Source: an uncultured Desulfomonile sp. (lineage in GTDB: Bacteria; Desulfobacterota; Desulfomonilia; Desulfomonilales; Desulfomonilaceae). From it: a DNA stretch of 64,000 nucleotides. A model generated the notes under the pieces. It saw only the letters and a list, made by a program, of their open reading frames with translations. It searched no databases and was not told the DNA's origin. The stretch's first letter is position 1. Each line of letters begins with the position of its first letter. This document shows positions 1 to 64,000 of this stretch, piece after piece. Made by a program: the position numbers and the translations under genes. The DNA lies in NCBI GenBank assembly GCA_903952205.1, contig CAJBEZ010000046.1:1-64000 (forward strand), read 5' to 3'.

Positions 1-167
1 GTCTTGATCAGCATCGTGGTCGACATCGCGACTTGAGCGCCCTTCATATAAATTTGCCACGGATGATCATCATCGATGATAGTGTTTAAATATTCATGCC
101 TCTGAGTCGAGTATTGAGCGCCACGTAAAACAATTCCGCTTTTACCTATCCATTCCCGAAGAGACAT
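1..167 (-). CDS. Phage terminase large subunit, N-terminal part (cut by window edge)
   Basis: The reading frame is open on the minus strand from a TGA at about 266 to the left end of the window, so only the N-terminus is visible. The first ATG is at 167; the frame stays open upstream of it, so a rare start up to about 30 codons earlier is possible. The segment around the last 20 visible residues reads MKGAQVAMSTTML. This lines up with the Walker A variant of lambda gpA/GpA-type terminases (KSARVGYSKML), the ATPase motor that packages phage DNA. It follows directly after the putative small subunit, as expected for a packaging module. The family call rests on one motif and gene order; the body of the protein lies outside the window. 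Confidence 0.6.
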   Translation of the reverse strand, partial: MSLREWIGKSGIVLRGAQYSTQRHEYLNTIIDDDHPWQIYMKGAQVAMSTTMLIK

Positions 168-256
168 TCTTTTGAATCTCTTCAGAAACGTGTTTGTTGG
201 GAGAACACCCCCTATAAAATTCTTGTCTATTTGGGTCGACTGTGGCTCCAGGTTTC

Positions 257-796
257 TTACCCCTCACTCGCTATCAACATTTTGTCAGCAACCTCATCCA
301 CGATTTCAACCAGTTCACCGACAAGTTCAGGCCGCCCGACAAGCTGCCTCTGGAATTCTTTTCTGAATTCTTCCCTGACTCGTTCGATAACCATGTTGTG
401 ATCCATTTCCATTTTTCGTTTGTTCAAACTCAGATTAATGGACTTGATCAGGACGTCGGCCACTCTTCCATAATCTCCGATAGACTCGCATTTTGGCCGT
501 TTCAGGGTGTCAAACGGAGCCCAGAAGAACTCCATGAGCCCTTTTAAGGCTTGAGACTCGAACTCCTTGGCGACCTTGTTATTGGTTTTTTCGCTTGAAA
601 GTTCTTTGTCCGCTTCGAGTTTTAATCTTTTGAGGAGTTGCTTGTTCCAGTCTTTGATTCGTTCCCTGGAAACCTGATATCCTTCGTTGGTAAGAAAATC
701 GTAAATGGATGAGTAGGGGCGCTCGGCCTGGAACCAATCGACAAGTTTCGCGCGTATATTATCCGGTAGCCGTTCAACATTGTCGACAACCTTCAA
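257..796 (-). CDS. Mu gp27-like (DUF3486-type) putative terminase small subunit
   Basis: This 179-residue protein has an N-terminal segment of the pattern LPDNIRAKLVDWF...YSSIYDFLTNEGYQVSRERIKDWN. That is the helix-turn-helix-like signature of the phage Mu gp27/DUF3486 family, thought to be terminase small subunits. The rest is charged and helical (KRKMEMDHNMVIERVREEFRKEFQRQL). The start is doubtful: 796 is a TTG with a poorly spaced GGGGGA upstream. The frame stays open to about 925 without any ATG or GTG, and a short in-register ATG reading (MDHYLRGKAV then TAG) lies there in another frame. The true N-terminus may therefore be longer or frameshifted. The gene ends just before the large terminase gene. 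The small-subunit role is inferred from the family and this position. Confidence 0.55.
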   Translation of the reverse strand: MKVVDNVERLPDNIRAKLVDWFQAERPYSSIYDFLTNEGYQVSRERIKDWNKQLLKRLKLEADKELSSEKTNNKVAKEFESQALKGLMEFFWAPFDTLKRPKCESIGDYGRVADVLIKSINLSLNKRKMEMDHNMVIERVREEFRKEFQRQLVGRPELVGELVEIVDEVADKMLIASEG

Positions 797-1187
797 TATA
801 CGCGCGGGCTTCCCCCTATCTTTTTCGAGATTGCTGATTTGAATCCCCCCCTGATGGCCTATACAGCCTTGCCGCGTAAATAATGATCCATAGTAATATA
901 ATGTGTCAATTTAATTTCCTACTATGAACTAGACGCCTCATAACATACTAACATCCTGTCATGTTTTGTCTATCAACACATTAAACTGCTGATTACAATA
1001 GGTTGTAACATGTTTGGCGAAGTTAGTTCACGTGGGCCATTTGGTGGGCCACGACTTGTCGTGATTTACCTATATTTTCCTAAATTGCTGAAATTGTTGG
1101 AGGGCAAAAAGAGGGCAAAAGTAAGGATAGATACAAAAATAGCCAGGAAGGTTCCTGGCTAACTAGTTGTTATTATATGTTGTTTAT
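797..1187. other. Gene-free stretch between phage genes and tRNA-Lys
   Basis: There is no complete ORF with a good start in these 391 bases. It holds an open frame continuing the small-terminase frame up to about 925, an AT-rich stretch, two copies of GTGGGCC near 1033 and 1044, the tandem direct repeat GAGGGCAAAA(A) at about 1100-1120, and the tRNA terminator. Tandem short repeats beside a tRNA resemble arm-type integrase sites, but no integrase gene is visible here. Confidence 0.4.
1135..1160 (-). terminator. Rho-independent terminator of tRNA-Lys
   Basis: On the minus strand an 8-bp perfect stem (AGCCAGGA/TCCTGGCT) is followed by TATTTTTG. It lies 27 bases downstream of the tRNA 3' end. 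Confidence 0.75.
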
Positions 1188-1263
1188 TGGTGGGCCGTCG
1201 GGGGCTCGAACCCCAAACCTACTGATTAAGAGTCAGTTGCTCTACCAATTGAGCTAACGGCCC
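1188..1263 (-). tRNA. tRNA-Lys (anticodon CTT)
   Basis: The 76-nt minus-strand cloverleaf has acceptor GGGCCGT pairing with ACGGCCC, a D-arm GCTC..GAGC, an anticodon stem ACTGA/TCAGT with loop CTCTTAA (anticodon CTT), a T-loop TTCGAGC closed by GGGG/CCCC, and discriminator A. The 3' CCA is encoded. A good promoter precedes it and a hairpin plus T-run follows it. tRNA genes are common phage attachment sites, and the phage-like genes start just beyond its 3' end. Confidence 0.95.
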
Positions 1264-1276
1264 ACTGGAAATTATA

Positions 1277-1305
1277 AATTTACCTTTTGGAGCATCTCAT
1301 GTCAA
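1277..1305 (-). promoter_or_regulatory. Promoter of tRNA-Lys
   Basis: A minus-strand TTGACA (1305-1300) lies 17 bases before TAAATT (1282-1277). It ends 13 bases before the first base of the tRNA, a consensus -35 with an acceptable -10. Confidence 0.65.
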
Positions 1306-1422
1306 GAATTAAACAGATTTGGAAATCCAACTACTCCCTATGGCCGCAATATAGTTTTATGGGTTGTTTTTATGGCCAATAGTGGTTACAGAACAAGGTA
1401 ATGAAATGCTGAGAAGGTACAA

Positions 1423-2514
1423 ATGGCCAATAAAGCAATAGTGTCAGTAACGAGAACCAAGCCTGCAACCGTGCTTCAAGACATAAAGACAACCATGGAG
1501 AGGGCGCGTTTAACAGAGTTTCTGGACCCTTCCCGTACCGTAATTCTGAAAGACAACATATCATGGCATTTCCCCTTTCTAAGCGCCAACACCACACCGT
1601 GGCAGCTCGAAGGAGTCATAATCGCGCTGAGGGAGTCGGGATACAACGACATCGTATGTGTTCAGAACGAAACAGTCGTTACTGACGCGTTCAAGGGAGA
1701 GAAACTCAACAAATATGTGCCGATATTCGAAAAATATAAGATACCGGTACTTTATAATTTTCGCGAATCCGACATTAGATGGGTCAAGTATAAACCCAAA
1801 GCGAAGATGAGAGTCTTGGACGACATTTTTCCTGAAGGCATAAGCATCCCAGAATATTTCCTTGGGAAAAATATCATTCATCTGCCCACGGTGAAATGTC
1901 ACATATATACAGGCACAACAGGTTCGATGAAAAATGCGTTCGGAGGTTTACTGAACACAAAGAGACATTATACTCATTCAGTAATTCATGAAACCCTGAA
2001 TGACCTTCTTGACATACAAAAGGAGATTCATTCAGGAATATTTACGGTGATGGATGGAACTGTCGCCGGTAGCGGACCTGGGCCCAGAACAATGACACCC
2101 GTTGAAAAGGATCTCATGCTTGCTTCCGGCGATAGTACGGCCATCGACGCCGTGGCGGCCAAACTTATGGGATTTGACCCTATGAGCCTGGATTTCATCC
2201 GTATAGCGCATGAATCCAATCTTGGAATCGGGAAAATCGATGAAATAGAAATAATTGGAGAAGATGTTTCAAAAGAGAATTGGGGTTTTACTGTTGGGAA
2301 CAATGCAGCTTCCGCTGTGGGGAAATTTATTTGGTTTGGGCCGTTGAAGCCAATTCAGAAGTTGTTTTTCAGAACACCGCTGGTATATCTTTTTGTTTTT
2401 GGGTCATTTTTTTACCATGATTATGTATACTGGCCCTTTAAGGCACGGCCTCAGATCGAACAATTCAAGAAAACCTCCAAATGGGGAAGGCTTTTTGATT
2501 CCTATTCGGAGTAA
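1423..2514 (+). CDS. DUF362-domain protein
   Basis: This 363-residue protein belongs to the DUF362 family. Recognisable segments are the N-terminal VILKDNISWHFPFLSANTT, the central LPTVKCHIYTGTTGSMKNAFG, and VMDGTVAGSGPGPRTMTP followed by AVAAKLMGFDP. These form the conserved core of a family often found next to ferredoxin domains; this copy has no Cys-rich ferredoxin tail. The C-terminal 60 residues are hydrophobic and aromatic (PLVYLFVFGSFFYHDYVYWPF) and may touch the membrane. The ATG is preceded by AGAAGG with 6-7 bases spacing. It stands alone and is followed by its own terminator. No biochemical role is established for this family that could be assigned here. Confidence 0.8.
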   Translation: MANKAIVSVTRTKPATVLQDIKTTMERARLTEFLDPSRTVILKDNISWHFPFLSANTTPWQLEGVIIALRESGYNDIVCVQNETVVTDAFKGEKLNKYVPIFEKYKIPVLYNFRESDIRWVKYKPKAKMRVLDDIFPEGISIPEYFLGKNIIHLPTVKCHIYTGTTGSMKNAFGGLLNTKRHYTHSVIHETLNDLLDIQKEIHSGIFTVMDGTVAGSGPGPRTMTPVEKDLMLASGDSTAIDAVAAKLMGFDPMSLDFIRIAHESNLGIGKIDEIEIIGEDVSKENWGFTVGNNAASAVGKFIWFGPLKPIQKLFFRTPLVYLFVFGSFFYHDYVYWPFKARPQIEQFKKTSKWGRLFDSYSE

Positions 2515-2538
2515 TGGCGCCAAGGCCATTTTGTTTTT
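2513..2538 (+). terminator. Terminator after the DUF362 gene
   Basis: AATGGC/GCCATT (6 bp, 6-nt loop) overlaps the stop codon and is followed by TTGTTTTTAT. Confidence 0.6.
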
Positions 2539-2675
2539 ATTACAGGCTCTGCTGGTTTGGCACCTTTGATGATCCGAAAATATTCACATGCGAGAACAGG
2601 CGCCGGCCATAAAGCCAAACGCCGTCCACGCCTATGATTGAAGATCGGCGATAGGAAAGAGCGCCAGTTTAAAAT

Positions 2676-3110
2676 TTACCGTCGCTTCTCATGGAAGAAT
2701 TCCGATTTCAAATGCTGATTGAGTTCAATTCGGACCTCGGCTCTTACGGTCTTAAGCGCCGTTTTCCATGCCTCGATTTTTTCAAGCGCCTCGATTTCCC
2801 ACGGAAGACGATCTTCCTGGGCTTTTGCGAGGATATCACGTTCGAGTTCTGGTGGGACTGGCGGTTCGAGTAATGATTCACATCTCGATTTAATGCGCCT
2901 GATCAGCTTTAGGAGGCGGAGGAGGTCATCTCGGGATAGATTCTCTGGCGGTTTTTCGGGAGAATTCTTGGGTATTAGGTTTAGCTGATCTAAAGCGATG
3001 CCATTTTTAATGGCTGTGTTAATGGTCTTTTTTAGTTGACGATAATTGCTCTCGAAGTCGCCGGGAGGTTCGGGAACTCCAATCGCGGCATCGGAATAGG
3101 GAAACAACAT
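2676..3110 (-). CDS. Small hypothetical protein, charged C-terminus
   Basis: Not recognised. The best start is the ATG at 3110: an exact AGGAGG lies 7 bases upstream, which also excludes the longer frame that begins at 3212. The 144-residue product starts MLFPYSDAAIGVPEPPGDFES. It continues with basic and acidic helices, a proline-rich break (SLLEPPVPPELERDILAKAQ) and a C-terminus rich in Glu, Lys and Leu that may form a coiled coil. There is no signal peptide, membrane segment or Cys motif. It stands alone, divergent from uvrA. It could be cytosolic and accessory, or a leftover of the nearby phage region; neither can be shown. Confidence 0.5.
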   Translation of the reverse strand: MLFPYSDAAIGVPEPPGDFESNYRQLKKTINTAIKNGIALDQLNLIPKNSPEKPPENLSRDDLLRLLKLIRRIKSRCESLLEPPVPPELERDILAKAQEDRLPWEIEALEKIEAWKTALKTVRAEVRIELNQHLKSEFFHEKRR

Positions 3111-3415
3111 CTCCATACCTCCTACTTGAAAAATAAAGTCCGAAAGGCGTCCGATATTGCGCCTCCCAGAAAATACTGCGGAGATAGCACGGGATCTTTC
3201 GTTAGTCAACAAATAGTTTATATTTTTTTATTATTGTATTGACTAAATAGGCGAAAGTATAAGCAGTGAGAATAAATATCAATAGAATTACATACACTTG
3301 GCTTAAAGCGCGGTATAAATTTCAATTTGATTTTTATTTCATTAAGTTCATCCAATAATAACAGTTACGTGATTGAATTATCTATTTAATAGCTTTGAAA
3401 GGTTTGAATGTCTTT
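3111..3415. other. AT-rich divergent intergenic region
   Basis: These 305 bases separate the small hypothetical gene (minus) from uvrA (plus). It is strongly AT-rich with several A/T homopolymers and must hold both promoters. A TTGACT at about 3239 lacks a well-spaced -10, and no convincing SOS operator was seen. Confidence 0.4.
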
Positions 3416-6271
3416 ATGTCATCAAAGAATATAGTGATTCGCGGAGCGCGTGAACACAACCTGAAAAATATTGATCTTGAAATTCCACGGGACAAGCTGG
3501 TCGTCATTACCGGTCTTTCTGGGTCTGGAAAGTCAACCCTGGCGTTTGACACAATCTACGCTGAAGGCCAAAGGCGTTACGTGGAATCGCTTTCAGCATA
3601 CGCCAGGCAGTTTCTTGAGATGATGGACAAGCCCGATGTGGACCTTATAGAAGGCCTGTCACCGGCCATAAGCATCGAACAGAAAACCACCTCAAAAAAT
3701 CCCAGGTCGACAGTAGGAACAGTCACCGAGATATACGACTATCTTAGGCTGCTCTACGCTCGCGTTGGTATTCCCCATTGCTGGGAATGCGGCAAACCAA
3801 TCAGTTCCATGACGATTCAACAAATGGTTGATCAGGTCATGGCTTTTCCGGAAAACTCGAGAATTCATGTTCTTGGCCCGATAATTAAAGGTAGGAAGGG
3901 AGAGTACCGGTCGGAGCTCACAAAGCTGCTTCGTGATGGTTTCATCAGGGCAAAGATTGACGGAAAATTGGTAGATTTGTCCACCGAGGTTCGGTTAGAA
4001 AAAAATAAGAAGCATGACATTGATGTAGTCGTCGACCGACTGGTAATTAGGCCGGGAGTGGAACGAAGACTGGCTGATTCTCTGGCGATAGCGGCGCATC
4101 TTGGGCAGGGCGTGGTAGTTCTTGAGGATCAGGATGGAAAGACATACCTTTTCAGTGAAAACCTCTCTTGTCCGGAACATGGCGTTTCCATTGGCGAACT
4201 CTCCCCTAGACTGTTTTCATTTAATAATCCTTATGGCGCGTGCGAGGTTTGCGGGGGGCTTGGAGTGAAGAGGCGTTTTGATCCTGACCTGGTTGTTCCT
4301 GACCCAGAGCTTTCACTTCTCGATGGCGCCATAGCTCCATGGAAAAAGACCAGCTCCATATTTCTCAAACAGACTCTAATGTCGCTAGCCAATCATTATG
4401 CGTTTGACACAAGTCTGCCCTTTGGACAATTGACGGCGAAGGTTCAGGACATGGTTCTGTATGGATCAGGCGACGAGGAAATAGATTTCAATTATGAGAG
4501 GGACGGCAGACGACATTATTTTCGAAAGCCGTTCGAAGGTGTGATCCCAAACATGGAAAGACGCCAGCTCGAAACTCAGAGTGAAGACGTGGTGGAGGAG
4601 TTTGGAGCGTTTCTTAGTGAAATACCTTGCCCATCATGTCAGGGGGCAAGACTTAAAAGAGAGGCCAGAAGCGTTTTCATTGGTGGGATCCCGATCCATG
4701 AACTTACATCCCTGTCGGTTAGACAGGCCTCCAAATTTATGGAGAATCTGATCCTCACCCCAAGAAGTGTTGAGATAGCCAGGAGGGTAATAAAGGAAAT
4801 ACGCTCGAGGCTTGGTTTTCTGGAAAAGGTCGGTTTGCGCTACCTGACGCTTGACAGGAGCGCCGCTACGCTTTCGGGAGGAGAATCCCAGCGAATTAGA
4901 CTTGCGACTCAGGTGGGATCATCTCTCGTTGGGGTTCTTTACATTCTGGATGAGCCGAGTATCGGGCTTCATCAAAGAGACAATCAGAAGCTCCTGTCTA
5001 CTCTGACAGACCTGAGGGATCAAGGGAACACAGTCATTGTCGTTGAACACGACCCGGAGACAATAACGCACGCCGATTTTGTGATTGACATGGGACCTGG
5101 AGCAGGAAGACTAGGCGGTGAAGTGATTTTTGCCGGCGCTCCGGCGGAATTGCTCAAATGTCAAAAGTCAATAACGGGCAGGTACCTTTCAGGCGCAGAG
5201 ATCATTCCGGTTCCAGAGAAACGCAGGAAACCGGCAAAGGAAAAGATCACAATCAGAGGAGCCAGGGCTAACAATCTGAAGAACATAGACGTGACTATTC
5301 CATTACGGGTACTGACCTGTGTGACAGGTGTTTCCGGATCAGGAAAAAGCACCCTGGTCATTGAGGTTCTTCGAAAAGCCTTGCAAACCAAAACTCAGCG
5401 GAACCTGGAAAAACTGAATTATGTAGACAAGATAGAAGGCTTGTGGCAGGTCGACAAGGTAATTGAAATAGACCAGAGTCCAATTGGACGCACCCCTCGT
5501 TCCAATCCCGCTACCTATACTGGGGTATTTGGTTACATCCGGGAACTTTTCTCAACTTTGCCTGAATCCAAAATGAGAGGCTACAAACCAGGACGTTACA
5601 GTTTTAATGTCAAAGGGGGAAGATGTGAAGCCTGCCACGGCGATGGGGTGATAAAGATTGAAATGCACTTTCTTCCGGATGTTTATGTGAAATGTGACGT
5701 ATGTGATGGCAAGAGATACAATCGGGAGACACTTGAAATCAAATTCAAAGGTAAGAGTATAACCGACGTCCTGGATATGACCGTAAATCAGGCCGCAGAG
5801 TTCATGGAGAACATACCTTCCGTTTACAACAAGCTCAGGACATTGGAGGAAGTCGGACTCGATTATATCAAGCTGGGACAGCCGGCAACGACGCTTTCGG
5901 GTGGCGAGGCCCAAAGAATCAAACTATCAAAAGAACTCTCACGTAGAAGCACAGGCAAGACTCTTTATATTCTTGATGAACCGACAACAGGTCTCCATTT
6001 TGCAGACGTGAAGAAATTGTTGGATGTCCTCACAAGTTTGGTGGAAGCCGGTAACACGGTTCTTGTAATTGAACATAATATGGATGTGATAAAAGTAGCG
6101 GACTATATCATCGATCTGGGACCCGAGGGAGGGGATGAGGGCGGGGAGGTCATAGTTCAGGGGACGCCGGAAAAAGTCGCTGAAACCCCCGGGTCGTATA
6201 CCGGTCATTTCCTTAAGGAAGCGCTAGGAGATCAAAAGGGATACAGATCAATAATAGCTGGGGCGGCCTAG
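3416..6271 (+). CDS. uvrA: Excinuclease ABC subunit A
   Basis: UvrA is the damage-sensing ATPase dimer of nucleotide excision repair that loads UvrB. The 951-residue protein has the full class I layout: Walker A GLSGSGKS near residue 33, a CxxC zinc module (CEVCGGLG, about 275), [10 protein letters not shown] (about 410), the first signature [12 protein letters not shown] with Walker B YILDEPS, a second Walker A GVSGSGKS (about 640), the long zinc finger CEACHGDG...CDVCDGKR (about 740-770), and the second [12 protein letters not shown] with [12 protein letters not shown] chose ATG 3416 because the product then begins [19 protein letters not shown], the usual family N-terminus; a TTG seven codons earlier is the alternative. 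Monocistronic, ending in a strong hairpin shared with the convergent acyl-CoA synthetase. Confidence 0.97.
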
Positions 6272-6290
6272 GTCCATGACACTGTGAGAC

Positions 6291-6338
6291 CCAGGAAGGA
6301 GTTTTTGGGGCTCTGTTGTCCTCAAAATTCCTTCCTGG
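6291..6338. terminator. Long inverted repeat between uvrA and the convergent acyl-CoA synthetase
   Basis: CCAGGAAGGA pairs with TCCTTCCTGG (10 bp perfect). The pairing continues through GTTTTTGGGG against CCTCAAAAT, giving a stem near 19 bp. Its position between convergent genes suggests a bidirectional terminator, although the U-tract is poor. Confidence 0.6.
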
Positions 6339-6409
6339 AATCGAAGCATTAGAAATTTTCCTATGAGCCAAATTCGTCTTGGCGCGGTTTATGGAGTCGG
6401 TCGTTCTCT

Positions 6410-8089
6410 CTAGTCTTTTTTGACCTTTGACGTTTCCTGATCCATCTTTTTAAGCTCTTTTCTCAAGATCTTGCCCACAGCGCTCTTGGGGAGTTCGACA
6501 ACGAATTCGACATATTTAGGCACTTTGTATTTAACAAGGTTGTCCTTGCAGTAGTCAATAATTTCAATTGGTGTAGATGTTTCGCCGGGTTTTAAGACAA
6601 CATAGGCCTTAACCCGTTCCCCGGAATACTGGTCGGGGACACCAATCGCGCACGCTTCAAGGACCTTCGGATGAGTAAACAGCACTTCGTCAACATCCCG
6701 GGGATAGATGTTGAATCCACCGGATATGATCATGTCCTTTTTCCTGTCCACTATGCTGAAATACCCTTCTTCATCCACCACAGCGATGTCACCCGTCAGC
6801 AGCCAACCATCCCTAACTGTCAGTTCAGTTTCGTCGGGTCTGTTATTATAACCTTTCATGACTTGGGGGCCCTTGATGCAGAGTTCTCCAGGTTCGTTGA
6901 CAGCGGTTATTTCCTGGAAGTAGTCATCTACCCCAACCAGCTTAGCCTCTGTGTTCGGCAAGGGAAGGCCGATTGAACCTGGCTTTCTATTGCCACCCAG
7001 GGGATTAATCGTAGCCACAGGAGTGGTTTCGGTTAGTCCATACCCTTCGCAAATCTGGGCCCCGGTCAGTTCTTCAAACTTGCGTATAGTTTCAAGTGGC
7101 AAGGGCGCTCCACCTGAAAAGCAACCACGAATGGAGGAAATATCGTATTTCTTTAGGTCGGGGAAGTTGATCATACCGTTATAAAGAGTTGGAACGGCAG
7201 GAATGTATGTGGCTTTAAATTTTTGAATGGATTCGAGAATCGACTTAGGGTCAGGTTTAGGAATAAGGATATCAGCGTATCCATAATAAATTGCCATGTT
7301 CATTGCTGTTGTAAGTCCGAAAGAATGAAAGAAAGGCAAACAGCCAACGACAGTTTCGGCTCCGTCAGTGAAAGCGTAAAACCAGGCTCTACACTGTTGA
7401 ACGTTGCTCGACAAGTTTGCGTGAGTCAGTTGAACACCCTTTGAAACACCTGTAGTGCCTCCTGTGAACAATAAAAGGGCCGTATCTTGCCAGTCACCCT
7501 TGTGTGTGGTCTTTATAGGCTCGTATTTCTTGATAAGGTCCGTGAATTCATAGATATCCTTGCCGTTCGGCGTTTTAAGATGCATACCTTTTCTGACGAA
7601 CGGGAATAACTGTTTGAGAGGGAAGGGCAGGTAATCACGAATATGACATGAAACGATTTTAGTAATGTTTGTCTTTGACCTCAACGCCGCCATTCTAGGC
7701 ACAAGAAGATCCAGACATATCAAAAGCTTCGCGTTAGAGTCGTTATATTGATGTTCCAATTCCCTGTCAGTGTAGAGGGGATTATTGAGAGCGCATATTG
7801 CGCCGGCCCTCAAAGCCCCGTATACGGCTACCACCATCTGAACGATGTTTGGAAGAAGCGTTGCGACTGTATCTCCTGGTTTGATCCCGAGATCCACGAG
7901 GGCGGAAGCGAAACGAGAAACCATTTCATCGAGTTTCTTGAAACTGATTTTGGTTCCCTGAAATATCAGGGCCGTATTGTCCGGGAACCTTTTGGCTGTA
8001 CGGGCCAAGGCCTCCGGTGGGTTGATTTTTTCAATTTCTATTTGGGTGGGCACTTCCGGCGAATATGACTTCAGCCAAATCTTATCCAT
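6410..8089 (-). CDS. Long-chain fatty acid-CoA ligase (AMP-binding)
   Basis: This 559-residue member of the adenylate-forming family activates fatty acids (or related carboxylates) to acyl-CoA through an acyl-adenylate. The ATP P-loop LFTGGTTGVSKGV lies near residue 215. YGLTETTP (A5) is near 350, followed by GWLLTGDIAVVDEEGYFSIVDRKKDMI (A7/A8, near 435) and the C-terminal catalytic lysine in KSAVGKILRKEL (A10). Length and the CLPFFHSFG segment fit FadD-like enzymes, but the chain length cannot be read from the sequence. AGGAGG lies 6 bases before the ATG. Monocistronic, convergent with uvrA. In an anaerobe with a CoA-ester metabolism it could serve fatty- or aromatic-acid use. Confidence 0.9.
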   Translation of the reverse strand: MDKIWLKSYSPEVPTQIEIEKINPPEALARTAKRFPDNTALIFQGTKISFKKLDEMVSRFASALVDLGIKPGDTVATLLPNIVQMVVAVYGALRAGAICALNNPLYTDRELEHQYNDSNAKLLICLDLLVPRMAALRSKTNITKIVSCHIRDYLPFPLKQLFPFVRKGMHLKTPNGKDIYEFTDLIKKYEPIKTTHKGDWQDTALLLFTGGTTGVSKGVQLTHANLSSNVQQCRAWFYAFTDGAETVVGCLPFFHSFGLTTAMNMAIYYGYADILIPKPDPKSILESIQKFKATYIPAVPTLYNGMINFPDLKKYDISSIRGCFSGGAPLPLETIRKFEELTGAQICEGYGLTETTPVATINPLGGNRKPGSIGLPLPNTEAKLVGVDDYFQEITAVNEPGELCIKGPQVMKGYNNRPDETELTVRDGWLLTGDIAVVDEEGYFSIVDRKKDMIISGGFNIYPRDVDEVLFTHPKVLEACAIGVPDQYSGERVKAYVVLKPGETSTPIEIIDYCKDNLVKYKVPKYVEFVVELPKSAVGKILRKELKKMDQETSKVKKD

Positions 8090-8222
8090 GAAATCCTCCT
8101 AGAATTGGACAAATCAGAATATGTAGATTTTCTCAAATGTGGTAATCGACAAACGATGAGATTAAAGTATAACTTATAACAAGCTGCTCTTCAAAGAAAA
8201 AAGGTTTCTTTTTTTCGAGAGA

Positions 8223-8253
8223 TTGTTCACCGAAGTAATTCTGATGCTATAAT
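8223..8253 (+). promoter_or_regulatory. Candidate promoter placing the start point at the ATG
   Basis: TTGTTC (8223-8228) and a perfect TATAAT (8248-8253) lie 19 bases apart. The expected start of transcription is at or within one base of the ATG at 8260, and no Shine-Dalgarno is present. Confidence 0.5.
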
Positions 8254-8259
8254 GACTTT

Positions 8260-8742
8260 ATGGTCAAAATAGTTATTAGGGAAATTTTGGTATTTGTTCT
8301 CTCAATCGCCATATTTCCCGCGACTCTTATCTTGTTGATTTTACGTGGAGATCTGGATCGTTACGGACTGATGATGATTTCCCGTGAATTGCTTACTGCG
8401 GGGTCGTCGTTTCTTGAGTCGATATTGTTGATAGTGTCCAGATTGCTTGCTCCATACGCTTTGATACAGGCGCTCAGGGCTTATCAATGGTCTAGAGAGG
8501 GAGCAGAGCCCAGAAGATGGGCCTACCTTTACTATGCCTTATTGTCAGGCCTGGTTGGGGTGTGGTTTGGCGGAAAGTCGATGGACCTGTTGTACTTCAT
8601 GTTTCAACTGGGGGACATTCCGGGGGAACTCGCACAGTTCTTGAGGCTGGAATATGGGCATCTGTTGGTGGGACTGGCGGGGCTCTATGTCTCCATCCGA
8701 TGCCTGCGCATATCTATCAAATCAGCTCAAATCAAATCTTAG
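8260..8742 (+). CDS. Small integral membrane protein, unknown
   Basis: Not recognised. The 160-residue protein has four hydrophobic stretches: about 6-28 (ILVFVLSIAIFPATLILLIL), 48-70 (SSFLESILLIVSRLLAPYAL), 90-112 (YYALLSGLVGVWFGG) and 133-150 (HLLVGLAGLYVSI). It has short basic loops (RGDLDR, REGAEPRRW) and a basic C-terminus, so it is most likely an inner-membrane protein. There is no ribosome binding site; a TATAAT six bases upstream of the ATG suggests a leaderless message. The last four bases overlap the 3' end of the convergent receiver-LpxC gene. No enzyme motif was seen. Confidence 0.65.
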   Translation: MVKIVIREILVFVLSIAIFPATLILLILRGDLDRYGLMMISRELLTAGSSFLESILLIVSRLLAPYALIQALRAYQWSREGAEPRRWAYLYYALLSGLVGVWFGGKSMDLLYFMFQLGDIPGELAQFLRLEYGHLLVGLAGLYVSIRCLRISIKSAQIKS

Positions 8743-10853
8743 AGTATGTTGAGTTTCTCGTTTATGAGACGTAGCATTGCGATGTTTTCAGCGTGTCCGG
8801 TCTGCCTCGCAATGATCTTTCCCACTATAGGCCGTCCCAGAAGGTAAAAGTCACCTAAAATGTCGAGAATTTTGTGCCTTACAAATTCATCCTCGAAACG
8901 CAATGGCGGATTGACGACCTTGTCCTCGTCCACCAGGACTACGTTGGACAGCTTTCCTCCACCAGCCAGCCCCATCTCATCCATCATTCTCATATCTTTG
9001 ACAAAACCAAAAGTTCTAGCCGGCGCTATCTCAGACTTGAAATGGGCAATTTCAGACAACCTGAACGACATGCTCATCTTGCCGATGGGTTGAGGATAAT
9101 CCATCTGGTATTCGATTTCGAGCACTTCTGATGGCTCGATCCTCATAAACTTGAGGCTTCCTTCCGGTAACGGAATTTCCAAAGGTTGATCTATGACAAT
9201 TGTCTCGACAATCTCATCCTGAGTTATGATTTCAGCGCTTTCAACCAGGTTACAGAATTCCAGCGCGGAACCATCCATAATTGGGACTTCACCTGATATC
9301 TTAACCAGAAGATTCGTCAGGCCATATACGTGGAAAACGGCCATCAGATGTTCTATGGTTCTTGCGAGCGCTCCGTTTCCTCGAAGACTGGTGCAAAAGT
9401 CAGTGGATTCAACGTGACTCAACAAAGCTGGAACTGTCCCGCCGGATGTTATATGTCCGAAGTTTATCCCTGAAGAAGGCGGGAGTGGAGTAATAGTAAG
9501 CCCAGTCTTTTGGCCGGAATGAAGTCCCAGTCCGTAAATTACCACCTTACCGCGAAGGGTCCGCTGGTGAATAGTCTTATTTCCAGAGTTGATATCCGAC
9601 CATGTCTTCCCATGTTGAGGTTGATTCAAGCGCGCAGAACTAGACACTGAAGATCTTTGTCCTCTGTCCGTTAAAGGAGACTGAATTTCGTTTTCTTTTC
9701 CAGGATGGCCTTCAAGAGTGGGCAGCAATAGTTCGTTTATAGTTAAGGTCTGGCCTGAGGCGTTCATCACTGAATGCTCAACCAATATTTTCAGTTCTTT
9801 TATGTTGCCCGGCCAAGAGTATTGATTCAATTTCAAAAGAGCGTCGTCTTCTATCCCCACTATCTCCTTGTCAAATTCTCGAGACGCTTCCGCCAGAAAA
9901 TGTCTGACCAGCAAAGGTATGTCTTCCGGACGTTCCCTTAGAGGTGGAGTTCTGATAATCCTGCGTCCAAGCATGCTGACAATATTGCTGGGAAACCCCT
10001 TGGCTACCATCTCATCCGGAGATTTCTTCGAAGTCGACACAAACCGAATTGATCTCCGAGTCGCTGAATTTCCATCTTGCGTGCCCGTAATTTCTCTGAG
10101 AATCGAGAGGAGTGTTGATTCAAGTTCTACAGCCAAACGATCTATTCCCACGAACAAAAGAGTTACATTGTTTTCCGGGCCTACTCTGGCCAGTTTTGGC
10201 GAATGATTCTCTCCGAGTTTCCCGATTATCGTATCCCTCATGCTTTCTTGTTTCAGTTCGTCACAAGATATTTTTATCAGTTTCTGCCTGTCTTGTCCGG
10301 ACAAGAAATGGGTCATCCTAGCCAGAAATTCTTTCCCCGCTCCCTTTTCCCCGTAAATCCAGACCGAGCCAGTTTCCTGAGCCGCATTCTCAAGTGATCG
10401 CCGTATATTGGACGCAAGTTGAGACGCTCCGATCAACGGTCCTGGGGCGCATGCTGAAAAGTCTATCGCTTCAGGCCTTACATTTCGCGACGAGATTGCC
10501 TTCTCGACTAGGTGGAGTGTATCTTCAAGATTCAAGGGTTTCTCGAGATAATCTTCAGCCCCAAGCTTTATCGCCTTTACGGCCGTCTCGATTGTCCCAT
10601 GACCACTCATCATTATAACGTGGCACTGAGGGGCGATACGCTTAATCGCCTTTAGGGTTTGCATGCCGTCGATGCCCGGTATCCATATGTCGAGGAAAAC
10701 TATGTCGGGTGAATCACTCTGAACAGCGTGTAAGGCCTCCTGTCCATCGTGAGCTTTCAGCACCTCATGACCCTCATCTCCCAGTATGGCGCCGAGCGAG
10801 GTCAGTATCTCCTCCTGGTCGTCCACTATCAGGACTCGAGCCTTTTCCATCAT
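8739..10853 (-). CDS. lpxC: Receiver / degenerate sigma-54-type AAA+ / LpxC fusion protein
   Basis: One 704-residue frame holds three modules. Residues 5-120 are a response-regulator receiver (acidic DD 11-12, phospho-acceptor D55, S83, K105). Residues about 140-385 resemble an NtrC-type AAA+ domain with Walker A GEKGAGKE (168-175) and the WPGNIKEL helix. However, the GAFTGA loop is missing, the Walker B segment reads TLLFVGID, and no Fis-type DNA-binding helix follows. Residues 427-704 are a full-length LpxC, the Zn deacetylase that commits UDP-acyl-GlcNAc to lipid A. All catalytic positions are present: E501/H502 (TIEHLMA), H660 and D664 (HKILDILGD), and H687 (TGHAEN). The start ATG has GGTGAG 8 bases upstream. 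The deacetylase is very likely active; control by phosphorylation of the receiver is inference. Confidence 0.93.
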   Translation of the reverse strand: MMEKARVLIVDDQEEILTSLGAILGDEGHEVLKAHDGQEALHAVQSDSPDIVFLDIWIPGIDGMQTLKAIKRIAPQCHVIMMSGHGTIETAVKAIKLGAEDYLEKPLNLEDTLHLVEKAISSRNVRPEAIDFSACAPGPLIGASQLASNIRRSLENAAQETGSVWIYGEKGAGKEFLARMTHFLSGQDRQKLIKISCDELKQESMRDTIIGKLGENHSPKLARVGPENNVTLLFVGIDRLAVELESTLLSILREITGTQDGNSATRRSIRFVSTSKKSPDEMVAKGFPSNIVSMLGRRIIRTPPLRERPEDIPLLVRHFLAEASREFDKEIVGIEDDALLKLNQYSWPGNIKELKILVEHSVMNASGQTLTINELLLPTLEGHPGKENEIQSPLTDRGQRSSVSSSARLNQPQHGKTWSDINSGNKTIHQRTLRGKVVIYGLGLHSGQKTGLTITPLPPSSGINFGHITSGGTVPALLSHVESTDFCTSLRGNGALARTIEHLMAVFHVYGLTNLLVKISGEVPIMDGSALEFCNLVESAEIITQDEIVETIVIDQPLEIPLPEGSLKFMRIEPSEVLEIEYQMDYPQPIGKMSMSFRLSEIAHFKSEIAPARTFGFVKDMRMMDEMGLAGGGKLSNVVLVDEDKVVNPPLRFEDEFVRHKILDILGDFYLLGRPIVGKIIARQTGHAENIAMLRLINEKLNIL

Positions 10854-11140
10854 GTCTAGAACTCACCGTAAGTCATTCGCTGATCCGAGAAACTCTTGTT
10901 TAGGATGGTTATGACTATATCCGCTTGATGCAATATTATCAACCCGCATTCATTCTTGGCGCGTATCAGTTGGCGACTAATCAAGGTTAAACTCTATTTA
11001 ATGTTGGAATCGTATGACTTTGGCCGGCAGGGATTATCTAGTCGGTTATGATCGAGATCTCAGTGAATCATCTTCGAACTTCATCTTTCGGTAATGCGCC
11101 TGATACAAACTCTTTGGTCAGGAGGGGGGGGGCTGATGAG

Positions 11141-11434
11141 TTAGTCTTTAATAACCCTTCCAGTCAATTCCTCTCGTAATGAACGAATTTTCATGTCGGT
11201 CTTGGAGGATGATTCAAACCCCTGACGATCCTTTGTGGACAGAGAGGCACTCAAGGGAATGTCCGCGCTCTGACTCTTTTGAGGGGCAATACCTGAACAG
11301 AACGGAGAATCGTCAAGTATATGAGAAACTTGTTGGTTGGCTATTATAGAACACGTCTGGTCTGATGCGAAGGTCAAGGTAGATAGGTTAAACAAAACAA
11401 ATAAGACAAGGCCTATAACAATGTAGGACTTCAT
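11141..11434 (-). CDS. Small exported protein, unknown
   Basis: Not recognised. This 97-residue protein has a clear signal peptide (MKSYIVIGLVLFVLFNLSTLTFA, cleavage likely after TFA). The short mature part is Ser/Lys/Asp-rich with two cysteines (QTCS, PFCSG) that could form a disulfide. GAGGAG lies 8 bases before the ATG. It follows the chemosensory operon in the same direction, separated by about 140 bases with two hairpins, so it may be transcribed on its own. A run of nine G (C on its own strand) lies just past the stop. Confidence 0.55.
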   Translation of the reverse strand: MKSYIVIGLVLFVLFNLSTLTFASDQTCSIIANQQVSHILDDSPFCSGIAPQKSQSADIPLSASLSTKDRQGFESSSKTDMKIRSLREELTGRVIKD

Positions 11435-11463
11435 ACCCTTTACTCCTCAAGTTTACAAAACAC

Positions 11464-11478
11464 AGCGCCGACAGGCGC
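11464..11478 (-). terminator. Weak hairpin downstream of the chemosensory operon
   Basis: GGCGC/GCGCC with a 4-nt loop (5 bp) is followed on the minus strand by TGTGTTTTG. It could end the operon transcript. A separate AT-only perfect stem lies upstream at 11513-11538. Confidence 0.3.
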
Positions 11479-11512
11479 CTAATTCAATCTAGTTGGTTCA
11501 TAACACATTTTT

Positions 11513-11538
11513 CATAATAATTAAAGAAAATTATTATG
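11513..11538. repeat. AT-rich perfect inverted repeat (10-bp arms)
   Basis: CATAATAATT and AATTATTATG are separated by AAAGAA. It lies between the hybrid kinase gene and the small exported protein gene. There is no T-run on the minus strand, so it is more likely an operator or mRNA stem than a terminator. Confidence 0.45.
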
Positions 11539-11573
11539 GATTTAGTAAGGGGATGATATGGTAGACTGGTTTT

Positions 11574-14138
11574 TTATTGCTGGGAACTATTGGCGTGGCG
11601 TTCTTCTCTGATTCGGGCCAGAGCATCTGTCAACTCCTTGTTATTGATGGGCTTGGAAATGTAGTCGTCCATGCCCGCTTCGAGGCATCTTTCTCTGTCT
11701 CCTTTCATGGCGTGAGCTGTTAGAGCCACTATTGGCGTGCGACTTCCCGATTCCTTTTCTGCCGCGCGTATGAGCTGGGTCGCTTCGAAACCATCCATGA
11801 CGGGCATTTGAACGTCCATCAGTATCACGTCAAAATTGCCGGCCCGGAATTTGTCCAACGCCTCCTGTCCATTCGCAGCGATAACTACCTTGTGCCCGAG
11901 GTTGGTAAGCATGTACGTCGCCAATTTCTGATTAATCAAATTGTCTTCTGCGACGAGGATTTCCATTTTACCTGAAGTCGCCTTCGAATGCTCTGATTCG
12001 TGATTACTGCACGGTTTTGAATCATCGGCCGAATGTGGGTCCAAAGACTTGAGCAGTCCGTCAGTCAACTCATCAGGCCCTATTGGTTTGGAAATGAATC
12101 CGACAACGTTAAGTTTCTGAAAATTTCCCCCCTCAGAACTAAAGTCTTTGGGAACCAGGAATAGGATCTTGGAAAGAGGCGCAACATTCCAGTTCTTTAT
12201 CTCTCGAGCCAACTCAGTTCCTGTTTCTTCACGGAGCGACATGTCGATGAGAATAAAGTCAAAGGTTTCTCCATTTTGTTTTGCGGTAGAGAGAATTGAC
12301 ATGGCCCCTGTGCCGTCATTCGCAAGCTGGACGATCATTCCGGTTTTGGTGAGCGTCTGTTCCAAGAGCCTTCTATTCGTGGCGTTGTATTCGATGACCA
12401 AGGCTGAAAGACCTTTTAGCGGATTTGGATTAAGTGGTCGAGAAGACGAAGTTGTTGTTTCAGGCTCGAATCCCATAGTTACTGTAAAATAAAACACGCT
12501 TCCTTTATCGATTTGACTTTGGACCCAAATTTTTCCACCCATCATCTGACAAAGCTGCGAAGAAACCGCAAGTCCCAGTCCCGTACCACCAAATCTCCTT
12601 GTTGAAGAACTGTCCACCTGTTCGAATGCCTGGAATATGGTAGCCAACTTCTCTTCAGGGATTCCGACTCCTGTGTCCCGGACTTCAAAATATAGCTTAA
12701 GTTTGGAATCCAGCAATTGTTCCGCCTTGACTGATACCAAAACTTCTCCCTGTTCTGTGAACTTTATAGCGTTACCGAGAAGGTTTATTAAGACCTGTTT
12801 CAGACGTCCGGAATCTCCCACAATTCGATCTGGGGTGTCATCCTCTACTTCGTAAATCAATTCCAAACCCTTGGCCTGGGCCTGAACAGTCATGTTGGAG
12901 ACAACCGTGGAAACGGAATCTCTAAGATTAAATGGAGCTGCGAATAGGGACATCTTGCCGGCTTCAATCTTTGAAAAATCCAATATGTCGTTTATGATCC
13001 GGATTAAATCCTGAGAAGAGACCTTGATTGACTCTATATATTCCCTTTGCTGGTCACTCAAGGTGGTTTCCAGCGCAAGTCCCGCCATTCCCACGATGCC
13101 ATTCAATGGAGTCCTAATTTCATGGCTCATGTTGGCCAGGAATTGTCCCTTCGCCCTGTTGGCCTGTTCCGTTTGTTCCTTTGCCTTAACAAAATCGCTA
13201 ACATCAAGAACACTTAGAATAACGCCTTTATAAGTGTCATCTTCAAATATAGGCTGCACCTGCATGGAAAGGGCATGGTCCCGCAATTCCCGATCTATTG
13301 AAACACGCTCTTGTGACAACCCTCTTTTGAATTGAGATATTATGTCTCTTACGTGATCTAAATGACGCCCGCTTTTATGGACATTCCATATAGTTTTGCC
13401 CAAAACTTCCGATCGCTTTGTTCCGAATAGTTCAGCAAATCTGCTATTGATTTCTGTGATAACGTCGTTTTCATCCGCAAAGACAATCCCTGCGTCCAGG
13501 CATTCGATCAATGTGCGGAGTTTATTGGCCTCGGCTGAAACCATTTCATTGGCTCGAGTCAGTTCGCCGTTGCTTTGAACCAATTCATGATAATTCTGAA
13601 CTGCTGTTTCATAGGACGACAACAACAGGTCTACAATCTGTATACGGTCAGCCGCCAGGAAATGCTTTCTCCCTGCGAAAAAGATTTCGATTCCCATGCC
13701 GGCGCTAGATTTAGATCTTATTTCCCTGTTTACAATTATGTACTGAATTCTGGAAACCAGGAGTTTCTCCTGATAAGGTTTTGTAATAAAGTTGTCCGCT
13801 CCAACTTCCAGGCCTCTTATTATGTCTTCCGGGTCGGAGAGAGAGGTTAGAAGAATAACTGGAATGTCCTTAAGGTTTTCATCGTCCTTGATACGTTTGC
13901 AGAGTTCATATCCATCCATTTCGGGCATAATTACATCACTAATTATTATCGTAGGACGATTCCCCTTAAGGTATTGAAGCGCTGCCTTGCCATTATGAGA
14001 AACCGCTACTTCAAACCCTCTTGTTTCCAGAATGTGTTGCAGGCGAATAGCCTGTGTGGGGCTATCCTCAACAACAAGGATTTTCATGTTGCTGTTTTCG
14101 CCGAGGTTCAAAAATTCCTGAGAGTGTCCAGGCTTCAT
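11574..14138 (-). CDS. Hybrid histidine kinase (REC-PAS-HisKA-HATPase-REC-REC)
   Basis: This 854-residue cytosolic sensor kinase has the following order. Receiver 1 is at about 18-140 (SDVIMPEMDG, KPY). A PAS domain covers about 205-320 (CLDAGIVFADENDVITEI). HisKA carries the phospho-histidine in MSHEIRTPLNGIVG. HATPase follows (NLLGNAIKFTEQG, DTGVGIP, GGTGLGLAVS). Receiver 2 is at about 580-700 (phospho-Asp in ILIDMSL present, but the usual Thr is Val). Receiver 3 at about 728-845 is intact (AEDNLINQK, MDVQMPVMDG, ALTAH, KPI). There is no transmembrane segment and no Hpt. Its ATG overlaps the cheB stop (ATGA) and uses an AGGAG inside cheB, so translation is coupled. It sits where Wsp-type systems have their output regulator, so receiver 1 may be the target of the operon's CheA. 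Confidence 0.92.
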   Translation of the reverse strand: MKPGHSQEFLNLGENSNMKILVVEDSPTQAIRLQHILETRGFEVAVSHNGKAALQYLKGNRPTIIISDVIMPEMDGYELCKRIKDDENLKDIPVILLTSLSDPEDIIRGLEVGADNFITKPYQEKLLVSRIQYIIVNREIRSKSSAGMGIEIFFAGRKHFLAADRIQIVDLLLSSYETAVQNYHELVQSNGELTRANEMVSAEANKLRTLIECLDAGIVFADENDVITEINSRFAELFGTKRSEVLGKTIWNVHKSGRHLDHVRDIISQFKRGLSQERVSIDRELRDHALSMQVQPIFEDDTYKGVILSVLDVSDFVKAKEQTEQANRAKGQFLANMSHEIRTPLNGIVGMAGLALETTLSDQQREYIESIKVSSQDLIRIINDILDFSKIEAGKMSLFAAPFNLRDSVSTVVSNMTVQAQAKGLELIYEVEDDTPDRIVGDSGRLKQVLINLLGNAIKFTEQGEVLVSVKAEQLLDSKLKLYFEVRDTGVGIPEEKLATIFQAFEQVDSSSTRRFGGTGLGLAVSSQLCQMMGGKIWVQSQIDKGSVFYFTVTMGFEPETTTSSSRPLNPNPLKGLSALVIEYNATNRRLLEQTLTKTGMIVQLANDGTGAMSILSTAKQNGETFDFILIDMSLREETGTELAREIKNWNVAPLSKILFLVPKDFSSEGGNFQKLNVVGFISKPIGPDELTDGLLKSLDPHSADDSKPCSNHESEHSKATSGKMEILVAEDNLINQKLATYMLTNLGHKVVIAANGQEALDKFRAGNFDVILMDVQMPVMDGFEATQLIRAAEKESGSRTPIVALTAHAMKGDRERCLEAGMDDYISKPINNKELTDALARIREERHANSSQQ

Positions 14139-15190
14139 TTGTTCGCTCCTGCGCCTATTAGTCTCATGAGCAAACCTACAATTCTGTCCGGAGCGGCAAT
14201 GTGGGTGGCTCCACCAATTTTAATGGCCTCTCCAGGCATACCGTGTATGACTGATGTTTCCTTATCTTGAGCTATGGTAATTGCGCCTTTGTCTTTGAGC
14301 GTCCGGAGTTCGTTGGCTCCGTCTTTGCCCATACCAGTAAGCAGAATCCCTACAGCTTTTTTCCCGAAAATCTCGGCGATAGACCTGAAAAGATAAGAAA
14401 CTGAGGGCTTCAAACCATTCTCAGGTGGATCATCGGTTAGGATTATATGACTGGAAAGATCAACTTTCATCTGAAAGCCGTCTGGAGCCACGTAAACAGT
14501 TCCGGCCTCCAAAATCTCTCTATTCTTTGCAACCCTGACTTTCAGGGCTGTTGATCGGTCAAGCCATTCTACAAGACCCGCTGTAAAATTTCTAGCAATG
14601 TGCTGAACAATTGCGATAGGGGCTGAGAAATTTTCAGGCAATGTCTCAAGCAATTCCTTGATAACTGGAGGCCCGCCGGTGGAAGCGCCTATCGCTACAA
14701 TCTCATACCGTGGTGCGGACAATCTACTTTCTGTCCTGTCGGCTGAGACTTCGGTAACCGCAACCTTTCGTTTTGGCCATCGACGCACCACCTTTACCTG
14801 TGACATTAGTCTCACAGTGTCAACGATATTTTTCGAGTTATTTCTATAATTTTCTTCAGTTGAATATCGCGGTTTTTCGACAGCAGCGACTGCTCCCGCC
14901 TCCATCGCCTGCCAGGCCTTGTTGAGATCGCTAGGGTCCCAGCTAGCCGTCACAATTACTATGGGAACCGGATTTTTCTGCATGATTTGACGAGTGGCGT
15001 CGAAGCCATTGAGGCGCGGCATGTTAATGTCCATGGTTATGACATCGGGTTTGTTTCGCTCCACAAATTCAACCGCTTCCTGGCCATCCTTTGCTTCCCC
15101 GATGACAACCATTTCGTTCTCTAAAGTCAGTATGTGCTTGAGAAGGTCCCTCACGACAGGGGAATCATCCACTACAAGGACTTTGATCAT
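14135..15190 (-). CDS. cheB: Chemoreceptor glutamate methylesterase
   Basis: CheB removes methyl groups from the chemoreceptor when its receiver is phosphorylated by CheA. The receiver (VLVVDDSP, MDINMPRLNG) occupies about residues 1-120. The esterase covers about 160-350 with the triad Ser in GASTGGP, His in IVQHIA and Asp in GMGKDGANEL. I placed the start at ATG 15190, giving MIKVLVVDDSPVV; a TTG 20 codons earlier would overlap cheA and gives a non-homologous N-terminus. The gap to cheA is 16 bases, and the stop overlaps the hybrid kinase start by four. It corresponds to WspF in content. Confidence 0.95.
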   Translation of the reverse strand: MIKVLVVDDSPVVRDLLKHILTLENEMVVIGEAKDGQEAVEFVERNKPDVITMDINMPRLNGFDATRQIMQKNPVPIVIVTASWDPSDLNKAWQAMEAGAVAAVEKPRYSTEENYRNNSKNIVDTVRLMSQVKVVRRWPKRKVAVTEVSADRTESRLSAPRYEIVAIGASTGGPPVIKELLETLPENFSAPIAIVQHIARNFTAGLVEWLDRSTALKVRVAKNREILEAGTVYVAPDGFQMKVDLSSHIILTDDPPENGLKPSVSYLFRSIAEIFGKKAVGILLTGMGKDGANELRTLKDKGAITIAQDKETSVIHGMPGEAIKIGGATHIAAPDRIVGLLMRLIGAGANK

Positions 15191-15206
15191 GGTAGTGACC
15201 TTGAAC

Positions 15207-17696
15207 CTACAAGAGACGTTTGACCACGGAAAGGAGATTGTTTTGTTCAAATCCGCTTTTCACTATATACGCGTTTGCTCCTACATCAATACCACGTTCC
15301 CGATCTTCCCGGGATTCAAGAGATGTCACTATTACCACCGGCAGACTCTTGAGATTTTCCTGACTTCGAATTTTTGCAGTCAGCTCAAATCCGTCCATGC
15401 GAGGCATTTCCACGTCTGAAACCACAAGGTCGAAATTCGCGGTTTTGAGTGTAGACCATGCGTCAGCGCCGTCCACTGCTGTTTGAACTTCGTAACCTGC
15501 AGATTCTAGAATATTCTTGAGCAACATTCTAGAAGTGATGGAGTCTTCTACCACTAGAATTGATTTAGTCTTCTCTTCATCTTCCGGTCTTTGGGTATGA
15601 GCAACTAGCCCAACACCAGCAATTCTCATAGCCGAAAGTATCAAGTCTGATACATTTAGGATAAGCGCTACTTGACCTGAGCCGAGAACTGTAGCGGCCG
15701 AAACGTTACGAACCCTTGACAGTTGACGTCCGAGACTTTTTACGAGGACCTCCTGCTCATTAAGTATGGCATTTACACTGAAAGCGATTTTTTGATCTGA
15801 GGCTCCCAATATCAATACGGTAACGAACTCAGATGCTTGACCCAGTTTGGGTTCACTTTTAATTTCCATTACGTCGGCCAATCTCACCAATGGTAACACA
15901 CGACCCTTCATTGTGATTGTGTCCCTGTTTTCAACTGTGCCGATCGAATCTCTTCTAACGCGACTTACTCGAATTACATTTGAAGTGGGGACAATGAACA
16001 GCTCTGTCCCAACTTGCACCAGGGTTCCCCGGAAAGTAGCCAAAGTTACGGGTAGTTGAATATGAAAGACGGTTCCGATCCCCAATCTTGATTCTACCGT
16101 TACCGTTCCGCCAAGCTTTTCTACCTTCTCTCTGACGATAGCCAGACCTAAACCTCGGCCAGACAAGTCGGTAATGATCGGACTCGTTGATATCTCTGAT
16201 TTGAAAATAAGCGCCGCGGTGTCTTCGGGGTTGAGGCCTCTCAATTCCTGTTCGGTTATAAGATTCTTTCTAAGGGCAGCCTGTTTGACTTTCTCGACAT
16301 CAATTCCTGCGCCGTCATCGGCAACCAATATTTCAACTTTTTTCGTGCCGAGCTGGGCAATAGATATGGCTAGGGATCCTTCCTCCGTCTTTCCCCTTCG
16401 AGTTCGATCAGTCGGCCTTTCTAGTCCATGGTCAATTGAGTTCCTTGCTAGATGAATCAAGGGATCTTTCATTTCCTCAAGAATTCTTCGGTCTATTTCT
16501 GTGTCTCCCCCTTCAATGGTGAGCTTGATCTTTTTGCCCTGGTCTCGGGCCAAGTCTCTGACAAGCCTGGGTAAAATCTCTAACAACGTGGATGAAGGCA
16601 ACATCAGTACGCTTTTCATATCATCCAGAAGATCATTCACCATCGAGGCGGCCTGTCGAGAATCGTTCTCTGCCATTGAGTTGATGGTCTTCAGCTTTGA
16701 TTCTAGTCCTTTTATGGTGTCCTCGTTTGCCTCGAGGAAATCAATCATCTTCAACAGGTAAGATCTGGATGTTCCCCAAGCATCCCTGGCTTCAAGGGTT
16801 TCTACAAAATTCCTCAGAATCCTTATTTCAGGATATATTTTTAGCCATTGTTTCTTTTGTGAATCCAGGCTTGACTTGAGGTTCCTTAAGTCAGAAGCCC
16901 TTTGATTCGCTGCCATCTTTATAGCCACCATCTCCTCAACTTGATAAAGGAGTGAATCCAATTTGGATGTCTTAATTCGAATGGTTTCTGATTGGGCTGT
17001 CCTTTTCGTCCCGCTGGGGGGAGCGGGAACGAATGAATGAGGGGTGAAATTAGGTTGAGATTGGGAGGCTAAAGTTCCTTTAATAGAAGCTTGTGGAGTC
17101 AGGACGACAATTTCGGGTTCCTTTCTTTGAGAAACTTCTTTCTCAGCGTCAAAAGTCTTATTTTCAGGATCTGAAATCTCAGTTTTCGATTTGTTGTCTC
17201 TGACCTCAGTTCCATTAATCACGGTGGGATGGTTCGGATTGGTCACAACATCGCTTGAGGGAAAGTCTTTTTTGACGTCCTCAAGTTCATTGTGAGATTC
17301 AGCCGAGTTTTCAATTATTTGGGACAGACGATGGAGTAGTTCGACTATTGGTATAGCCTCTTCAGATGTCACCAGTTTGGACACTCCTTCGATAGAGTCC
17401 ATCAAAACATCCAGGATCCAAGATTCCGCCTGTATTTCATCTTTTTTCAACATAGAGAAAACAGTCTCCATTGCCTGACAGACTCTTTCAACATCTCTCA
17501 TGCCAACTGCTCGGGCGGCCCCTTTTAGGCTATGCGCCTCTCGATATATCGTTTCCAGAATTTGAGCCTTATCCTGCGGACTGGGGTTCTTGTCTAGGTT
17601 AAGGAGACCTGAAGAAATAGTCTGTACGTGCTCATCAGCCTCAATCCTGAAGGTGTTTTTCAATCTCTTGAGGAATTCTTCTTCCCTGTTGTCCAT
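15207..17696 (-). CDS. cheA: Chemotaxis-type histidine kinase with C-terminal receiver
   Basis: This 829-residue CheA/WspE-type kinase phosphorylates the pathway regulators. Hpt is N-terminal with phospho-histidine H55 (REAHSLKGAARAVG). A Ser/Thr/Glu-rich linker spans about 125-235. A dimerisation/P2-like helical part is at about 240-370, followed by HATPase (HLARNSIDHGLERP, DDGAGIDV, GRGLGLAIV). A CheW-like domain follows (about 550-690), and a complete receiver ends the protein (VVEDSITSR, SDVEMPRMDGF, TSLESREDR, KSG). A fused receiver is typical of alternative-function and Myxococcus-type pathways rather than flagellar E. coli CheA. ATG with GAGGA upstream; 11 bases after the mcp stop. Confidence 0.95.
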   Translation of the reverse strand: MDNREEEFLKRLKNTFRIEADEHVQTISSGLLNLDKNPSPQDKAQILETIYREAHSLKGAARAVGMRDVERVCQAMETVFSMLKKDEIQAESWILDVLMDSIEGVSKLVTSEEAIPIVELLHRLSQIIENSAESHNELEDVKKDFPSSDVVTNPNHPTVINGTEVRDNKSKTEISDPENKTFDAEKEVSQRKEPEIVVLTPQASIKGTLASQSQPNFTPHSFVPAPPSGTKRTAQSETIRIKTSKLDSLLYQVEEMVAIKMAANQRASDLRNLKSSLDSQKKQWLKIYPEIRILRNFVETLEARDAWGTSRSYLLKMIDFLEANEDTIKGLESKLKTINSMAENDSRQAASMVNDLLDDMKSVLMLPSSTLLEILPRLVRDLARDQGKKIKLTIEGGDTEIDRRILEEMKDPLIHLARNSIDHGLERPTDRTRRGKTEEGSLAISIAQLGTKKVEILVADDGAGIDVEKVKQAALRKNLITEQELRGLNPEDTAALIFKSEISTSPIITDLSGRGLGLAIVREKVEKLGGTVTVESRLGIGTVFHIQLPVTLATFRGTLVQVGTELFIVPTSNVIRVSRVRRDSIGTVENRDTITMKGRVLPLVRLADVMEIKSEPKLGQASEFVTVLILGASDQKIAFSVNAILNEQEVLVKSLGRQLSRVRNVSAATVLGSGQVALILNVSDLILSAMRIAGVGLVAHTQRPEDEEKTKSILVVEDSITSRMLLKNILESAGYEVQTAVDGADAWSTLKTANFDLVVSDVEMPRMDGFELTAKIRSQENLKSLPVVIVTSLESREDRERGIDVGANAYIVKSGFEQNNLLSVVKRLL

Positions 17697-17707
17697 TTCA
17701 ATCGTCC

Positions 17708-19774
17708 TCAGACCTTGAATCTGTTTACAAAGTCTTTAAGTCTTTGACCAAGTTGTTCAAGATTCCTCGCCGCTGTCTCCAGTTCCCTGGTTCCTTCAAC
17801 GCTTTGCCTCATGGCTTGTTCAATACTGTCCATCGCAGTCGAAACCTGTTCAACTCCTATGGATTGCTGGTCACTCGAAGCTGAAACGATGGTCAAAGCC
17901 TCGGTGGCTTCTTGGACACTCCTTGTGACTTCATCAATCGATTCACCAGCCTCCTGGGACTGTCTTGAACCGGCTTCTACGGCTTTGTTTCCCTGTTCTG
18001 TGGCCATAACCACTGCGCTTATTGAATTACGGATGTCCTCCAAAATCATCCTTACCTGATCTGTGGCTTGTCTGGATTGGTCCGCGAGTGTTTTGATTTC
18101 TTGGGCGACTACAGAGAATCCTTTGCCCTGCTCACCGGCTCTTGCCGCCTCTATTGAGGCGTTGACAGCAAGCAGCTTTGATTGCTCCGCCAAATCTTTT
18201 ACAGCCGCTATAATTTCTTCTATGGAAACGCTTTGCTCACTCAAACGGACCACAGTCTCGCCTATGGATTCCATTTGAGTCCTTATCAGACTCATTCTTT
18301 TAACAGTTTCCTCTGTGGCCTTTTTCCCTCCTTGGGCTACTTGGAAAGTAGTTTGTGACCTGTCTGATACGGATTTGGCTTTTTCACTCGACAGGTTGAC
18401 GGTCTGTTTGAGTTCTTCAACAGTGGTGGTTGTCTCGCTGACAGCTGAGGAAGTCTCGGCAGCGCTTGCGGCCAGTTCAGATGTTGTGGTGGAAATCTGC
18501 GTGGACGATGACATCAAGATGTTTACGCCTTCGAGAATTTCCTTGGTCTGTTGCCTGAGGTTTTCCACCATTAAGTGAAATGATCTTGTAAGTTGCCCTA
18601 TCTCGTCTCGTCGTTTTTCCAGAGTTACGTCTATGGTCAAATCTCCTTGACTAATCTTGGAGGCTTGATCCGACATTCTCCTGATGGGCTTTGAAACTCC
18701 GCGTGCCGCTATGAATGCTACGATGGACACAACAACAGCAATGATTAATCCGATGACAAATATGCGCCAAACTATATCCATTGCAAGAGCCAGCGATTCT
18801 TTTTCATCGATGTCTGAAATGATTGCCCAGTCAAAATCTGCGCTGAGATTTTCGTCCTTGTTAATGGCCGCTGGAAGATAATATATCAGCGAGATTTCCC
18901 CTCTAAGGTCCAACCCTATCATTGATCCGGATTCGCCTTTAAGCGCCAATTGAACTGCTTTGGTTTCGTCCTTCTTTTTCATGAAAAAGGATGAAGATTC
19001 AAAACGGGTGTCAGAGCGCATTAGGAAGTCTTGACCCACCAGCCTGGTCTCTCCTGTCTCCCCCACTCCTGTGGTACTTTTCATAATGTCTAAAATATGA
19101 CCAGGCTTGATAGCCAAGGCCAGTATCGCGTTCACTCCGGCGTCAGAATCTAAACCTATAGGGGCCGCAGCGAACATTAAATACGCCGCTGACGAACCAA
19201 AAACTGAGAAATCAACCACGGTCGGTTTTCTGGTCCTGGAAACTCGTTCCCAAATTTTTGCAAGCCCTGATTCTCTGTAAGGTCCATTCCTTAAACTTGT
19301 TCCCAAATCGACTCGTCGATTCAGGCTGTAAATGATGACCCCACTCAATGCGTCAATAATGAATATGTCCTCAAGGTTGTTGGATTCTTTTCCAATTGCC
19401 TGCATAAACTTCTTGAATGTCTGATCGAGATCGTTATGGGCTTTCTTGTAAACATCAGTCGCTGTCTCTAATGTGGATCCGCCACCCGCTTTGGAGTTGG
19501 CCGAACCGTGAGCCTGGATCTGAGATGTGCTGGTTACAACTGGATCTAGTGTCGCCATAAATTTTGTATCCGTCATAGCATGATTGAGATAACCGAGAAT
19601 TTGTTCTTTTCGAAGGTCGGCCGCCTCGTGAAGCTTTTGAAATTCTAGTTTCTTGAGCGCTGACAATGCGGTCCAATAAGACAACACCCCAACTAGCGCT
19701 ATCGGTAATAGGGAAACGGCAAGAAAAAGCGCCATCATTTTAGCCAGCAGGCTTCTAGCGAAGAAGTTGATCAT
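17708..19774 (-). CDS. Methyl-accepting chemotaxis protein
   Basis: This membrane chemoreceptor has about 688 residues. ATG 19774 ([14 protein letters not shown]) follows GGGAGA at the right distance and places the first membrane helix ([21 protein letters not shown]) directly at the N-terminus. An earlier TTG/ATG frame start at 19810 is less likely. A periplasmic region of about 290 residues (double-Cache-like size) ends in the second helix, [25 protein letters not shown] follows ([21 protein letters not shown]). The signalling domain is a long coiled coil with the hairpin tip [20 protein letters not shown] and no C-terminal CheR-binding pentapeptide. As the only receptor in the operon it is the WspA counterpart. 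Its ligand cannot be told. Confidence 0.95.
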
Positions 19775-19826
19775 CTCGGTTTCTCCCAGATGTAACAAGG
19801 CGATAAACACCTATTGGGTTTTAATT

Positions 19827-20390
19827 TCAGACACTCTCGTCAACAATTATGGACTTGTCGGAAAGGAAATTTTCCACGTTCAGTATCGTAAGTCTGTCGG
19901 AGACAATTCCATATAAATATTTTTCATTGATTCCGCTGAGAGTTGGAATATCCTGTTGGATCTCAGCTATTTTAACATGATTGACCCCTAAAATGTCATC
20001 CGCAAGAATCCCGACTTCCATTTCTTCGAATCCAATTATTATGACCTTTTCCTGATTCCGGGATTTAGCTTCGGGAAGGTTCAAGAGCCTTCTAATATCT
20101 AAAACTGAGAATATCTTTCCTCTGACATTAATGATTCCCATCACAAAAGATGGAACGCATGGGACCCTGGTAATCTGCCTTACAGGACAAACTTCCCTAA
20201 CAGTTTCTGATCCTACTCCATATCGTTCTGAACCCAGACAGAAGACCAGGACCTCAATCGATTGAGATTCTTTTTCGGTCTTGTCCTTTCGAGTTGCAAG
20301 GGCAACGGCCCTTTGTTTAAGAATCGCCGCTTTGTCAATTGTCCCTATGGGCCCAATGACATCCTTGATCCTTTTCGGTTGATCCTTCAT
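19827..20390 (-). CDS. cheW: CheW-type coupling protein (first copy)
   Basis: CheW bridges receptor and kinase. The 187-residue protein has an N-terminal basic extension of about 45 residues, then the CheW fold: VLVFCLGSERYGVGSETVREV, the conserved VPSFVMGIINVRGKIFSVLDIRRLL and IVSDRLTILNVENFL. ATG with GGAG 8 bases upstream. It lies between cheR and the receptor gene, with 52 bases to the latter. The two CheW proteins of this operon differ strongly, which fits WspB/WspD-like roles. Confidence 0.92.
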   Translation of the reverse strand: MKDQPKRIKDVIGPIGTIDKAAILKQRAVALATRKDKTEKESQSIEVLVFCLGSERYGVGSETVREVCPVRQITRVPCVPSFVMGIINVRGKIFSVLDIRRLLNLPEAKSRNQEKVIIIGFEEMEVGILADDILGVNHVKIAEIQQDIPTLSGINEKYLYGIVSDRLTILNVENFLSDKSIIVDESV

Positions 20391-20447
20391 TCATAAATCT
20401 CCGGCGTTTTGAAAGGTCTCTGCGAAATGACGTAAAGAAAATAACCA

Positions 20448-21950
20448 TCATGCCATGTTCAGAATGGCCGACTTTACCATTTCTTTTATGTGAACCGCTG
20501 TGGCGCCATCAGAATCCGGAACTATTTCTCCGGGCGCAAGTTGATCAAGGAGCGTCATGGCGTTTCGCAGGTATCTGAGGGATTCAGCCCGGTTATTTGG
20601 ACCGCTCTGAATTGTGCCAAGCGTTACGTTAGCCATGACGTGGTTCGGGTCCAGGAAAAGAACACGCTGAAGTCTTTCCACCGCTTCCTGGTTCATGTTT
20701 CTAGCCTGTAAAATTGAGGCGAACATGTGGTGATACGCAGGATTAAGTTTGTCCAACTTGAGAGCCGCTTCAATCGATTCTTGAGCTTCGTTCAACAATC
20801 CGAGATTGGCGCAAGCCCTCGCAAGGGTAAATTGTCGGTCTCCCAAGAGAGTCGGATCAGCCTCTTTATCCGGAAGGTTTTTTAGCAATTCTATGGTTTT
20901 TCTGTAATCTGAAATGGAGAGCGCTTTTCTTGCCAGTTCGAGATCATTCTTAAGATTTAGGGAGCGGGATTCCGCCCGAGATGGAACAGTGAGATCCTTG
21001 CGTGTAGAAGTTTTAGGAACAAGGGCAGTTGTGGGCTCAGGCTTCTCTATAATCCACCGATCCTGTTTTATATCCTCGACGATCTCAACCGAAGAGGAGA
21101 GAGGTTTTTCGCTAACCTTTCTCTTTCTACGAAAAAAAACGGCCCCAGGCGCCATAACGAGTTTAAGTTTGTGATTCGTCACATGTGGAACTTCACTAGG
21201 ACTGAGTATAAGCCAACCATCTTCACTCAACCACGAAAGCATTCTGTCAATGATTCTGTTCCGTAAATCAGAGGTAAAGTACATCATGGTGTTTCGACAA
21301 AGTATTATGTCCACCGGCGTAAAATCTTGAAGTGCTAATGAATAGTCCTGTGAGGCCATGTTCAGATAACGAAACTCAACCAAGGATATAACCGATGGAT
21401 CGAGCTGATATCCGCCGTCGGTTTTTGCGAAGAAGTCTTTCTTCAGCCACTGGGGAGCCCCTCTGAATGACCACTCTTTATAAAATCCTTGCATGGATTT
21501 CTCGAGTGATTCCTTGTTGACGTCGGTTCCCAAGATCCGAAACAGTAGTCCACTATGATTAGAAAATAACCTCTTGAAAAGAATCGCCAATGAGTACGGT
21601 TCTTCCCCGGTTGAACAACCGGCGCTCCATATCCGGAAGGGCGATAAATCTAAACGCCTAGATTTAATAAGGTCTGGAATTATTACGCGTTCAATGCCCT
21701 CAAACGTCTTGTAGTCTCTGAAAAAAAACGTCTCTCCAATAGTTAGAAGACTGGCTAGAATATCAATCTTCTTGTTTTGATCTTGAACATCTTCAAGCCA
21801 TTTTACAAACTCAGTGGTTGTTTCAAACCCGCGAGACAAGGACGCCCGAGAGAGAGTACGCTTCAGAGAGGGCCAATTCTTAGGAATGAAATCCAGACCA
21901 ACCAGGTCCCTGACGAAATCGGAAAATTTCTGGAGATCTGAGTCAGTCAT
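20448..21950 (-). CDS. cheR: CheR methyltransferase with C-terminal TPR repeats
   Basis: This SAM-dependent receptor glutamate methyltransferase opposes CheB. Residues 1-275 are CheR: an N-terminal helical part with LTIGETFFFRD, the SAM site FRIWSAGCSTGEEPYSLAI and VDIILCRNTMMYF. A charged linker (about 275-335) leads to three or four TPR-like helices (about 340-480; LNEAQESIEAALKLDKLNP, QEAVERLQRVLFLDPNH). The CheR-TPR arrangement is that of WspC and related alternative-function pathways. It starts 15 bases after the upstream cheW stop. Confidence 0.94.
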   Translation of the reverse strand: MTDSDLQKFSDFVRDLVGLDFIPKNWPSLKRTLSRASLSRGFETTTEFVKWLEDVQDQNKKIDILASLLTIGETFFFRDYKTFEGIERVIIPDLIKSRRLDLSPFRIWSAGCSTGEEPYSLAILFKRLFSNHSGLLFRILGTDVNKESLEKSMQGFYKEWSFRGAPQWLKKDFFAKTDGGYQLDPSVISLVEFRYLNMASQDYSLALQDFTPVDIILCRNTMMYFTSDLRNRIIDRMLSWLSEDGWLILSPSEVPHVTNHKLKLVMAPGAVFFRRKRKVSEKPLSSSVEIVEDIKQDRWIIEKPEPTTALVPKTSTRKDLTVPSRAESRSLNLKNDLELARKALSISDYRKTIELLKNLPDKEADPTLLGDRQFTLARACANLGLLNEAQESIEAALKLDKLNPAYHHMFASILQARNMNQEAVERLQRVLFLDPNHVMANVTLGTIQSGPNNRAESLRYLRNAMTLLDQLAPGEIVPDSDGATAVHIKEMVKSAILNMA

Positions 21951-21965
21951 TAGTTTGCCGCATGC

Positions 21966-22556
21966 CTAATTGGGGACGGGCGTTGTAATTGATGGATTTG
22001 CCTCATCTAAAATTGAAAGAATTAGGTCTATGTTGATAACCAGAACCAGTGAATCACCTAACCTAGCCACATGTCTAACGACCCCTGGGGATTTTGAATT
22101 AGTTTTTGAGGGTCGGGCCTCCTGTACAGAAAGTTCGTAGACACCTAACACGGAGTCGGCTACCAGTATAAGCTTTCGATTAGCGCTTTTTGAAATGACA
22201 AACTGATCAGAGAGATCAATTTCTTTATCAGGCGAATCAAGTATGCGCCGGGTGTTAAGAACTTGCACAACTTCTCCCTGAACATCCACGACGCCCAGAA
22301 CATATTTGTCGTTGTAGGGAAGGCGAGTAACTTGGACCGCTCTTACAACCCTTTCGACATTCAAGAGACTCAGTGCGTAGTCCTGATCATCAACTTTAAA
22401 TATGACGAAATGGTTCGAAAATGTTTCCATGCATGCCCTTGTTGAAACTTGCTTTAGGCCATTTTTATCAAAGATGGCAAAAATGGAATCTGGTGGCTTG
22501 GGTTTGCCTGACTCTACAAAGACAAAATTGCTGGGTTTAACCACGCCGATTCCCAT
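21966..22556 (-). CDS. cheW: CheW-type coupling protein (second copy, operon leader)
   Basis: This is a 196-residue CheW homologue. The fold begins near residue 47 (NHFVIFKVDDQDYALSLLNVERVV), with YVLGVVDVQGEVVQVLNTRRIL and LVLVINIDLILS following. The first 43 residues are a non-conserved extension. An internal ATG at 22430 (METFSNHF) with AAGGGC upstream is a possible alternative start. It is the first gene of the chemosensory operon, divergent from sucC across 271 bases that must hold both promoters. Confidence 0.9.
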   Translation of the reverse strand: MGIGVVKPSNFVFVESGKPKPPDSIFAIFDKNGLKQVSTRACMETFSNHFVIFKVDDQDYALSLLNVERVVRAVQVTRLPYNDKYVLGVVDVQGEVVQVLNTRRILDSPDKEIDLSDQFVISKSANRKLILVADSVLGVYELSVQEARPSKTNSKSPGVVRHVARLGDSLVLVINIDLILSILDEANPSITTPVPN

Positions 22557-22827
22557 TTAAGCCTAGCATATAATTGACTAAACATCAAATATTAAGGAAA
22601 TAAACGGACGGCATAAACCTTTTCACATTTGTTAGTCGCAGACAAGGGTTGGACGTGGGCTAGAGAAAGTTTCCCTTGCAAATCTACGGTTCAAGGGGTA
22701 GAGTTCATTCAACCGCTTAATAATCCCATAGAGATTTTTACCTTTTTTGAGGTTAACCGATTGCGTCAAGAGTCATCTCAATCGACGCCTTCCGAAAAGT
22801 CAACTACTTAGCAGGGTCAGGTCTACA

Positions 22828-24000
22828 ATGAATCTGCACGAATTCCAGTCCAAGAGAATTTTAATGGAAAAGGGCGTGAATGTGCCTCGGGGAACCGTGG
22901 TGTACGATGCCCTAGAAGCTTTGGTAGCAGCCAGGAATCTCAAGACGGATAAAATAGTCCTCAAAGCGCAGGCTCATTCTGGAGGTCGCGGAAAAGCTGG
23001 GGGAATATCCGTGCTCTCCATTGACGACGATGTGAAAAAGGTGGCCGAGCGAATTCTCCAGATGACTCTGGTTACAAATCAGACTGGACCACAGGGCAAA
23101 CCCGTGAGCGCTCTCCTTGTTGAAGAAGCCCCACGGATTGATGCAGAGTTGTACCTTGGTGTGGTTCTTGATCGGAATCATGGTGAAGTCACGATCATGG
23201 CCAGCCCCGCAGGAGGGATGGACATAGAAACCATAGCCAGGGAAGCTCCGGAAAAAATATTCACTGTCAAGGTTAATCCGTTGAGAGGCCTATGCCCCTT
23301 TCAAGCTAGAGCTTTGGCTTACAAACTCACAGATAAGAACATACTGGCCAACCAGATAGCCAATGCGGCAAAAGCCCTTTATGACATTTTTGTGGGCTAT
23401 GACTGTACCCTGGCTGAGATCAATCCTCTCGTGGTGTCGGGCGAAACGCTTTTGGCCCTCGACGCAAAGATCAACCTTGATGACCACGCATTGTTTCGCC
23501 GGCCTCAAATGGCGGCTTTGAGGGATAGGTCTCAGGAGGATCCGGTGGAACTGTCCGCACGACTGGCAGGCCTCAGTTATATAAGACTCGAAGGGGATAT
23601 AGGCTGCATGGTCAACGGCGCGGGCCTGGCCATGGCGACTCTTGATCTCATATCGATACATGGCGGTTCCCCCGCCAACTTTCTTGATGTCGGGGGTGGA
23701 GCCAGCGAACAAGTAGTTGCTGACGCTATGAATATTCTTCTTGACGATAAACGGGTTAAAGTTGTTTTCATCAATATCTTTGGCGGAATCCTGCGATGCG
23801 ATGTCCTGGCACGAGGGGTTATCAAGGCCATCAAGGAAAGAGGCCTTGAACTACCGGTTGTTGCACGCATAGAGGGCACAAACATTGATTTGGGCCGGAA
23901 ATTGTTTGCGGATTCGGGCCTTCCGATTCAGATGATGTCTTCGTTGGACGAAGCGGCGCAACTGGTTGTCGCAAAAGCTAAAGAACTCAGTGGAAATTGA
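22828..24000 (+). CDS. sucC: Succinyl-CoA synthetase (ADP-forming) beta subunit
   Basis: SucC pairs with SucD to convert succinyl-CoA, ADP and phosphate to succinate, CoA and ATP (reversible). It has an N-terminal ATP-grasp fold (MNLHEFQSKRILMEKGV, KAQAHSGGRGKAGGI) and a C-terminal flavodoxin-like part (NGAGLAMATLDLI, GGGASEQVVADA, NIFGGILRCDVLARG). ATG 22828 gives 390 residues, the normal length; the frame opens 27 codons earlier but without family similarity. sucD begins 17 bases after the stop. With the next two genes it forms the succinyl-CoA end of the methylmalonyl-CoA pathway. Confidence 0.96.
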   Translation: MNLHEFQSKRILMEKGVNVPRGTVVYDALEALVAARNLKTDKIVLKAQAHSGGRGKAGGISVLSIDDDVKKVAERILQMTLVTNQTGPQGKPVSALLVEEAPRIDAELYLGVVLDRNHGEVTIMASPAGGMDIETIAREAPEKIFTVKVNPLRGLCPFQARALAYKLTDKNILANQIANAAKALYDIFVGYDCTLAEINPLVVSGETLLALDAKINLDDHALFRRPQMAALRDRSQEDPVELSARLAGLSYIRLEGDIGCMVNGAGLAMATLDLISIHGGSPANFLDVGGGASEQVVADAMNILLDDKRVKVVFINIFGGILRCDVLARGVIKAIKERGLELPVVARIEGTNIDLGRKLFADSGLPIQMMSSLDEAAQLVVAKAKELSGN

Positions 24001-24016
24001 ATAATGGGGTAAGAAA

Positions 24017-24889
24017 ATGGCCATCCTCGTAAACAGGGAGTCGCGTATAATCTGCCAGGGTATAACCGGGCGTAATGGCACTTTTCACTCGCTCGCATGC
24101 AGGGATTATGGATCGAATTTGGTAGGAGGAGTCACTCCAGGCAAAAAGGGCGCCTTTGTTGACGGGATACCTGTTTTCAACACTGTCGAGGAAGCAGTTC
24201 AGGAAACAGGAGCTAACGTGTCCCTGATTTTTATCCCAGCCGCTCATGCCAAAGACCCGATCCTAGAAGCTGTTGACGCCGGCATCGAGGTCATAGTTTG
24301 TATAACGGAGGGTATTCCTCCGCTGGACACAGCTTCGGCGCTCTTCACCGTCAAGGAAAAGGGCAGAGTGCTTGTCGGCCCCAACACGCCTGGAATCATT
24401 TCTCCAGCCGAAAAATGCAAAGTTGGCATAATGCCTGGTTACATACATTCACCTGGTCCAGTAGGGGTGATTTCACGATCCGGCACACTAACCTATGAAG
24501 TCGTCGACCAATTGACGAAAGCCGGTATGGGGCAAAGCACCTGTTTGGGATTGGGGGGTGATCCGGTTGTCGGGCTCAGTTTCGTGGATTGCCTTAGACT
24601 GTTTCGCGATGATCCTAATACCGAAGCGGTAGTCCTCATAGGGGAAATCGGGGGATCCGCCGAGGAGCAAGCTGCGGATTTTATTAAAGCTGAATTTCAG
24701 AAACCTGTCATAGCCTATGTAGCCGGCCGACTTGCGCCCCCTGGAAAGAGAATGGGACACGCTGGAGCAATAATTTCCGGCGGTTCAGGCACGGCGCAGG
24801 GAAAGATCAAAGCGCTGAAGGACGTTGGAGTTGAGGTCGTGGAAAATCTTACCAAGGTTGGTCAGGTCGTTAGAGAAGTTCTCAAATGA
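24017..24889 (+). CDS. sucD: Succinyl-CoA synthetase alpha subunit
   Basis: This 290-residue CoA-binding and phospho-histidine subunit has N-terminal [20 protein letters not shown] (CoA-binding Rossmann part), [20 protein letters not shown], and the active-site histidine near residue 247 in [27 protein letters not shown] precedes the ATG. It lies 17 bases from sucC and 36 from the carboxyltransferase gene, so one operon is likely. Confidence 0.97.
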
Positions 24890-24924
24890 GTTTGAAATGA
24901 TTAATCACTGAAGAGGAGTCTTAG

Positions 24925-26478
24925 ATGTCAATTATCGATGAAAAATTCCTCGAACTGGAGAGAAGACTTGAGGAAGCTGACCAGGCAGGCGGCCCAGACA
25001 AGATAGCAAAACATCACAAAGCCGGTAAAATGACAGCAAGGGAAAGGGTCCTTCAGCTTGTCGATCAAGGATCATTTGAAGAAATAGACAAATTTGTGGC
25101 GCATCGTTGTACAGACTTTGGAATGGATAAAACTCACATTCCTGGAGAGGGAGTTGTCACGGGTTTTGGAAGAATAAATGGCCGAGGAGTCTATGTATAC
25201 GCTCAGGATTTCACCGTTTTTGGAGGAAGTCTTTCTTTCACCCATGCCCAAAAGATGTGCAAAGTAATGGACCTGGCATACCGGAATGGTCTGCCTTTGA
25301 TAGGAATAAACGATTCCGGAGGCGCCAGAATTCAGGAAGGCGTGGAGAGTCTGGGGGGATATGGAGAGGTCTTTTACAGAAACGTAAGAGCCTCTGGTGT
25401 TGTACCGCAGATTTCAGTCATCATGGGACCTTGCGCTGGAGGCGCTGTCTATTCTCCGGCCGTAACGGATTTCATATTTATGACTGAGAAGACCAGCTAC
25501 ATGTTTATTACTGGGCCCCAGGTTATCAAGCAGGTCACGAGTGAAGACATCGACTCGGAGAGCCTGGGAGGGGCAAGAGTCCACGGTAGGGTATCCGGGG
25601 TGTGCCATTTCCATTTTCCCACGGAAGCCGAGACGATTGAAAGAGTCAGGGAACTGCATTCTTTTATTCCTGACAGCAACAGAGAAAAGGTCCCGTTGGT
25701 CATCTCGAATGATTCTCCTGATCGCGTTGTCACTGAACTCGATGCCGTAATTCCCGATAACTCGAGAAAACCCTACGACATGAAAAAGATCATCGTCCCC
25801 ACCCTTGATGATCAAAAATTCTTTGAAGTTCACGCTCACTATGCTCGCAATCTGATTACCGGATTTGGCCGACTCAACGGAGCCACCATTGGTATCGTAG
25901 CAAATCAACCAAACTGGATGGCCGGATGCCTTGACATTGAAGCGTCTGTCAAATGCGCTAGGTTCGTACGTTTCTGCGATTCCTTCAACATACCTATATG
26001 GACCTTATTGGATGTCCCGGGTTATCTGCCCGGCACACAACAGGAACATGGGGGTATCATCAAGCATGGGGCCAAAATACTTTACGCTTACGCCGAAGCT
26101 ACAGTGCCCAAGGTGACGCTCATTACCAGGAAAGCCTATGGAGGCGCTTACGTAGTAATGTCGAGCAAACATTTAAGGGCCGACATAAATCTTGCCTATC
26201 CAACGGCTGAAATAGCAGTCATGGGTCCGGAGGGAGCTATACAGATTCTGTTCCGTAAAGAGATCCAGGAGGCTGAGGACCCTGTGGCTCGTAGGAGTGA
26301 ATTGATCCGAGAATACATAGATCGTTTCGCAAGTCCTTATCGTGCGGCTGAGCTTGGTTTTATAGATCAGGTGATCTATCCTCGCGATACAAGAATAAAA
26401 TTGATAAAAGCTTTTGCGCAATTGGAAAACAAGGCGGATGAAAAGCCGAGAAGAAAACATGGTAATATACCATTGTAA
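24925..26478 (+). CDS. Acyl-CoA carboxylase carboxyltransferase (methylmalonyl/propionyl-CoA type)
   Basis: This 517-residue carboxyltransferase moves CO2 between biotin and an acyl-CoA, most probably propionyl-CoA to (S)-methylmalonyl-CoA or the reverse decarboxylation. Evidence is the N-terminal half with [19 protein letters not shown], the oxyanion site [21 protein letters not shown] and [17 protein letters not shown]. The C-terminal half has [22 protein letters not shown] and [17 protein letters not shown]. It matches MmdA/PccB length. No biotin carrier or biotin carboxylase is adjacent, so partners are encoded elsewhere. GAGGAG before the ATG. The context with sucCD and the B12 subunit supports the propionyl-CoA reading. 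Confidence 0.93.
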
Positions 26479-26504
26479 ATGATTTATGGGCTAGAGGTGG
26501 TTTC

Positions 26505-26906
26505 ATGGAAAAGAAAATCAGAGTTGTTGTGGCCAAGCCAGGATTGGATGGTCACGACAGAGGAGCTAAAGTTGTCGCAAGAGCGCTCAGAGATGCTGGA
26601 ATGGAAGTTATCTACACTGGCTTGCGTCAAACTCCTGAAGCTATTTTTCAAACCTGTCTTCAGGAGGATGCTGACGTTCTATGTTTGAGTTCACTTTCTG
26701 GAGCCCATGACTATCTGTTCCCGCGAGTTGCAAATCTTTTCAAAGAAAAAAACATGAATGATGTACTTATCCTTGGTGGAGGCATAATTCCGGAAGAGGA
26801 TGTTCCCAGCCTCAAAGAGGCCGGAGTTACCGAGATTTTCGGCCCGGGAACTCGAACGGATGATATTGTCAATTATATTAAAACGCATGTTGGAAAATCA
26901 GTATGA
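26505..26906 (+). CDS. Methylmalonyl-CoA mutase, B12-binding small subunit
   Basis: This 133-residue stand-alone cobalamin-binding domain carries the base-off motif [21 protein letters not shown], then [17 protein letters not shown] and [19 protein letters not shown] and FGPGT, which are the conserved loops around the corrin. It corresponds to the C-terminal domain of fused mutases and to the separate small subunit of archaea and some anaerobes. The catalytic TIM-barrel subunit is not adjacent. AGAGGTGG precedes the ATG; 26 bases after the carboxyltransferase. It completes succinyl-CoA/methylmalonyl-CoA interconversion together with a large subunit encoded elsewhere. Confidence 0.94.
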
Positions 26907-27065
26907 CACCAATCAAACTGTGAATAACATGATCAAATGCGATATCCGTTTCTTGTGACGAATTAATATCCCGGGTTTGATATCTGAGTTCAACCGAAAG
27001 AAAAGCCTGATTTTTTCTGATGCGATTGGCTTTGTGGTCTCTGATGTGGGTCTTGCAAGGAAGGG

Positions 27066-27094
27066 TTGATTTTTTGAATTAATTTTACTAATAC
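27066..27094 (+). promoter_or_regulatory. Candidate promoter for the SAP-domain gene
   Basis: TTGATT (27066-27071) and TAATAC (27089-27094) are 17 bases apart, about 50 bases before the ATG at 27145. Confidence 0.45.
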
Positions 27095-27144
27095 AATTAC
27101 TGCCGATGATACAGAGAATAGAGGTTTCACCAGGAGAAGATTAG

Positions 27145-27324
27145 ATGACTCTGCAAGAGATTAGAATAAAAGCCAGGGAATTGGGAATCAAGAACATCAG
27201 TACATTCAAAAAAGACGCACTGATCAGACAGGTCCAACAGGCAGAAGGCAACTCACCCTGCTTTAGGGGGATCGAGAATTGCGGTGAACTTGATTGCGCT
27301 TGGCGAGATGAATGTCAGTCCTAG
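27145..27324 (+). CDS. SAP/Rho-N-domain mini-protein with Cys-rich tail
   Basis: This is a 59-residue protein. The first 35 residues fit a SAP (Rho N-terminal-like) helix-extended loop-helix: TLQEIRIKARELGIKNIS followed by TFKKDALIRQVQQAE. Such domains usually bind nucleic acid. The tail carries four cysteines in CFRGIENCGELDCAWRDEC, which could bind a metal. AGGAGA lies 8 bases before the ATG and a promoter-like pair lies upstream. The binding role is a family inference; no partner gene is evident. Confidence 0.7.
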   Translation: MTLQEIRIKARELGIKNISTFKKDALIRQVQQAEGNSPCFRGIENCGELDCAWRDECQS

Positions 27325-27629
27325 ATTGATAGATATGAAAGAAAATTATCGAGGAGCGATTCTGAGCTATTTCTGAAACAGGCGTCAGGATCGCTTCTCG
27401 TGCCCTAGTTTTGATACTCGAATTGGCGCACTTCTATCTCTAGCTTTTTGAAGCTATTTTACACACCGATAACTCAAACGGTTCTTTATCTTCCGCATTG
27501 ACTAAAAAATTTCTTTTTGCCAAAAGAATCTATTGACCATCTGATTTGACTTTAACAGAATCACAGTTTTGGGCGGAATTCTAGTTTCATTTGACCAAAA
27601 GTTAACTCAACAAGACAAAGGGAGCAACA
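27325..27629. other. Gene-free stretch upstream of panB
   Basis: No ORF with a usable start occurs in these 305 bases. It is AT-rich, and TTGACTAAAA (27499) and TTGACTTT (27546) are isolated -35-like hexamers without a convincing -10. It must hold the panB promoter. Confidence 0.35.
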
Positions 27630-28472
27630 ATGGCAAAGATCACCATTCAGACATTGAGGGAAAAGAAGGCAAAAGGAGAGAAAATGACGTTCCTGACCGC
27701 CTATGATTATCCTTTTGCGATATTAGAGCAAAAAGCGGGGATAGATGTAATTCTGGTGGGAGACTCAATGGGGATGGTTGTTCTGGGTTATGACTCTACT
27801 CTTCCAGTCACTATGGATCTGATGATCCCTCATGTAAAGGCGGTCCGTCTGGGAGCGCCTGATGTGTACCTTGTTGGTGACATGCCGTACATGAGTTACC
27901 AGGTTTCCAAATCAGAGGCCATAAAAAATGGGGGCCGTTTCATGGCGGAGGCTGGATGTGACGCAGTCAAACTTGAGGGCGGCCGGGAAATGTCCGGAAC
28001 CATCAAGGCCATGACTGACGCAACAATTCCTGTGATGGCGCATATAGGTCTAACGCCTCAAGCCGCTGCTCAACTCGGAGGTTTTAAGGCTCAAGGACGA
28101 GACATTAAGACAGCTCAGAGGCTTGTCGAAGACGCCAGAATCCTCGAAGACGCAGGGGTTTGCAGTCTTCTTATGGAGGGTGTCCCGGCGGAACTGGCTG
28201 AGATCATAACTGACCGTTGCTCTGTGCCAACTTTTGGCATAGGGGCTGGGCCTCATTGTGATGGCCAGGTTTTGGTCATACACGATATGATCGGAATGTT
28301 TGACAGGTATACCCCAAAATTTGTCAAGAAGTTTCGGGAAATTGGTAAAGAAATAGTAATTGCTCTTGAAGATTTCAAGAAAGAAGTGACCGAAGGAAAA
28401 TTTCCGGCCAAAGAACATTGCTACGCAATGCCAGAGGAAGTGGCCGAGGAACTTCGCCGACTTTATAAGTGA
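27630..28472 (+). CDS. panB: 3-methyl-2-oxobutanoate hydroxymethyltransferase
   Basis: PanB makes ketopantoate from 2-oxoisovalerate and 5,10-methylene-THF, the first step of pantothenate synthesis. The 280-residue TIM barrel shows FLTAYDYPFAILEQKAGIDVILVGDSMGMVVLGYD (Mg-binding DS), VGDMPYMSY, the catalytic-Glu region KLEGG, MAHIGLTPQ, and LMEGVPAELAEIIT. Length matches the family. GGGAG precedes the ATG. panE follows after 107 bases. CoaX further on uses the product of this pathway. Confidence 0.97.
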   Translation: MAKITIQTLREKKAKGEKMTFLTAYDYPFAILEQKAGIDVILVGDSMGMVVLGYDSTLPVTMDLMIPHVKAVRLGAPDVYLVGDMPYMSYQVSKSEAIKNGGRFMAEAGCDAVKLEGGREMSGTIKAMTDATIPVMAHIGLTPQAAAQLGGFKAQGRDIKTAQRLVEDARILEDAGVCSLLMEGVPAELAEIITDRCSVPTFGIGAGPHCDGQVLVIHDMIGMFDRYTPKFVKKFREIGKEIVIALEDFKKEVTEGKFPAKEHCYAMPEEVAEELRRLYK

Positions 28473-28579
28473 TTTGCCGATCAAAAGATCATGTTTGGCG
28501 CGATGATTAAGACAAATTATCTCTTGTAGTTATCGAAATTAATTCTGGAAGGAATTCCCTGATAGGTTAGGATGCGTTT

Positions 28580-29515
28580 ATGAAAATAGCAATCGTGGGC
28601 GCTGGAGCCCTTGGGTCAGTTATTGGATCTTTACTCTGGGAAGCCGGATTGGATCCAGTTCTCCTCGAACGTAATCCTGAGGAGGTTGAGCATGCAAGAA
28701 CGAATGGCGTATTTATTGAAGGTGTTTCCGGTGATAGGAATGTTCGGCCTAGAATATATAATGAGGACGCTGGAATTCGAGGAATCGATCTCGTTATAGT
28801 CCTGGTAAAATCCTATGATACTAAAGGAGCCTGTTCCACTATTCAAAGGATACTGTCCGACGACGGTTCCATCCTTACTATTCAGAACGGTGTAGGCAAT
28901 TTCGAAATTCTGAACGAAGAATTTCCTGGAAGAGTCCTAGCCGGTGTTACTACGATGGGGGCAATGACCATAGCCAAAGGCAGGGTACGCCACACCGGTT
29001 TTGGTCCCACTCATTTGGGTGAAGTGAATGGAGAGATTTCAGAGCGCGTAATCACGATACGTGACACTCTAAGGTTAATGAATGGAGGTTCTGTTCACGA
29101 AAGTGACAACGCTCTCGGTCTAGTGTGGTCAAAGTTGATCATTAATGCCGCGATAAATGCTCCGGCCACTTTACTCGGACTTCGAAATGGCGATCTGCCT
29201 ATACCTGAGTCAGGTCGTCAATTAATAACGATGATTGTTAATGAATGCGTGGCTGTAGTAGAAGCAAAGGGGATCAGACTTCTCTTTCAGGAACCGGAAA
29301 CAGAGATCTTCAAAGTCTGCGCAGGCACTTCAGGGAATTTGAATTCAATGTTTCAGGACATACTCGCAGGCAGAAGAACGGAAATCGATTTCATCAATGG
29401 CGCTATAGCCGCTCACGCCCGATCGCTTAATCTGGAGGCTCCCGTAAACGAGACCCTCACAATGTTGATTCGTTCTTTGGAGGCCACCGGAGATGTTCGG
29501 ATCCCCAATCACTGA
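28580..29515 (+). CDS. panE: 2-dehydropantoate 2-reductase (ketopantoate reductase)
   Basis: This is a 311-residue NADPH-dependent reductase of the PanE/ApbA family, the second pantothenate step. It has an N-terminal Rossmann motif IAIVGAGALGSVIGSLL, IQNGVGNFEIL with the TTMGAM segment, the catalytic Lys region VWSKLIINAAINAPATLLG, and the C-terminal NSMFQDILAGRRTEIDFINGAI. Placed next to panB, the substrate is most likely ketopantoate, although the family also contains related 2-oxoacid reductases. It ends before a bidirectional terminator. Confidence 0.93.
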   Translation: MKIAIVGAGALGSVIGSLLWEAGLDPVLLERNPEEVEHARTNGVFIEGVSGDRNVRPRIYNEDAGIRGIDLVIVLVKSYDTKGACSTIQRILSDDGSILTIQNGVGNFEILNEEFPGRVLAGVTTMGAMTIAKGRVRHTGFGPTHLGEVNGEISERVITIRDTLRLMNGGSVHESDNALGLVWSKLIINAAINAPATLLGLRNGDLPIPESGRQLITMIVNECVAVVEAKGIRLLFQEPETEIFKVCAGTSGNLNSMFQDILAGRRTEIDFINGAIAAHARSLNLEAPVNETLTMLIRSLEATGDVRIPNH

Positions 29516-29540
29516 TAGAGGCTTATCCAAAGGCTTCTTG

Positions 29541-29581
29541 AAAAAGGACGTTGCGTGCGGTGGCAAACAACGTCCTCTTTG
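29541..29581. terminator. Bidirectional terminator between panE and the secreted protein gene
   Basis: AGGACGTTG/CAACGTCCT (9 bp, 14-nt loop) is flanked by AAAAA on the left and CTTT on the right, between convergent genes. Confidence 0.7.
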
Positions 29582-29597
29582 ATCACATGTTAATAAT

Positions 29598-30560
29598 CTA
29601 GAAGAGTGAACTGATGAAGGCAAAGGGCAGACCGATTATTTCAGCGGCCGTAGACAGTAGATCTGGTCCGGAAGAATAATCCTCCCTTTGGTCGACCGTG
29701 TAAGGACTGGGAGCGGTAACAGGGGCGCTGGCCGGGGCGAGTTTTATGGTAATACCATCCCTAACGATCCTGTCATTGGGGGGCAACGGTACCATAGACG
29801 CTCTCGGGGCGGATGTTACGTAATTCGGAACTGGGCCGTTGGTCGAGGACATACCTGGGACAGAGAGATTCGATGGACTGAAAGGCTCATTTGCCAGAGG
29901 AACTGGTCGATAGTCGTGTGCGCCCGCAGGCAACTGCCACGAATTCTGAGATATTGGGCGAACCTTCCGGATTGGCTTCGGTGAAGAGGCGTATTGAGGG
30001 GTTGGCGGCGTTTTCTTCACTTTGCTCACGTTGTTTTTGTTCGCTATTTTTTGAATAGGCTCAACTGAAGCAGGTTTCCCTGTGGTGGGCTTGTTTTGAG
30101 TTACAACAGGTTTGGCCTCAATTTCTCTCACAGCGTCAGTCTTTTGAGGCGGAGGTGATAGCACCAAGTCTTTCTCCAGGTCACCTTCGAGATCCAGGGT
30201 ATCTTGCTTGGCTTCCGCTACAAGATTAGATCTACCGATCCCCACCGCTTCGACGTGAGGGGGAGGGGCCATAGCCGCCGCTGACTTAGGTTTGAACGCT
30301 ATGGCTGGCCGTGCGCTGAATTTTTGATCTGAATTTGCCGCTACAGGTTCAGCTTTGAGATTTGTCGACGATACATCTTCATCTGATATGGTTTTAAGAC
30401 CTGATCTGTATTCAGCTTTGATGAGCGATCCCGGTTTAACGTAAAGGGGGGTAGGAGCGTTTCCTGCCGCCGCGTCCGCAAGCGCCCCCAGATTCCCGGC
30501 GCAAACCCACGACGCCGTCAACACCAAGATTGCCGCGATAAATGAGATTTTTTTGAACAT
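29598..30560 (-). CDS. Exported proline-rich protein, unknown
   Basis: Not recognised. The start is ATG 30560, because AAGGAGA lies at the right distance and the product then begins with a signal peptide (MFKKISFIAAILVLTASWVCAG). The longer frame up to 30692 lacks both. The 320-residue mature part is low complexity, rich in Pro, Ala, Ser and Lys (KKTPPTPQYASSPKP, TAPSPYTVDQ). It has no folded-domain motif until a short hydrophobic C-terminus, LLSTAAEIIGLPFAFISSLF, that could anchor it. It could be a periplasm-spanning or envelope protein; function unknown. Confidence 0.6.
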   Translation of the reverse strand: MFKKISFIAAILVLTASWVCAGNLGALADAAAGNAPTPLYVKPGSLIKAEYRSGLKTISDEDVSSTNLKAEPVAANSDQKFSARPAIAFKPKSAAAMAPPPHVEAVGIGRSNLVAEAKQDTLDLEGDLEKDLVLSPPPQKTDAVREIEAKPVVTQNKPTTGKPASVEPIQKIANKNNVSKVKKTPPTPQYASSPKPIRKVRPISQNSWQLPAGAHDYRPVPLANEPFSPSNLSVPGMSSTNGPVPNYVTSAPRASMVPLPPNDRIVRDGITIKLAPASAPVTAPSPYTVDQREDYSSGPDLLSTAAEIIGLPFAFISSLF

Positions 30561-31116
30561 GAGAATGTCTCCTTTCGCCAGATGTCCTTTAAGGATGATC
30601 TTTTGAAACTTTTGGATTTTTGACGGGCGGGTTGAATCTCCCTCCTTCCCGATCGTTAGATGCGGCATAGCATCAAAAAAGTGCTTTGTCAACAGAATGT
30701 TATATTAAAAATATAATGTAATTGATTAGAAAAACACGATCTACCCTTGAAAAGTTATATCAATATTGTATGCATTCTATAAGGGTCTTTGATGGAAGCA
30801 GCTCTAAAAGATTTACCGGACTCAGGTCAGGTTTAATAACTTTATATAAAAGATATAACAGCTGAATATAACCGAATTAACTAGATTATAGTATGCTAGA
30901 TAGATCGATTCGAAATCTTAACAGTGTATAATACGATGGATGGTCGGCTAGCGGGGAAAACGCGGTTGTCATGTAAACGCGCAAGAGAGTCAAATACTAT
31001 AAACAGGGTTAAATCAGATATATATACATATTAGATTAACTTAATTACACAAAAAAATAAGGGGTGGAATTTCACTTACCTAGCGTTCGACTGGTTAGCG
31101 AGTAGTCATTTTGTTC

Positions 31117-31145
31117 TTGACACACTATATGTTGTGGTATTAAGA
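31117..31145 (+). promoter_or_regulatory. nrdD promoter candidate
   Basis: A perfect TTGACA (31117-31122) is followed by TATTAA after 15 bases or TTAAGA after 17. The spacer is occupied by the first NrdR-like box. A start here would leave a 5' leader of about 250 nt. Confidence 0.5.
31122..31137 (+). promoter_or_regulatory. NrdR-like box 1
   Basis: ACACTATATGTTGTGG matches the NrdR consensus ACACWATATATWGTGT at 14 of 16 positions. It lies between the -35 and -10 of the candidate promoter, where a repressor would block polymerase. Confidence 0.65.
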
Positions 31146-31152
31146 GTTAGCT

Positions 31153-31168
31153 CCACTAAATGAAGCGT
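31153..31168 (+). promoter_or_regulatory. NrdR-like box 2 (weaker)
   Basis: CCACTAAATGAAGCGT matches the NrdR consensus at 11 of 16 positions and begins exactly 31 bases after box 1, the three-turn spacing typical of tandem NrdR boxes. Confidence 0.5.
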
Positions 31169-31357
31169 TCTTGGCGTGAATAACCCAGGCTGGAATGCGG
31201 GCTCTCAAGTAGTTCGAGGAATTAATTGATTCATTTTAGTCATTGAACGCATTCAAGTCTCACAAACCGGACTAGACCCATAACGAAAATAGTATGCCTT
31301 GTTCTAGAGGCTTATGCTTATATGTGTGATATTTGTTGGTATAAAGCTAATAATTAA

Positions 31358-31369
31358 TTGTTATAACAA
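31358..31369. repeat. 12-bp perfect palindrome before nrdD
   Basis: TTGTTATAACAA is self-complementary. A related TTGTTTTAAC follows immediately (31371-31380), so TTGTTWTAAC occurs twice 13 bases apart, ending about 20 bases before the nrdD ATG. It could be a dimer-binding operator; no regulator is identified. Confidence 0.4.
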
Positions 31370-31398
31370 GTTGTTTTAACCCATGAAAGGGGAATGGC

Positions 31399-33504
31399 AT
31401 GGCTAGCGTAACAGAATTGAAAGAGTTTAGAAAAGAAAACACCAGGCGGCACGAGACCACTGACATGGCTCTGTTTGTACGAACCTCGAGCGAGGCCATG
31501 GATGGTTGGGATCCAAGTCGTATCGTCGACGCTCTACTGCGGGAAACTTACATTGACGAGGGCACGGCTGAAGACATCAGTCTTGAGGTGGAAAACGACA
31601 TCAAAAGGAGTGGAATCAAAGTTATAACTGCGCCTTTGGTCCGTGAGATGGTTAACGCCAAACTGTTGGAAAGGGGGCTAGAATCTGTTAGGAGGCTCCA
31701 TACGCGACTTGGCTCACCACTTTATGATGTTGATCAACTCATAACCAGACCCAACAAAGAGAACGCCAATGTTCCTCATGGTCCGGAGGCCACGAATTTG
31801 ACGTTGGCCGAGAACATCAAGAAGGAATACGCCTTGTTGACCGTTTTTGACCAGACGGTAGGCGACGCTCATATGCGAGGGGACATACATCTTCATGACC
31901 TCGGATTTGTCGACAGGCCTTATTGTTCCGGCCAGTCGTTGGAGTACATAAAGAAATTCGGTCTTAACCTTCCTAATTCTTTGGCCATGGCAAGGCCAGC
32001 GAAACATCCGGAGGTCTTACTTGCTCACATGGTCAAATTTGCGGCGGCTCTCCAGAGTCATTTCGCCGGCGCTATCGGCTGGGATGCCGTGAACCTGTTT
32101 TTTGCTCCCTACTTGAGGGGACTCTCAGAAACCGAAATTAGGCAACTTGCCCAAATGCTCATATTTGAATTTTCCCAACAGGCTGTGGCCAGAGGTGGAC
32201 AGGCAATCTTTACGGACATTAATCTGTACTGGGAAATCCCCAGGCATTTCGAGAATGTGCCTGCCATAGGGCCTGGTGGCGAATTTACCGGCCTAACTTA
32301 TGCGGATTACCTACCGGAGGCCCAGCAGTTTGTGTGGACTTTATTTGACGTATATCGCGAAGGGGATGGCGCCGGTAGGCCCTTTTTCTTCCCTAAACCT
32401 TTAGTCCACATCACGGAAAAATTTTTCTCGACACCGGGACACGAGAAATTTCTGCGGCACATTTGCGACATAGCGTCGGAAAAAGGCAACACATATTTTG
32501 TTTTTGATAGGGGTGAAACAGCCAAAATATCGGAGTGTTGCCGATTGTCATTTAAACTCGAAAAAAGCGATTTGGAAGACGCCAAACAGCCATGGAAAAT
32601 GCGGTATTCAGCCTTGCAAAACGTTACGGTGAATCTTCCAAGAATCGCCTATGAAGCCAAGGGGGACGATTCCAAGCTTTTTTCCATCTTGACGGAGAGA
32701 ATTTGTTTGTCCGCCCAGGCTCACCTCGAGAAAAAAAGGTTCATAGAGAGGTTGCTCGCTCTTGGACAAACTGGCCCCCTAGCGCTTCTCACCATGGACA
32801 GGGATGGTGAATCTTATTTAAGGATGCGCAGAGTAACCTACTTGATAGGCATGGTGGGTTTGAACGAAATGGTTCAGTTTCATACGGGCGAAGAGCTACA
32901 TGAAAGTGATGAGGCGCTGAAATTTGGTTTAAAAGTTATAGCCCACATGAATCTCACGTCGTCTAGACTAGGACGCCAATACAACATGAGATTTGTTCTC
33001 GAGCAGACTCCAGCTGAAAGTACCGCTTACAGATTCGCGAAGCTTGACATGAAACAGTTCCGCGAAGCGGAGTCGGTTGTTAAGGGAAACCTAAAAACAG
33101 AAGAAATTTACTACACCAATTCGACTCTGTTTAACGTATCAGCGCCAATGGACGCAATATCAAGAGTCAAGAGGGAAGGTCTATTTCACCCCCTGATCGA
33201 GGCTGGATCCCTGACGCATATTTGGTTGGGAGAGACTAGGCCCGATCCTGATTCACTGGCCAATTTTGTCAGAAAAATATTCCGGAACACCCAGAACGAT
33301 CAGGTTGCGTTCTCTCCGGAACTTACCACTTGCGTTTCCTGTGGAAGGACCATGAGGGGTCTTCATGATTCCTGTCAGTATTGTGATTCAAAAGAGGTCG
33401 AACAGATTACCAGAATTACGGGATATTTTACTAAGGTATCCAGCTGGAACAAGGGGAAAAGAGGCGAACTTAAGGATCGTCATCGAAACAGACTTGTAGA
33501 ATGA
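31399..33504 (+). CDS. nrdD: Anaerobic (class III) ribonucleoside-triphosphate reductase
   Basis: This glycyl-radical enzyme makes deoxyribonucleotides without oxygen. Residues about 25-115 are an ATP-cone allosteric domain (MALFVRTSSEAMDGWDPSRIVDALL). The catalytic barrel follows (GDIHLHDLGFVDRPYCSGQSL, RGGQAIFTDINLYWEIP, GNTYFVFDRGET..SECCRLSF). The C-terminal zinc site has C644, C647, C658 and C661, and the radical glycine is G674 in RITGYF. The 701-residue length is normal. GGGGA precedes the ATG. It forms one cluster with a redoxin and the activase nrdG, and its upstream region carries NrdR-like boxes. Confidence 0.97.
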   Translation: MASVTELKEFRKENTRRHETTDMALFVRTSSEAMDGWDPSRIVDALLRETYIDEGTAEDISLEVENDIKRSGIKVITAPLVREMVNAKLLERGLESVRRLHTRLGSPLYDVDQLITRPNKENANVPHGPEATNLTLAENIKKEYALLTVFDQTVGDAHMRGDIHLHDLGFVDRPYCSGQSLEYIKKFGLNLPNSLAMARPAKHPEVLLAHMVKFAAALQSHFAGAIGWDAVNLFFAPYLRGLSETEIRQLAQMLIFEFSQQAVARGGQAIFTDINLYWEIPRHFENVPAIGPGGEFTGLTYADYLPEAQQFVWTLFDVYREGDGAGRPFFFPKPLVHITEKFFSTPGHEKFLRHICDIASEKGNTYFVFDRGETAKISECCRLSFKLEKSDLEDAKQPWKMRYSALQNVTVNLPRIAYEAKGDDSKLFSILTERICLSAQAHLEKKRFIERLLALGQTGPLALLTMDRDGESYLRMRRVTYLIGMVGLNEMVQFHTGEELHESDEALKFGLKVIAHMNLTSSRLGRQYNMRFVLEQTPAESTAYRFAKLDMKQFREAESVVKGNLKTEEIYYTNSTLFNVSAPMDAISRVKREGLFHPLIEAGSLTHIWLGETRPDPDSLANFVRKIFRNTQNDQVAFSPELTTCVSCGRTMRGLHDSCQYCDSKEVEQITRITGYFTKVSSWNKGKRGELKDRHRNRLVE

Positions 33505-33619
33505 CATGTGGCTCAAGGGCAGGAGAATTGAACAAATTGCGGGCGTCTATTACGGCAATGAATTGAATTTGGGGCTCCGCAGGATAGACCTAACCTTTTA
33601 AAGAATATGGAGGCGGATA

Positions 33620-33871
33620 GTGACATACCTATTTACAAAACAGGGATGTGTGAAATGCGATTGGGTCAAGGAACAAGTTGATTTGAAGAGCATATCGGAT
33701 GTTCAGGTGATGCAGTTGGATTCGGAAAATTCCGAGGCCCTTGCGCTCTTAGCCTATTACGAGTGTGTCGCCCTTTCAGAGAAAAAGCTTCCCATATTGG
33801 TCTCTGATGACAGCCGGATTATTACGAGTGTCGGAGACATCAAGAATTATCTGGTGAGCAGAGACTCATAA
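33620..33871 (+). CDS. Glutaredoxin/thioredoxin-like small redoxin
   Basis: This 83-residue thioredoxin-fold protein starts at GTG with GGAGG 7 bases upstream. The redox motif CVKC lies near residues 10-13 (LFTKQGCVKCDWVKEQV). The cis-Pro is in KKLPILVSDD, and IKNYL ends the fold. Its place between nrdD and nrdG suggests a role in reducing the reductase or a partner, although most class III enzymes use formate; some thioredoxin-dependent NrdD types are known. Electron donor and target are inference. Confidence 0.8.
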   Translation: MTYLFTKQGCVKCDWVKEQVDLKSISDVQVMQLDSENSEALALLAYYECVALSEKKLPILVSDDSRIITSVGDIKNYLVSRDS

Positions 33872-33893
33872 TCGCTTTCTAATTTGGTCGATG

Positions 33894-33924
33894 AGTGGGA
33901 TTTGATAAGATATTGAATCCCACT
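33894..33924 (+). repeat. Hairpin between redoxin gene and nrdG
   Basis: AGTGGGATT/AATCCCACT (9 bp, 13-nt loop) is followed by A-rich sequence rather than a T-run, so it is more likely an mRNA stability or attenuation element than a terminator. It ends 42 bases before the nrdG ATG. Confidence 0.4.
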
Positions 33925-33966
33925 ATGTAAATAAAAAGTCTCAAATAAAATCAGTTGGTTCAACAA

Positions 33967-34680
33967 ATGAAATTACCCAGGATCAAGGGTTTTTTGCCGG
34001 TTTCTATGCTTGATTGGCCCGGAAAAGTTTGTTCAGTTATATTCCTTGGAGGATGTTCTTTTCGGTGTCCAGCCTGCCACAATCATAAGCTTGTGTTGGC
34101 GCCTGAAGATTGTGAAGATGTAGCCCTTTCACAGGTGCAGGACTACCTTAGGGAGAAGTCTGGTTGGGTTGATGGAGTTACAATTACTGGAGGGGAGCCG
34201 ACTTGTCATTTGGGGTTGCCGGAGCTAGTTCGTCACTTCCGTGAACTAGGGTTTTATGTCAAGATAGATACGAACGGATTTAACCCTTCTATGCTGGAAA
34301 CACTCATCAACGAGGGATTGATCGATGCGGTCTCAATGGACATTAAGGCCCCATTAGAGGCGAATATCTATTCCCGGCTGGCCGGAGTAGCTGTCAATCT
34401 AAACGACATAAGGAGGAGCATCGAAGTTATCAAGTCCTCTGGTATTCGCTCATTTTTTAGAACCACCGCAATCCCCGGACTGGTCGGCGAAAAAGAATTA
34501 CTCTCCATACGGGAAGAACTTGGGAAAGTGCGCATGTATTCGGTCCAAAGGTTCAGAAACATGGAGACACTGGATCCTGAATTTGGAAAAATTCCTTCAC
34601 TGGACCTTGAGATTTTTGATTCGCTACAATCGAAATTTCAACGTGCCATGTCTGACCTTCCAATACAGCTAATAAACTGA
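33967..34680 (+). CDS. nrdG: Anaerobic ribonucleotide reductase activase (radical SAM)
   Basis: NrdG generates the glycyl radical on NrdD using SAM and a [4Fe-4S] cluster held by the CxxxCxxC motif, seen here as CSFRCPACHN near residues 30-37. The GGEP-type motif GVTITGGEPT follows. The typical N-terminus MKLPRIKGFLPVSMLDWPGK decides ATG 33967 (237 residues); a TTG four codons earlier is possible, and neither has a clear Shine-Dalgarno, so translation may depend on the upstream genes. Confidence 0.95.
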   Translation: MKLPRIKGFLPVSMLDWPGKVCSVIFLGGCSFRCPACHNHKLVLAPEDCEDVALSQVQDYLREKSGWVDGVTITGGEPTCHLGLPELVRHFRELGFYVKIDTNGFNPSMLETLINEGLIDAVSMDIKAPLEANIYSRLAGVAVNLNDIRRSIEVIKSSGIRSFFRTTAIPGLVGEKELLSIREELGKVRMYSVQRFRNMETLDPEFGKIPSLDLEIFDSLQSKFQRAMSDLPIQLIN

Positions 34681-34772
34681 TCTGTCTGGACTGAACCGGT
34701 GGTTTAAATTCATCGGAACGCTTGCGTCAATATCAGCACGTGGCGATCTTGGAAACGCGCACGAGTCCATGT

Positions 34773-35549
34773 TTACATTCCCCATCCCCCTGTTACTTCC
34801 AGAACTGCCCCTGTAATATAGCTGGCTTCGTCCGACAATAGAAAGGCAATTGGTCGCGCTATTTCATCCGGATCGGCCATGCGGGCCAGTGGTGTATCTC
34901 GTACAAAAGCTTCCTGATACTTGGGGCTCATCATTTCTCTAATTGTGGGAGTATCTGTCAGGCCAGGCATTACCGCATTTACTCTGATTCCCTTGCCTCC
35001 AAATTCTCTGGCTAGGGACTTCGTAAGCCCAACGATTCCTGCCTTGGCGCAACAATACGGCGATTCACCCTTAGCTCCTACTTTTCCATATACAGACGAT
35101 ACATTCACTATCCTGCCATCACCCTTGTTGATCATGGTCGGCAGACATGCTCGAATACAATTCACTGTGCCGAGAACATGAATATTGAATACATCTGCGA
35201 AACTACTGTAGTCAATTTTAAGAAATCCGCCAGGCCGGTCCACGCCGGCGTTGTTTACAAGAAGATCGATTTTACCTTGAAGCGCGATTATCTTATCCAC
35301 ACACCGAGTTACATGATCTGGTTTTGAAACATCCGCATGAAGCGCCATTCCCAAGCCACCGGATGACTGAACCATCTTGAGAGTCTTCTCCGCAGTTTCA
35401 AGATTCCAGTCTAAGACACCGACAAACGCCCCGTCGGCAGCCAATCTTACCGCTACGGCGCGTCCGATCCCCTGTCCCGCTCCGGTTACCAGAGCAAATT
35501 TGCCTTCCAGTCGCCCAGCGAGAACTCTTTGATTATTTGAATTGTTCAT
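34773..35549 (-). CDS. Short-chain dehydrogenase/reductase (FabG-like)
   Basis: This 258-residue classical SDR has the NAD(P) site TGAGQGIG near residue 23, NNAG in the middle, and the catalytic triad Ser (VNVSSVYG), Tyr and Lys (SPYCCAKAG). The C-terminus ITGAVLEVTGGW is like FabG. An acidic residue after beta-2 (VLDWNLETAE) hints at NAD preference. It stands alone, so the substrate, 3-oxoacyl-ACP or another alcohol/ketone, cannot be assigned. AAGGA precedes the ATG. Confidence 0.88.
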   Translation of the reverse strand: MNNSNNQRVLAGRLEGKFALVTGAGQGIGRAVAVRLAADGAFVGVLDWNLETAEKTLKMVQSSGGLGMALHADVSKPDHVTRCVDKIIALQGKIDLLVNNAGVDRPGGFLKIDYSSFADVFNIHVLGTVNCIRACLPTMINKGDGRIVNVSSVYGKVGAKGESPYCCAKAGIVGLTKSLAREFGGKGIRVNAVMPGLTDTPTIREMMSPKYQEAFVRDTPLARMADPDEIARPIAFLLSDEASYITGAVLEVTGGWGM

Positions 35550-35763
35550 GTCAAGAGATTCCTTGTGTCCAGATGGGTTGAGTTCAATTCATTAATTAGC
35601 GTAGCCCTCAAGGAGCATCCATAATGAATCTTTTCTGACCAGAGTTAGAGAGTTTATTATTTCAACGAACTATTGCCAACTCCTTATTTTTTGTTTCTTG
35701 ACAACATCGTATCTGAATGTTTCAATAATTTGCTTATATAGGGGTTTCCATGACGGAGAAAGA

Positions 35764-36135
35764 ATGAACATTCGGGAAATGGTCGAAGTGCTGAACGGAA
35801 AAATACTTGTCCAGAATCACGACCCGGATGAAGAATTGCCACGTGGGGGGGCAGCGGATTTAATGAGTGATGTCCTTGCTTTTGGATCGGAAGGAATGGT
35901 TCTTCTCACCGGGTTGACTAATCCTCAGGTTGTCAGAACCGCTGAAATGGCGGGAATCAATGTAATAGTCTTTGTGCGCGACAAAACTCCTCCACCAGAA
36001 ACCCTTGAATTGGCGCGTGATTCCTGCATCTCTCTTATCAGGACCGGCTACACGATGTATGAAGCTTGTGGAAGACTTTACCAAGCAGGGCTACCCGGTC
36101 GCGGACCGGTAAGAATTGAAAACAATTCATGGTGA
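35764..36135 (+). CDS. DRTGG-domain protein (first copy)
   Basis: This 123-residue protein starts at ATG 35764 (GGAG upstream); the frame extends 22 codons further up without similarity. It fits the DRTGG domain that occurs beside phosphotransacetylases and hydrogenase genes: EMVEVLNGKIL, the glycine-rich turn GGAADLMSDVLAFG, and VVRTAEMAGINVIVFVRDKTPPPETLELA, with a conserved TMYEACGRLY end. The function of the domain is not established. It is followed one base later by a CBS-HATPase gene, and a second DRTGG gene lies inside the nuo cluster, so a regulatory link to the complex is likely. Confidence 0.8.
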   Translation: MNIREMVEVLNGKILVQNHDPDEELPRGGAADLMSDVLAFGSEGMVLLTGLTNPQVVRTAEMAGINVIVFVRDKTPPPETLELARDSCISLIRTGYTMYEACGRLYQAGLPGRGPVRIENNSW

Positions 36136-36136
36136 C

Positions 36137-37096
36137 ATGTCAACTCAAGAAATCACCAAAGTCCAGGAACTGATTTACACGACCCGAGTGGAATCGGTTA
36201 TGGCTTCTAATGTAATCGCTATTGATCCGTCCTTTACCATGAGTCAGGTGAAAGACCTGATGCGGGATAAACGCATTTCTGGAGCGCCTGTTGTAAAGGA
36301 AAATCAAGTTATAGGGATAGTCACCATAAGTGACGTCATTCGTTCGATGGAGGAGGGCAAGCTCAATTTTCTTGTAACAGATCTCATGACCTCGGATGTA
36401 AGAACTGTCTCCAAAGACGCAATGGTGACCGATGTTGTGAACAATCTCGGGCGGCAGGGCTTCAGTCGGCTCCCGGTAGTTGACCAGGATGGGACTCTCG
36501 TTGGAATAGTCACCACTGGAACTCTTATTCGCTCCCTGCTTATGCAGATGGATAAGAGTTTCCAAAGGAACGAGGCTGAAAAGCTATACACTTACAGGGC
36601 CAGTCACATATTCCAGGACATATCGTCAGATGATACCAGTCTCCTGTTGCGATATTTTGTTAATGAAAAGGATTTCGATAACGCGGGCAAGGCCTCAAGT
36701 TTGATCAAGAGATCTTTGCAAAGGCTTATGTTGCTTCCTCAGATCGTCAGACGAGTTGGTGTGGCCGTTTACGAAGCCGAGATGAATTTGGTCATTCATA
36801 CCGACATCGGTGGAGAAATCACAGTTGAAGTAAGGAAAGACAGGGTCAATGTCTCTACGGTAGATCATGGGCCTGGCATATCCGATTTGAAACAGGTTCT
36901 TCAACCAGGTTTTTCAACAGCTCCGGAGTGGATCAGGGACATGGGGTTTGGCGCCGGAATGGGGCTCGCCAATATTAGGAGAGTCTCGGATGTCATGAAA
37001 TTGACGTCGTCCCCTGGACAGGGAACAAGACTGGAGATTGTGTTTAATTTCCGAAATGACTCATTAGCCACTACTCGTAGTCCACAAAAAGCTTGA
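36137..37096 (+). CDS. CBS-pair protein with RsbW-like ATPase domain
   Basis: This 319-residue cytosolic protein starts at ATG 36137, one base after the preceding stop. Two CBS motifs at about 20-140 (VMASNVIAIDPS...ISGAPVV..VIGIVTISDVI; LMTSDVRTVS...RLPVVDQDGTLVGIVT) form an adenine-nucleotide sensing pair. A linker follows, then an HATPase domain of the anti-sigma-factor/RsbW type (VDHGPGISDLKQV, GFGAGMGLANIRRVSD, SPGQGTRLEIVF). The fusion would couple energy or nucleotide status to a kinase- or partner-switching activity. Proteins of this make-up accompany hydrogenase and Nuo-type clusters; the partner is unknown. Confidence 0.87.
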   Translation: MSTQEITKVQELIYTTRVESVMASNVIAIDPSFTMSQVKDLMRDKRISGAPVVKENQVIGIVTISDVIRSMEEGKLNFLVTDLMTSDVRTVSKDAMVTDVVNNLGRQGFSRLPVVDQDGTLVGIVTTGTLIRSLLMQMDKSFQRNEAEKLYTYRASHIFQDISSDDTSLLLRYFVNEKDFDNAGKASSLIKRSLQRLMLLPQIVRRVGVAVYEAEMNLVIHTDIGGEITVEVRKDRVNVSTVDHGPGISDLKQVLQPGFSTAPEWIRDMGFGAGMGLANIRRVSDVMKLTSSPGQGTRLEIVFNFRNDSLATTRSPQKA

Positions 37097-37234
37097 CTGT
37101 TTGACAGCAATAATTTAGTGTGTTTTCCATTAACTTCTGATTCTGGAAGAATCACAGAACGTCAAAATAGGCTGATAAGAAATAAAATTTTGGTTGGGCT
37201 CCCCGGGGGAATCGGCTTTTAACGGAGAAGTCGG

Positions 37235-37591
37235 ATGATAGAGAGTTACGTTCCAATCCTTGTTACTTTCCTAGTTGCCACATTTATCGGTTCAGCTATA
37301 ATTGTTCTTTCTACTGTGCTTGCCAAGCGCAACCCTACGCCAATCAAGCTCATGCCTTACGAGTGCGGCATGGATCCCATTGGTGGGGCCAGGCAGAGAT
37401 TTTCTGTGCGTTTCTTTATCATTGGCATGCTCTTCATTGTTTTTGACATTGAACTTATATTCTTATTCCCGTGGGCAAAAATATTCAATCAGCTAATCCC
37501 CTTCGGTTTTATTGAGATGCTCCTGTTTGTGCTAGTCCTTTTGGTTGGTCTAGTCTATGTCTGGAAAAAAGGTGCTCTTGAATGGGAATAG
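37235..37591 (+). CDS. nuoA: NADH-quinone oxidoreductase subunit A
   Basis: This 118-residue membrane subunit of complex I has three helices (about 8-30, 62-82, 88-110). The conserved loop between helices 1 and 2, [26 protein letters not shown], contains the marker Cys that reaches the quinone channel entrance. A CGGAG-type site precedes the ATG. It opens the nuo operon; a TTGACA at 37101 lies upstream but no clear -10 matches it. nuoB overlaps the end by 10 bases. Confidence 0.96.
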
Positions 37592-38091
37592 AAAATCATC
37601 TCGACAACACTGTTCACGTAACCAATCTAGAATGGTTTGTGAATTGGGCCAGAAAATCTTCCATGTGGCCACTCGGTTTTGGTTTGGCCTGCTGCGCTTT
37701 GGAGATGATAGCCACGTTCGTTAGCCGATACGACCTGTCGCGTTTCGGTATGGAAGTCGCTCGCCCTTCACCTAGGCACGCTGATCTGATGATAGTCTCG
37801 GGAACAGCCTCGAAGAAGATGCTGCCGGCTGTATTGAGGATTTATGAACAGATGGCGGATCCAAAATGGGTTATAGCAATGGGCGCTTGTGCTTGCTCTG
37901 GAGGCATATACAAGAATTATGCGGTGATCCAGGGAATAGACAGGCACTTACCTGTTGATGTTTATGTCCCAGGTTGTCCGCCTAGGCCAGAGGCGCTTCT
38001 TGACGGAATACTTCAACTTCATGCGAGGGTCATGAAAGAACAATCGATTCGTAACCCTAGACTGGGCGCTATAAAGGTGGCTGGAAGATGA
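37582..38091 (+). CDS. nuoB: NADH-quinone oxidoreductase subunit B
   Basis: NuoB holds the terminal N2 [4Fe-4S] cluster that reduces quinone. The 169-residue protein shows the tandem Cys in GLACCALEM, the third ligand in GACACSGG and the fourth in [15 protein letters not shown]. The basic patch [21 protein letters not shown] faces NuoD. It overlaps nuoA by 10 bases and nuoC by 4, so translation is coupled. Confidence 0.97.
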
Positions 38092-38582
38092 ACCAGGTAC
38101 GAATTAGGGAGAAACTTACCGAAAAGTTTGGATCGGACATATTAAGGTTTGATTCGACATTTGAGGGAATCAGTGTGGGCGTTCCACCTGAGAAAGTTCT
38201 AGATGTTTGTCATTACTTGAGAGACGAAGCGGAACTTAACTTTGACTTTCTGAGTTTTGTCGCGGGAATTGACCATCACCCGGCTCAACCTCGTTTCGAA
38301 GTTGTATACCAACTCTATTCTGTTAAAAACGTTCAACGAATGAGGTTAAAAGCTAAAATAGAAGACCAAGATGGCAACCCACCGAGCATTCAATCTGTTG
38401 TTGAAATATGGCGTACAGCGGATTGGCACGAACGAGAGACCGCGGAGATGTTTGGAATAAAGTTCTTGAATCACCCGGATCCGCGAAAATTGCTTTTGCC
38501 CGACGAGTGGCAGGCGCATCCTCTCAGAAAAGATTTTCCTTTAGAAGGGACGGAAGAGGACACCCCTGATTTACCCTCTTAG
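38088..38582 (+). CDS. nuoC: NADH-quinone oxidoreductase subunit C
   Basis: This 164-residue peripheral-arm subunit has the family signature [36 protein letters not shown] at the C-terminus and [12 protein letters not shown] in the middle. It is a separate gene (not fused to nuoD). Its ATG overlaps the nuoB stop, and nuoD follows after 25 bases. Confidence 0.96.
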
Positions 38583-38607
38583 TAAACTTTTTGAGGTAAC
38601 ATAGGTT

Positions 38608-39807
38608 ATGGCGCGTGAACTGAACCTCAGGGCCGACATGAGAAGCGAGATAATGGAAATAAATCTGGGACCGCATCATCCCAGTACACACGGAGTTTTC
38701 CGCGCTGTAGTGGAGCTTGATGGGGAAACTGTTATCAACATAGTCCCGTATCTTGGATATCTTCACCGGGGGTTCGAAAAAACCTGTGAAAACAAGAAAT
38801 ACCATCAGGTCATTCCGTTGACGGAACGTTGCGATTATATGGGGGCTTCCAGTAATTCTCTAGCGTATTGTCTTACGGTTGAGAAGATGTTGGGGGTTGA
38901 TATCCCGGAGAGAGCGCAAGTCATAAGAGTGATGATGGCGGAACTCTCCAGGATTTTTAGTCATTTGTTCTGGCTGGGGACTCACGGGCATGATATTGGA
39001 GCTATGACGCCGCTTTTTTACATGCTCCGAGAGCGAGAAGAGATCATGAACCTCTTCGAACTGACCGCCGGTGGTAGGCTCATGCCAAACTATCTGAGGA
39101 TTGGTGGGGTGTCTCAGGATCTGGCGGAAGGCTTTATTGAAAAGCTGAAGTCTTTTACTGATCACTTTGATGCTAGAGTTGACGAATATGAGACCTTACT
39201 GACCAAGAATGCGATTTACATTGACAGAACAAGGGGAGTGGGATTTTTATCACTGGAAAATGCTATTCAGTTGGGTGTCAGCGGCCCCATGATAAGAGCT
39301 TCGGGAAAGGCGTGGGACATTAGAAAATCGGAACCCTATTCCGGATATGAACATTATGACTTTGATATTCCTGTCGAGAAAGGCTGCGACGTTTATTCAA
39401 GATATCTCGTCAGAGTAGATGAGATGCGTCAAAGCAACAGGATACTTAAACAGGCTATTAAGTCACTACCAGACGGACCGATCAGAGCCACGGTTCCAGG
39501 AAAGATTTTTCCCATTCAGGAAGATATCTACACCAAAATGGAGTCGCTAATTCATCACTTCATGCTGGTTGTCGATGGATGCAGGGTTCCCGCTGGTGAC
39601 TGCTACCAATGTATAGAATCTCCTAGAGGAGAGTTGGGTTGTTACATCGTCAGCGATGGAGGATCCAGCCCTTTCAGGCTCAAATGGAGGGCGCCGGCCT
39701 TCGTGAATTTGCAGTCATTGGCCGAAATGTGCAGAGGATGCCTCTTTGCCGATGTAATAGCGATACTTTCAAGCATTGATATAGTATTGGCCGAAGTGGA
39801 TCGTTAA
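38608..39807 (+). CDS. nuoD: NADH-quinone oxidoreductase subunit D
   Basis: This 399-residue 49-kDa-type subunit forms the quinone pocket with NuoB and derives from [NiFe] hydrogenase large subunits, with the metal-ligand cysteines lost. Family signatures are MEINLGPHHPSTHGVFR, LGYLHRGFEK, RGVGFLSLENAIQLG, IESPRGELGCYIVSDG and SIDIVLAEVDR at the end. GAGG lies upstream. It is followed by a run of regulatory genes instead of nuoE. Confidence 0.97.
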   Translation: MARELNLRADMRSEIMEINLGPHHPSTHGVFRAVVELDGETVINIVPYLGYLHRGFEKTCENKKYHQVIPLTERCDYMGASSNSLAYCLTVEKMLGVDIPERAQVIRVMMAELSRIFSHLFWLGTHGHDIGAMTPLFYMLREREEIMNLFELTAGGRLMPNYLRIGGVSQDLAEGFIEKLKSFTDHFDARVDEYETLLTKNAIYIDRTRGVGFLSLENAIQLGVSGPMIRASGKAWDIRKSEPYSGYEHYDFDIPVEKGCDVYSRYLVRVDEMRQSNRILKQAIKSLPDGPIRATVPGKIFPIQEDIYTKMESLIHHFMLVVDGCRVPAGDCYQCIESPRGELGCYIVSDGGSSPFRLKWRAPAFVNLQSLAEMCRGCLFADVIAILSSIDIVLAEVDR

Positions 39808-39819
39808 AGAAGGTTGTTC

Positions 39820-40167
39820 ATGAGTGAAATCAAGCTGGTGGATCTTGTTCAGGCTTTGGATCTAACAGTTAGCGCAGGCTCCCAGGAATTGGAAAAGTCT
39901 GTTACCGGCGGCTATGCTAGTGATTTATTGAGCGATGTGATCGCAAATTCCAAAGAAGGTGACGTTTGGCTTACCCTGCAATTACATCAAAACATTGTAG
40001 CGGTGGCTTTCCTGAACAATTTGGCGGGGATCATTATTGTCAACGGGCGTCAGCCCGAAGAAGCTACAATACAAAAAGCCCAGGAACAGGGAGTGGTTGT
40101 AATGTGTAGCGCCTTTCCAACATACGAAGTTGCTGGACGACTGTATCATTTAGGTGTTGGCCGGTAA
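39820..40167 (+). CDS. DRTGG-domain protein (second copy)
   Basis: This 115-residue protein starts at ATG 39820 with AAGAAGG 7 bases upstream. It shows the DRTGG pattern VTGGYASDLLSDVIANSKEGDVW and AFLNNLAGIIIVNGRQPEEATIQKA, ending FPTYEVAGRLYHLG. It is clearly related to the copy at 35764. It lies 12 bases after nuoD and is embedded in the operon, next to the PHP and HATPase genes. The biochemical role of the domain is not known; a sensor or regulator of the complex is inference. Confidence 0.8.
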   Translation: MSEIKLVDLVQALDLTVSAGSQELEKSVTGGYASDLLSDVIANSKEGDVWLTLQLHQNIVAVAFLNNLAGIIIVNGRQPEEATIQKAQEQGVVVMCSAFPTYEVAGRLYHLGVGR

Positions 40168-40233
40168 TTTGACGGCAGAAAAGCCATGAACCATCAACTA
40201 CGTGCCCTGAGACTCGTTTGACGGGTGTGAGCC

Positions 40234-40986
40234 CTGAAGATTTTCAGAATTGATTTGCACATTCATACTACTCTCTCTCCATGCACTGAGTTAGGAGAGA
40301 TGACGCCTAGAGCGATTGTAAGGTCAGTGATCGAAAAAGGCCTTTCTATGATAGGTATATGTGATCACAATTCATCCAGAAATTCCCAGGCTGCCATAAG
40401 AGCCGCACAAGGCGCTAGTATTGTGGTTATACCTGGTCTTGAAATCACATCAAGTGAGGAAGTGCACATACTGGGTTTGTTTCCTTCAATTGAGGAAGCG
40501 CAGTTAGTTCAGGAGCATGTTTACGGTCATCTTCCGGGAACTAACGACGAAGAGGCTATAGGTTATCAGGTAGTGGTTGACGAGTTTGACATGGTGGATG
40601 ACTTCGACCAAGCGCTGTTAATAGGGGCCACGACATTAAACATCCAGAGGGTAGTGGATTTAATCCACGATCACCAGGGAATCGCAGTAGCGTCTCACGT
40701 TGATCGCTCCGGGTTTGGAATATTCAGCCAGTTGGGTTTCATTCCAGATGGACTGCAACTGGATGCGCTGGAAATCTCCAAACACACTGACTGTGATTCC
40801 GCTAGAAAAAGGTTCACACAATGTTTGAATTATCCGCTGATTTCCTCATCAGACGCCCATTCGCTCGCCGACATTGGGTCTGCTTTTACAGAGGTCGAGA
40901 TGGCTGAGGCGTCATTCGAAGAATTGCGTATGGCTTTTAAAGCTATTCATGGGCGCAGAATTGTCGGGCCTTGTAGGCTCCTCTGA
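40234..40986 (+). CDS. PHP-domain phosphoesterase
   Basis: This PHP-family metal-dependent phosphoesterase of about 250 residues has all usual ligand motifs: DLHIHT, GICDHN, IPGLEIT with EEVHILGLF, VASHVDRSGFG and SSDAHSL. The usual family N-terminus (KIFRIDLHIHTTLSPC) begins before the first TTG (40255). The frame runs back to a TGA at 40228, leaving only CTG 40234 or ATT codons as starts, so a rare CTG start or translational coupling is likely. The substrate is unknown. Such PHP proteins sit beside hydrogenase and Nuo-type operons. Confidence 0.82.
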   Translation: MKIFRIDLHIHTTLSPCTELGEMTPRAIVRSVIEKGLSMIGICDHNSSRNSQAAIRAAQGASIVVIPGLEITSSEEVHILGLFPSIEEAQLVQEHVYGHLPGTNDEEAIGYQVVVDEFDMVDDFDQALLIGATTLNIQRVVDLIHDHQGIAVASHVDRSGFGIFSQLGFIPDGLQLDALEISKHTDCDSARKRFTQCLNYPLISSSDAHSLADIGSAFTEVEMAEASFEELRMAFKAIHGRRIVGPCRLL

Positions 40987-41004
40987 TGGGCAGAGATTTC
41001 GGAC

Positions 41005-41550
41005 ATGGAGGATTTATCGCTTCATATCCTTGATGTGGCCGAAAATGGGATAAGAGCTGGGGCTACACTGATAAATATACTTGTTGATGAAAATCTGGAA
41101 GATGATCTGCTGACTATAGTGATTAAAGATAATGGTAAGGGAATGAGCGCTGAGTTTCTAAACAATGTTTTGGACCCGTTTGTTACTACTCGTACAACCC
41201 GTAGAGTAGGACTTGGGCTTTCTATGTTTCAGCAATCAGCTCTGGAGGCCGAGGGTAATCTTGAGGTTCAGTCCACTGGAGTCGGGACGAAAGTTACAGT
41301 TACCATGCGCAACAGTCACATCGACAGAAAACCGATGGGCGATATGGTGTCGACCGTACTTGCTCTTATAGAGGGCAATCCCAATGTGGACGTTGTTTAT
41401 GATCACCGAAGGGGCCATGGTGAGTATGTGTTGGATACCCGGGAAATCAGGGCAGAATTGGGGGATATTCCGATGAATTTTCCACAGGTGGTGTCTTTGT
41501 TGCAATGTAACCTATCGGAAGGGCTCAAAGAGCTTAACGTCATCTCATAG
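41005..41550 (+). CDS. HATPase-domain protein (histidine-kinase-like ATPase only)
   Basis: This 181-residue protein consists of a GHKL ATPase domain: N-box DVAENGIRAGATLINI, G1 KDNGKGMSAEFL and the lid/G2 RVGLGLSMFQQSALEAEG. A C-terminal part of about 80 residues has no known motif. There is no HisKA helix, receiver or membrane segment, so it is not a complete sensor kinase. It could be an anti-sigma or protein kinase of the RsbW style, or an ATP-dependent conformational switch. 18 bases after the PHP gene and 27 before nuoE. Confidence 0.8.
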   Translation: MEDLSLHILDVAENGIRAGATLINILVDENLEDDLLTIVIKDNGKGMSAEFLNNVLDPFVTTRTTRRVGLGLSMFQQSALEAEGNLEVQSTGVGTKVTVTMRNSHIDRKPMGDMVSTVLALIEGNPNVDVVYDHRRGHGEYVLDTREIRAELGDIPMNFPQVVSLLQCNLSEGLKELNVIS

Positions 41551-41577
41551 GGCTTAAATTTTACGGAGTTTTTAAAA

Positions 41578-42093
41578 GTGCAAGAAAGAGACGCATTATT
41601 AAAGAAAAAAGTTCAGGACAGCGTTGAGCAGATCCCATCGGATCAACTCTTGCTTTTAGATCCAATAATTGAAAAGTACCAAGGGTCGATGAGTTACTTG
41701 ATTCCAGCTCTGAAGGAAGCGCAGGAAACATTCGGTTATCTTCCTATGGAGGTTCAGCGGAAGCTTGCCAAAGGACTAAATATTCCAGCGCCGCATATCT
41801 ACGGGGTGGTCACATTCTATTCTTTTTTCACAGTTACACCTCGTGGACGGCACACTATCCGACTGTGCCTGGGAACAGCCTGTTACGTGAAAGGCGCCAA
41901 AGACATGTTGCAGATTATCGTAAAAGAAGTTGGAATTAACGTCGGAGAAACGTCCAAAGACGGTAGGTTTACTCTCGAGGCCGTCCGCTGCCTTGGAGCC
42001 TGCGGATTAGCTCCGGTCATGATGATAGGAGAGGATACCCACGGAAACATAATACCCTCTGCAACTTTGGGTATTCTGGAAGGATACCAGTAG
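41578..42093 (+). CDS. nuoE: NADH dehydrogenase/hydrogenase [2Fe-2S] subunit E (HydC-like)
   Basis: This is a 171-residue 24-kDa-type subunit. After a helical N-terminus (IIEKYQGSMSYLIPALKEAQETFGYLP) comes a thioredoxin-fold [2Fe-2S] domain with ligands in CLGTACYVKGA and CLGACGLAPVM. GTG start with GGAG 9 bases upstream. It passes electrons with NuoF. Its neighbours (DRTGG, PHP and HATPase genes upstream, an extra ferredoxin downstream) are those of HydC in bifurcating hydrogenase operons. Confidence 0.94.
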   Translation: MQERDALLKKKVQDSVEQIPSDQLLLLDPIIEKYQGSMSYLIPALKEAQETFGYLPMEVQRKLAKGLNIPAPHIYGVVTFYSFFTVTPRGRHTIRLCLGTACYVKGAKDMLQIIVKEVGINVGETSKDGRFTLEAVRCLGACGLAPVMMIGEDTHGNIIPSATLGILEGYQ

Positions 42094-42177
42094 GCGGTTT
42101 TCTTTTGATTGGGCGGCCTAGATAGAGATGTTTGAACCACGGCGCCGTGAATCTTTGGAAAGACAGGAGGGAACAAG

Positions 42178-42564
42178 GTGCCCAGGATTTCGATAGACGA
42201 TCTCAAAAGGATCAAGGAAGAACAGACCGGTAAGATGATTCTTAGGGGAGGCCAGTTTCGAGCAAAGGTGACCGTTCACATGGGCACCTGCGGAATAGCG
42301 GCGGGAGCGCGTGAAGTGATGAACGTTTTCCGTGAGAATATAGCCGCAAGAGAGATTCAGGACGTTATCCTCACGAATTCAGGTTGTGCGGGACTGTGCG
42401 CTAAAGAACCGATGATCACGGTTGAAGTCGTTAATTCAGCGCCTGTCAAATACATTCTTGTAGATAAAGAAAAGGCGAGAAAGATTTTTGAAGAGCATGT
42501 CTTAGGCGGAAAGGTAGTTGAAGATTACGCTTTGGCCATCGGAAGCGAGACTATGGCCACCTAG
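42178..42564 (+). CDS. Thioredoxin-like [2Fe-2S] ferredoxin
   Basis: This is a 128-residue protein with GTG start (AGGAGG 8 bases upstream). It shows the four-Cys pattern of thioredoxin-fold [2Fe-2S] ferredoxins: MGTCGIAAGA (one Cys, one position altered from CxxxxC) and LTNSGCAGLCAKEP. It closely resembles the N-terminal domain of the NuoF/HydB protein encoded next. Such a separate gene accompanies HydABC-type operons. The first ligand pair has only one visible Cys, so cluster binding through the usual four is uncertain. Confidence 0.8.
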   Translation: MPRISIDDLKRIKEEQTGKMILRGGQFRAKVTVHMGTCGIAAGAREVMNVFRENIAAREIQDVILTNSGCAGLCAKEPMITVEVVNSAPVKYILVDKEKARKIFEEHVLGGKVVEDYALAIGSETMAT

Positions 42565-42642
42565 ACTTAGGTTCTTAATTTATTGTGGAGGCGTTTCAGC
42601 CCCAGTTTCTTATGGTCGCCGCCTTTTTTTGGAGAATAGGCA

Positions 42643-44439
42643 ATGTGTGCTAGCCCTTATTATCGATTGCAGTTAATGATGTGCGCAGGTACAGGGTGTA
42701 TAGCTAGTGGTTCCTTGGATGTCAGGGACGCATTGGAACGAGAAATAGCCAAGCGCAATCTACAGAACGAAGTTCAAATCATCATGACCGGTTGCAACGG
42801 TTTTTGCGCTATGGGGCCTCTAGTCGTTGTCTATCCGGACGGTATTTTTTACAACCAGGTTAGGCCCGAGCATGCGCCCATAATTGTAGAAGAGCACATT
42901 CTAAAGGGTCGAGTTGTTGAAAAACTGCTGTTTAAGGACGAGACAGTTAAGGGCCGCGTTCCACTTATGAAGGACATCGGCTTTTTTGGGCTGCAAAGAC
43001 TGATAGTCCTGCGAAACAGAGGCTTGATTGACGCTGAAAACATCGATGAATACATAGCCCGTGATGGTTATGCAGGGCTTGCAAAGGCCATCACGGAAAT
43101 GACACCTGAACAGGTAATAGAGGAAGTTAAGAAGTCGGGTTTGAGGGGTCGAGGTGGTGGAGGTTTCCCTACCGGAATGAAGTGGGAAGAATGCCGTAGA
43201 TATGACAATTTCCCCAAATATACCATTTGCAACGGAGACGAAGGCGACCCTGGGGCTTTTATGGACCGATCCGTAATGGAAGGTGATCCTCACTCGGTCC
43301 TTGAGGGGATGGCTATATCAGGATATGCGATAGGGGCCGAGCATGGCTATATATACGTTCGCGCTGAATATCCCCTGGCTATTCAGAGATTACAGAAAGC
43401 TATTGAGGATGCCAGATCCTATGGATTACTCGGGCAAGATATTTTGGGCAAGGGTTTTAATTTTGATATAGGCATCGCTCCAGGAGCCGGAGCGTTCGTT
43501 TGCGGTGAATCTACGGCCCTTATGTATTCTATTGAAGGAAAGCGAGGTATGCCGCGCATCAAGCCGCCTAGAAGCGCGGAAGCCGGGTTATGGAATCAAC
43601 CAACTAATTTAAACAACGTAGAAACATTCGCCAATCTCAATCCACTCATTCTCAACGGTGGAGATTGGTTTGCGTCAATAGGGACAGAGAACAGTAAAGG
43701 GACAAAGGTATTCGCTCTTACTGGGGCCGTTAACAACGTAGGGCTAGTCGAGGTTCCGATGGGAACGAGCCTGAAGACGCTGATTTTCGATATCGGCGGG
43801 GGGATTCCTAAGAAGCGGAAATTTAAGGCCGCTCAGATCGGTGGTCCTTCTGGTGGTTGTATTCCGCTTGGTATGGAAGATGTAGAGATAGACTATGAGT
43901 CTCTGCAGGGTGTAGGCGCCATGATGGGATCCGGTGGCGTTGTCGTAATGGATGAAATGACCTGCATGGTGGACACCGCCCGATTCTTCACCAATTTCTC
44001 TGTTGATGAATCATGCGGAAAATGTACCCCATGCCGTGAAGGCCTTAAGGTCATGTTCGACAAACTGACGGATATTGTAGAGGGCAGGGGTCAGGAAGGC
44101 GATGTGGAATTTCTAATAGAGCTTGGCCATCACATCAACAACACATCGCACTGTGGACTTGGGAAGAGCGCCGCTAACCCAGTGCTTTCAACGATCCAGT
44201 ATTTCAGAAACGAGTATGACGCTCACATCAGAGACAAGCATTGCCCTGCGCTAGTTTGTCCGGACCTCATAGATTTTGTGGTGATTGAAGAAAAATGTAA
44301 GATGTGCGGCCTGTGCTTTAAGAATTGTCCTTCGGACGCGATTGTTTGGGAAAAGAAGAAAGTAGCTTGGATAGATCAATCCAAATGCACTAGGTGTAGA
44401 ACATGTATCACAAACTGTAAATTTGGGGCGATTCGTTAA
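42643..44439 (+). CDS. nuoF: NADH-binding subunit F of HydB type (FMN, Fe-S)
   Basis: This 598-residue protein is longer than typical NuoF (about 430). Residues 1-110 are a [2Fe-2S] thioredoxin-like domain (MMCAGTGCIASG, MTGCNGFCAMGP). The NADH/FMN core follows (SGLRGRGGGGFPTGMKW, CNGDEGDPGAFMDRSVMEG, GAGAFVCGESTALM). The N3 cluster site is ESCGKCTPCREGL. The C-terminus carries two [4Fe-4S] sites (CKMCGLCFKNCPSDAI, CTRCRTCITNCKFGAI). This is the HydB layout of electron-bifurcating hydrogenases and suggests that ferredoxin may be a partner besides NAD. Confidence 0.95.
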   Translation: MCASPYYRLQLMMCAGTGCIASGSLDVRDALEREIAKRNLQNEVQIIMTGCNGFCAMGPLVVVYPDGIFYNQVRPEHAPIIVEEHILKGRVVEKLLFKDETVKGRVPLMKDIGFFGLQRLIVLRNRGLIDAENIDEYIARDGYAGLAKAITEMTPEQVIEEVKKSGLRGRGGGGFPTGMKWEECRRYDNFPKYTICNGDEGDPGAFMDRSVMEGDPHSVLEGMAISGYAIGAEHGYIYVRAEYPLAIQRLQKAIEDARSYGLLGQDILGKGFNFDIGIAPGAGAFVCGESTALMYSIEGKRGMPRIKPPRSAEAGLWNQPTNLNNVETFANLNPLILNGGDWFASIGTENSKGTKVFALTGAVNNVGLVEVPMGTSLKTLIFDIGGGIPKKRKFKAAQIGGPSGGCIPLGMEDVEIDYESLQGVGAMMGSGGVVVMDEMTCMVDTARFFTNFSVDESCGKCTPCREGLKVMFDKLTDIVEGRGQEGDVEFLIELGHHINNTSHCGLGKSAANPVLSTIQYFRNEYDAHIRDKHCPALVCPDLIDFVVIEEKCKMCGLCFKNCPSDAIVWEKKKVAWIDQSKCTRCRTCITNCKFGAIR

Positions 44440-44524
44440 ATTTAGCTATCAAAAGTATTGGAGTTGTTCCGGTTATACATGCGGTTGATTCCGATTCTCA
44501 ATATCTAATTGCGAGTAAGATTCT

Positions 44525-47164
44525 ATGGTTACTCTGACCATCGACGGTGTGAAAGTTGCAGTGAAGAAGGGCAGCTCTATTCTGGAAGCTGCTCAACAGG
44601 CAGGTGTTCGGATTCCAACCCTTTGTCATGACAAACGACTTATCCCATACGGATCGTGTCGTTTGTGTATAGTTGAGGTGACAGCCAGGGGGCGAACTCG
44701 AACCATGCCCGCGTGTTTCAACCCGGCCCGTGACGGGATGGAGGTCGCGACAAACACCCCAAAATTGAGAGATGCCCGAAGATTGCAGCTAATGCTCTTG
44801 CTGAGGTCACATCCTTTGCTTTGCCCGAGTTGTGACGCGGGAGGAGACTGCCAACTCCAGAACCTTGTCTTTGATTATGAGGTTCCGGAACTTAGTTTTG
44901 GACGTCAGTCTAGATATTTCCATACTGACAATGATTCGAATTTTATCCGTTTTAACATGAACCTATGTATCCGATGCGGCATGTGTGTGCGCATTTGTGA
45001 AGAGGTTCAGGGGCAGAGTGAGTTGAGTTTCGTAGGTCGAGGCATAGAATCCGAGGTATCAACCGATTTTGATCGGCCCCTGGATTGTGAATTTTGTGGT
45101 CAGTGCGCTTCAATCTGCCCGGTCGGAGCAATATCATCCAAATGGCTGGTGGGTACCGGCCGAAGATTTGAGTTACAGAACACCTCCACTGTTTGCGCAT
45201 TCTGTAGTCTCGGATGTTCATTGACGCTAGGCGAAAAAGACGGAAAGACAGTTTATGTTACGTCTTCGGAAGATAGCGCGAACGAAGGTAATTTGTGTGT
45301 TAAGGGAAGATATGGTTGGCCTTTCGCCTATTCAGAATCAAGGTTGACAAAGCCTTTGGTGCGTAAGAATGGGTCATTGGTAGAAACCACCTGGGACGAG
45401 GCGATTCAAACCGTTGCAGAAAAGTTTGGGGCGATAAAAAAGAGTTCTGGGCCTGATAGTCTGGCGGCTCTCGGATCACAAAGGCTAACCAACGAAGAAG
45501 CTTTCGTATTTAACAGGTTGGTCAGGACAGTATTTGGGACCAACAATCTCGATCATGCTGGAGGGTATGCTTACCGATCCGTTACTGATGGTTTGGCTCC
45601 GATGTTGGGTTATGCCGCCTCCACCAACCAAATCCGTGAGATTAGAGACGCAAAGGCGGTGTTGTTACTGGGTGCGGACCTCACAGAAACCCACCCGATT
45701 GCAAAAAACGAAATCAATTTGGCCAGCGCTAGAAAAAAGGCCAAGGTAATAGTCGTTGATTCAATAAGAACAAAGCTGTCCTATCGTGAAGGATTTTTCC
45801 TTAGTGTTCCCCCTGGCTCAGAGGACCTGATTGTCAACTCGATGCTCAAGTTCATAATCGATGGGGGGCTTTTGGATCGTGCTTCAGTCGACCTTAGATC
45901 TGAAGGTTTTGAAGAACTTTTAGCGTCACTGAAAGACTACACTCCTGAAAACGTAGCAGCGGTATTGGGACTCGACGCCAACTTGATAAAGGCCGCAGCG
46001 ACTGCTTATGCAAAAGCTGAAACAGGGGTAATAATCCTTTCTGAGGGACTTAATCGATATCACGACAACTCGCCGCTAAGCAAGGCTGCTGTCAATCTGG
46101 CCCTTGTTACAGGGCATATAGGTAAAGAGTCCTGCGGTGTTTATGTTTTCGGAGAAAAAGCCAACGCTCAGGGCGCTCTGGATATGGGGCTTACCCCTGA
46201 ACTGCTTCCTGGTTATCATTCGGTTCGGGATGAAGCGGCTCGCACAAAATTTGAGGCTCTTTGGAACGGGCAAATTCCGGCGAGCCCAGGAATGAGTGCT
46301 CAGGATATTTTCAAGGGAGCTGAAAATGGATCTGTGAAAGGTCTATATGTGGTGGGAGAAAATCCAGTCGACACATACCCCAATCGTCAGCAGGTTGAAA
46401 ATGCTCTTGGCAAACTTGATTTTTTAGTCGTTCAGGATATGTTTTTGTCATCGACAGCAAACAGGGCTGATGTTGTCCTGCCTGTATCGGCTCCATACGA
46501 AAAGACTGGGACGTTTACCAGTTCGGAACGTCGAATTCAAAAACTGAATCCGAGCTCTAAACCAATTCAAGGTAAACCTGATCTGGAAATATTCATGTCC
46601 CTAGCTGCCGGAATGGGTAAGCCGGAACTCTCCTATGCGGGATATTCTGAAGTCATGAGTGAAATAGCCGGAGTGGTCCCCATGTACTCCGGTGTTTCCT
46701 ATGAAAAGATTGGGGACAAAGGTTTGGTGTGGCCGTGTTTGGATATTGAGGATTCCGGAACCCCCATACTTTACGAAGGAGGTTTTCCCATTGGTAAAGC
46801 CAGACTTGCTGCGGCTAAGCCGATTGGGACGGTCTCTCGATCATCAGGTTCTTTTAAATTAATACCTTGCGTCTTGAAATTTCACTCGGGCTCCTTTTCC
46901 GAATGGAGTCCGTCTCTTATGGAAGTGTGTCCGCCTGGCTTCGCCGAGATGAGTCGGGTCGACATGACTGACCTGGGATTGAATGACGGGGACACCATAA
47001 AAATTATCGGAAATAACGGTCAGGCTATTAGCCTTAAGGCTAACGAGTCTCGTAGGGCATTGCAAGGGATGGTTCTTGTTCCGTATCATTTTTCCAAGAA
47101 TAAACTGAATTCCTTCACTGACTGGGGATCCACTGAAATAGTTATTCAAGTGGAAAAGGCATAA
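44525..47164 (+). CDS. nuoG: NADH-quinone oxidoreductase subunit G
   Basis: This 879-residue subunit starts with a [2Fe-2S] domain (CHDKRLIPYGSCRLCIVEV), a His-Cys [4Fe-4S] site (HPLLCPSCDAGGDCQLQ) and a two-cluster domain (CIRCGMCVRICEEV, CEFCGQCASICPVGAI). It then has a molybdopterin-oxidoreductase fold with its own cluster (CAFCSLGCSL, NLCVKGRYGW). At the place of the formate dehydrogenase Cys/Sec (after GTNNLDH) it has Ala-Gly-Gly-Tyr, so it is not a formate dehydrogenase. The C-terminus (about 770-870) is an aspartate-decarboxylase-like barrel. Operon position after nuoF. Confidence 0.94.
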   Translation: MVTLTIDGVKVAVKKGSSILEAAQQAGVRIPTLCHDKRLIPYGSCRLCIVEVTARGRTRTMPACFNPARDGMEVATNTPKLRDARRLQLMLLLRSHPLLCPSCDAGGDCQLQNLVFDYEVPELSFGRQSRYFHTDNDSNFIRFNMNLCIRCGMCVRICEEVQGQSELSFVGRGIESEVSTDFDRPLDCEFCGQCASICPVGAISSKWLVGTGRRFELQNTSTVCAFCSLGCSLTLGEKDGKTVYVTSSEDSANEGNLCVKGRYGWPFAYSESRLTKPLVRKNGSLVETTWDEAIQTVAEKFGAIKKSSGPDSLAALGSQRLTNEEAFVFNRLVRTVFGTNNLDHAGGYAYRSVTDGLAPMLGYAASTNQIREIRDAKAVLLLGADLTETHPIAKNEINLASARKKAKVIVVDSIRTKLSYREGFFLSVPPGSEDLIVNSMLKFIIDGGLLDRASVDLRSEGFEELLASLKDYTPENVAAVLGLDANLIKAAATAYAKAETGVIILSEGLNRYHDNSPLSKAAVNLALVTGHIGKESCGVYVFGEKANAQGALDMGLTPELLPGYHSVRDEAARTKFEALWNGQIPASPGMSAQDIFKGAENGSVKGLYVVGENPVDTYPNRQQVENALGKLDFLVVQDMFLSSTANRADVVLPVSAPYEKTGTFTSSERRIQKLNPSSKPIQGKPDLEIFMSLAAGMGKPELSYAGYSEVMSEIAGVVPMYSGVSYEKIGDKGLVWPCLDIEDSGTPILYEGGFPIGKARLAAAKPIGTVSRSSGSFKLIPCVLKFHSGSFSEWSPSLMEVCPPGFAEMSRVDMTDLGLNDGDTIKIIGNNGQAISLKANESRRALQGMVLVPYHFSKNKLNSFTDWGSTEIVIQVEKA

Positions 47165-47184
47165 AAATCGAGAGAGGTTGATTT

Positions 47185-48222
47185 ATGGAATCCGCCTTCC
47201 CTGTGGTTCTGGTAGTGATCAAGACACTTATAGTCCTGGCCGCTGTACTGACGTTTGTCGCCTATTTAACTCTAATAGAAAGAAAAGTCCTCGGATGGAT
47301 CCAAGTGAGAATTGGTCCTAACCGGGTCGGCCCGTGGGGTTTACTGCAGCCTTTGGCGGATGGAGCGAAGCTACTACTCAAGGAAGAAATAACAGTTTCT
47401 TCAGCCAACACTGTAGTGTACATCGCCGCTCCACTTATCGTAGTTGTTTGCGCTCTGATCCCCTTCGCTGTGATCCCCTTTGCAAAGGGGCTTGGTCTAG
47501 AAAGCCTATTGGGACCGGTTGCCGGCAAGTTTGATTTAAATACCGGGGTTATTGCAGACATAAACTTAGGAATTCTATATATTCTCGGAATTTCCTCACT
47601 TGGGGTTTATGGGGTCATTTTAGGAGGTTGGGCATCCAACAGCAAATATTCTCTGTTAGGATCGATTCGTGCCGCGGCCCAAATGATCAGTTACGAGCTT
47701 GGATTAAGTCTGTCCGTGGTGGGAGTGCTGATCTTGGCTGGGACTTTGAGCCTTGTTCAGATTGTGGAAGCCCAGGACTCGGTCTACAAGTGGTTCGTAT
47801 TTCGGCAGCCACTTGGGTTTCTGCTGTTTCTGATAGCCGGCAGCGCTGAGATAGCAAGGACACCCTTTGACTTGATGGAATGCGAGAATGAGCTTGTCGC
47901 AGGTTACCAGACAGAATACAGTTCGATGAAGTTTGGGTTATTCTACCTAGGTGAGTATGCCCATTTACTTTTTCTCAGTTCCATGATGACCACTCTGTTC
48001 TTTGGTGGCTGGCAGGGACCGGTTTTGCCTCCAGTTGTCTGGTTTCTGGGAAAGACATTTTTCTTCGTATTCGTATTCGTATGGATTAGAGGCACTTATC
48101 CGAGACTTCGGTACGATCGTGTAATGCAATTCGGCTGGAAGGCATTGCTGCCTGCCGGGTTGTTTAACGTTATGGCGACGGCGTTTGTCTACATGATTTG
48201 GGTCCAGTATGTGAGTAGATAG
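47185..48222 (+). CDS. nuoH: NADH-quinone oxidoreductase subunit H
   Basis: This 345-residue membrane subunit links the peripheral and membrane arms and lines the quinone tunnel. It has eight helices. The conserved segments are ERKVLGWIQVRIGPNRVGPWGLLQPLADGAKLLLKE, AAAQMISYELGLSL, TPFDLMECENELVAGYQTEYSSMKFGLFYLGEYAH and WIRGTYPRLRYDRVMQFGWK. AGAGAGG lies upstream. 20 bases after nuoG. Confidence 0.97.
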   Translation: MESAFPVVLVVIKTLIVLAAVLTFVAYLTLIERKVLGWIQVRIGPNRVGPWGLLQPLADGAKLLLKEEITVSSANTVVYIAAPLIVVVCALIPFAVIPFAKGLGLESLLGPVAGKFDLNTGVIADINLGILYILGISSLGVYGVILGGWASNSKYSLLGSIRAAAQMISYELGLSLSVVGVLILAGTLSLVQIVEAQDSVYKWFVFRQPLGFLLFLIAGSAEIARTPFDLMECENELVAGYQTEYSSMKFGLFYLGEYAHLLFLSSMMTTLFFGGWQGPVLPPVVWFLGKTFFFVFVFVWIRGTYPRLRYDRVMQFGWKALLPAGLFNVMATAFVYMIWVQYVSR

Positions 48223-48300
48223 AACACGTACTGGGATTCACTGAAAAGTGTGACCTGAACTGCCTGTTTAACATTTTAGTTTGTCTGAGAGGTCAGGAAG

Positions 48301-48735
48301 ATGCTAATCCCTTTGTTACAGGGACTAAAACTCACATTTTCGTATCTGTTCAAGAAGAAAATAACTCTTCAATATCCGGATGAGAAATGGGAAGTTGCGC
48401 CTAGGTGGAGAGGAAGACATGTGTTGACACGTCATGCGTCAGGCAAAATCAAGTGTGTTGCGTGTATGCTATGCGCCACCGCTTGCCCAGCGGACTGCAT
48501 CTATATAGAGGCGGCGACTGAACCTGACGGTAGACGATATCCGGAAAGATACAATATTGACTTAACAAGATGCATTTTCTGCGGCTATTGTGTCGAGGCT
48601 TGTCCCAAGGAAGCTATTGAAATGTCTGGAGCTTATGAGATTTCCGAATACACCAGGGAAGAGTTGCAATATGACAAGCAAAGATTATTGGAACCCCCGG
48701 TTCCCAGGTACGAGCCGCAGAAGAAGGCAGGATAG
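48301..48735 (+). CDS. nuoI: NADH-quinone oxidoreductase subunit I
   Basis: This 144-residue protein has two [4Fe-4S] motifs, CVACMLCATACPADCIYIEA and CIFCGYCVEACPKEAIEMS, corresponding to clusters N6a and N6b. The N-terminal amphipathic helix and basic stretch (KKKITLQYPDEKWEVAPRWRGRHVL) sit on NuoH. A GAGAGGTCAGGAAG site precedes the ATG. A spacer of 208 bases to nuoJ is the longest within the operon and holds no gene. Confidence 0.96.
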   Translation: MLIPLLQGLKLTFSYLFKKKITLQYPDEKWEVAPRWRGRHVLTRHASGKIKCVACMLCATACPADCIYIEAATEPDGRRYPERYNIDLTRCIFCGYCVEACPKEAIEMSGAYEISEYTREELQYDKQRLLEPPVPRYEPQKKAG

Positions 48736-48943
48736 TAGATATATATAGATTATGGCCTATTTGTTTCGGGAATCGGCCCGCCAGTTTGGGTGATGGAAAA
48801 TGTGAATATGGCTCTCATCTCTGTCAATCCAAAATTTACGAGGTTTTTCAGGACCATTTGCGGGCAGTTCGGGAATTGACGGCTATTAAGGGCATCCTGT
48901 CGTAGTGTTCTAGTCGGAACTAATTTGGAGGTTTTGGGCGCTG

Positions 48944-49456
48944 ATGGAAACCATCCTCTTCTATGTTTTGGCCGTTGTGACTCTGTTGTCCGCAGTTTTT
49001 GTAATCTTCCTGCGAAGGCCGATCCACAACGTGTTGTTCATGATTTTGACAATGATTGGGCTGGCCACTCTGTTCATCCTGTTGCATGCGGAGTTTATAG
49101 CCATGGTCCAGATCATTGTTTATGCGGGCGCAGTCATGGTACTTTTTTTATTTGTAATCATGTTGCTCAATCTGGAAGAGATAGATTTGCCCAGAGAGCC
49201 CAGGCCTCTGCGATGGGGGTTTGGAGTCATATTGTCATTGGCCCTTGTGGTTATGTTATTCCCGGTCTTCAAAAGTATAGCGCCTATCATCAATGGAGTT
49301 GCGCAAAATGGAGACTTGGCTGCCGCCTCAAACCTGGATCTGATTGCTAAAGAGCTTTTCACAACCTATCTATTGCCTTTCGAAATAGCGTCTTTTCTTC
49401 TCCTCGCTGCAATTATAGGTACAGTAGTGATAGGTCGGAAGTTGACTAAGAGCTGA
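48944..49456 (+). CDS. nuoJ: NADH-quinone oxidoreductase subunit J
   Basis: This 170-residue membrane subunit has five helices, with the family segment FIAMVQIIVYAGAVMVLFLFVIMLLNLEE (pi-bulge helix) and a final helix LLPFEIASFLLLAAIIGTVVIG. GGAGG lies 12 bases before the ATG, a little far. nuoK follows after 50 bases. Confidence 0.95.
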   Translation: METILFYVLAVVTLLSAVFVIFLRRPIHNVLFMILTMIGLATLFILLHAEFIAMVQIIVYAGAVMVLFLFVIMLLNLEEIDLPREPRPLRWGFGVILSLALVVMLFPVFKSIAPIINGVAQNGDLAAASNLDLIAKELFTTYLLPFEIASFLLLAAIIGTVVIGRKLTKS

Positions 49457-49506
49457 ACCATCGGAAAGCGTTTGAGCGATAAAACATTCTGTGGCAGGGA
49501 AAAATA

Positions 49507-49809
49507 ATGGTAACTTTAGAACATTATCTTGTGCTCTCCGCTCTGCTCTTTGCCTTGGGTATTGCGGGTGTAATGCTTCGTAGGAATTTGATTGTAATTC
49601 TGATGAGCCTAGAACTTATGATGAATGCGGTAAATCTATCATTCGTCGCGTTTTCTCGTTATTTAGGATCCATAGAAGGGCAAATTTTTGTGCTTTTCGT
49701 GATGGTGGTCGCCGCTGCCGAGGTTGCTGTAGGATTGGCGATCGCCGTGGCTGTTTTTAAGCAACGCGGAACGATTAACATTAATGATATTAGCTTGTTG
49801 AAGTGGTAA
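49507..49809 (+). CDS. nuoK: NADH-quinone oxidoreductase subunit K
   Basis: This 100-residue subunit has three helices and two buried glutamates of the proton path ([19 protein letters not shown] and [16 protein letters not shown]). GGCAGGG lies upstream of the ATG. Length and spacing are normal. Confidence 0.96.
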
Positions 49810-49884
49810 AAATTGTTTGAATAAGACTCGAAGCGATATCGCTTTGGGTTGAATATTTCCGAACATCAGATCCTGGAGCCTCGC

Positions 49885-51810
49885 ATGATTGAACTAGTCT
49901 GGTTGATACCAATCTTTCCTTTTATAGGATTTCTGATTAACGGTCTTTTCGGAAGGCGTTTTTCAGAGAAAACAATTGGCTGGATTGGAGCGGGTTCGGT
50001 AGGGGCCTCTTTTGTGGTTGCCGTTTCAATCTTCTTTGAGATTCTGAAGTTAGCCCCAGGAAACAGATCGGTTGAGAAGATCGTATACTCGTGGATCTGG
50101 TCCGGAGATCTGAATGTCCCGATAGGTTTTTTAGTCGATCCACTTAGTCTGATCATGATTATGGTCGTTAGTGGAGTGGGATGCATTATTCATGTTTATT
50201 CAATAGGATATATGCATGGCGAGCTAGGGTTCCGGAGATATTTCTCTTACTTGAACCTGTTTGTCTTTAACATGCTGATTCTTGTATCGGCAAACAACTT
50301 TTTGCTCATGTTTGTCGGATGGGAGGGTGTAGGCCTCTGTTCCTACCTTCTAATTGGATACTATTATGAAAAGAAGTCAGCTTCGGACGCCGGCAAGAAA
50401 GCTTTCATAGTTAACAGGATAGGAGATTTTGGGTTTCTCTTGGGAATGTTTCTGATATTTACGATATTCGGAACGTTCAATTTCACCGACGTATTTGGCG
50501 CTGCCCCTGAAAAGCTCACGCAAGGCGGCGCAATTGTGACACTGATCACGATTCTACTTTTTGTTGGAGCCACGGGCAAGTCCGCTCAAATTCCTCTTTA
50601 CACGTGGTTGCCGGACGCCATGGAGGGGCCAACCCCAGTCAGCGCATTGATTCATGCGGCAACTATGGTGACCGCCGGTGTTTACATGGTATCGAGATGC
50701 AGTGTGCTTTTTGCTATGGCGCCCGTGTCACTCACGGTCGTGGCAATAATTGGAGGAGCCACTGCGTTGTTCGCCGCAACAATCGGTATGACGCAATTCG
50801 ACATCAAGCGAGTGCTCGCCTATTCGACCATCAGCCAGCTTGGTTATATGTTCATGGCTTGTGGGGTGGGGGCTTTTGCGTCGGGAATATTTCATCTTAT
50901 GACACACGCCTTTTTCAAGGCTCTTCTATTCATGGCCGCAGGAAGTGTAATGCACGCTATGTCAGGAGAGCTTGATATGAGGAAGATGGGGAATTTACGC
51001 AAGAAACTTCCCTATACTCACTTAACGTACCTTTTTGGAACATTGGCAATTGCCGGGATTTTCCCTTTCGCAGGTTTTTTCAGTAAAGATGAAATCCTGT
51101 TCTATTCATTCGAGAAACACATTGCTTTCTGGATACTGGGCGCTGTGGCGGCCGTGATGACATCCTTCTACATGTTTCGGTCCGTTTTTATGACTTTCTA
51201 TGGAAAGTCGAGAGTTGAGAAGGATGTTGCGCACCATCTCCACGAGTCTCCACCGATGATGACAGTGCCTCTGATGGTCTTGGCCTTCTTGTCACTGGTT
51301 GGTGGGTTGGTGGGCATCCCGATGTTAGAGGGTGGTCACGTTTTCGCTGATTTTGTTGGGCCGGTTTTTGCTCCGGCCAAAGCGATAATTGATCACGGGG
51401 TTCATCACGAAGGCCATCACAATGTTACCGCAGAGATAATCCTAATGGCTGTTTCCCTGGGTATAGCAATATTTGGTCTACTGGTGGCGAGGTTCATGTA
51501 TATTACAAGCCCTGAGACCCCAGGCAGAATTGTGCAGAGGTTTTCCGGCCTCCACAAGCTTGTATACAATAAATACTGGATCGACGAGCTTTACGATTTT
51601 CTTTTTGTCAATTCAATCGTCGAGTTTTCGAAACTCATTTGGAAGAAATTCGATGAGGCGGTGATCGATGGCGCCGTCAACGGAGTGGCCGCTGTTGTGA
51701 GGGCTTTTGGAAGCGTCCTGAGACTGCTTCAAACAGGCCTCGTTAAAGATTATGCCCTGTCGATACTGGTAGGGGCCATTGTCGTAATCGGTTACTTGCT
51801 ATTGAGATAG
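49885..51810 (+). CDS. nuoL: NADH-quinone oxidoreductase subunit L
   Basis: This 641-residue antiporter-like subunit carries the lateral helix. ATG 49885 has TGGAG upstream; a TTG 12 codons earlier is less likely. Signature parts are WEGVGLCSYLLIGYYYEK, the Lys-containing TGKSAQIPLYTWLPDAMEGPTPVSALIHAATMVTAGVYM, KRVLAYSTISQLGYM and THAFFKALLFMAAGSVMHAM. The C-terminal amphipathic lateral helix and anchor (IVEFSKLIWKKFDEA; SILVGAIVVIGYLLL) are present. The His-rich loop GVHHEGHHNVT is an oddity. Confidence 0.96.
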   Translation: MIELVWLIPIFPFIGFLINGLFGRRFSEKTIGWIGAGSVGASFVVAVSIFFEILKLAPGNRSVEKIVYSWIWSGDLNVPIGFLVDPLSLIMIMVVSGVGCIIHVYSIGYMHGELGFRRYFSYLNLFVFNMLILVSANNFLLMFVGWEGVGLCSYLLIGYYYEKKSASDAGKKAFIVNRIGDFGFLLGMFLIFTIFGTFNFTDVFGAAPEKLTQGGAIVTLITILLFVGATGKSAQIPLYTWLPDAMEGPTPVSALIHAATMVTAGVYMVSRCSVLFAMAPVSLTVVAIIGGATALFAATIGMTQFDIKRVLAYSTISQLGYMFMACGVGAFASGIFHLMTHAFFKALLFMAAGSVMHAMSGELDMRKMGNLRKKLPYTHLTYLFGTLAIAGIFPFAGFFSKDEILFYSFEKHIAFWILGAVAAVMTSFYMFRSVFMTFYGKSRVEKDVAHHLHESPPMMTVPLMVLAFLSLVGGLVGIPMLEGGHVFADFVGPVFAPAKAIIDHGVHHEGHHNVTAEIILMAVSLGIAIFGLLVARFMYITSPETPGRIVQRFSGLHKLVYNKYWIDELYDFLFVNSIVEFSKLIWKKFDEAVIDGAVNGVAAVVRAFGSVLRLLQTGLVKDYALSILVGAIVVIGYLLLR

Positions 51811-51830
51811 GACATGGAGGCGTGGCGTTC

Positions 51831-53438
51831 ATGGAAAATGTTTCGCATTTTTTGAGCCTTATCACGTTTGTTCCTCTGTTGGGCGCTCTGATCATTTTAT
51901 TCATCAACAGGGAATGTTTAGAGACACTTCGATGGGTCACCCTCGTGACAATGCTGACGGACTTTGTTTTGAGTCTTTTCATTTACTTCGGGTTCGACCC
52001 TTCGGTTGGGTCTATGCAGTTTGTGGAGAATTATCCATGGGTCAAGGAGTGGGGAATTTCCTACAAGCTTGGAGTCGATGGAATCAGCCTATTTCTGGTT
52101 TTACTGACTACTTTTCTTGGCCCAATCCTGGTTCTGGCTTCATGGAAGGACATTACCGCAAGAGTCAAGGAGTTTATGATTTGTCTTTTATTTCTTCAGG
52201 TCGGAATGATCGGTGTCTTTGTCTCCCTTGACCTCTTTCTTTTCTATGTTTTCTGGGAGATCATGCTTATCCCCATGTATCTCCTGATAGGGGTTTGGGG
52301 CAATCCGGCCAGACGCCTGTACGCTGCAATCAAGTTTGTATTGTACACAATAGTTGGCAGCCTATTAATGCTGGTCGGTATACTGGTTCTGTATTTCATG
52401 GCCGGTAAGAGTACAGGTGTATACACCTTTGATCTGCTCAAACTCTACGATTATGCGGTCCCGTTGCAGGCTCAGTTCTGGCTGTTTCTTGCCTTTTTCC
52501 TGGCATTTGCAATCAAGGTGCCGATGTTTCCTTTTCATACATGGCTCCCCGATGCGCATACTGAGGCGCCGACCGTGGGTAGCGTAGTGCTGGCGGCAGT
52601 CCTGTTGAAGATGGGTACTTACGGGTTCATAAGATTTGCCATACCGCTCTTTCCAAATGCGGCTATCGACGCTGTCTGGTGGGTTTGTCTCCTTGCCGTA
52701 ATAGGCATTATATACGGGGCATGGGTCGCGATGGTTCAGGAGGACGTGAAGAGGTTGGTAGCTTTTTCGAGTGTTAGCCATCTGGGATTTGTCATGCTGG
52801 GGATGTTCGCTTTGAACTCCCAGGGAGTTCAGGGAAGCATTATCCAGATGATCAACCATGGACTAAGCACAGGGGCTCTCTTTCTAATCGTTGGAATGGT
52901 ATACGAGAGAAGACATACTCGACTCATTTCGGAATTTGGGGGATTGTCCAAGGTGATGCCGTTGTTTGCGGTATTCTTTATGATATTTACTTTATCCTCT
53001 ATCGGATTGCCCGGCTTAAACGGCTTTATTGGAGAATTCCTCATCCTGCTCGGATCATTCAAAGTCCAGGCGTTAACATGGTATGCCGTTTTTGCGTGCT
53101 CGGGCGTCATCTTCGCCGCTGTCTACATGCTGTGGATGTTCCAGAGGGTTATGTTCGGTGAAGTTACAAATCCCAAGAACCTGAATCTGAAGGATATCGA
53201 TGCTAGAGAAGTCGCGGTTCTCGTTCCAATACTGATCTTTGTAGTCTGGATAGGCGTTTATCCAAACACTTTTCTCAGGCCGATGGAGCCGTCCGTAAAG
53301 AACTTCATTCAGCATGTGGAAAAGAAAAGAGACGCAGTGATCGCCCTTGAGAAAACAGGGACGCAAACATTGCCGAATCCTGAAAGAATCAGCCTGGTAT
53401 ACTCCGTCACGGATTCCGTGCCGAGAAATGAAAACTAG
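51831..53438 (+). CDS. nuoM: NADH-quinone oxidoreductase subunit M
   Basis: This 535-residue proton-pumping subunit has FFLAFAIKVPMFPFHTWLPDAHTEAPTVGSVVLAAVLLKMGTYG, EDVKRLVAFSSVSHLGFV, INHGLSTGALFLIVG and PGLNGFIGEFLIL as signatures. I chose ATG 51831: GGAGG is 10 bases upstream, whereas the in-frame GTG at 51822 lies directly against it. A 60-residue polar C-terminal tail after the last helix is longer than usual. Confidence 0.96.
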   Translation: MENVSHFLSLITFVPLLGALIILFINRECLETLRWVTLVTMLTDFVLSLFIYFGFDPSVGSMQFVENYPWVKEWGISYKLGVDGISLFLVLLTTFLGPILVLASWKDITARVKEFMICLLFLQVGMIGVFVSLDLFLFYVFWEIMLIPMYLLIGVWGNPARRLYAAIKFVLYTIVGSLLMLVGILVLYFMAGKSTGVYTFDLLKLYDYAVPLQAQFWLFLAFFLAFAIKVPMFPFHTWLPDAHTEAPTVGSVVLAAVLLKMGTYGFIRFAIPLFPNAAIDAVWWVCLLAVIGIIYGAWVAMVQEDVKRLVAFSSVSHLGFVMLGMFALNSQGVQGSIIQMINHGLSTGALFLIVGMVYERRHTRLISEFGGLSKVMPLFAVFFMIFTLSSIGLPGLNGFIGEFLILLGSFKVQALTWYAVFACSGVIFAAVYMLWMFQRVMFGEVTNPKNLNLKDIDAREVAVLVPILIFVVWIGVYPNTFLRPMEPSVKNFIQHVEKKRDAVIALEKTGTQTLPNPERISLVYSVTDSVPRNEN

Positions 53439-53455
53439 AAGTGGGAGCGATCGGG

Positions 53456-54901
53456 ATGATCCCAGTGCCTGAAATTAATCTTGGAGGCGTCCTGCCGGCG
53501 CTGATTCTTGGCGTCGCTGGTTTGTTGGCTACGCTATTGGGCCTGTTTGTCCGAAAAGGCGCAGCCACGGTTGGAGCGATCATAGGGTTCACGGCGGTCC
53601 TGATAGCGCTAGCGGCCAACGCCCCATTACGTTTTATGAATACCCCGGCGTTCAGCGGTATGATTGTTCTGGACACCTTCAGTTGGTTCTTCAATCTCCT
53701 GATTCTTCTTTCAGTAGGATTAACCATCCTGATTTCAATGAAATACCTTACAGATCAGGGGCTGGATCTTTACGAGTATTTTGCCATTCTACTATTCTCA
53801 TCTGTTGGAATGATGTTTATGGTGTCAGGGACTCATTTGCTGATGATTTTTGTCGGACTTGAGACACTGTCCATAGGGGTCTATGTCCTAACGGGCGTCC
53901 TTCCAAAGAGTTCCAAGGCTTCCGAGGCCAGCCTCAAGTATTTGTTGTTAGGGTCTTTTTCCAGCGCCCTATTTCTTTATGGCGCGGCTCTTCTTTACGG
54001 GGCGAGTGGATCCTTGTCGTTGGCCGGCCTGGCCAAATATTTTCAATCAGGCTCTGTTAGTACTATGGGCTTGATAGGCATGGGGCTTTTGCTGGTAGGA
54101 TTTTCCTTCAAAGTGGCGGCCGTGCCTTTTCATATGTGGACACCGGATGTTTACGACGGGGCACCTTCTCCGATAACTGGGTTTATGTCTGTTGGGGTCA
54201 AGGCGGCGGCATTCGCTGCTTTCCTAAGAGTTTTCTTCGAGTGTTTTGGCTCGGCGCAGGTTACCTGGTCACACATTCTGTGGATCTTGGCCGTATTAAC
54301 AATGATTCTGGGGAACCTGGCGGCGTTGGTCCAGTCCAACATCAAGAGAATGCTGGCCTATTCCAGCATCGCTCACGCAGGATATATTCTTATTGGTATG
54401 GTAGCCGGAACTGCCATGGGCGCCGCAGGGATACTCTATTATCTGTTGGCCTACATTTTTACGAACCTTGGAGCGTTTGCCGTAGTTACCATGGTGGGTA
54501 GAAAAGGAGAAGCAAACATAAGTATCGATGATTACAGAGGCTTGGGAAAATCCCATCCTGCTTTGGCTCTTGCAATGTCGATATTTCTGTTTTCGCTTGC
54601 AGGAATTCCTCCAACAGCCGGTTTCATTGGAAAGTTCACGATCTTCGGCGCCGCGATAGCTTCAGGCTACATCTGGCTTGTCATTATCGGTGTTCTTACA
54701 AGCGCAGCGTCAGTTTTCTATTATTTCAGAGTCGTAATGAAAATGTATATGGAAGCTCCGGAAGTTGAACCGGAAAGTCTGAAGTTCAGCCCATCAATGG
54801 CGCTTGCCTTGACCCTGACGGTAATGGTCGTTTTATATATAGGCATTTTCCCAACAACTTATTTGAATTTGGCTACAGAATCGGTTAAATCATTATTTTG
54901 A
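53456..54901 (+). CDS. nuoN: NADH-quinone oxidoreductase subunit N
   Basis: This 481-residue third antiporter-like subunit shows FKVAAVPFHMWTPDVYDGAPSPITGFMSVGVKAAAFAAFLR, SNIKRMLAYSSIAHAGYILIG and SLAGIPPTAGFIGKFTIF. ATG 53456 lies 8 bases after GGGAG. It closes the nuo operon; purQ begins 28 bases later and may be cotranscribed. Confidence 0.96.
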   Translation: MIPVPEINLGGVLPALILGVAGLLATLLGLFVRKGAATVGAIIGFTAVLIALAANAPLRFMNTPAFSGMIVLDTFSWFFNLLILLSVGLTILISMKYLTDQGLDLYEYFAILLFSSVGMMFMVSGTHLLMIFVGLETLSIGVYVLTGVLPKSSKASEASLKYLLLGSFSSALFLYGAALLYGASGSLSLAGLAKYFQSGSVSTMGLIGMGLLLVGFSFKVAAVPFHMWTPDVYDGAPSPITGFMSVGVKAAAFAAFLRVFFECFGSAQVTWSHILWILAVLTMILGNLAALVQSNIKRMLAYSSIAHAGYILIGMVAGTAMGAAGILYYLLAYIFTNLGAFAVVTMVGRKGEANISIDDYRGLGKSHPALALAMSIFLFSLAGIPPTAGFIGKFTIFGAAIASGYIWLVIIGVLTSAASVFYYFRVVMKMYMEAPEVEPESLKFSPSMALALTLTVMVVLYIGIFPTTYLNLATESVKSLF

Positions 54902-54929
54902 AAGGTTATTGACTCACAAAAGGATTAGG

Positions 54930-55739
54930 ATGCCTTTAAATGCTTTGGTAGTGACCGGTCACGGAATTAACTGCGAAACAGAAACTCGGCGAGCTCTTGA
55001 GATTGTAGGCTTTAACGGAATCGACCTTGCGCATTTGAATTTCATAGTCGGTGGTGAAGTTGATTTAAGGTTGTACCAGTTTATAGTTTTCCCCGGGGGG
55101 TTTATGGACGGAGATGACTTGGGGGCGGCGCAAGCATGCGCAAACAGGATACGCCATTCCAAGATCGATGGACTGAACCTAATTGATAGTTTGCTTGAGT
55201 TTGTCACTAGGGGTGGTTTAATTCTAGGAATATGCAACGGGTTTCAGTTGCTGGCCAAGCTGGGTCTTGTGCCCGCTTTTGAGTCGGTTTATTTGGAAAG
55301 GGATATCTCCCTTACAGCAAACGCTAGTGGACGATTTGAAGATCGTTGGGTGAGTTTGGCTGTAGATAAGCTTTCACCGTGTGTATTCACAAGTGGTCTC
55401 GAAAATTTGTATTTGCCTGTGAGGCATGGGGAAGGAAAGATTGTCGGCCGAGGATCGGAAGTTATCGACAAGCTGGTGTCTTCACACCAGGCGGCTCTTT
55501 ACTATACCAAGCCTGGAGAGTCAGATCCGACGCTGGAATACCCTTTTAATCCCAATGGCTCGGCCCACGGAGTCGCTGGTGTTTGCGATCCAACGGGCCG
55601 TATCTTTGGCTTAATGCCTCATCCTGAATGTTACCTGGATAGAACCAATCACCCTCGATGGACCCGAGAAGAATTGGCCGAAGAAGGCATCGGACTTGGA
55701 ATATTTAGGAACGCTAAGCGCTATATCGTGGAGTCATGA
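54930..55739 (+). CDS. purQ: Phosphoribosylformylglycinamidine synthase, glutaminase subunit
   Basis: PurQ supplies ammonia from glutamine for the fourth step of purine synthesis. The 269-residue protein has the glutaminase triad: Cys in LILGICNGFQLLAKLG, and His and Glu in LMPHPECYLD. N-terminal ALVVTGHGINCETETRRALE and FPGGFMDGDDLGAA are typical. It is longer than Bacillus PurQ (about 227) and closer to the extended form of many anaerobes. ATG 54930 with AAAGG upstream; an in-frame TTG precedes it. No purL or purS is adjacent. It lies between nuoN and fhs, whose formyl-THF also serves purine synthesis. Confidence 0.9.
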   Translation: MPLNALVVTGHGINCETETRRALEIVGFNGIDLAHLNFIVGGEVDLRLYQFIVFPGGFMDGDDLGAAQACANRIRHSKIDGLNLIDSLLEFVTRGGLILGICNGFQLLAKLGLVPAFESVYLERDISLTANASGRFEDRWVSLAVDKLSPCVFTSGLENLYLPVRHGEGKIVGRGSEVIDKLVSSHQAALYYTKPGESDPTLEYPFNPNGSAHGVAGVCDPTGRIFGLMPHPECYLDRTNHPRWTREELAEEGIGLGIFRNAKRYIVES

Positions 55740-55741
55740 GC

Positions 55742-55759
55742 GCCCAGATTTCTCTGGGC
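55742..55759 (+). repeat. Hairpin 1 after purQ
   Basis: GCCCAGA/TCTGGGC (7 bp, loop TTTC) lies two bases past the stop. No T-run follows, so it would be a weak terminator or a stabilising stem. Confidence 0.4.
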
Positions 55760-55788
55760 AAATCGAAATAAGTAATCAGTATTCCATT

Positions 55789-55809
55789 TCAGCGTGACGG
55801 ATACGCTGA
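55789..55809 (+). repeat. Hairpin 2 in the fhs leader
   Basis: TCAGCGT/ACGCTGA (7 bp, 7-nt loop GACGGAT) ends 21 bases before the fhs ATG, close to its AGGAGG. It might influence translation. Confidence 0.4.
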
Positions 55810-55830
55810 ATAGTTACACAGGAGGTATCG

Positions 55831-57597
55831 ATGGCATTGTTGGATCCTACTAAAATGGCTGATTGGCAGGTAGCCGAAGAAGCCGAGAAATCAATGAAGA
55901 CCGTTTACCAGTTGAGAGATGAATTGGGCCTTGCCGAGGAGGAACTCCTTCCTCACGGACACTATATCGGGAAAGTCGATTTTGCAAAGGCTCTGAACAG
56001 GCTGAAGGACAGACCAGACGGAAAATACATCGACGTAACCGCTATTACTCCCACGCCGTTGGGTGAAGGTAAATCCACGAGTTCTATGGGGTTGGTCGAG
56101 GGCCTTGGTAAACGAGGGAGAAAGGTGGTGGCGGCTATACGGCAGCCATCAGGTGGACCCACAATGAACATAAAGGGTTCAGCCGCAGGCGGTGGGTTGG
56201 CTCAGTGTATTCCTCTGACACCGTTCTCTCTTGGTTTGACTGGCGATATCAACGCGATTATGAATGCTCATAACCTGGCGATGGTGGCGCTGACCTCCAG
56301 AATGCAGCATGAATTCAATTATGACGATGCTGAACTGGCCAAGAGAAATCTGAAACGCCTGGACATCGATCCACGTAACGTTGAATTCAACTGGATTATC
56401 GACTTTTGCGCACAGGCCCTTAGGAATATGATCATCGGAATCGGTGGAAAGATGGACGGTTTCATGATGAAATCCTCCTTCGCAATTGCCGTTTCCTCAG
56501 AGATCATGGCCATTCTCGCTGTTTCTACGGATCTCAAGGACATGCGAGAAAGAATGGGCAAGATCGTGGTGGCTTACAGCAAGAAGGGTGAACCGGTCAC
56601 AACGAAAGACCTCGAAGTCGACGGCGCAATGACAGCGTGGATGGTGGAAGCGCTCAACCCAAACCTGCTGCAATCCATTGAAGGCCAACCGGTATTTGTC
56701 CATGCCGGACCTTTCGCTAACATCGCCATTGGGCAGAGTTCGATTATTGCAGACAGAATCGGCCTGAAATTGGCGGATTACCACGTTACGGAATCCGGAT
56801 TCGGCGCTGACATCGGTTTCGAGAAATTCTGGAACCTGAAATGCCGCTTCTCAGGCCTCAAGCCAAACTGTGCGGTTATTGTGGCAACAATCAGAGCGCT
56901 GAAGTGCCACGGTGGCGCCCCGGTTCCAAGACCTGGACTGCCCATGCCAAAAGAATATGAAGGCGAAAATGTAGGCTGGGTAGAAGAAGGCTGCAAAAAC
57001 CTGATTCATCACATCCAGACAGTCAAGAAAGCTGGAATCAATCCAGTCGTCTGTATCAATAGCTTCTACACCGACACCAAGAATGAAATCGCGGCGGTGA
57101 AGAGATTGTCTGAAGCCGCAGGCGCCCGTGCCGCTGTTTCCGAGCATTGGCTCAAAGGTGGAGACGGCGCGCTCGAATTTGCAGATGCGGTGGTTGACGC
57201 TTGCGAAGAAAAGAACGAGTTCAAATTGCTCTATGAATTGAGCCTCCCGTTGCGCCAGCGCATCGAATTGATTGCAAAAGAGGTTTATGGAGCTGATGGT
57301 GTTAGCTTCACTCCGGAAGCTGAGGCGAAAGCCAAGAAAATGGAAGAGGACCCCGAATTGTCGAAACTTGGAACCTGCATGGTTAAGACTCATCTCAGTC
57401 TGTCACACGATCCTAACCTGAAGGGAACTCCTAAGGGTTGGATCCTGCCTATCAGGGACGTGTTGACTTATAAGGGCGCCGGTTTCGTGGTTCCAGTCGC
57501 TGGAGCAATTTCGCTCATGCCGGGCACTGGCTCCAATCCAGCCTTTAGAAGAGTTGATGTGGACGTAGAGACAGGAAAGGTCAAGGGAGTATTCTAG
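55831..57597 (+). CDS. fhs: Formate-tetrahydrofolate ligase
   Basis: This enzyme forms 10-formyl-THF from formate, ATP and THF and serves one-carbon supply or, in anaerobes, the methyl branch of the Wood-Ljungdahl pathway in either direction. It has 588 residues (family usually 555-590), P-loop [21 protein letters not shown] near residue 70, [19 protein letters not shown], and the C-terminal [25 protein letters not shown] lies 5 bases before the ATG. The strong site, codon choice and own terminator suggest high expression. No other Wood-Ljungdahl genes are present in the window. Confidence 0.97.
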
Positions 57598-57622
57598 ATC
57601 TTTTAGTCTCTAAAGCGACTCA

Positions 57623-57651
57623 AGCCGCAGATCAATTCCTCTGCGGCTTTT
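57623..57651 (+). terminator. Terminator of fhs
   Basis: AGCCGCAGA/TCTGCGGCT (9 bp, 8-nt loop) followed by TTTTCT, directly before the end of the convergent coaX gene. Confidence 0.85.
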
Positions 57652-58443
57652 CTAGTCCTTAATGGCCTTCTTTATTGCGAGCGTGTTGCGTTTATACAGT
57701 ATTCTTAGTCCTTCCATGGTCAGGTCGTCATCCACTTCATCAACAAATTTTGTATGGGCGCAAATGACTTTTGCAAGTCCTCCTGTAGCCACTACTTTGG
57801 GCTTTGCTTTAAGTTCTTCAAACATACGACCAAGAATTCCGTCCACTAATGAAGCGTAGCCGAATATAATCCCAGATTGGATTGCCGATGCGGTATCCTT
57901 GGCGATGACTTTCGGAGGAGCGGTCAATTCTACCCTGAAGAGTTTTGAAGCGCTATGAAAAAGAGCCTCGGCCGCAATTTTCACACCTGGTGTTATTGCG
58001 CCCCCTTCATATTCCCCGGCAGCGTTTATGTGATCAAACGTCGTAGCGGTTCCAAAATCCACGGCTATTAGTTCGGTCTTGAATTTCTCGTACGCTGCTA
58101 CGGCATTGACAATCCTATCAGCCCCGACTTCCCTGGGGTTGTCATACCTAATCGGCATGCCCGTCTTTATTCCCGGTCCTACGAAGAGAGGGGCGACACC
58201 GAGAAAGTTTACGGAAAGTTCCTCGAGCGCTCCTTTCAAAGATGGAACAACGCAGGATATGATTAGGCCGTTAATTCCCTTAGTCTCAAGTCCCTGCCAG
58301 AACATTAGGTTTTTCAAGACAACCCACAATTCGTCAGCTGTTACATCTTCATTTGTGCGCACTCTCCATGATCCGAGTCTTACCTCATTCCTGTACAGAC
58401 CAATCACGATGTTCGTGTTGCCCACATCAATAGCTAGCAACAT
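57652..58443 (-). CDS. coaX: Type III pantothenate kinase
   Basis: CoaX phosphorylates pantothenate, the first CoA step. The 263-residue ASKHA-fold protein has the N-terminal phosphate loop LAIDVGNTNIVIGLY, GPGIKTGMPIRYDNPREVGADRIVNAVAAYEKF, and LIAVDFGTATTFDHI with the following GGAITPGV. AAAGGA lies 8 bases before the ATG. It stands alone and convergent with fhs, and complements panB and panE in the same window. Confidence 0.96.
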   Translation of the reverse strand: MLLAIDVGNTNIVIGLYRNEVRLGSWRVRTNEDVTADELWVVLKNLMFWQGLETKGINGLIISCVVPSLKGALEELSVNFLGVAPLFVGPGIKTGMPIRYDNPREVGADRIVNAVAAYEKFKTELIAVDFGTATTFDHINAAGEYEGGAITPGVKIAAEALFHSASKLFRVELTAPPKVIAKDTASAIQSGIIFGYASLVDGILGRMFEELKAKPKVVATGGLAKVICAHTKFVDEVDDDLTMEGLRILYKRNTLAIKKAIKD

Positions 58444-58698
58444 TTTTGATTCCTTTCAAATAATTGTGTGATGTCGAAAAATATTTATTTGAGAATACGA
58501 GTTTGACGTCGACAAGTGAAGAGAAACTTGCGCCGTAGTTATGATAAGCGGCGGAATGTCATCCCATGGTAAATTTATTGACTGAAATAAAGCCCGATGT
58601 TAAGCTAAATTAAAGGGATAGACGTTTCTTCCGACCACTCTGAGCAGCGACCCGGCTGTTTTCACTGCTCTCACTAATAACTTCCGGCGGTATCCATC

Positions 58699-59763
58699 AT
58701 GAAACCCACTGGTCTGATTCGTAGCAAAATATACCTCAAACACAATATGGGGATGTATCATCCGGAGAGTCCGGAAAGATTAGAAGTCCTTTATCAAATG
58801 CTTGACCAGCTTGGAAGCGCCCTCAACTTTGACTATGTTGAACCGAGACCTGCTTCTCCGGAAGAACTAGCCGCCAACCATGATCCTCGATATGTTGATC
58901 GTATCATGAGTACAAGAGGATGCGAAACAGTCTTTCTCGATCCGGACACTTCGACATGCTGTGACACCTGGGAAGCATCGATTTCTGCTGTAGGCGGCCT
59001 TCTATGTCTGGTGGACGGGGTAATCGAGGGCACAATCAGAAACGGTTTTGCCTTGGTGCGGCCCCCTGGCCACCATGCCGAGAATAGGCGAGCAATGGGT
59101 TTCTGCATATTCAACAACGTCGCTATAGCGGCTCATTATGCTTTGACTCGACACAACCTTGAGAGAGTGGCGATAGTTGATTGGGACCTACACCACGGGA
59201 ATGGCACGCAGAATTCCTTTTATGAAGATCCACGTGTCCTGTTCGTGTCTACTCATCAGTATCCCCATTATCCAGGCACCGGTGGAATCCGTGAAATAGG
59301 CCATGGTCCAGGTGAGGGGTACACTGTCAATGTTCCCCTGGCGGCAGGCGCAGGAGACGCCGAGTATATTGCGGTTTACGACCGCCTCGTGTACCCGTTG
59401 CTTGAAAGTTTTCAACCACAATTAATATTGGTTTCCGCTGGTTTTGACGCTCACGAAAAGGACCCTCTTGGCGGAATGAGTCTCACTGAAGATGGCTATG
59501 AGGCCATGCTGAAGATCCTGATGCGCTCTGCCTGGCAGACTTGTTCAGAAAGGTTGCTATTGGTGCTTGAAGGAGGTTATCAACTTGACGCTCTCAGAAA
59601 TTCAGTTAAACGCGTCCTGCATTGCCTTTCCAACTATGATCCTTCAATGGAGTCTCCTGCAAAGTGCCCTGACATCGACGCCCTTCCTTACACTTTCAAG
59701 GCGCGCCTCAGAGATATCCTTGCTTTTGCAGGCAAGTATTGGCCCACTCTACCCCAACTGTGA
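58699..59763 (+). CDS. Histone-deacetylase-family amidohydrolase
   Basis: This 354-residue zinc amidohydrolase of the arginase/deacetylase superfamily resembles AcuC and acetylpolyamine deacetylases. It has HPESPERLEVLYQML near the start, PPGHHAENRRAMGFCIFNNVAIAA (the His-His charge relay), VDWDLHHGNGTQNSFYEDPRVLFVSTHQYPHYPGTG (zinc Asp and His), and VSAGFDAHEKDPLGGM (second zinc Asp), followed by EGGYQLDAL with the catalytic-Tyr/Gly loop region. All ligands are present, so it should be active. Bacterial substrates are acetylated proteins or small amines and cannot be told. Weak ribosome site. Confidence 0.92.
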   Translation: MKPTGLIRSKIYLKHNMGMYHPESPERLEVLYQMLDQLGSALNFDYVEPRPASPEELAANHDPRYVDRIMSTRGCETVFLDPDTSTCCDTWEASISAVGGLLCLVDGVIEGTIRNGFALVRPPGHHAENRRAMGFCIFNNVAIAAHYALTRHNLERVAIVDWDLHHGNGTQNSFYEDPRVLFVSTHQYPHYPGTGGIREIGHGPGEGYTVNVPLAAGAGDAEYIAVYDRLVYPLLESFQPQLILVSAGFDAHEKDPLGGMSLTEDGYEAMLKILMRSAWQTCSERLLLVLEGGYQLDALRNSVKRVLHCLSNYDPSMESPAKCPDIDALPYTFKARLRDILAFAGKYWPTLPQL

Positions 59764-59848
59764 GACTGATTGCTGAAATTCCGGCTGTTGTTTCAACTAC
59801 TCGTCTGCGCAGTCACATTTTCTTCGTATTCAGGGACATCAAATTCTC

Positions 59849-60802
59849 GTGTTCAATGGAATTCTGCTAATAGATAAGCCCTTGGGCATTACATCAAACA
59901 GGGTGGTGGGGATAGTTCGGCGACGTTTAGGCCGCTCTGTGAAGGTAGGACATACGGGGACCCTCGATCCTGCAGCTTCAGGTTTGCTTGTGATCTTGGC
60001 GGGAACTGCAACCAGGGCGCTTGATTTCCTGGATGAAACCAAGAAACGATACAAAGTCACCATTAGGTTAGGGGAAGAGAGCGACACGTGCGACAGCGAA
60101 GGGACAATAGTTGTTACAGGAAATCCAAGCAATTTGAGCCCTGAACAGATAGACTCTTGTCTGAAAGAATTTGAAGGACCTGTTGATCAAATCCCTCCGC
60201 ATTTTTCCGCAATAAAAAAGGATGGTGTTCCTCTCTACAGGTTGGCGAGGAAGGGTATATTCCCCAATCTTGAAAAGAGGAAAGTGGAAATTTTCCAAAT
60301 CTCCATTATTGAATGGAGAGCGCCAGACTTGAATATCGATCTTATCTGCTCAAAAGGGACGTATGCGCGATCCTTGGCACGAGACATCGGAAGATGTCTA
60401 AGAGTCGGTGGAAGGGTGGAAACTCTAAGAAGAATAGCTTCTGGAAGTTTCGATGTGAACATGGCCCATAGCATTGATTTTATCGAGAACGCTCCCTTGA
60501 ATAGGTTGGTTGAATCGAGGATAGAGCTTGCAGAGGCCCTGAAGCACATTCCACAGTTGGATGTTTCCCAAGTAGACCTGGAAAAACTTGCTTGTGGGGT
60601 ATGGGTTGACTATCTGCCCAAGTTAAGCTGCGATCAGGATGCCGAAATTGCGCCTGGAGACAGGCTATATAGGGTCCAGGATGCCGAGGGTCTATTGGTA
60701 ATCATGGTTCGTGTCGATATTACTGGGGAATGTGTCAGATTGAAGCCGGTAAAAGTTTTCAACGCTTTTCCTCAGAGCGCTATTGAACAGAAGCACGAAT
60801 AG
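59849..60802 (+). CDS. truB: tRNA pseudouridine(55) synthase
   Basis: TruB makes pseudouridine 55 in the T-loop of tRNAs. The 317-residue protein opens with FNGILLIDKPLGITSN and has the catalytic Asp in VKVGHTGTLDPAASGLL, then RYKVTIRLGEESDTCDSEG, the FEGPVDQIPPHFSAIKKDGVPLYRLARKG region and CSKGTYARSLARDIG. The C-terminus holds a PUA-like part. GTG start, with only a distant CAGGGA upstream. In many bacteria it lies with rbfA/rpsO; here it does not. Confidence 0.95.
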   Translation: MFNGILLIDKPLGITSNRVVGIVRRRLGRSVKVGHTGTLDPAASGLLVILAGTATRALDFLDETKKRYKVTIRLGEESDTCDSEGTIVVTGNPSNLSPEQIDSCLKEFEGPVDQIPPHFSAIKKDGVPLYRLARKGIFPNLEKRKVEIFQISIIEWRAPDLNIDLICSKGTYARSLARDIGRCLRVGGRVETLRRIASGSFDVNMAHSIDFIENAPLNRLVESRIELAEALKHIPQLDVSQVDLEKLACGVWVDYLPKLSCDQDAEIAPGDRLYRVQDAEGLLVIMVRVDITGECVRLKPVKVFNAFPQSAIEQKHE

Positions 60803-60967
60803 TAGTAAAGTATATTGTAGATATAGATGGTAACATCAATAAAGGACTAGATTTAATACAAACCATTGTTGCTACAGACTTAATACGAAATTATGGTTGG
60901 ACGCATGCTCTATTTTATGGAGTCGCGGCTAGGAGTCGGGTCGAGATCAGAGTTGAGAGAAAATAAC

Positions 60968-61864
60968 ATGAAGAAATTCACAAAAATATTGATTTTGATA
61001 GTTTTGATTCTAATTACGGTGTCTTCTGGTCATTGCGCAACTGATCCAATCGACGCCAATGGGCAAAAACCGGAATTTCAGAAAAAGGAAACTGCGGTTT
61101 TGGAAGCGTCATCACTTTGGATTGTTGTAAACATGTTCACTGGCAGATCTTCAAAACAGGCGGTGATTGTTCAAGAGGCTCTCGAAAGGCTAGGGGCTGA
61201 CGGTCGAGGGATAGTGCTGCCTTTTTCTGAAATCACAGTAGAAAACATGAAAAAGTTAAAGCCGGCGTTTCTGGCATTGAGCCCGAACGGAATTCCATGG
61301 TGCAAATATAAAGGGAAGAATGGTCAAGACCTGGAAAATTTCTTCAAGGCGTTACGTATCATTGTAGAGGATCTGAAAGTTCCCGTCATAGGTGTCTGTG
61401 GAGGACATCAGGCGCTGGCTTTGGCCTTTGGGGGCAAAGTCGGGCCGATTCGAGGGGGAGAGGACGATTGTTTTCCTTATGGGCACAATCCAACAGAGAA
61501 GGGTAGGCATGATGTTTACGTTCTTCAAAGGGACCCATTGTTCTTAGGCATGGAAAAGTCTCTGAACCTTGTTCAAAGCCATTATGATGAAGTCAAACGA
61601 CTGCCCGCAGGTTTTATCGCTCTTGCCGCAAACAAAATGTGTCCGTATCAGATAATCAGACATCCTGCGAGACCTGCTTATGGGGTCCAGGCTCACACGG
61701 AATACTATCTCAACTCCAGACCAGACGGAGGAATACTCCTGAGAAACTTTCTGGATATTGCCAGGACGCACAACAAAATTGTCCGCCACCCCAGTTCAGC
61801 GACCACGACTTCACGAGTAATGGATAGGGACTACTCCATGTCTTCTGAAAAGGCATTATGGTAG
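60968..61864 (+). CDS. Exported class I glutamine amidotransferase-like protein
   Basis: This is a 298-residue protein from ATG 60968 (the frame opens 25 codons earlier without sense). The first 24 residues form a signal peptide (KKFTKILILIVLILITVSSGHCA), so it should act outside the cytoplasm. The body is a class I glutaminase fold with the triad intact: nucleophile C144 in GVCGGHQALAL, and H243 and E245 in GVQAHTEYY (normally HPE). Secreted members of this family are unusual, because the enzymes normally feed ammonia to a synthase. It may be a peptidase or amidase acting on gamma-glutamyl compounds; this is inference. Confidence 0.75.
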   Translation: MKKFTKILILIVLILITVSSGHCATDPIDANGQKPEFQKKETAVLEASSLWIVVNMFTGRSSKQAVIVQEALERLGADGRGIVLPFSEITVENMKKLKPAFLALSPNGIPWCKYKGKNGQDLENFFKALRIIVEDLKVPVIGVCGGHQALALAFGGKVGPIRGGEDDCFPYGHNPTEKGRHDVYVLQRDPLFLGMEKSLNLVQSHYDEVKRLPAGFIALAANKMCPYQIIRHPARPAYGVQAHTEYYLNSRPDGGILLRNFLDIARTHNKIVRHPSSATTTSRVMDRDYSMSSEKALW

Positions 61865-61936
61865 AGTTTGTCTCAATCGCTGAGATACAGTCCGGTAGCG
61901 ATTCCAAGAATTAAAATTCAAGGGGGTTAAATTGCC

Positions 61937-62368
61937 TTGAAAGATGTTGAGCCAAGCATTGACCATAAAGCGGAGCCTGTAAGATATGCGGCTGAAATCG
62001 TTGGTGGAGACCCATTTTCAAGTTTTCTCGGCATAGTTGTTGAAGAAGTAAGGGATTCATACGCACTGGTGAGTTTGAAACTCAAGCCGGAATATTGCAA
62101 TTCCGCAGCTCGCAGTCACGGGGGAATAATATTTTCACTGGCTGATCAGGCGTTTGCGATAGCCTGCAATTCAAGAGGCTACATGGCTCTCGCCGCTGAA
62201 ATGAAGATCAATTACTTCGAAGCTACTAAGGCAGGAGATACAGTGAGCGCTGAAGCCAAACCTATAGATATTAGGAAGAGGATCAGTTTGTGGAATATTG
62301 AAGTTCGCAATCAGGACTCAAGTCTGGTTGCCGTGGCGCATGGACTGGCTTACCATTTTTTGAAGTGA
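61937..62368 (+). CDS. Hotdog-fold acyl-CoA thioesterase (PaaI type)
   Basis: This 143-residue PaaI/YdiI-type hotdog protein hydrolyses acyl-CoA thioesters. It has FSSFLGIVVEEV, the active-site loop NSAARSHGGIIFSLADQAFAIACNS (HGG with the following Asp) and AAEMKINYFEATKAGDTVSAEA. TTG start with AGGGGG 11 bases upstream; no ATG lies near the conserved beginning. It ends 6 bases before the response regulator gene, so the two are probably cotranscribed. Substrate not assignable (phenylacetyl-CoA-like in PaaI). Confidence 0.87.
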   Translation: MKDVEPSIDHKAEPVRYAAEIVGGDPFSSFLGIVVEEVRDSYALVSLKLKPEYCNSAARSHGGIIFSLADQAFAIACNSRGYMALAAEMKINYFEATKAGDTVSAEAKPIDIRKRISLWNIEVRNQDSSLVAVAHGLAYHFLK

Positions 62369-62374
62369 TTGATC

Positions 62375-63784
62375 ATGAACGGAATATCAAAACACTCCGG
62401 GCGCGTATTGGTGGTAGAGGACGACTTATTTAATGGCCCATATACTATAGAGCTCTTAAGGGGATCAGGATTCGACGCCAATCTTGCTGAGACGGCCGAG
62501 GAGGCTCTAAAATTTCTCGACGCCTGCGACGAACCGGAACCTGACTTAATTCTTCTGGACGTCAACCTGCCAGGTATGGATGGTCTGGAAATGGCCACAA
62601 AACTCAAGGCCCATAATGAATTCCAGTATATCCCGATAATAATATTTACAGTTCACGATTCTCTTGAATTCAAGATCCAGGGATTGAATAGCGGAGGGGA
62701 TGATTATCTTACCAAACCCTTCGAATCTGACGAGTTGCTGGCTCGGGTGAACGCAATGATGAGGATTAGGCGTTTGTATAAAAGCCTAAAGAATGAACGG
62801 CTCGAGAACCGCAGGTTATCTGAAACCTTGGATAGCTCTGAGAAGCTGGGAAATCTCCTGGGGCGTTCCGAAAAAATGCGGAGTATATGCGACCTCATTC
62901 TGGATATATCAGGATCTGATTCAAACGTTCTTATTCAGGGAGAATCGGGTACCGGCAAAGAAGTTGTCGCCAAAGCCATTCACGGTCGCAGCACTCGAAA
63001 AGATGGGCCGTTTGTTGTTGTCAACTGCGCTGCCTACGCAGAGACACTTTTACAATCTGAGTTGTTTGGACATGACAAAGGAGCGTTTACCGGCGCAACA
63101 AAGTCAAAAAGAGGTAGGTTTGAACAGGCGGATGGAGGAACCATTTTTCTTGATGAGATCGGTGAAGTGAGTTTACCCACCCAGGTTGTCCTCCTGAGAG
63201 TTATTCAGGAAAAGCGTTTTGAGAGAGTGGGTGGTGAGGAGACAATTTCTACCGATGCCAGGATTATAGCCGCCACCAATAGGGAGTTGAAGAAAGCCAT
63301 GGCCCAGGGGACATTCAGGGAAGATCTATACTGGCGGTTAAATGTCATTAACATCTATATTCCATCATTGCGTGACAGGAAAGAAGATATTCCTCAGTTG
63401 GTGAACAAATTCATCGAAGTTTTCAATGAACGTTTAGGTAAGAAAGTCATCAGATTTAGCCAGGAAACTATGGATCTTATCTTCCGATACCATTGGCCGG
63501 GTAACGTCAGGCAGCTTGAAAACGCGGTAGAGAGAGCCATGGTCATGAGCAAACGGGAAGTTGTGCAACCGGAAGACCTACCCCAGGAATTGCGTCCGGG
63601 AGATTCACAATTATCGGACTGGGGACCCAAAGACACTTGCCTGGGTACCCTTGAGCGCGAACATATCAGATCAATACTGCAACAATGTAAATGGAACAAA
63701 TTTAGAGCCGCTCAAATTATGGGAATAAGCAGGAGCACGCTTTACAGTAAAATGAAGAAACACGAATTATTAGCGCCGGTTTAA
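62375..63784 (+). CDS. Sigma-54-dependent response regulator (NtrC family)
   Basis: This 469-residue transcription activator has a receiver (about 10-130; [29 protein letters not shown]). A complete AAA+ domain follows, with Walker A GESGTGKE, the sigma-54 contact loop GAFTGA in [15 protein letters not shown], Walker [13 protein letters not shown] and R-finger region [25 protein letters not shown]. It ends in a Fis-type HTH ([25 protein letters not shown]). ATG 62375 is chosen over the TTG at 62369. No cognate histidine kinase is adjacent. Unlike the degenerate AAA domain at 8739-10853, all motifs are intact. Confidence 0.95.
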
Positions 63785-64000
63785 ATGGAAAGCCTTATAG
63801 TGCAATTCTTCGAGGGGGTTTTACAGTCGGAAGACGGGCTGATAACACCTGTAGTGTGGGCATGTTCCACATTCGGGAACCGAATCCGCGTTGGTAACCA
63901 AGTGAGGGAAATTGAGGCGTCAGAGATCGGACAACTTGCGGGAGCAAATCTTGTGGCCGTTGTGGATCTTGAAGGACTTGATTCAGATGACACCACTTAT
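63785..64000 (+). CDS. Unknown ORF, cut by the right window edge
   Basis: An ATG directly after the stop of the response regulator opens a frame of 72 codons with no stop before the window ends. The visible part (MESLIVQFFEGVLQSEDGLITP, later RVGNQVREIEASEIGQLAGA) matches no family I know. The zero spacing suggests it is in the same operon, but no separate ribosome site is visible, so coupled translation would be needed. Confidence 0.5.
   Translation, partial: MESLIVQFFEGVLQSEDGLITPVVWACSTFGNRIRVGNQVREIEASEIGQLAGANLVAVVDLEGLDSDDTTY

Follow-up and report, generated by a model that had tools for sequence, protein, structure and literature searches.

Domain organization and setting of the Desulfomonile LpxC fusion

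The window, a 64,000-nucleotide stretch of DNA from an uncultured Desulfomonile sp., contains an open reading frame of 704 codons, counted from an ATG, at positions 8739-10853 of the reverse strand. The 704-aa product combines a receiver domain (REC), a degenerate AAA+ module with its lid, a linker, and LpxC, the enzyme of the committed step in the synthesis of lipid A, which anchors the outer membrane. The receiver (residues 7-115, 10509..10835, reverse strand like all parts of the gene) matches Pfam Response_reg with 106 bits and has intact D11, D12, D55, S83 and K105. D55, encoded at 10689..10691, is the predicted phospho-acceptor. It is followed by an NtrC-type AAA+ core (residues 140-305, 9939..10436) with a 48-bit Sigma54_activat match in Pfam over residues 140-286, in which Walker A is present and the GAFTGA loop, the Walker B acids and the Arg finger are gone. 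An AAA+ lid (Pfam AAA_lid_14, 76 bits; residues 306-386, 9696..9938) leads into an unconserved linker (residues 387-427, 9573..9695; 13% mean identity) at the site of the HTH of NtrX; neither Pfam nor alignment revealed an HTH in this stretch, be it in the window protein or in other Desulfomonilaceae. The LpxC catalytic domain (residues 428-699, 8757..9572) retains E501, H502, H660, K661, D664, D668 and H687, matches Pfam PF03331 over residues 430-697 with 272.6 bits (cut-off 27), and scores 222.9 bits against TIGR00325, above the equivalog cut-off of 187.25. The original prediction, which had read an intact receiver with D55 and a full catalytic LpxC in one frame at this position and strand, is thus borne out by the reading frame, the profile matches and the catalytic residues. 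Its description of the front end as a response regulator holds for the receiver and is otherwise incomplete, having overlooked the degenerate NtrX-type sigma-54 AAA+ module.

The genome that includes the window is 99.99% complete and has one lpxC, the fusion; the second, stand-alone copy for which the original prediction had proposed a check was not found in it. LpxK and LpxB are encoded once each, indicating that the cell has a lipid A pathway in which the fusion is the only candidate for the committed step. From its place as the only LpxC beside LpxB and LpxK, we infer that the window protein is an active deacetylase.

A gene for a small exported protein of 97 aa (11141..11434, reverse strand) lies upstream of the fusion, possibly on the same transcript. 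This protein has no Pfam match, contains a conserved stretch C/Q-x-G-I/M-APQKSQ, and is kept upstream of the fused lpxC in several Desulfomonilaceae genera (the window and loci L039, L041, L042, L048, L050, L051 and L052). Beyond it, at 11574-19810 of the same strand, genes of a chemotaxis-like phosphorelay (an MCP, a CheA-CheW-REC hybrid, CheB and a three-receiver hybrid kinase) run toward the fused lpxC. On the other side, the end of a convergent open reading frame of 160 aa (8260-8742, forward strand) and the stop of the fused lpxC overlap by 4 bp, and most relatives have a convergent frame of 97-191 aa after lpxC.

Distribution, conservation and predicted structure of the fusions

In all 17 Desulfomonilaceae genomes having an lpxC, which represent 11 genera, the gene is single and fused, with an open frame of 698-764 codons. 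Receiver, AAA+ and LpxC are intact throughout, and one of the fusions is cut off within the receiver by the end of its contig. The sister family f2 has a stand-alone LpxC of 272-324 codons. A survey of LpxC architectures across the phylum, also suggested by the original prediction, was made with a profile of the Desulfomonilaceae LpxC domains against 395 genomes of this one phylum, 362 of which gave a match, and it revealed the receiver fusion as ancient and widespread, a breadth that the original prediction had missed. Receiver-fused LpxC was found in approximately 90 of the 362 LpxC-bearing genomes and in 25 families, the genome figure being counted from the scores and open-frame lengths of a second LpxC clade. 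All members of this clade have long N-terminal extensions, which contain receivers in every case examined; at one locus (L115), a frameshift in a draft genome parts LpxC from its receiver.

Three architectures are present among the fusions. REC-AAA-LpxC with an HTH-like stretch ahead of LpxC occurs in families f3, f5, f35, f50, f75 and f107, and REC-AAA-LpxC without an HTH in the Desulfomonilaceae. Most fusion families have no AAA+ module at all, their proteins being reduced to REC-LpxC (f9, f11, f12, f20, f26, f29, f34, f45, f53, f54, f55, f59, f73, f78, f81, f87, f88 and f103). In a tree of 125 LpxC sequences, all fusions fall into a single clade (SH-aLRT 100) that includes no stand-alone LpxC, suggesting that the receiver was gained once and never lost in the sampled genomes. 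Sequence comparison indicates that the AAA+ and HTH parts were eroded repeatedly while the receiver stayed.

Two genomes of one genus (G242 and G284, loci L140 and L141) carry a stand-alone lpxC beside ntrY and, in addition, a fast-evolving REC-LpxC; the second lpxC copy may have another substrate or may have been acquired. In another genome (G418, loci L123 and L124), about 130 kb separate two REC-LpxC genes, and NtrY was not detected.

Among the 17 Desulfomonilaceae fusions, the receiver is the best conserved part (85.5% mean pairwise identity), above LpxC (76.8%), the lid (62%), the AAA core (43%) and the linkers (13-22%). D55, S83 and K105 are invariant in this family, D11 and D12 are found wherever the receiver is complete, and the seven LpxC residues from E501 to H687 are kept. 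The same holds for 71 distinct fusions from the wider set: D55, K105 and a Ser or Thr at position 83 were found in 71/71, the receiver acidic pair in all 70 readable sequences, and the LpxC residues Glu, His, His, Lys, Asp, Asp and His in 71/71.

For structural comparison, the minimal REC-LpxC protein L088 (439 aa) was modelled from 77 sequences with a pLDDT of 89 and a pTM of 0.82. The model contains a receiver and an LpxC domain joined by a disordered linker (126-151) and superimposes on Aquifex LpxC with a target-normalised TM score of 0.95. Its pTM exceeds the expectation for random placement of the two domains, which hints at a defined receiver-LpxC packing, and we give this little weight. 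The AlphaFold prediction for the window protein with 17 relatives was poor (pLDDT 59, LpxC part included) and was left unused.

Relation of the front end to NtrX and of its genes to NtrY

The AAA+ module of the fusions has retained its Walker A motif (31/31 AAA-bearing fusions), whereas the GAFTGA loop and the Arg finger, each present in 9/9 intact NtrX proteins, are found in none of the 31, and the Walker B acids are gone in essentially all (LLFVGIDRL at this site in the window protein). With these three elements lost, the AAA+ module of the window protein can hardly activate sigma-54 promoters. Among regulator models, NtrX nevertheless fitted the front end best in every fusion tested. The window protein reached 241.6 bits, below the equivalog cut-off of 600, and an intact f2 NtrX likewise stayed under it with 512.5 bits. 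Some other families have an HTH-like remnant ahead of LpxC; here the NtrX model aligned over positions 3-450 of 452 (L118) or up to position 448 (L117) and stopped directly before LpxC. This match nearly to the last residue suggests that the fusion began as a whole NtrX. A receiver-only tree was poorly resolved, having too few columns. In a REC-AAA tree the fusions form one clade, with one paralogue group and long branches, and NtrX descent is not provable from it. Since the trees are weak, the NtrX origin of the receiver rests on the regulator models, synteny and complementarity, which together indicate that it comes from NtrX.

Synteny connects the fusion to the kinase NtrY. At 11 fusion loci, the gene directly upstream encodes an NtrY-type kinase of 730-810 aa with NtrY_N, HAMP, PAS, HisKA and HATPase domains, the gap between the two genes ranging from -134 to +78 bp (275 bp in the frameshifted L115). 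By comparison of coordinates, NtrY adjoins the fusion upstream in 21 of 48 fusion genomes, representing 12 families. In sister family f2, the stand-alone gene is part of an lpxC-ntrY-ntrX operon, and by coordinates ntrY adjoins lpxC in approximately 20 of another 32 genomes with a stand-alone LpxC. The order lpxC-ntrY-ntrX was seen outside the fusion clade at L165, L166, L167, L168, L169, L171, L172 and L179. At L117 and L125, both of them fusion loci, ntrY is preceded by a DUF4390 gene, and at L178 and L180 a gene of similar size sits between lpxC and ntrY.

Class-wide, NtrY is single-copy and scores over 900 bits where complete, the next kinase reaching about 214 bits or less. In the Desulfomonilaceae its gene is unlinked to the fusion. 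The NtrY of the window's genome is an orphan on another contig (G000:C60:124035-126227) with no NtrX beside it. A Zincin_1-type metallopeptidase gene on that contig (L163:6659-7030, forward strand) ends at the start base of the orphan ntrY, and an open reading frame of similar size precedes ntrY at L175. In two draft genomes of the family (G001 and G009), no NtrY was found.

The distribution of NtrX is complementary to that of the fusion. The f2 orthologues score 812-890 bits where complete, whereas none of the 17 Desulfomonilaceae genomes gave a match above 523 bits, the level of paralogues. In 80 further genomes, with an orthologue threshold of 638 bits or more, NtrX was present in 31/32 with a stand-alone LpxC and in 2/48 with a fusion, whereas NtrY was present in 31/32 and 46/48, respectively; the genomes are related, so these counts are not independent events, and the pattern spans many families. 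The two fusion genomes with NtrX are G316 and G242, the latter having a stand-alone lpxC as well; a fragment at a contig end in G284 is possibly NtrX. The two in which NtrY was not found are G400 and G418. This complementarity indicates that the fusion has replaced NtrX while NtrY remains.

Predicted phosphorelay control of lipid A synthesis

Direct phosphorelay control of LpxC is strongly favoured by the residue conservation in 71/71 fusions, the single origin without reversal, the loss of NtrX, the retention of NtrY and the operon linkage. We consider it likely that NtrY phosphorylates the NtrX-derived receiver and thereby directly switches the attached LpxC, so that LpxC would serve a two-component system as its output domain. 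LpxC would have been joined in frame to an ancestral NtrX, after which the HTH, the sigma-54 contact loop and the ATPase machinery, in most families the whole AAA+ module, would have decayed, with the receiver and the deacetylase being kept. The membrane histidine kinase NtrY would sense the state of the cell and phosphorylate D55, and the resulting change in receiver shape or self-association would act on the attached LpxC through its activity, self-association or stability, so that neither transcription nor proteolysis would be needed to set lipid A flux. Both the phosphotransfer from NtrY and its effect on LpxC we infer from the comparative data; by analogy with alphaproteobacterial NtrYX, we lean slightly toward phosphorylation lowering LpxC. 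The wider reading appears reasonably probable to us, namely that NtrX was absorbed once into LpxC in the ancestry of many families and discarded its DNA-binding and ATPase parts, that NtrY now sets lipid A flux post-translationally, and that the surviving lineages show the intermediates (full NtrX-LpxC, AAA-only and receiver-only).

Several other explanations were considered. Receivers dimerise and can persist as scaffolds; together with the unlinked kinase gene of the Desulfomonilaceae, this would fit a receiver that no longer signals and stabilises or localises LpxC as a structural or dimerisation module. However, a pure scaffold needs neither a phosphorylation pocket nor a partner kinase, and the retention of the acidic pair, D55, S/T83 and K105 over a deep tree (71/71 fusions), in a receiver better conserved than LpxC, makes this unlikely. 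It is quite improbable that, in the genus of the window, the neighbouring chemotaxis-like phosphorelay phosphorylates the receiver instead of NtrY. In the window and at five further loci of this genus, the hybrid kinase gene is indeed found upstream of the fusion and on its strand, at a distance of approximately 600-680 bp with the small open reading frame in between, but it does not neighbour the fusion in those other Desulfomonilaceae genera for which enough flank is available (L037, L038, L043, L046, L047 and L048), and NtrY is kept across the family despite the loss of NtrX and adjoins the fusion in 12 other families. As a general partner, the adjacent hybrid kinase was rejected, since it stands beside the fusion only in the window's genus.

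The fusion could also be a transcription regulator still, with LpxC as a passenger that sequesters the regulator or feeds back on it, as the matches of L118 and L117 to positions 450 and 448 of the NtrX model, over an HTH-like stretch, and the Walker A motif in all AAA-bearing fusions might suggest. The complete loss of GAFTGA and the Arg finger from these proteins, the nearly complete loss of the Walker B acids, the Desulfomonilaceae without an HTH and the lack of an AAA+ module in most families leave this a very remote prospect. An assembly or sequencing artefact joining two genes, which the original prediction had named as a possible objection, is ruled out for practical purposes, since 17 genomes of the family and members of 24 other families have this open frame in common, nearly closed genomes included (such as G010, with 6.5 Mb in 2 contigs). 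Control of LpxC through the NtrX-derived receiver remains the favoured reading.

Receivers that control an attached enzyme are known from CheB, GGDEF, EAL and other response regulators. The enzymatic outputs of these regulators mostly serve signalling, whereas the output here would be an essential biosynthetic enzyme present in the cell as its only copy. The LpxC-FabZ protein of Bacteroidota (PRK13188) is also a multidomain LpxC, but it is joined to a dehydratase at its C-terminus instead of a signalling domain; against this model the window protein reaches 182 bits (cut-off 465). In E. coli, LpxC is controlled by FtsH/LapB proteolysis, which acts on the same committed step as the control proposed here and, like it, after enzyme synthesis. 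The fusions are without the C-terminal tail of most stand-alone LpxC proteins, with medians of 17 and 16 residues beyond the catalytic-site His compared to 45 in the stand-alone LpxC scored. The f2 enzymes are tail-less as well, so the loss of the tail is no proof that phosphorelay control has replaced proteolysis. No LapB above its cut-off was found in the window's genome.

Experimental precedent for two-component control of lpxC, acting by transcription, comes from studies of NtrYX and DVU2934. Deletion of ntrYX in the alphaproteobacterium Rhodobacter sphaeroides raised lpxC mRNA 8.8-fold and approximately doubled LPS, with no NtrX binding at lpxC (PMC7240162), and NtrYX of Caulobacter crescentus also lowers lpxC transcription (reviewed in PMC12444477). 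These systems resemble the fusion system in the kinase-regulator pair and the target enzyme (PMC7240162, PMC12444477). However, they affect the amount of lpxC transcript, probably indirectly, whereas the receiver here is covalently joined to LpxC in a protein that has lost the DNA-binding apparatus. In Desulfovibrio vulgaris, which belongs to the same broad group of organisms, only one target has been mapped for the DNA-binding response regulator DVU2934, and this is lpxC; in Syntrophobacter fumaroxidans, the operon of the orthologous regulator directly follows lpxC (PMC3333781). Unlike the window fusion, DVU2934 exerts transcriptional control over a stand-alone lpxC. In the published work, NtrYX and other response regulators are linked to lpxC through transcription.

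The open-access literature, to which our search was confined with subscription papers and preprints outside its scope, yielded no report of an LpxC-receiver fusion, and a 2025 review of lipid A regulation makes no mention of a receiver or response-regulator fusion. Domain databases may list the architecture without comment. Receivers controlling enzymes are already known; LpxC as an output domain and the replacement of NtrX by the fusion were found nowhere in the open-access literature and appear to be new. To our knowledge, little is established about how bacteria other than enterobacteria set the activity of LpxC, the known control being by proteolysis, protein partners or transcription. In the fusions, the enzyme itself contains the predicted control element, which is therefore amenable to purification and study in vitro. 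The family also represents a natural series of intermediates from a transcription factor to the regulatory domain of an enzyme, and bears on the repeated, so far indirect, link of NtrYX to the cell envelope. If the proposed control is true, a two-component system would have given up transcription as its output and would now control an essential biosynthetic enzyme by direct allostery.
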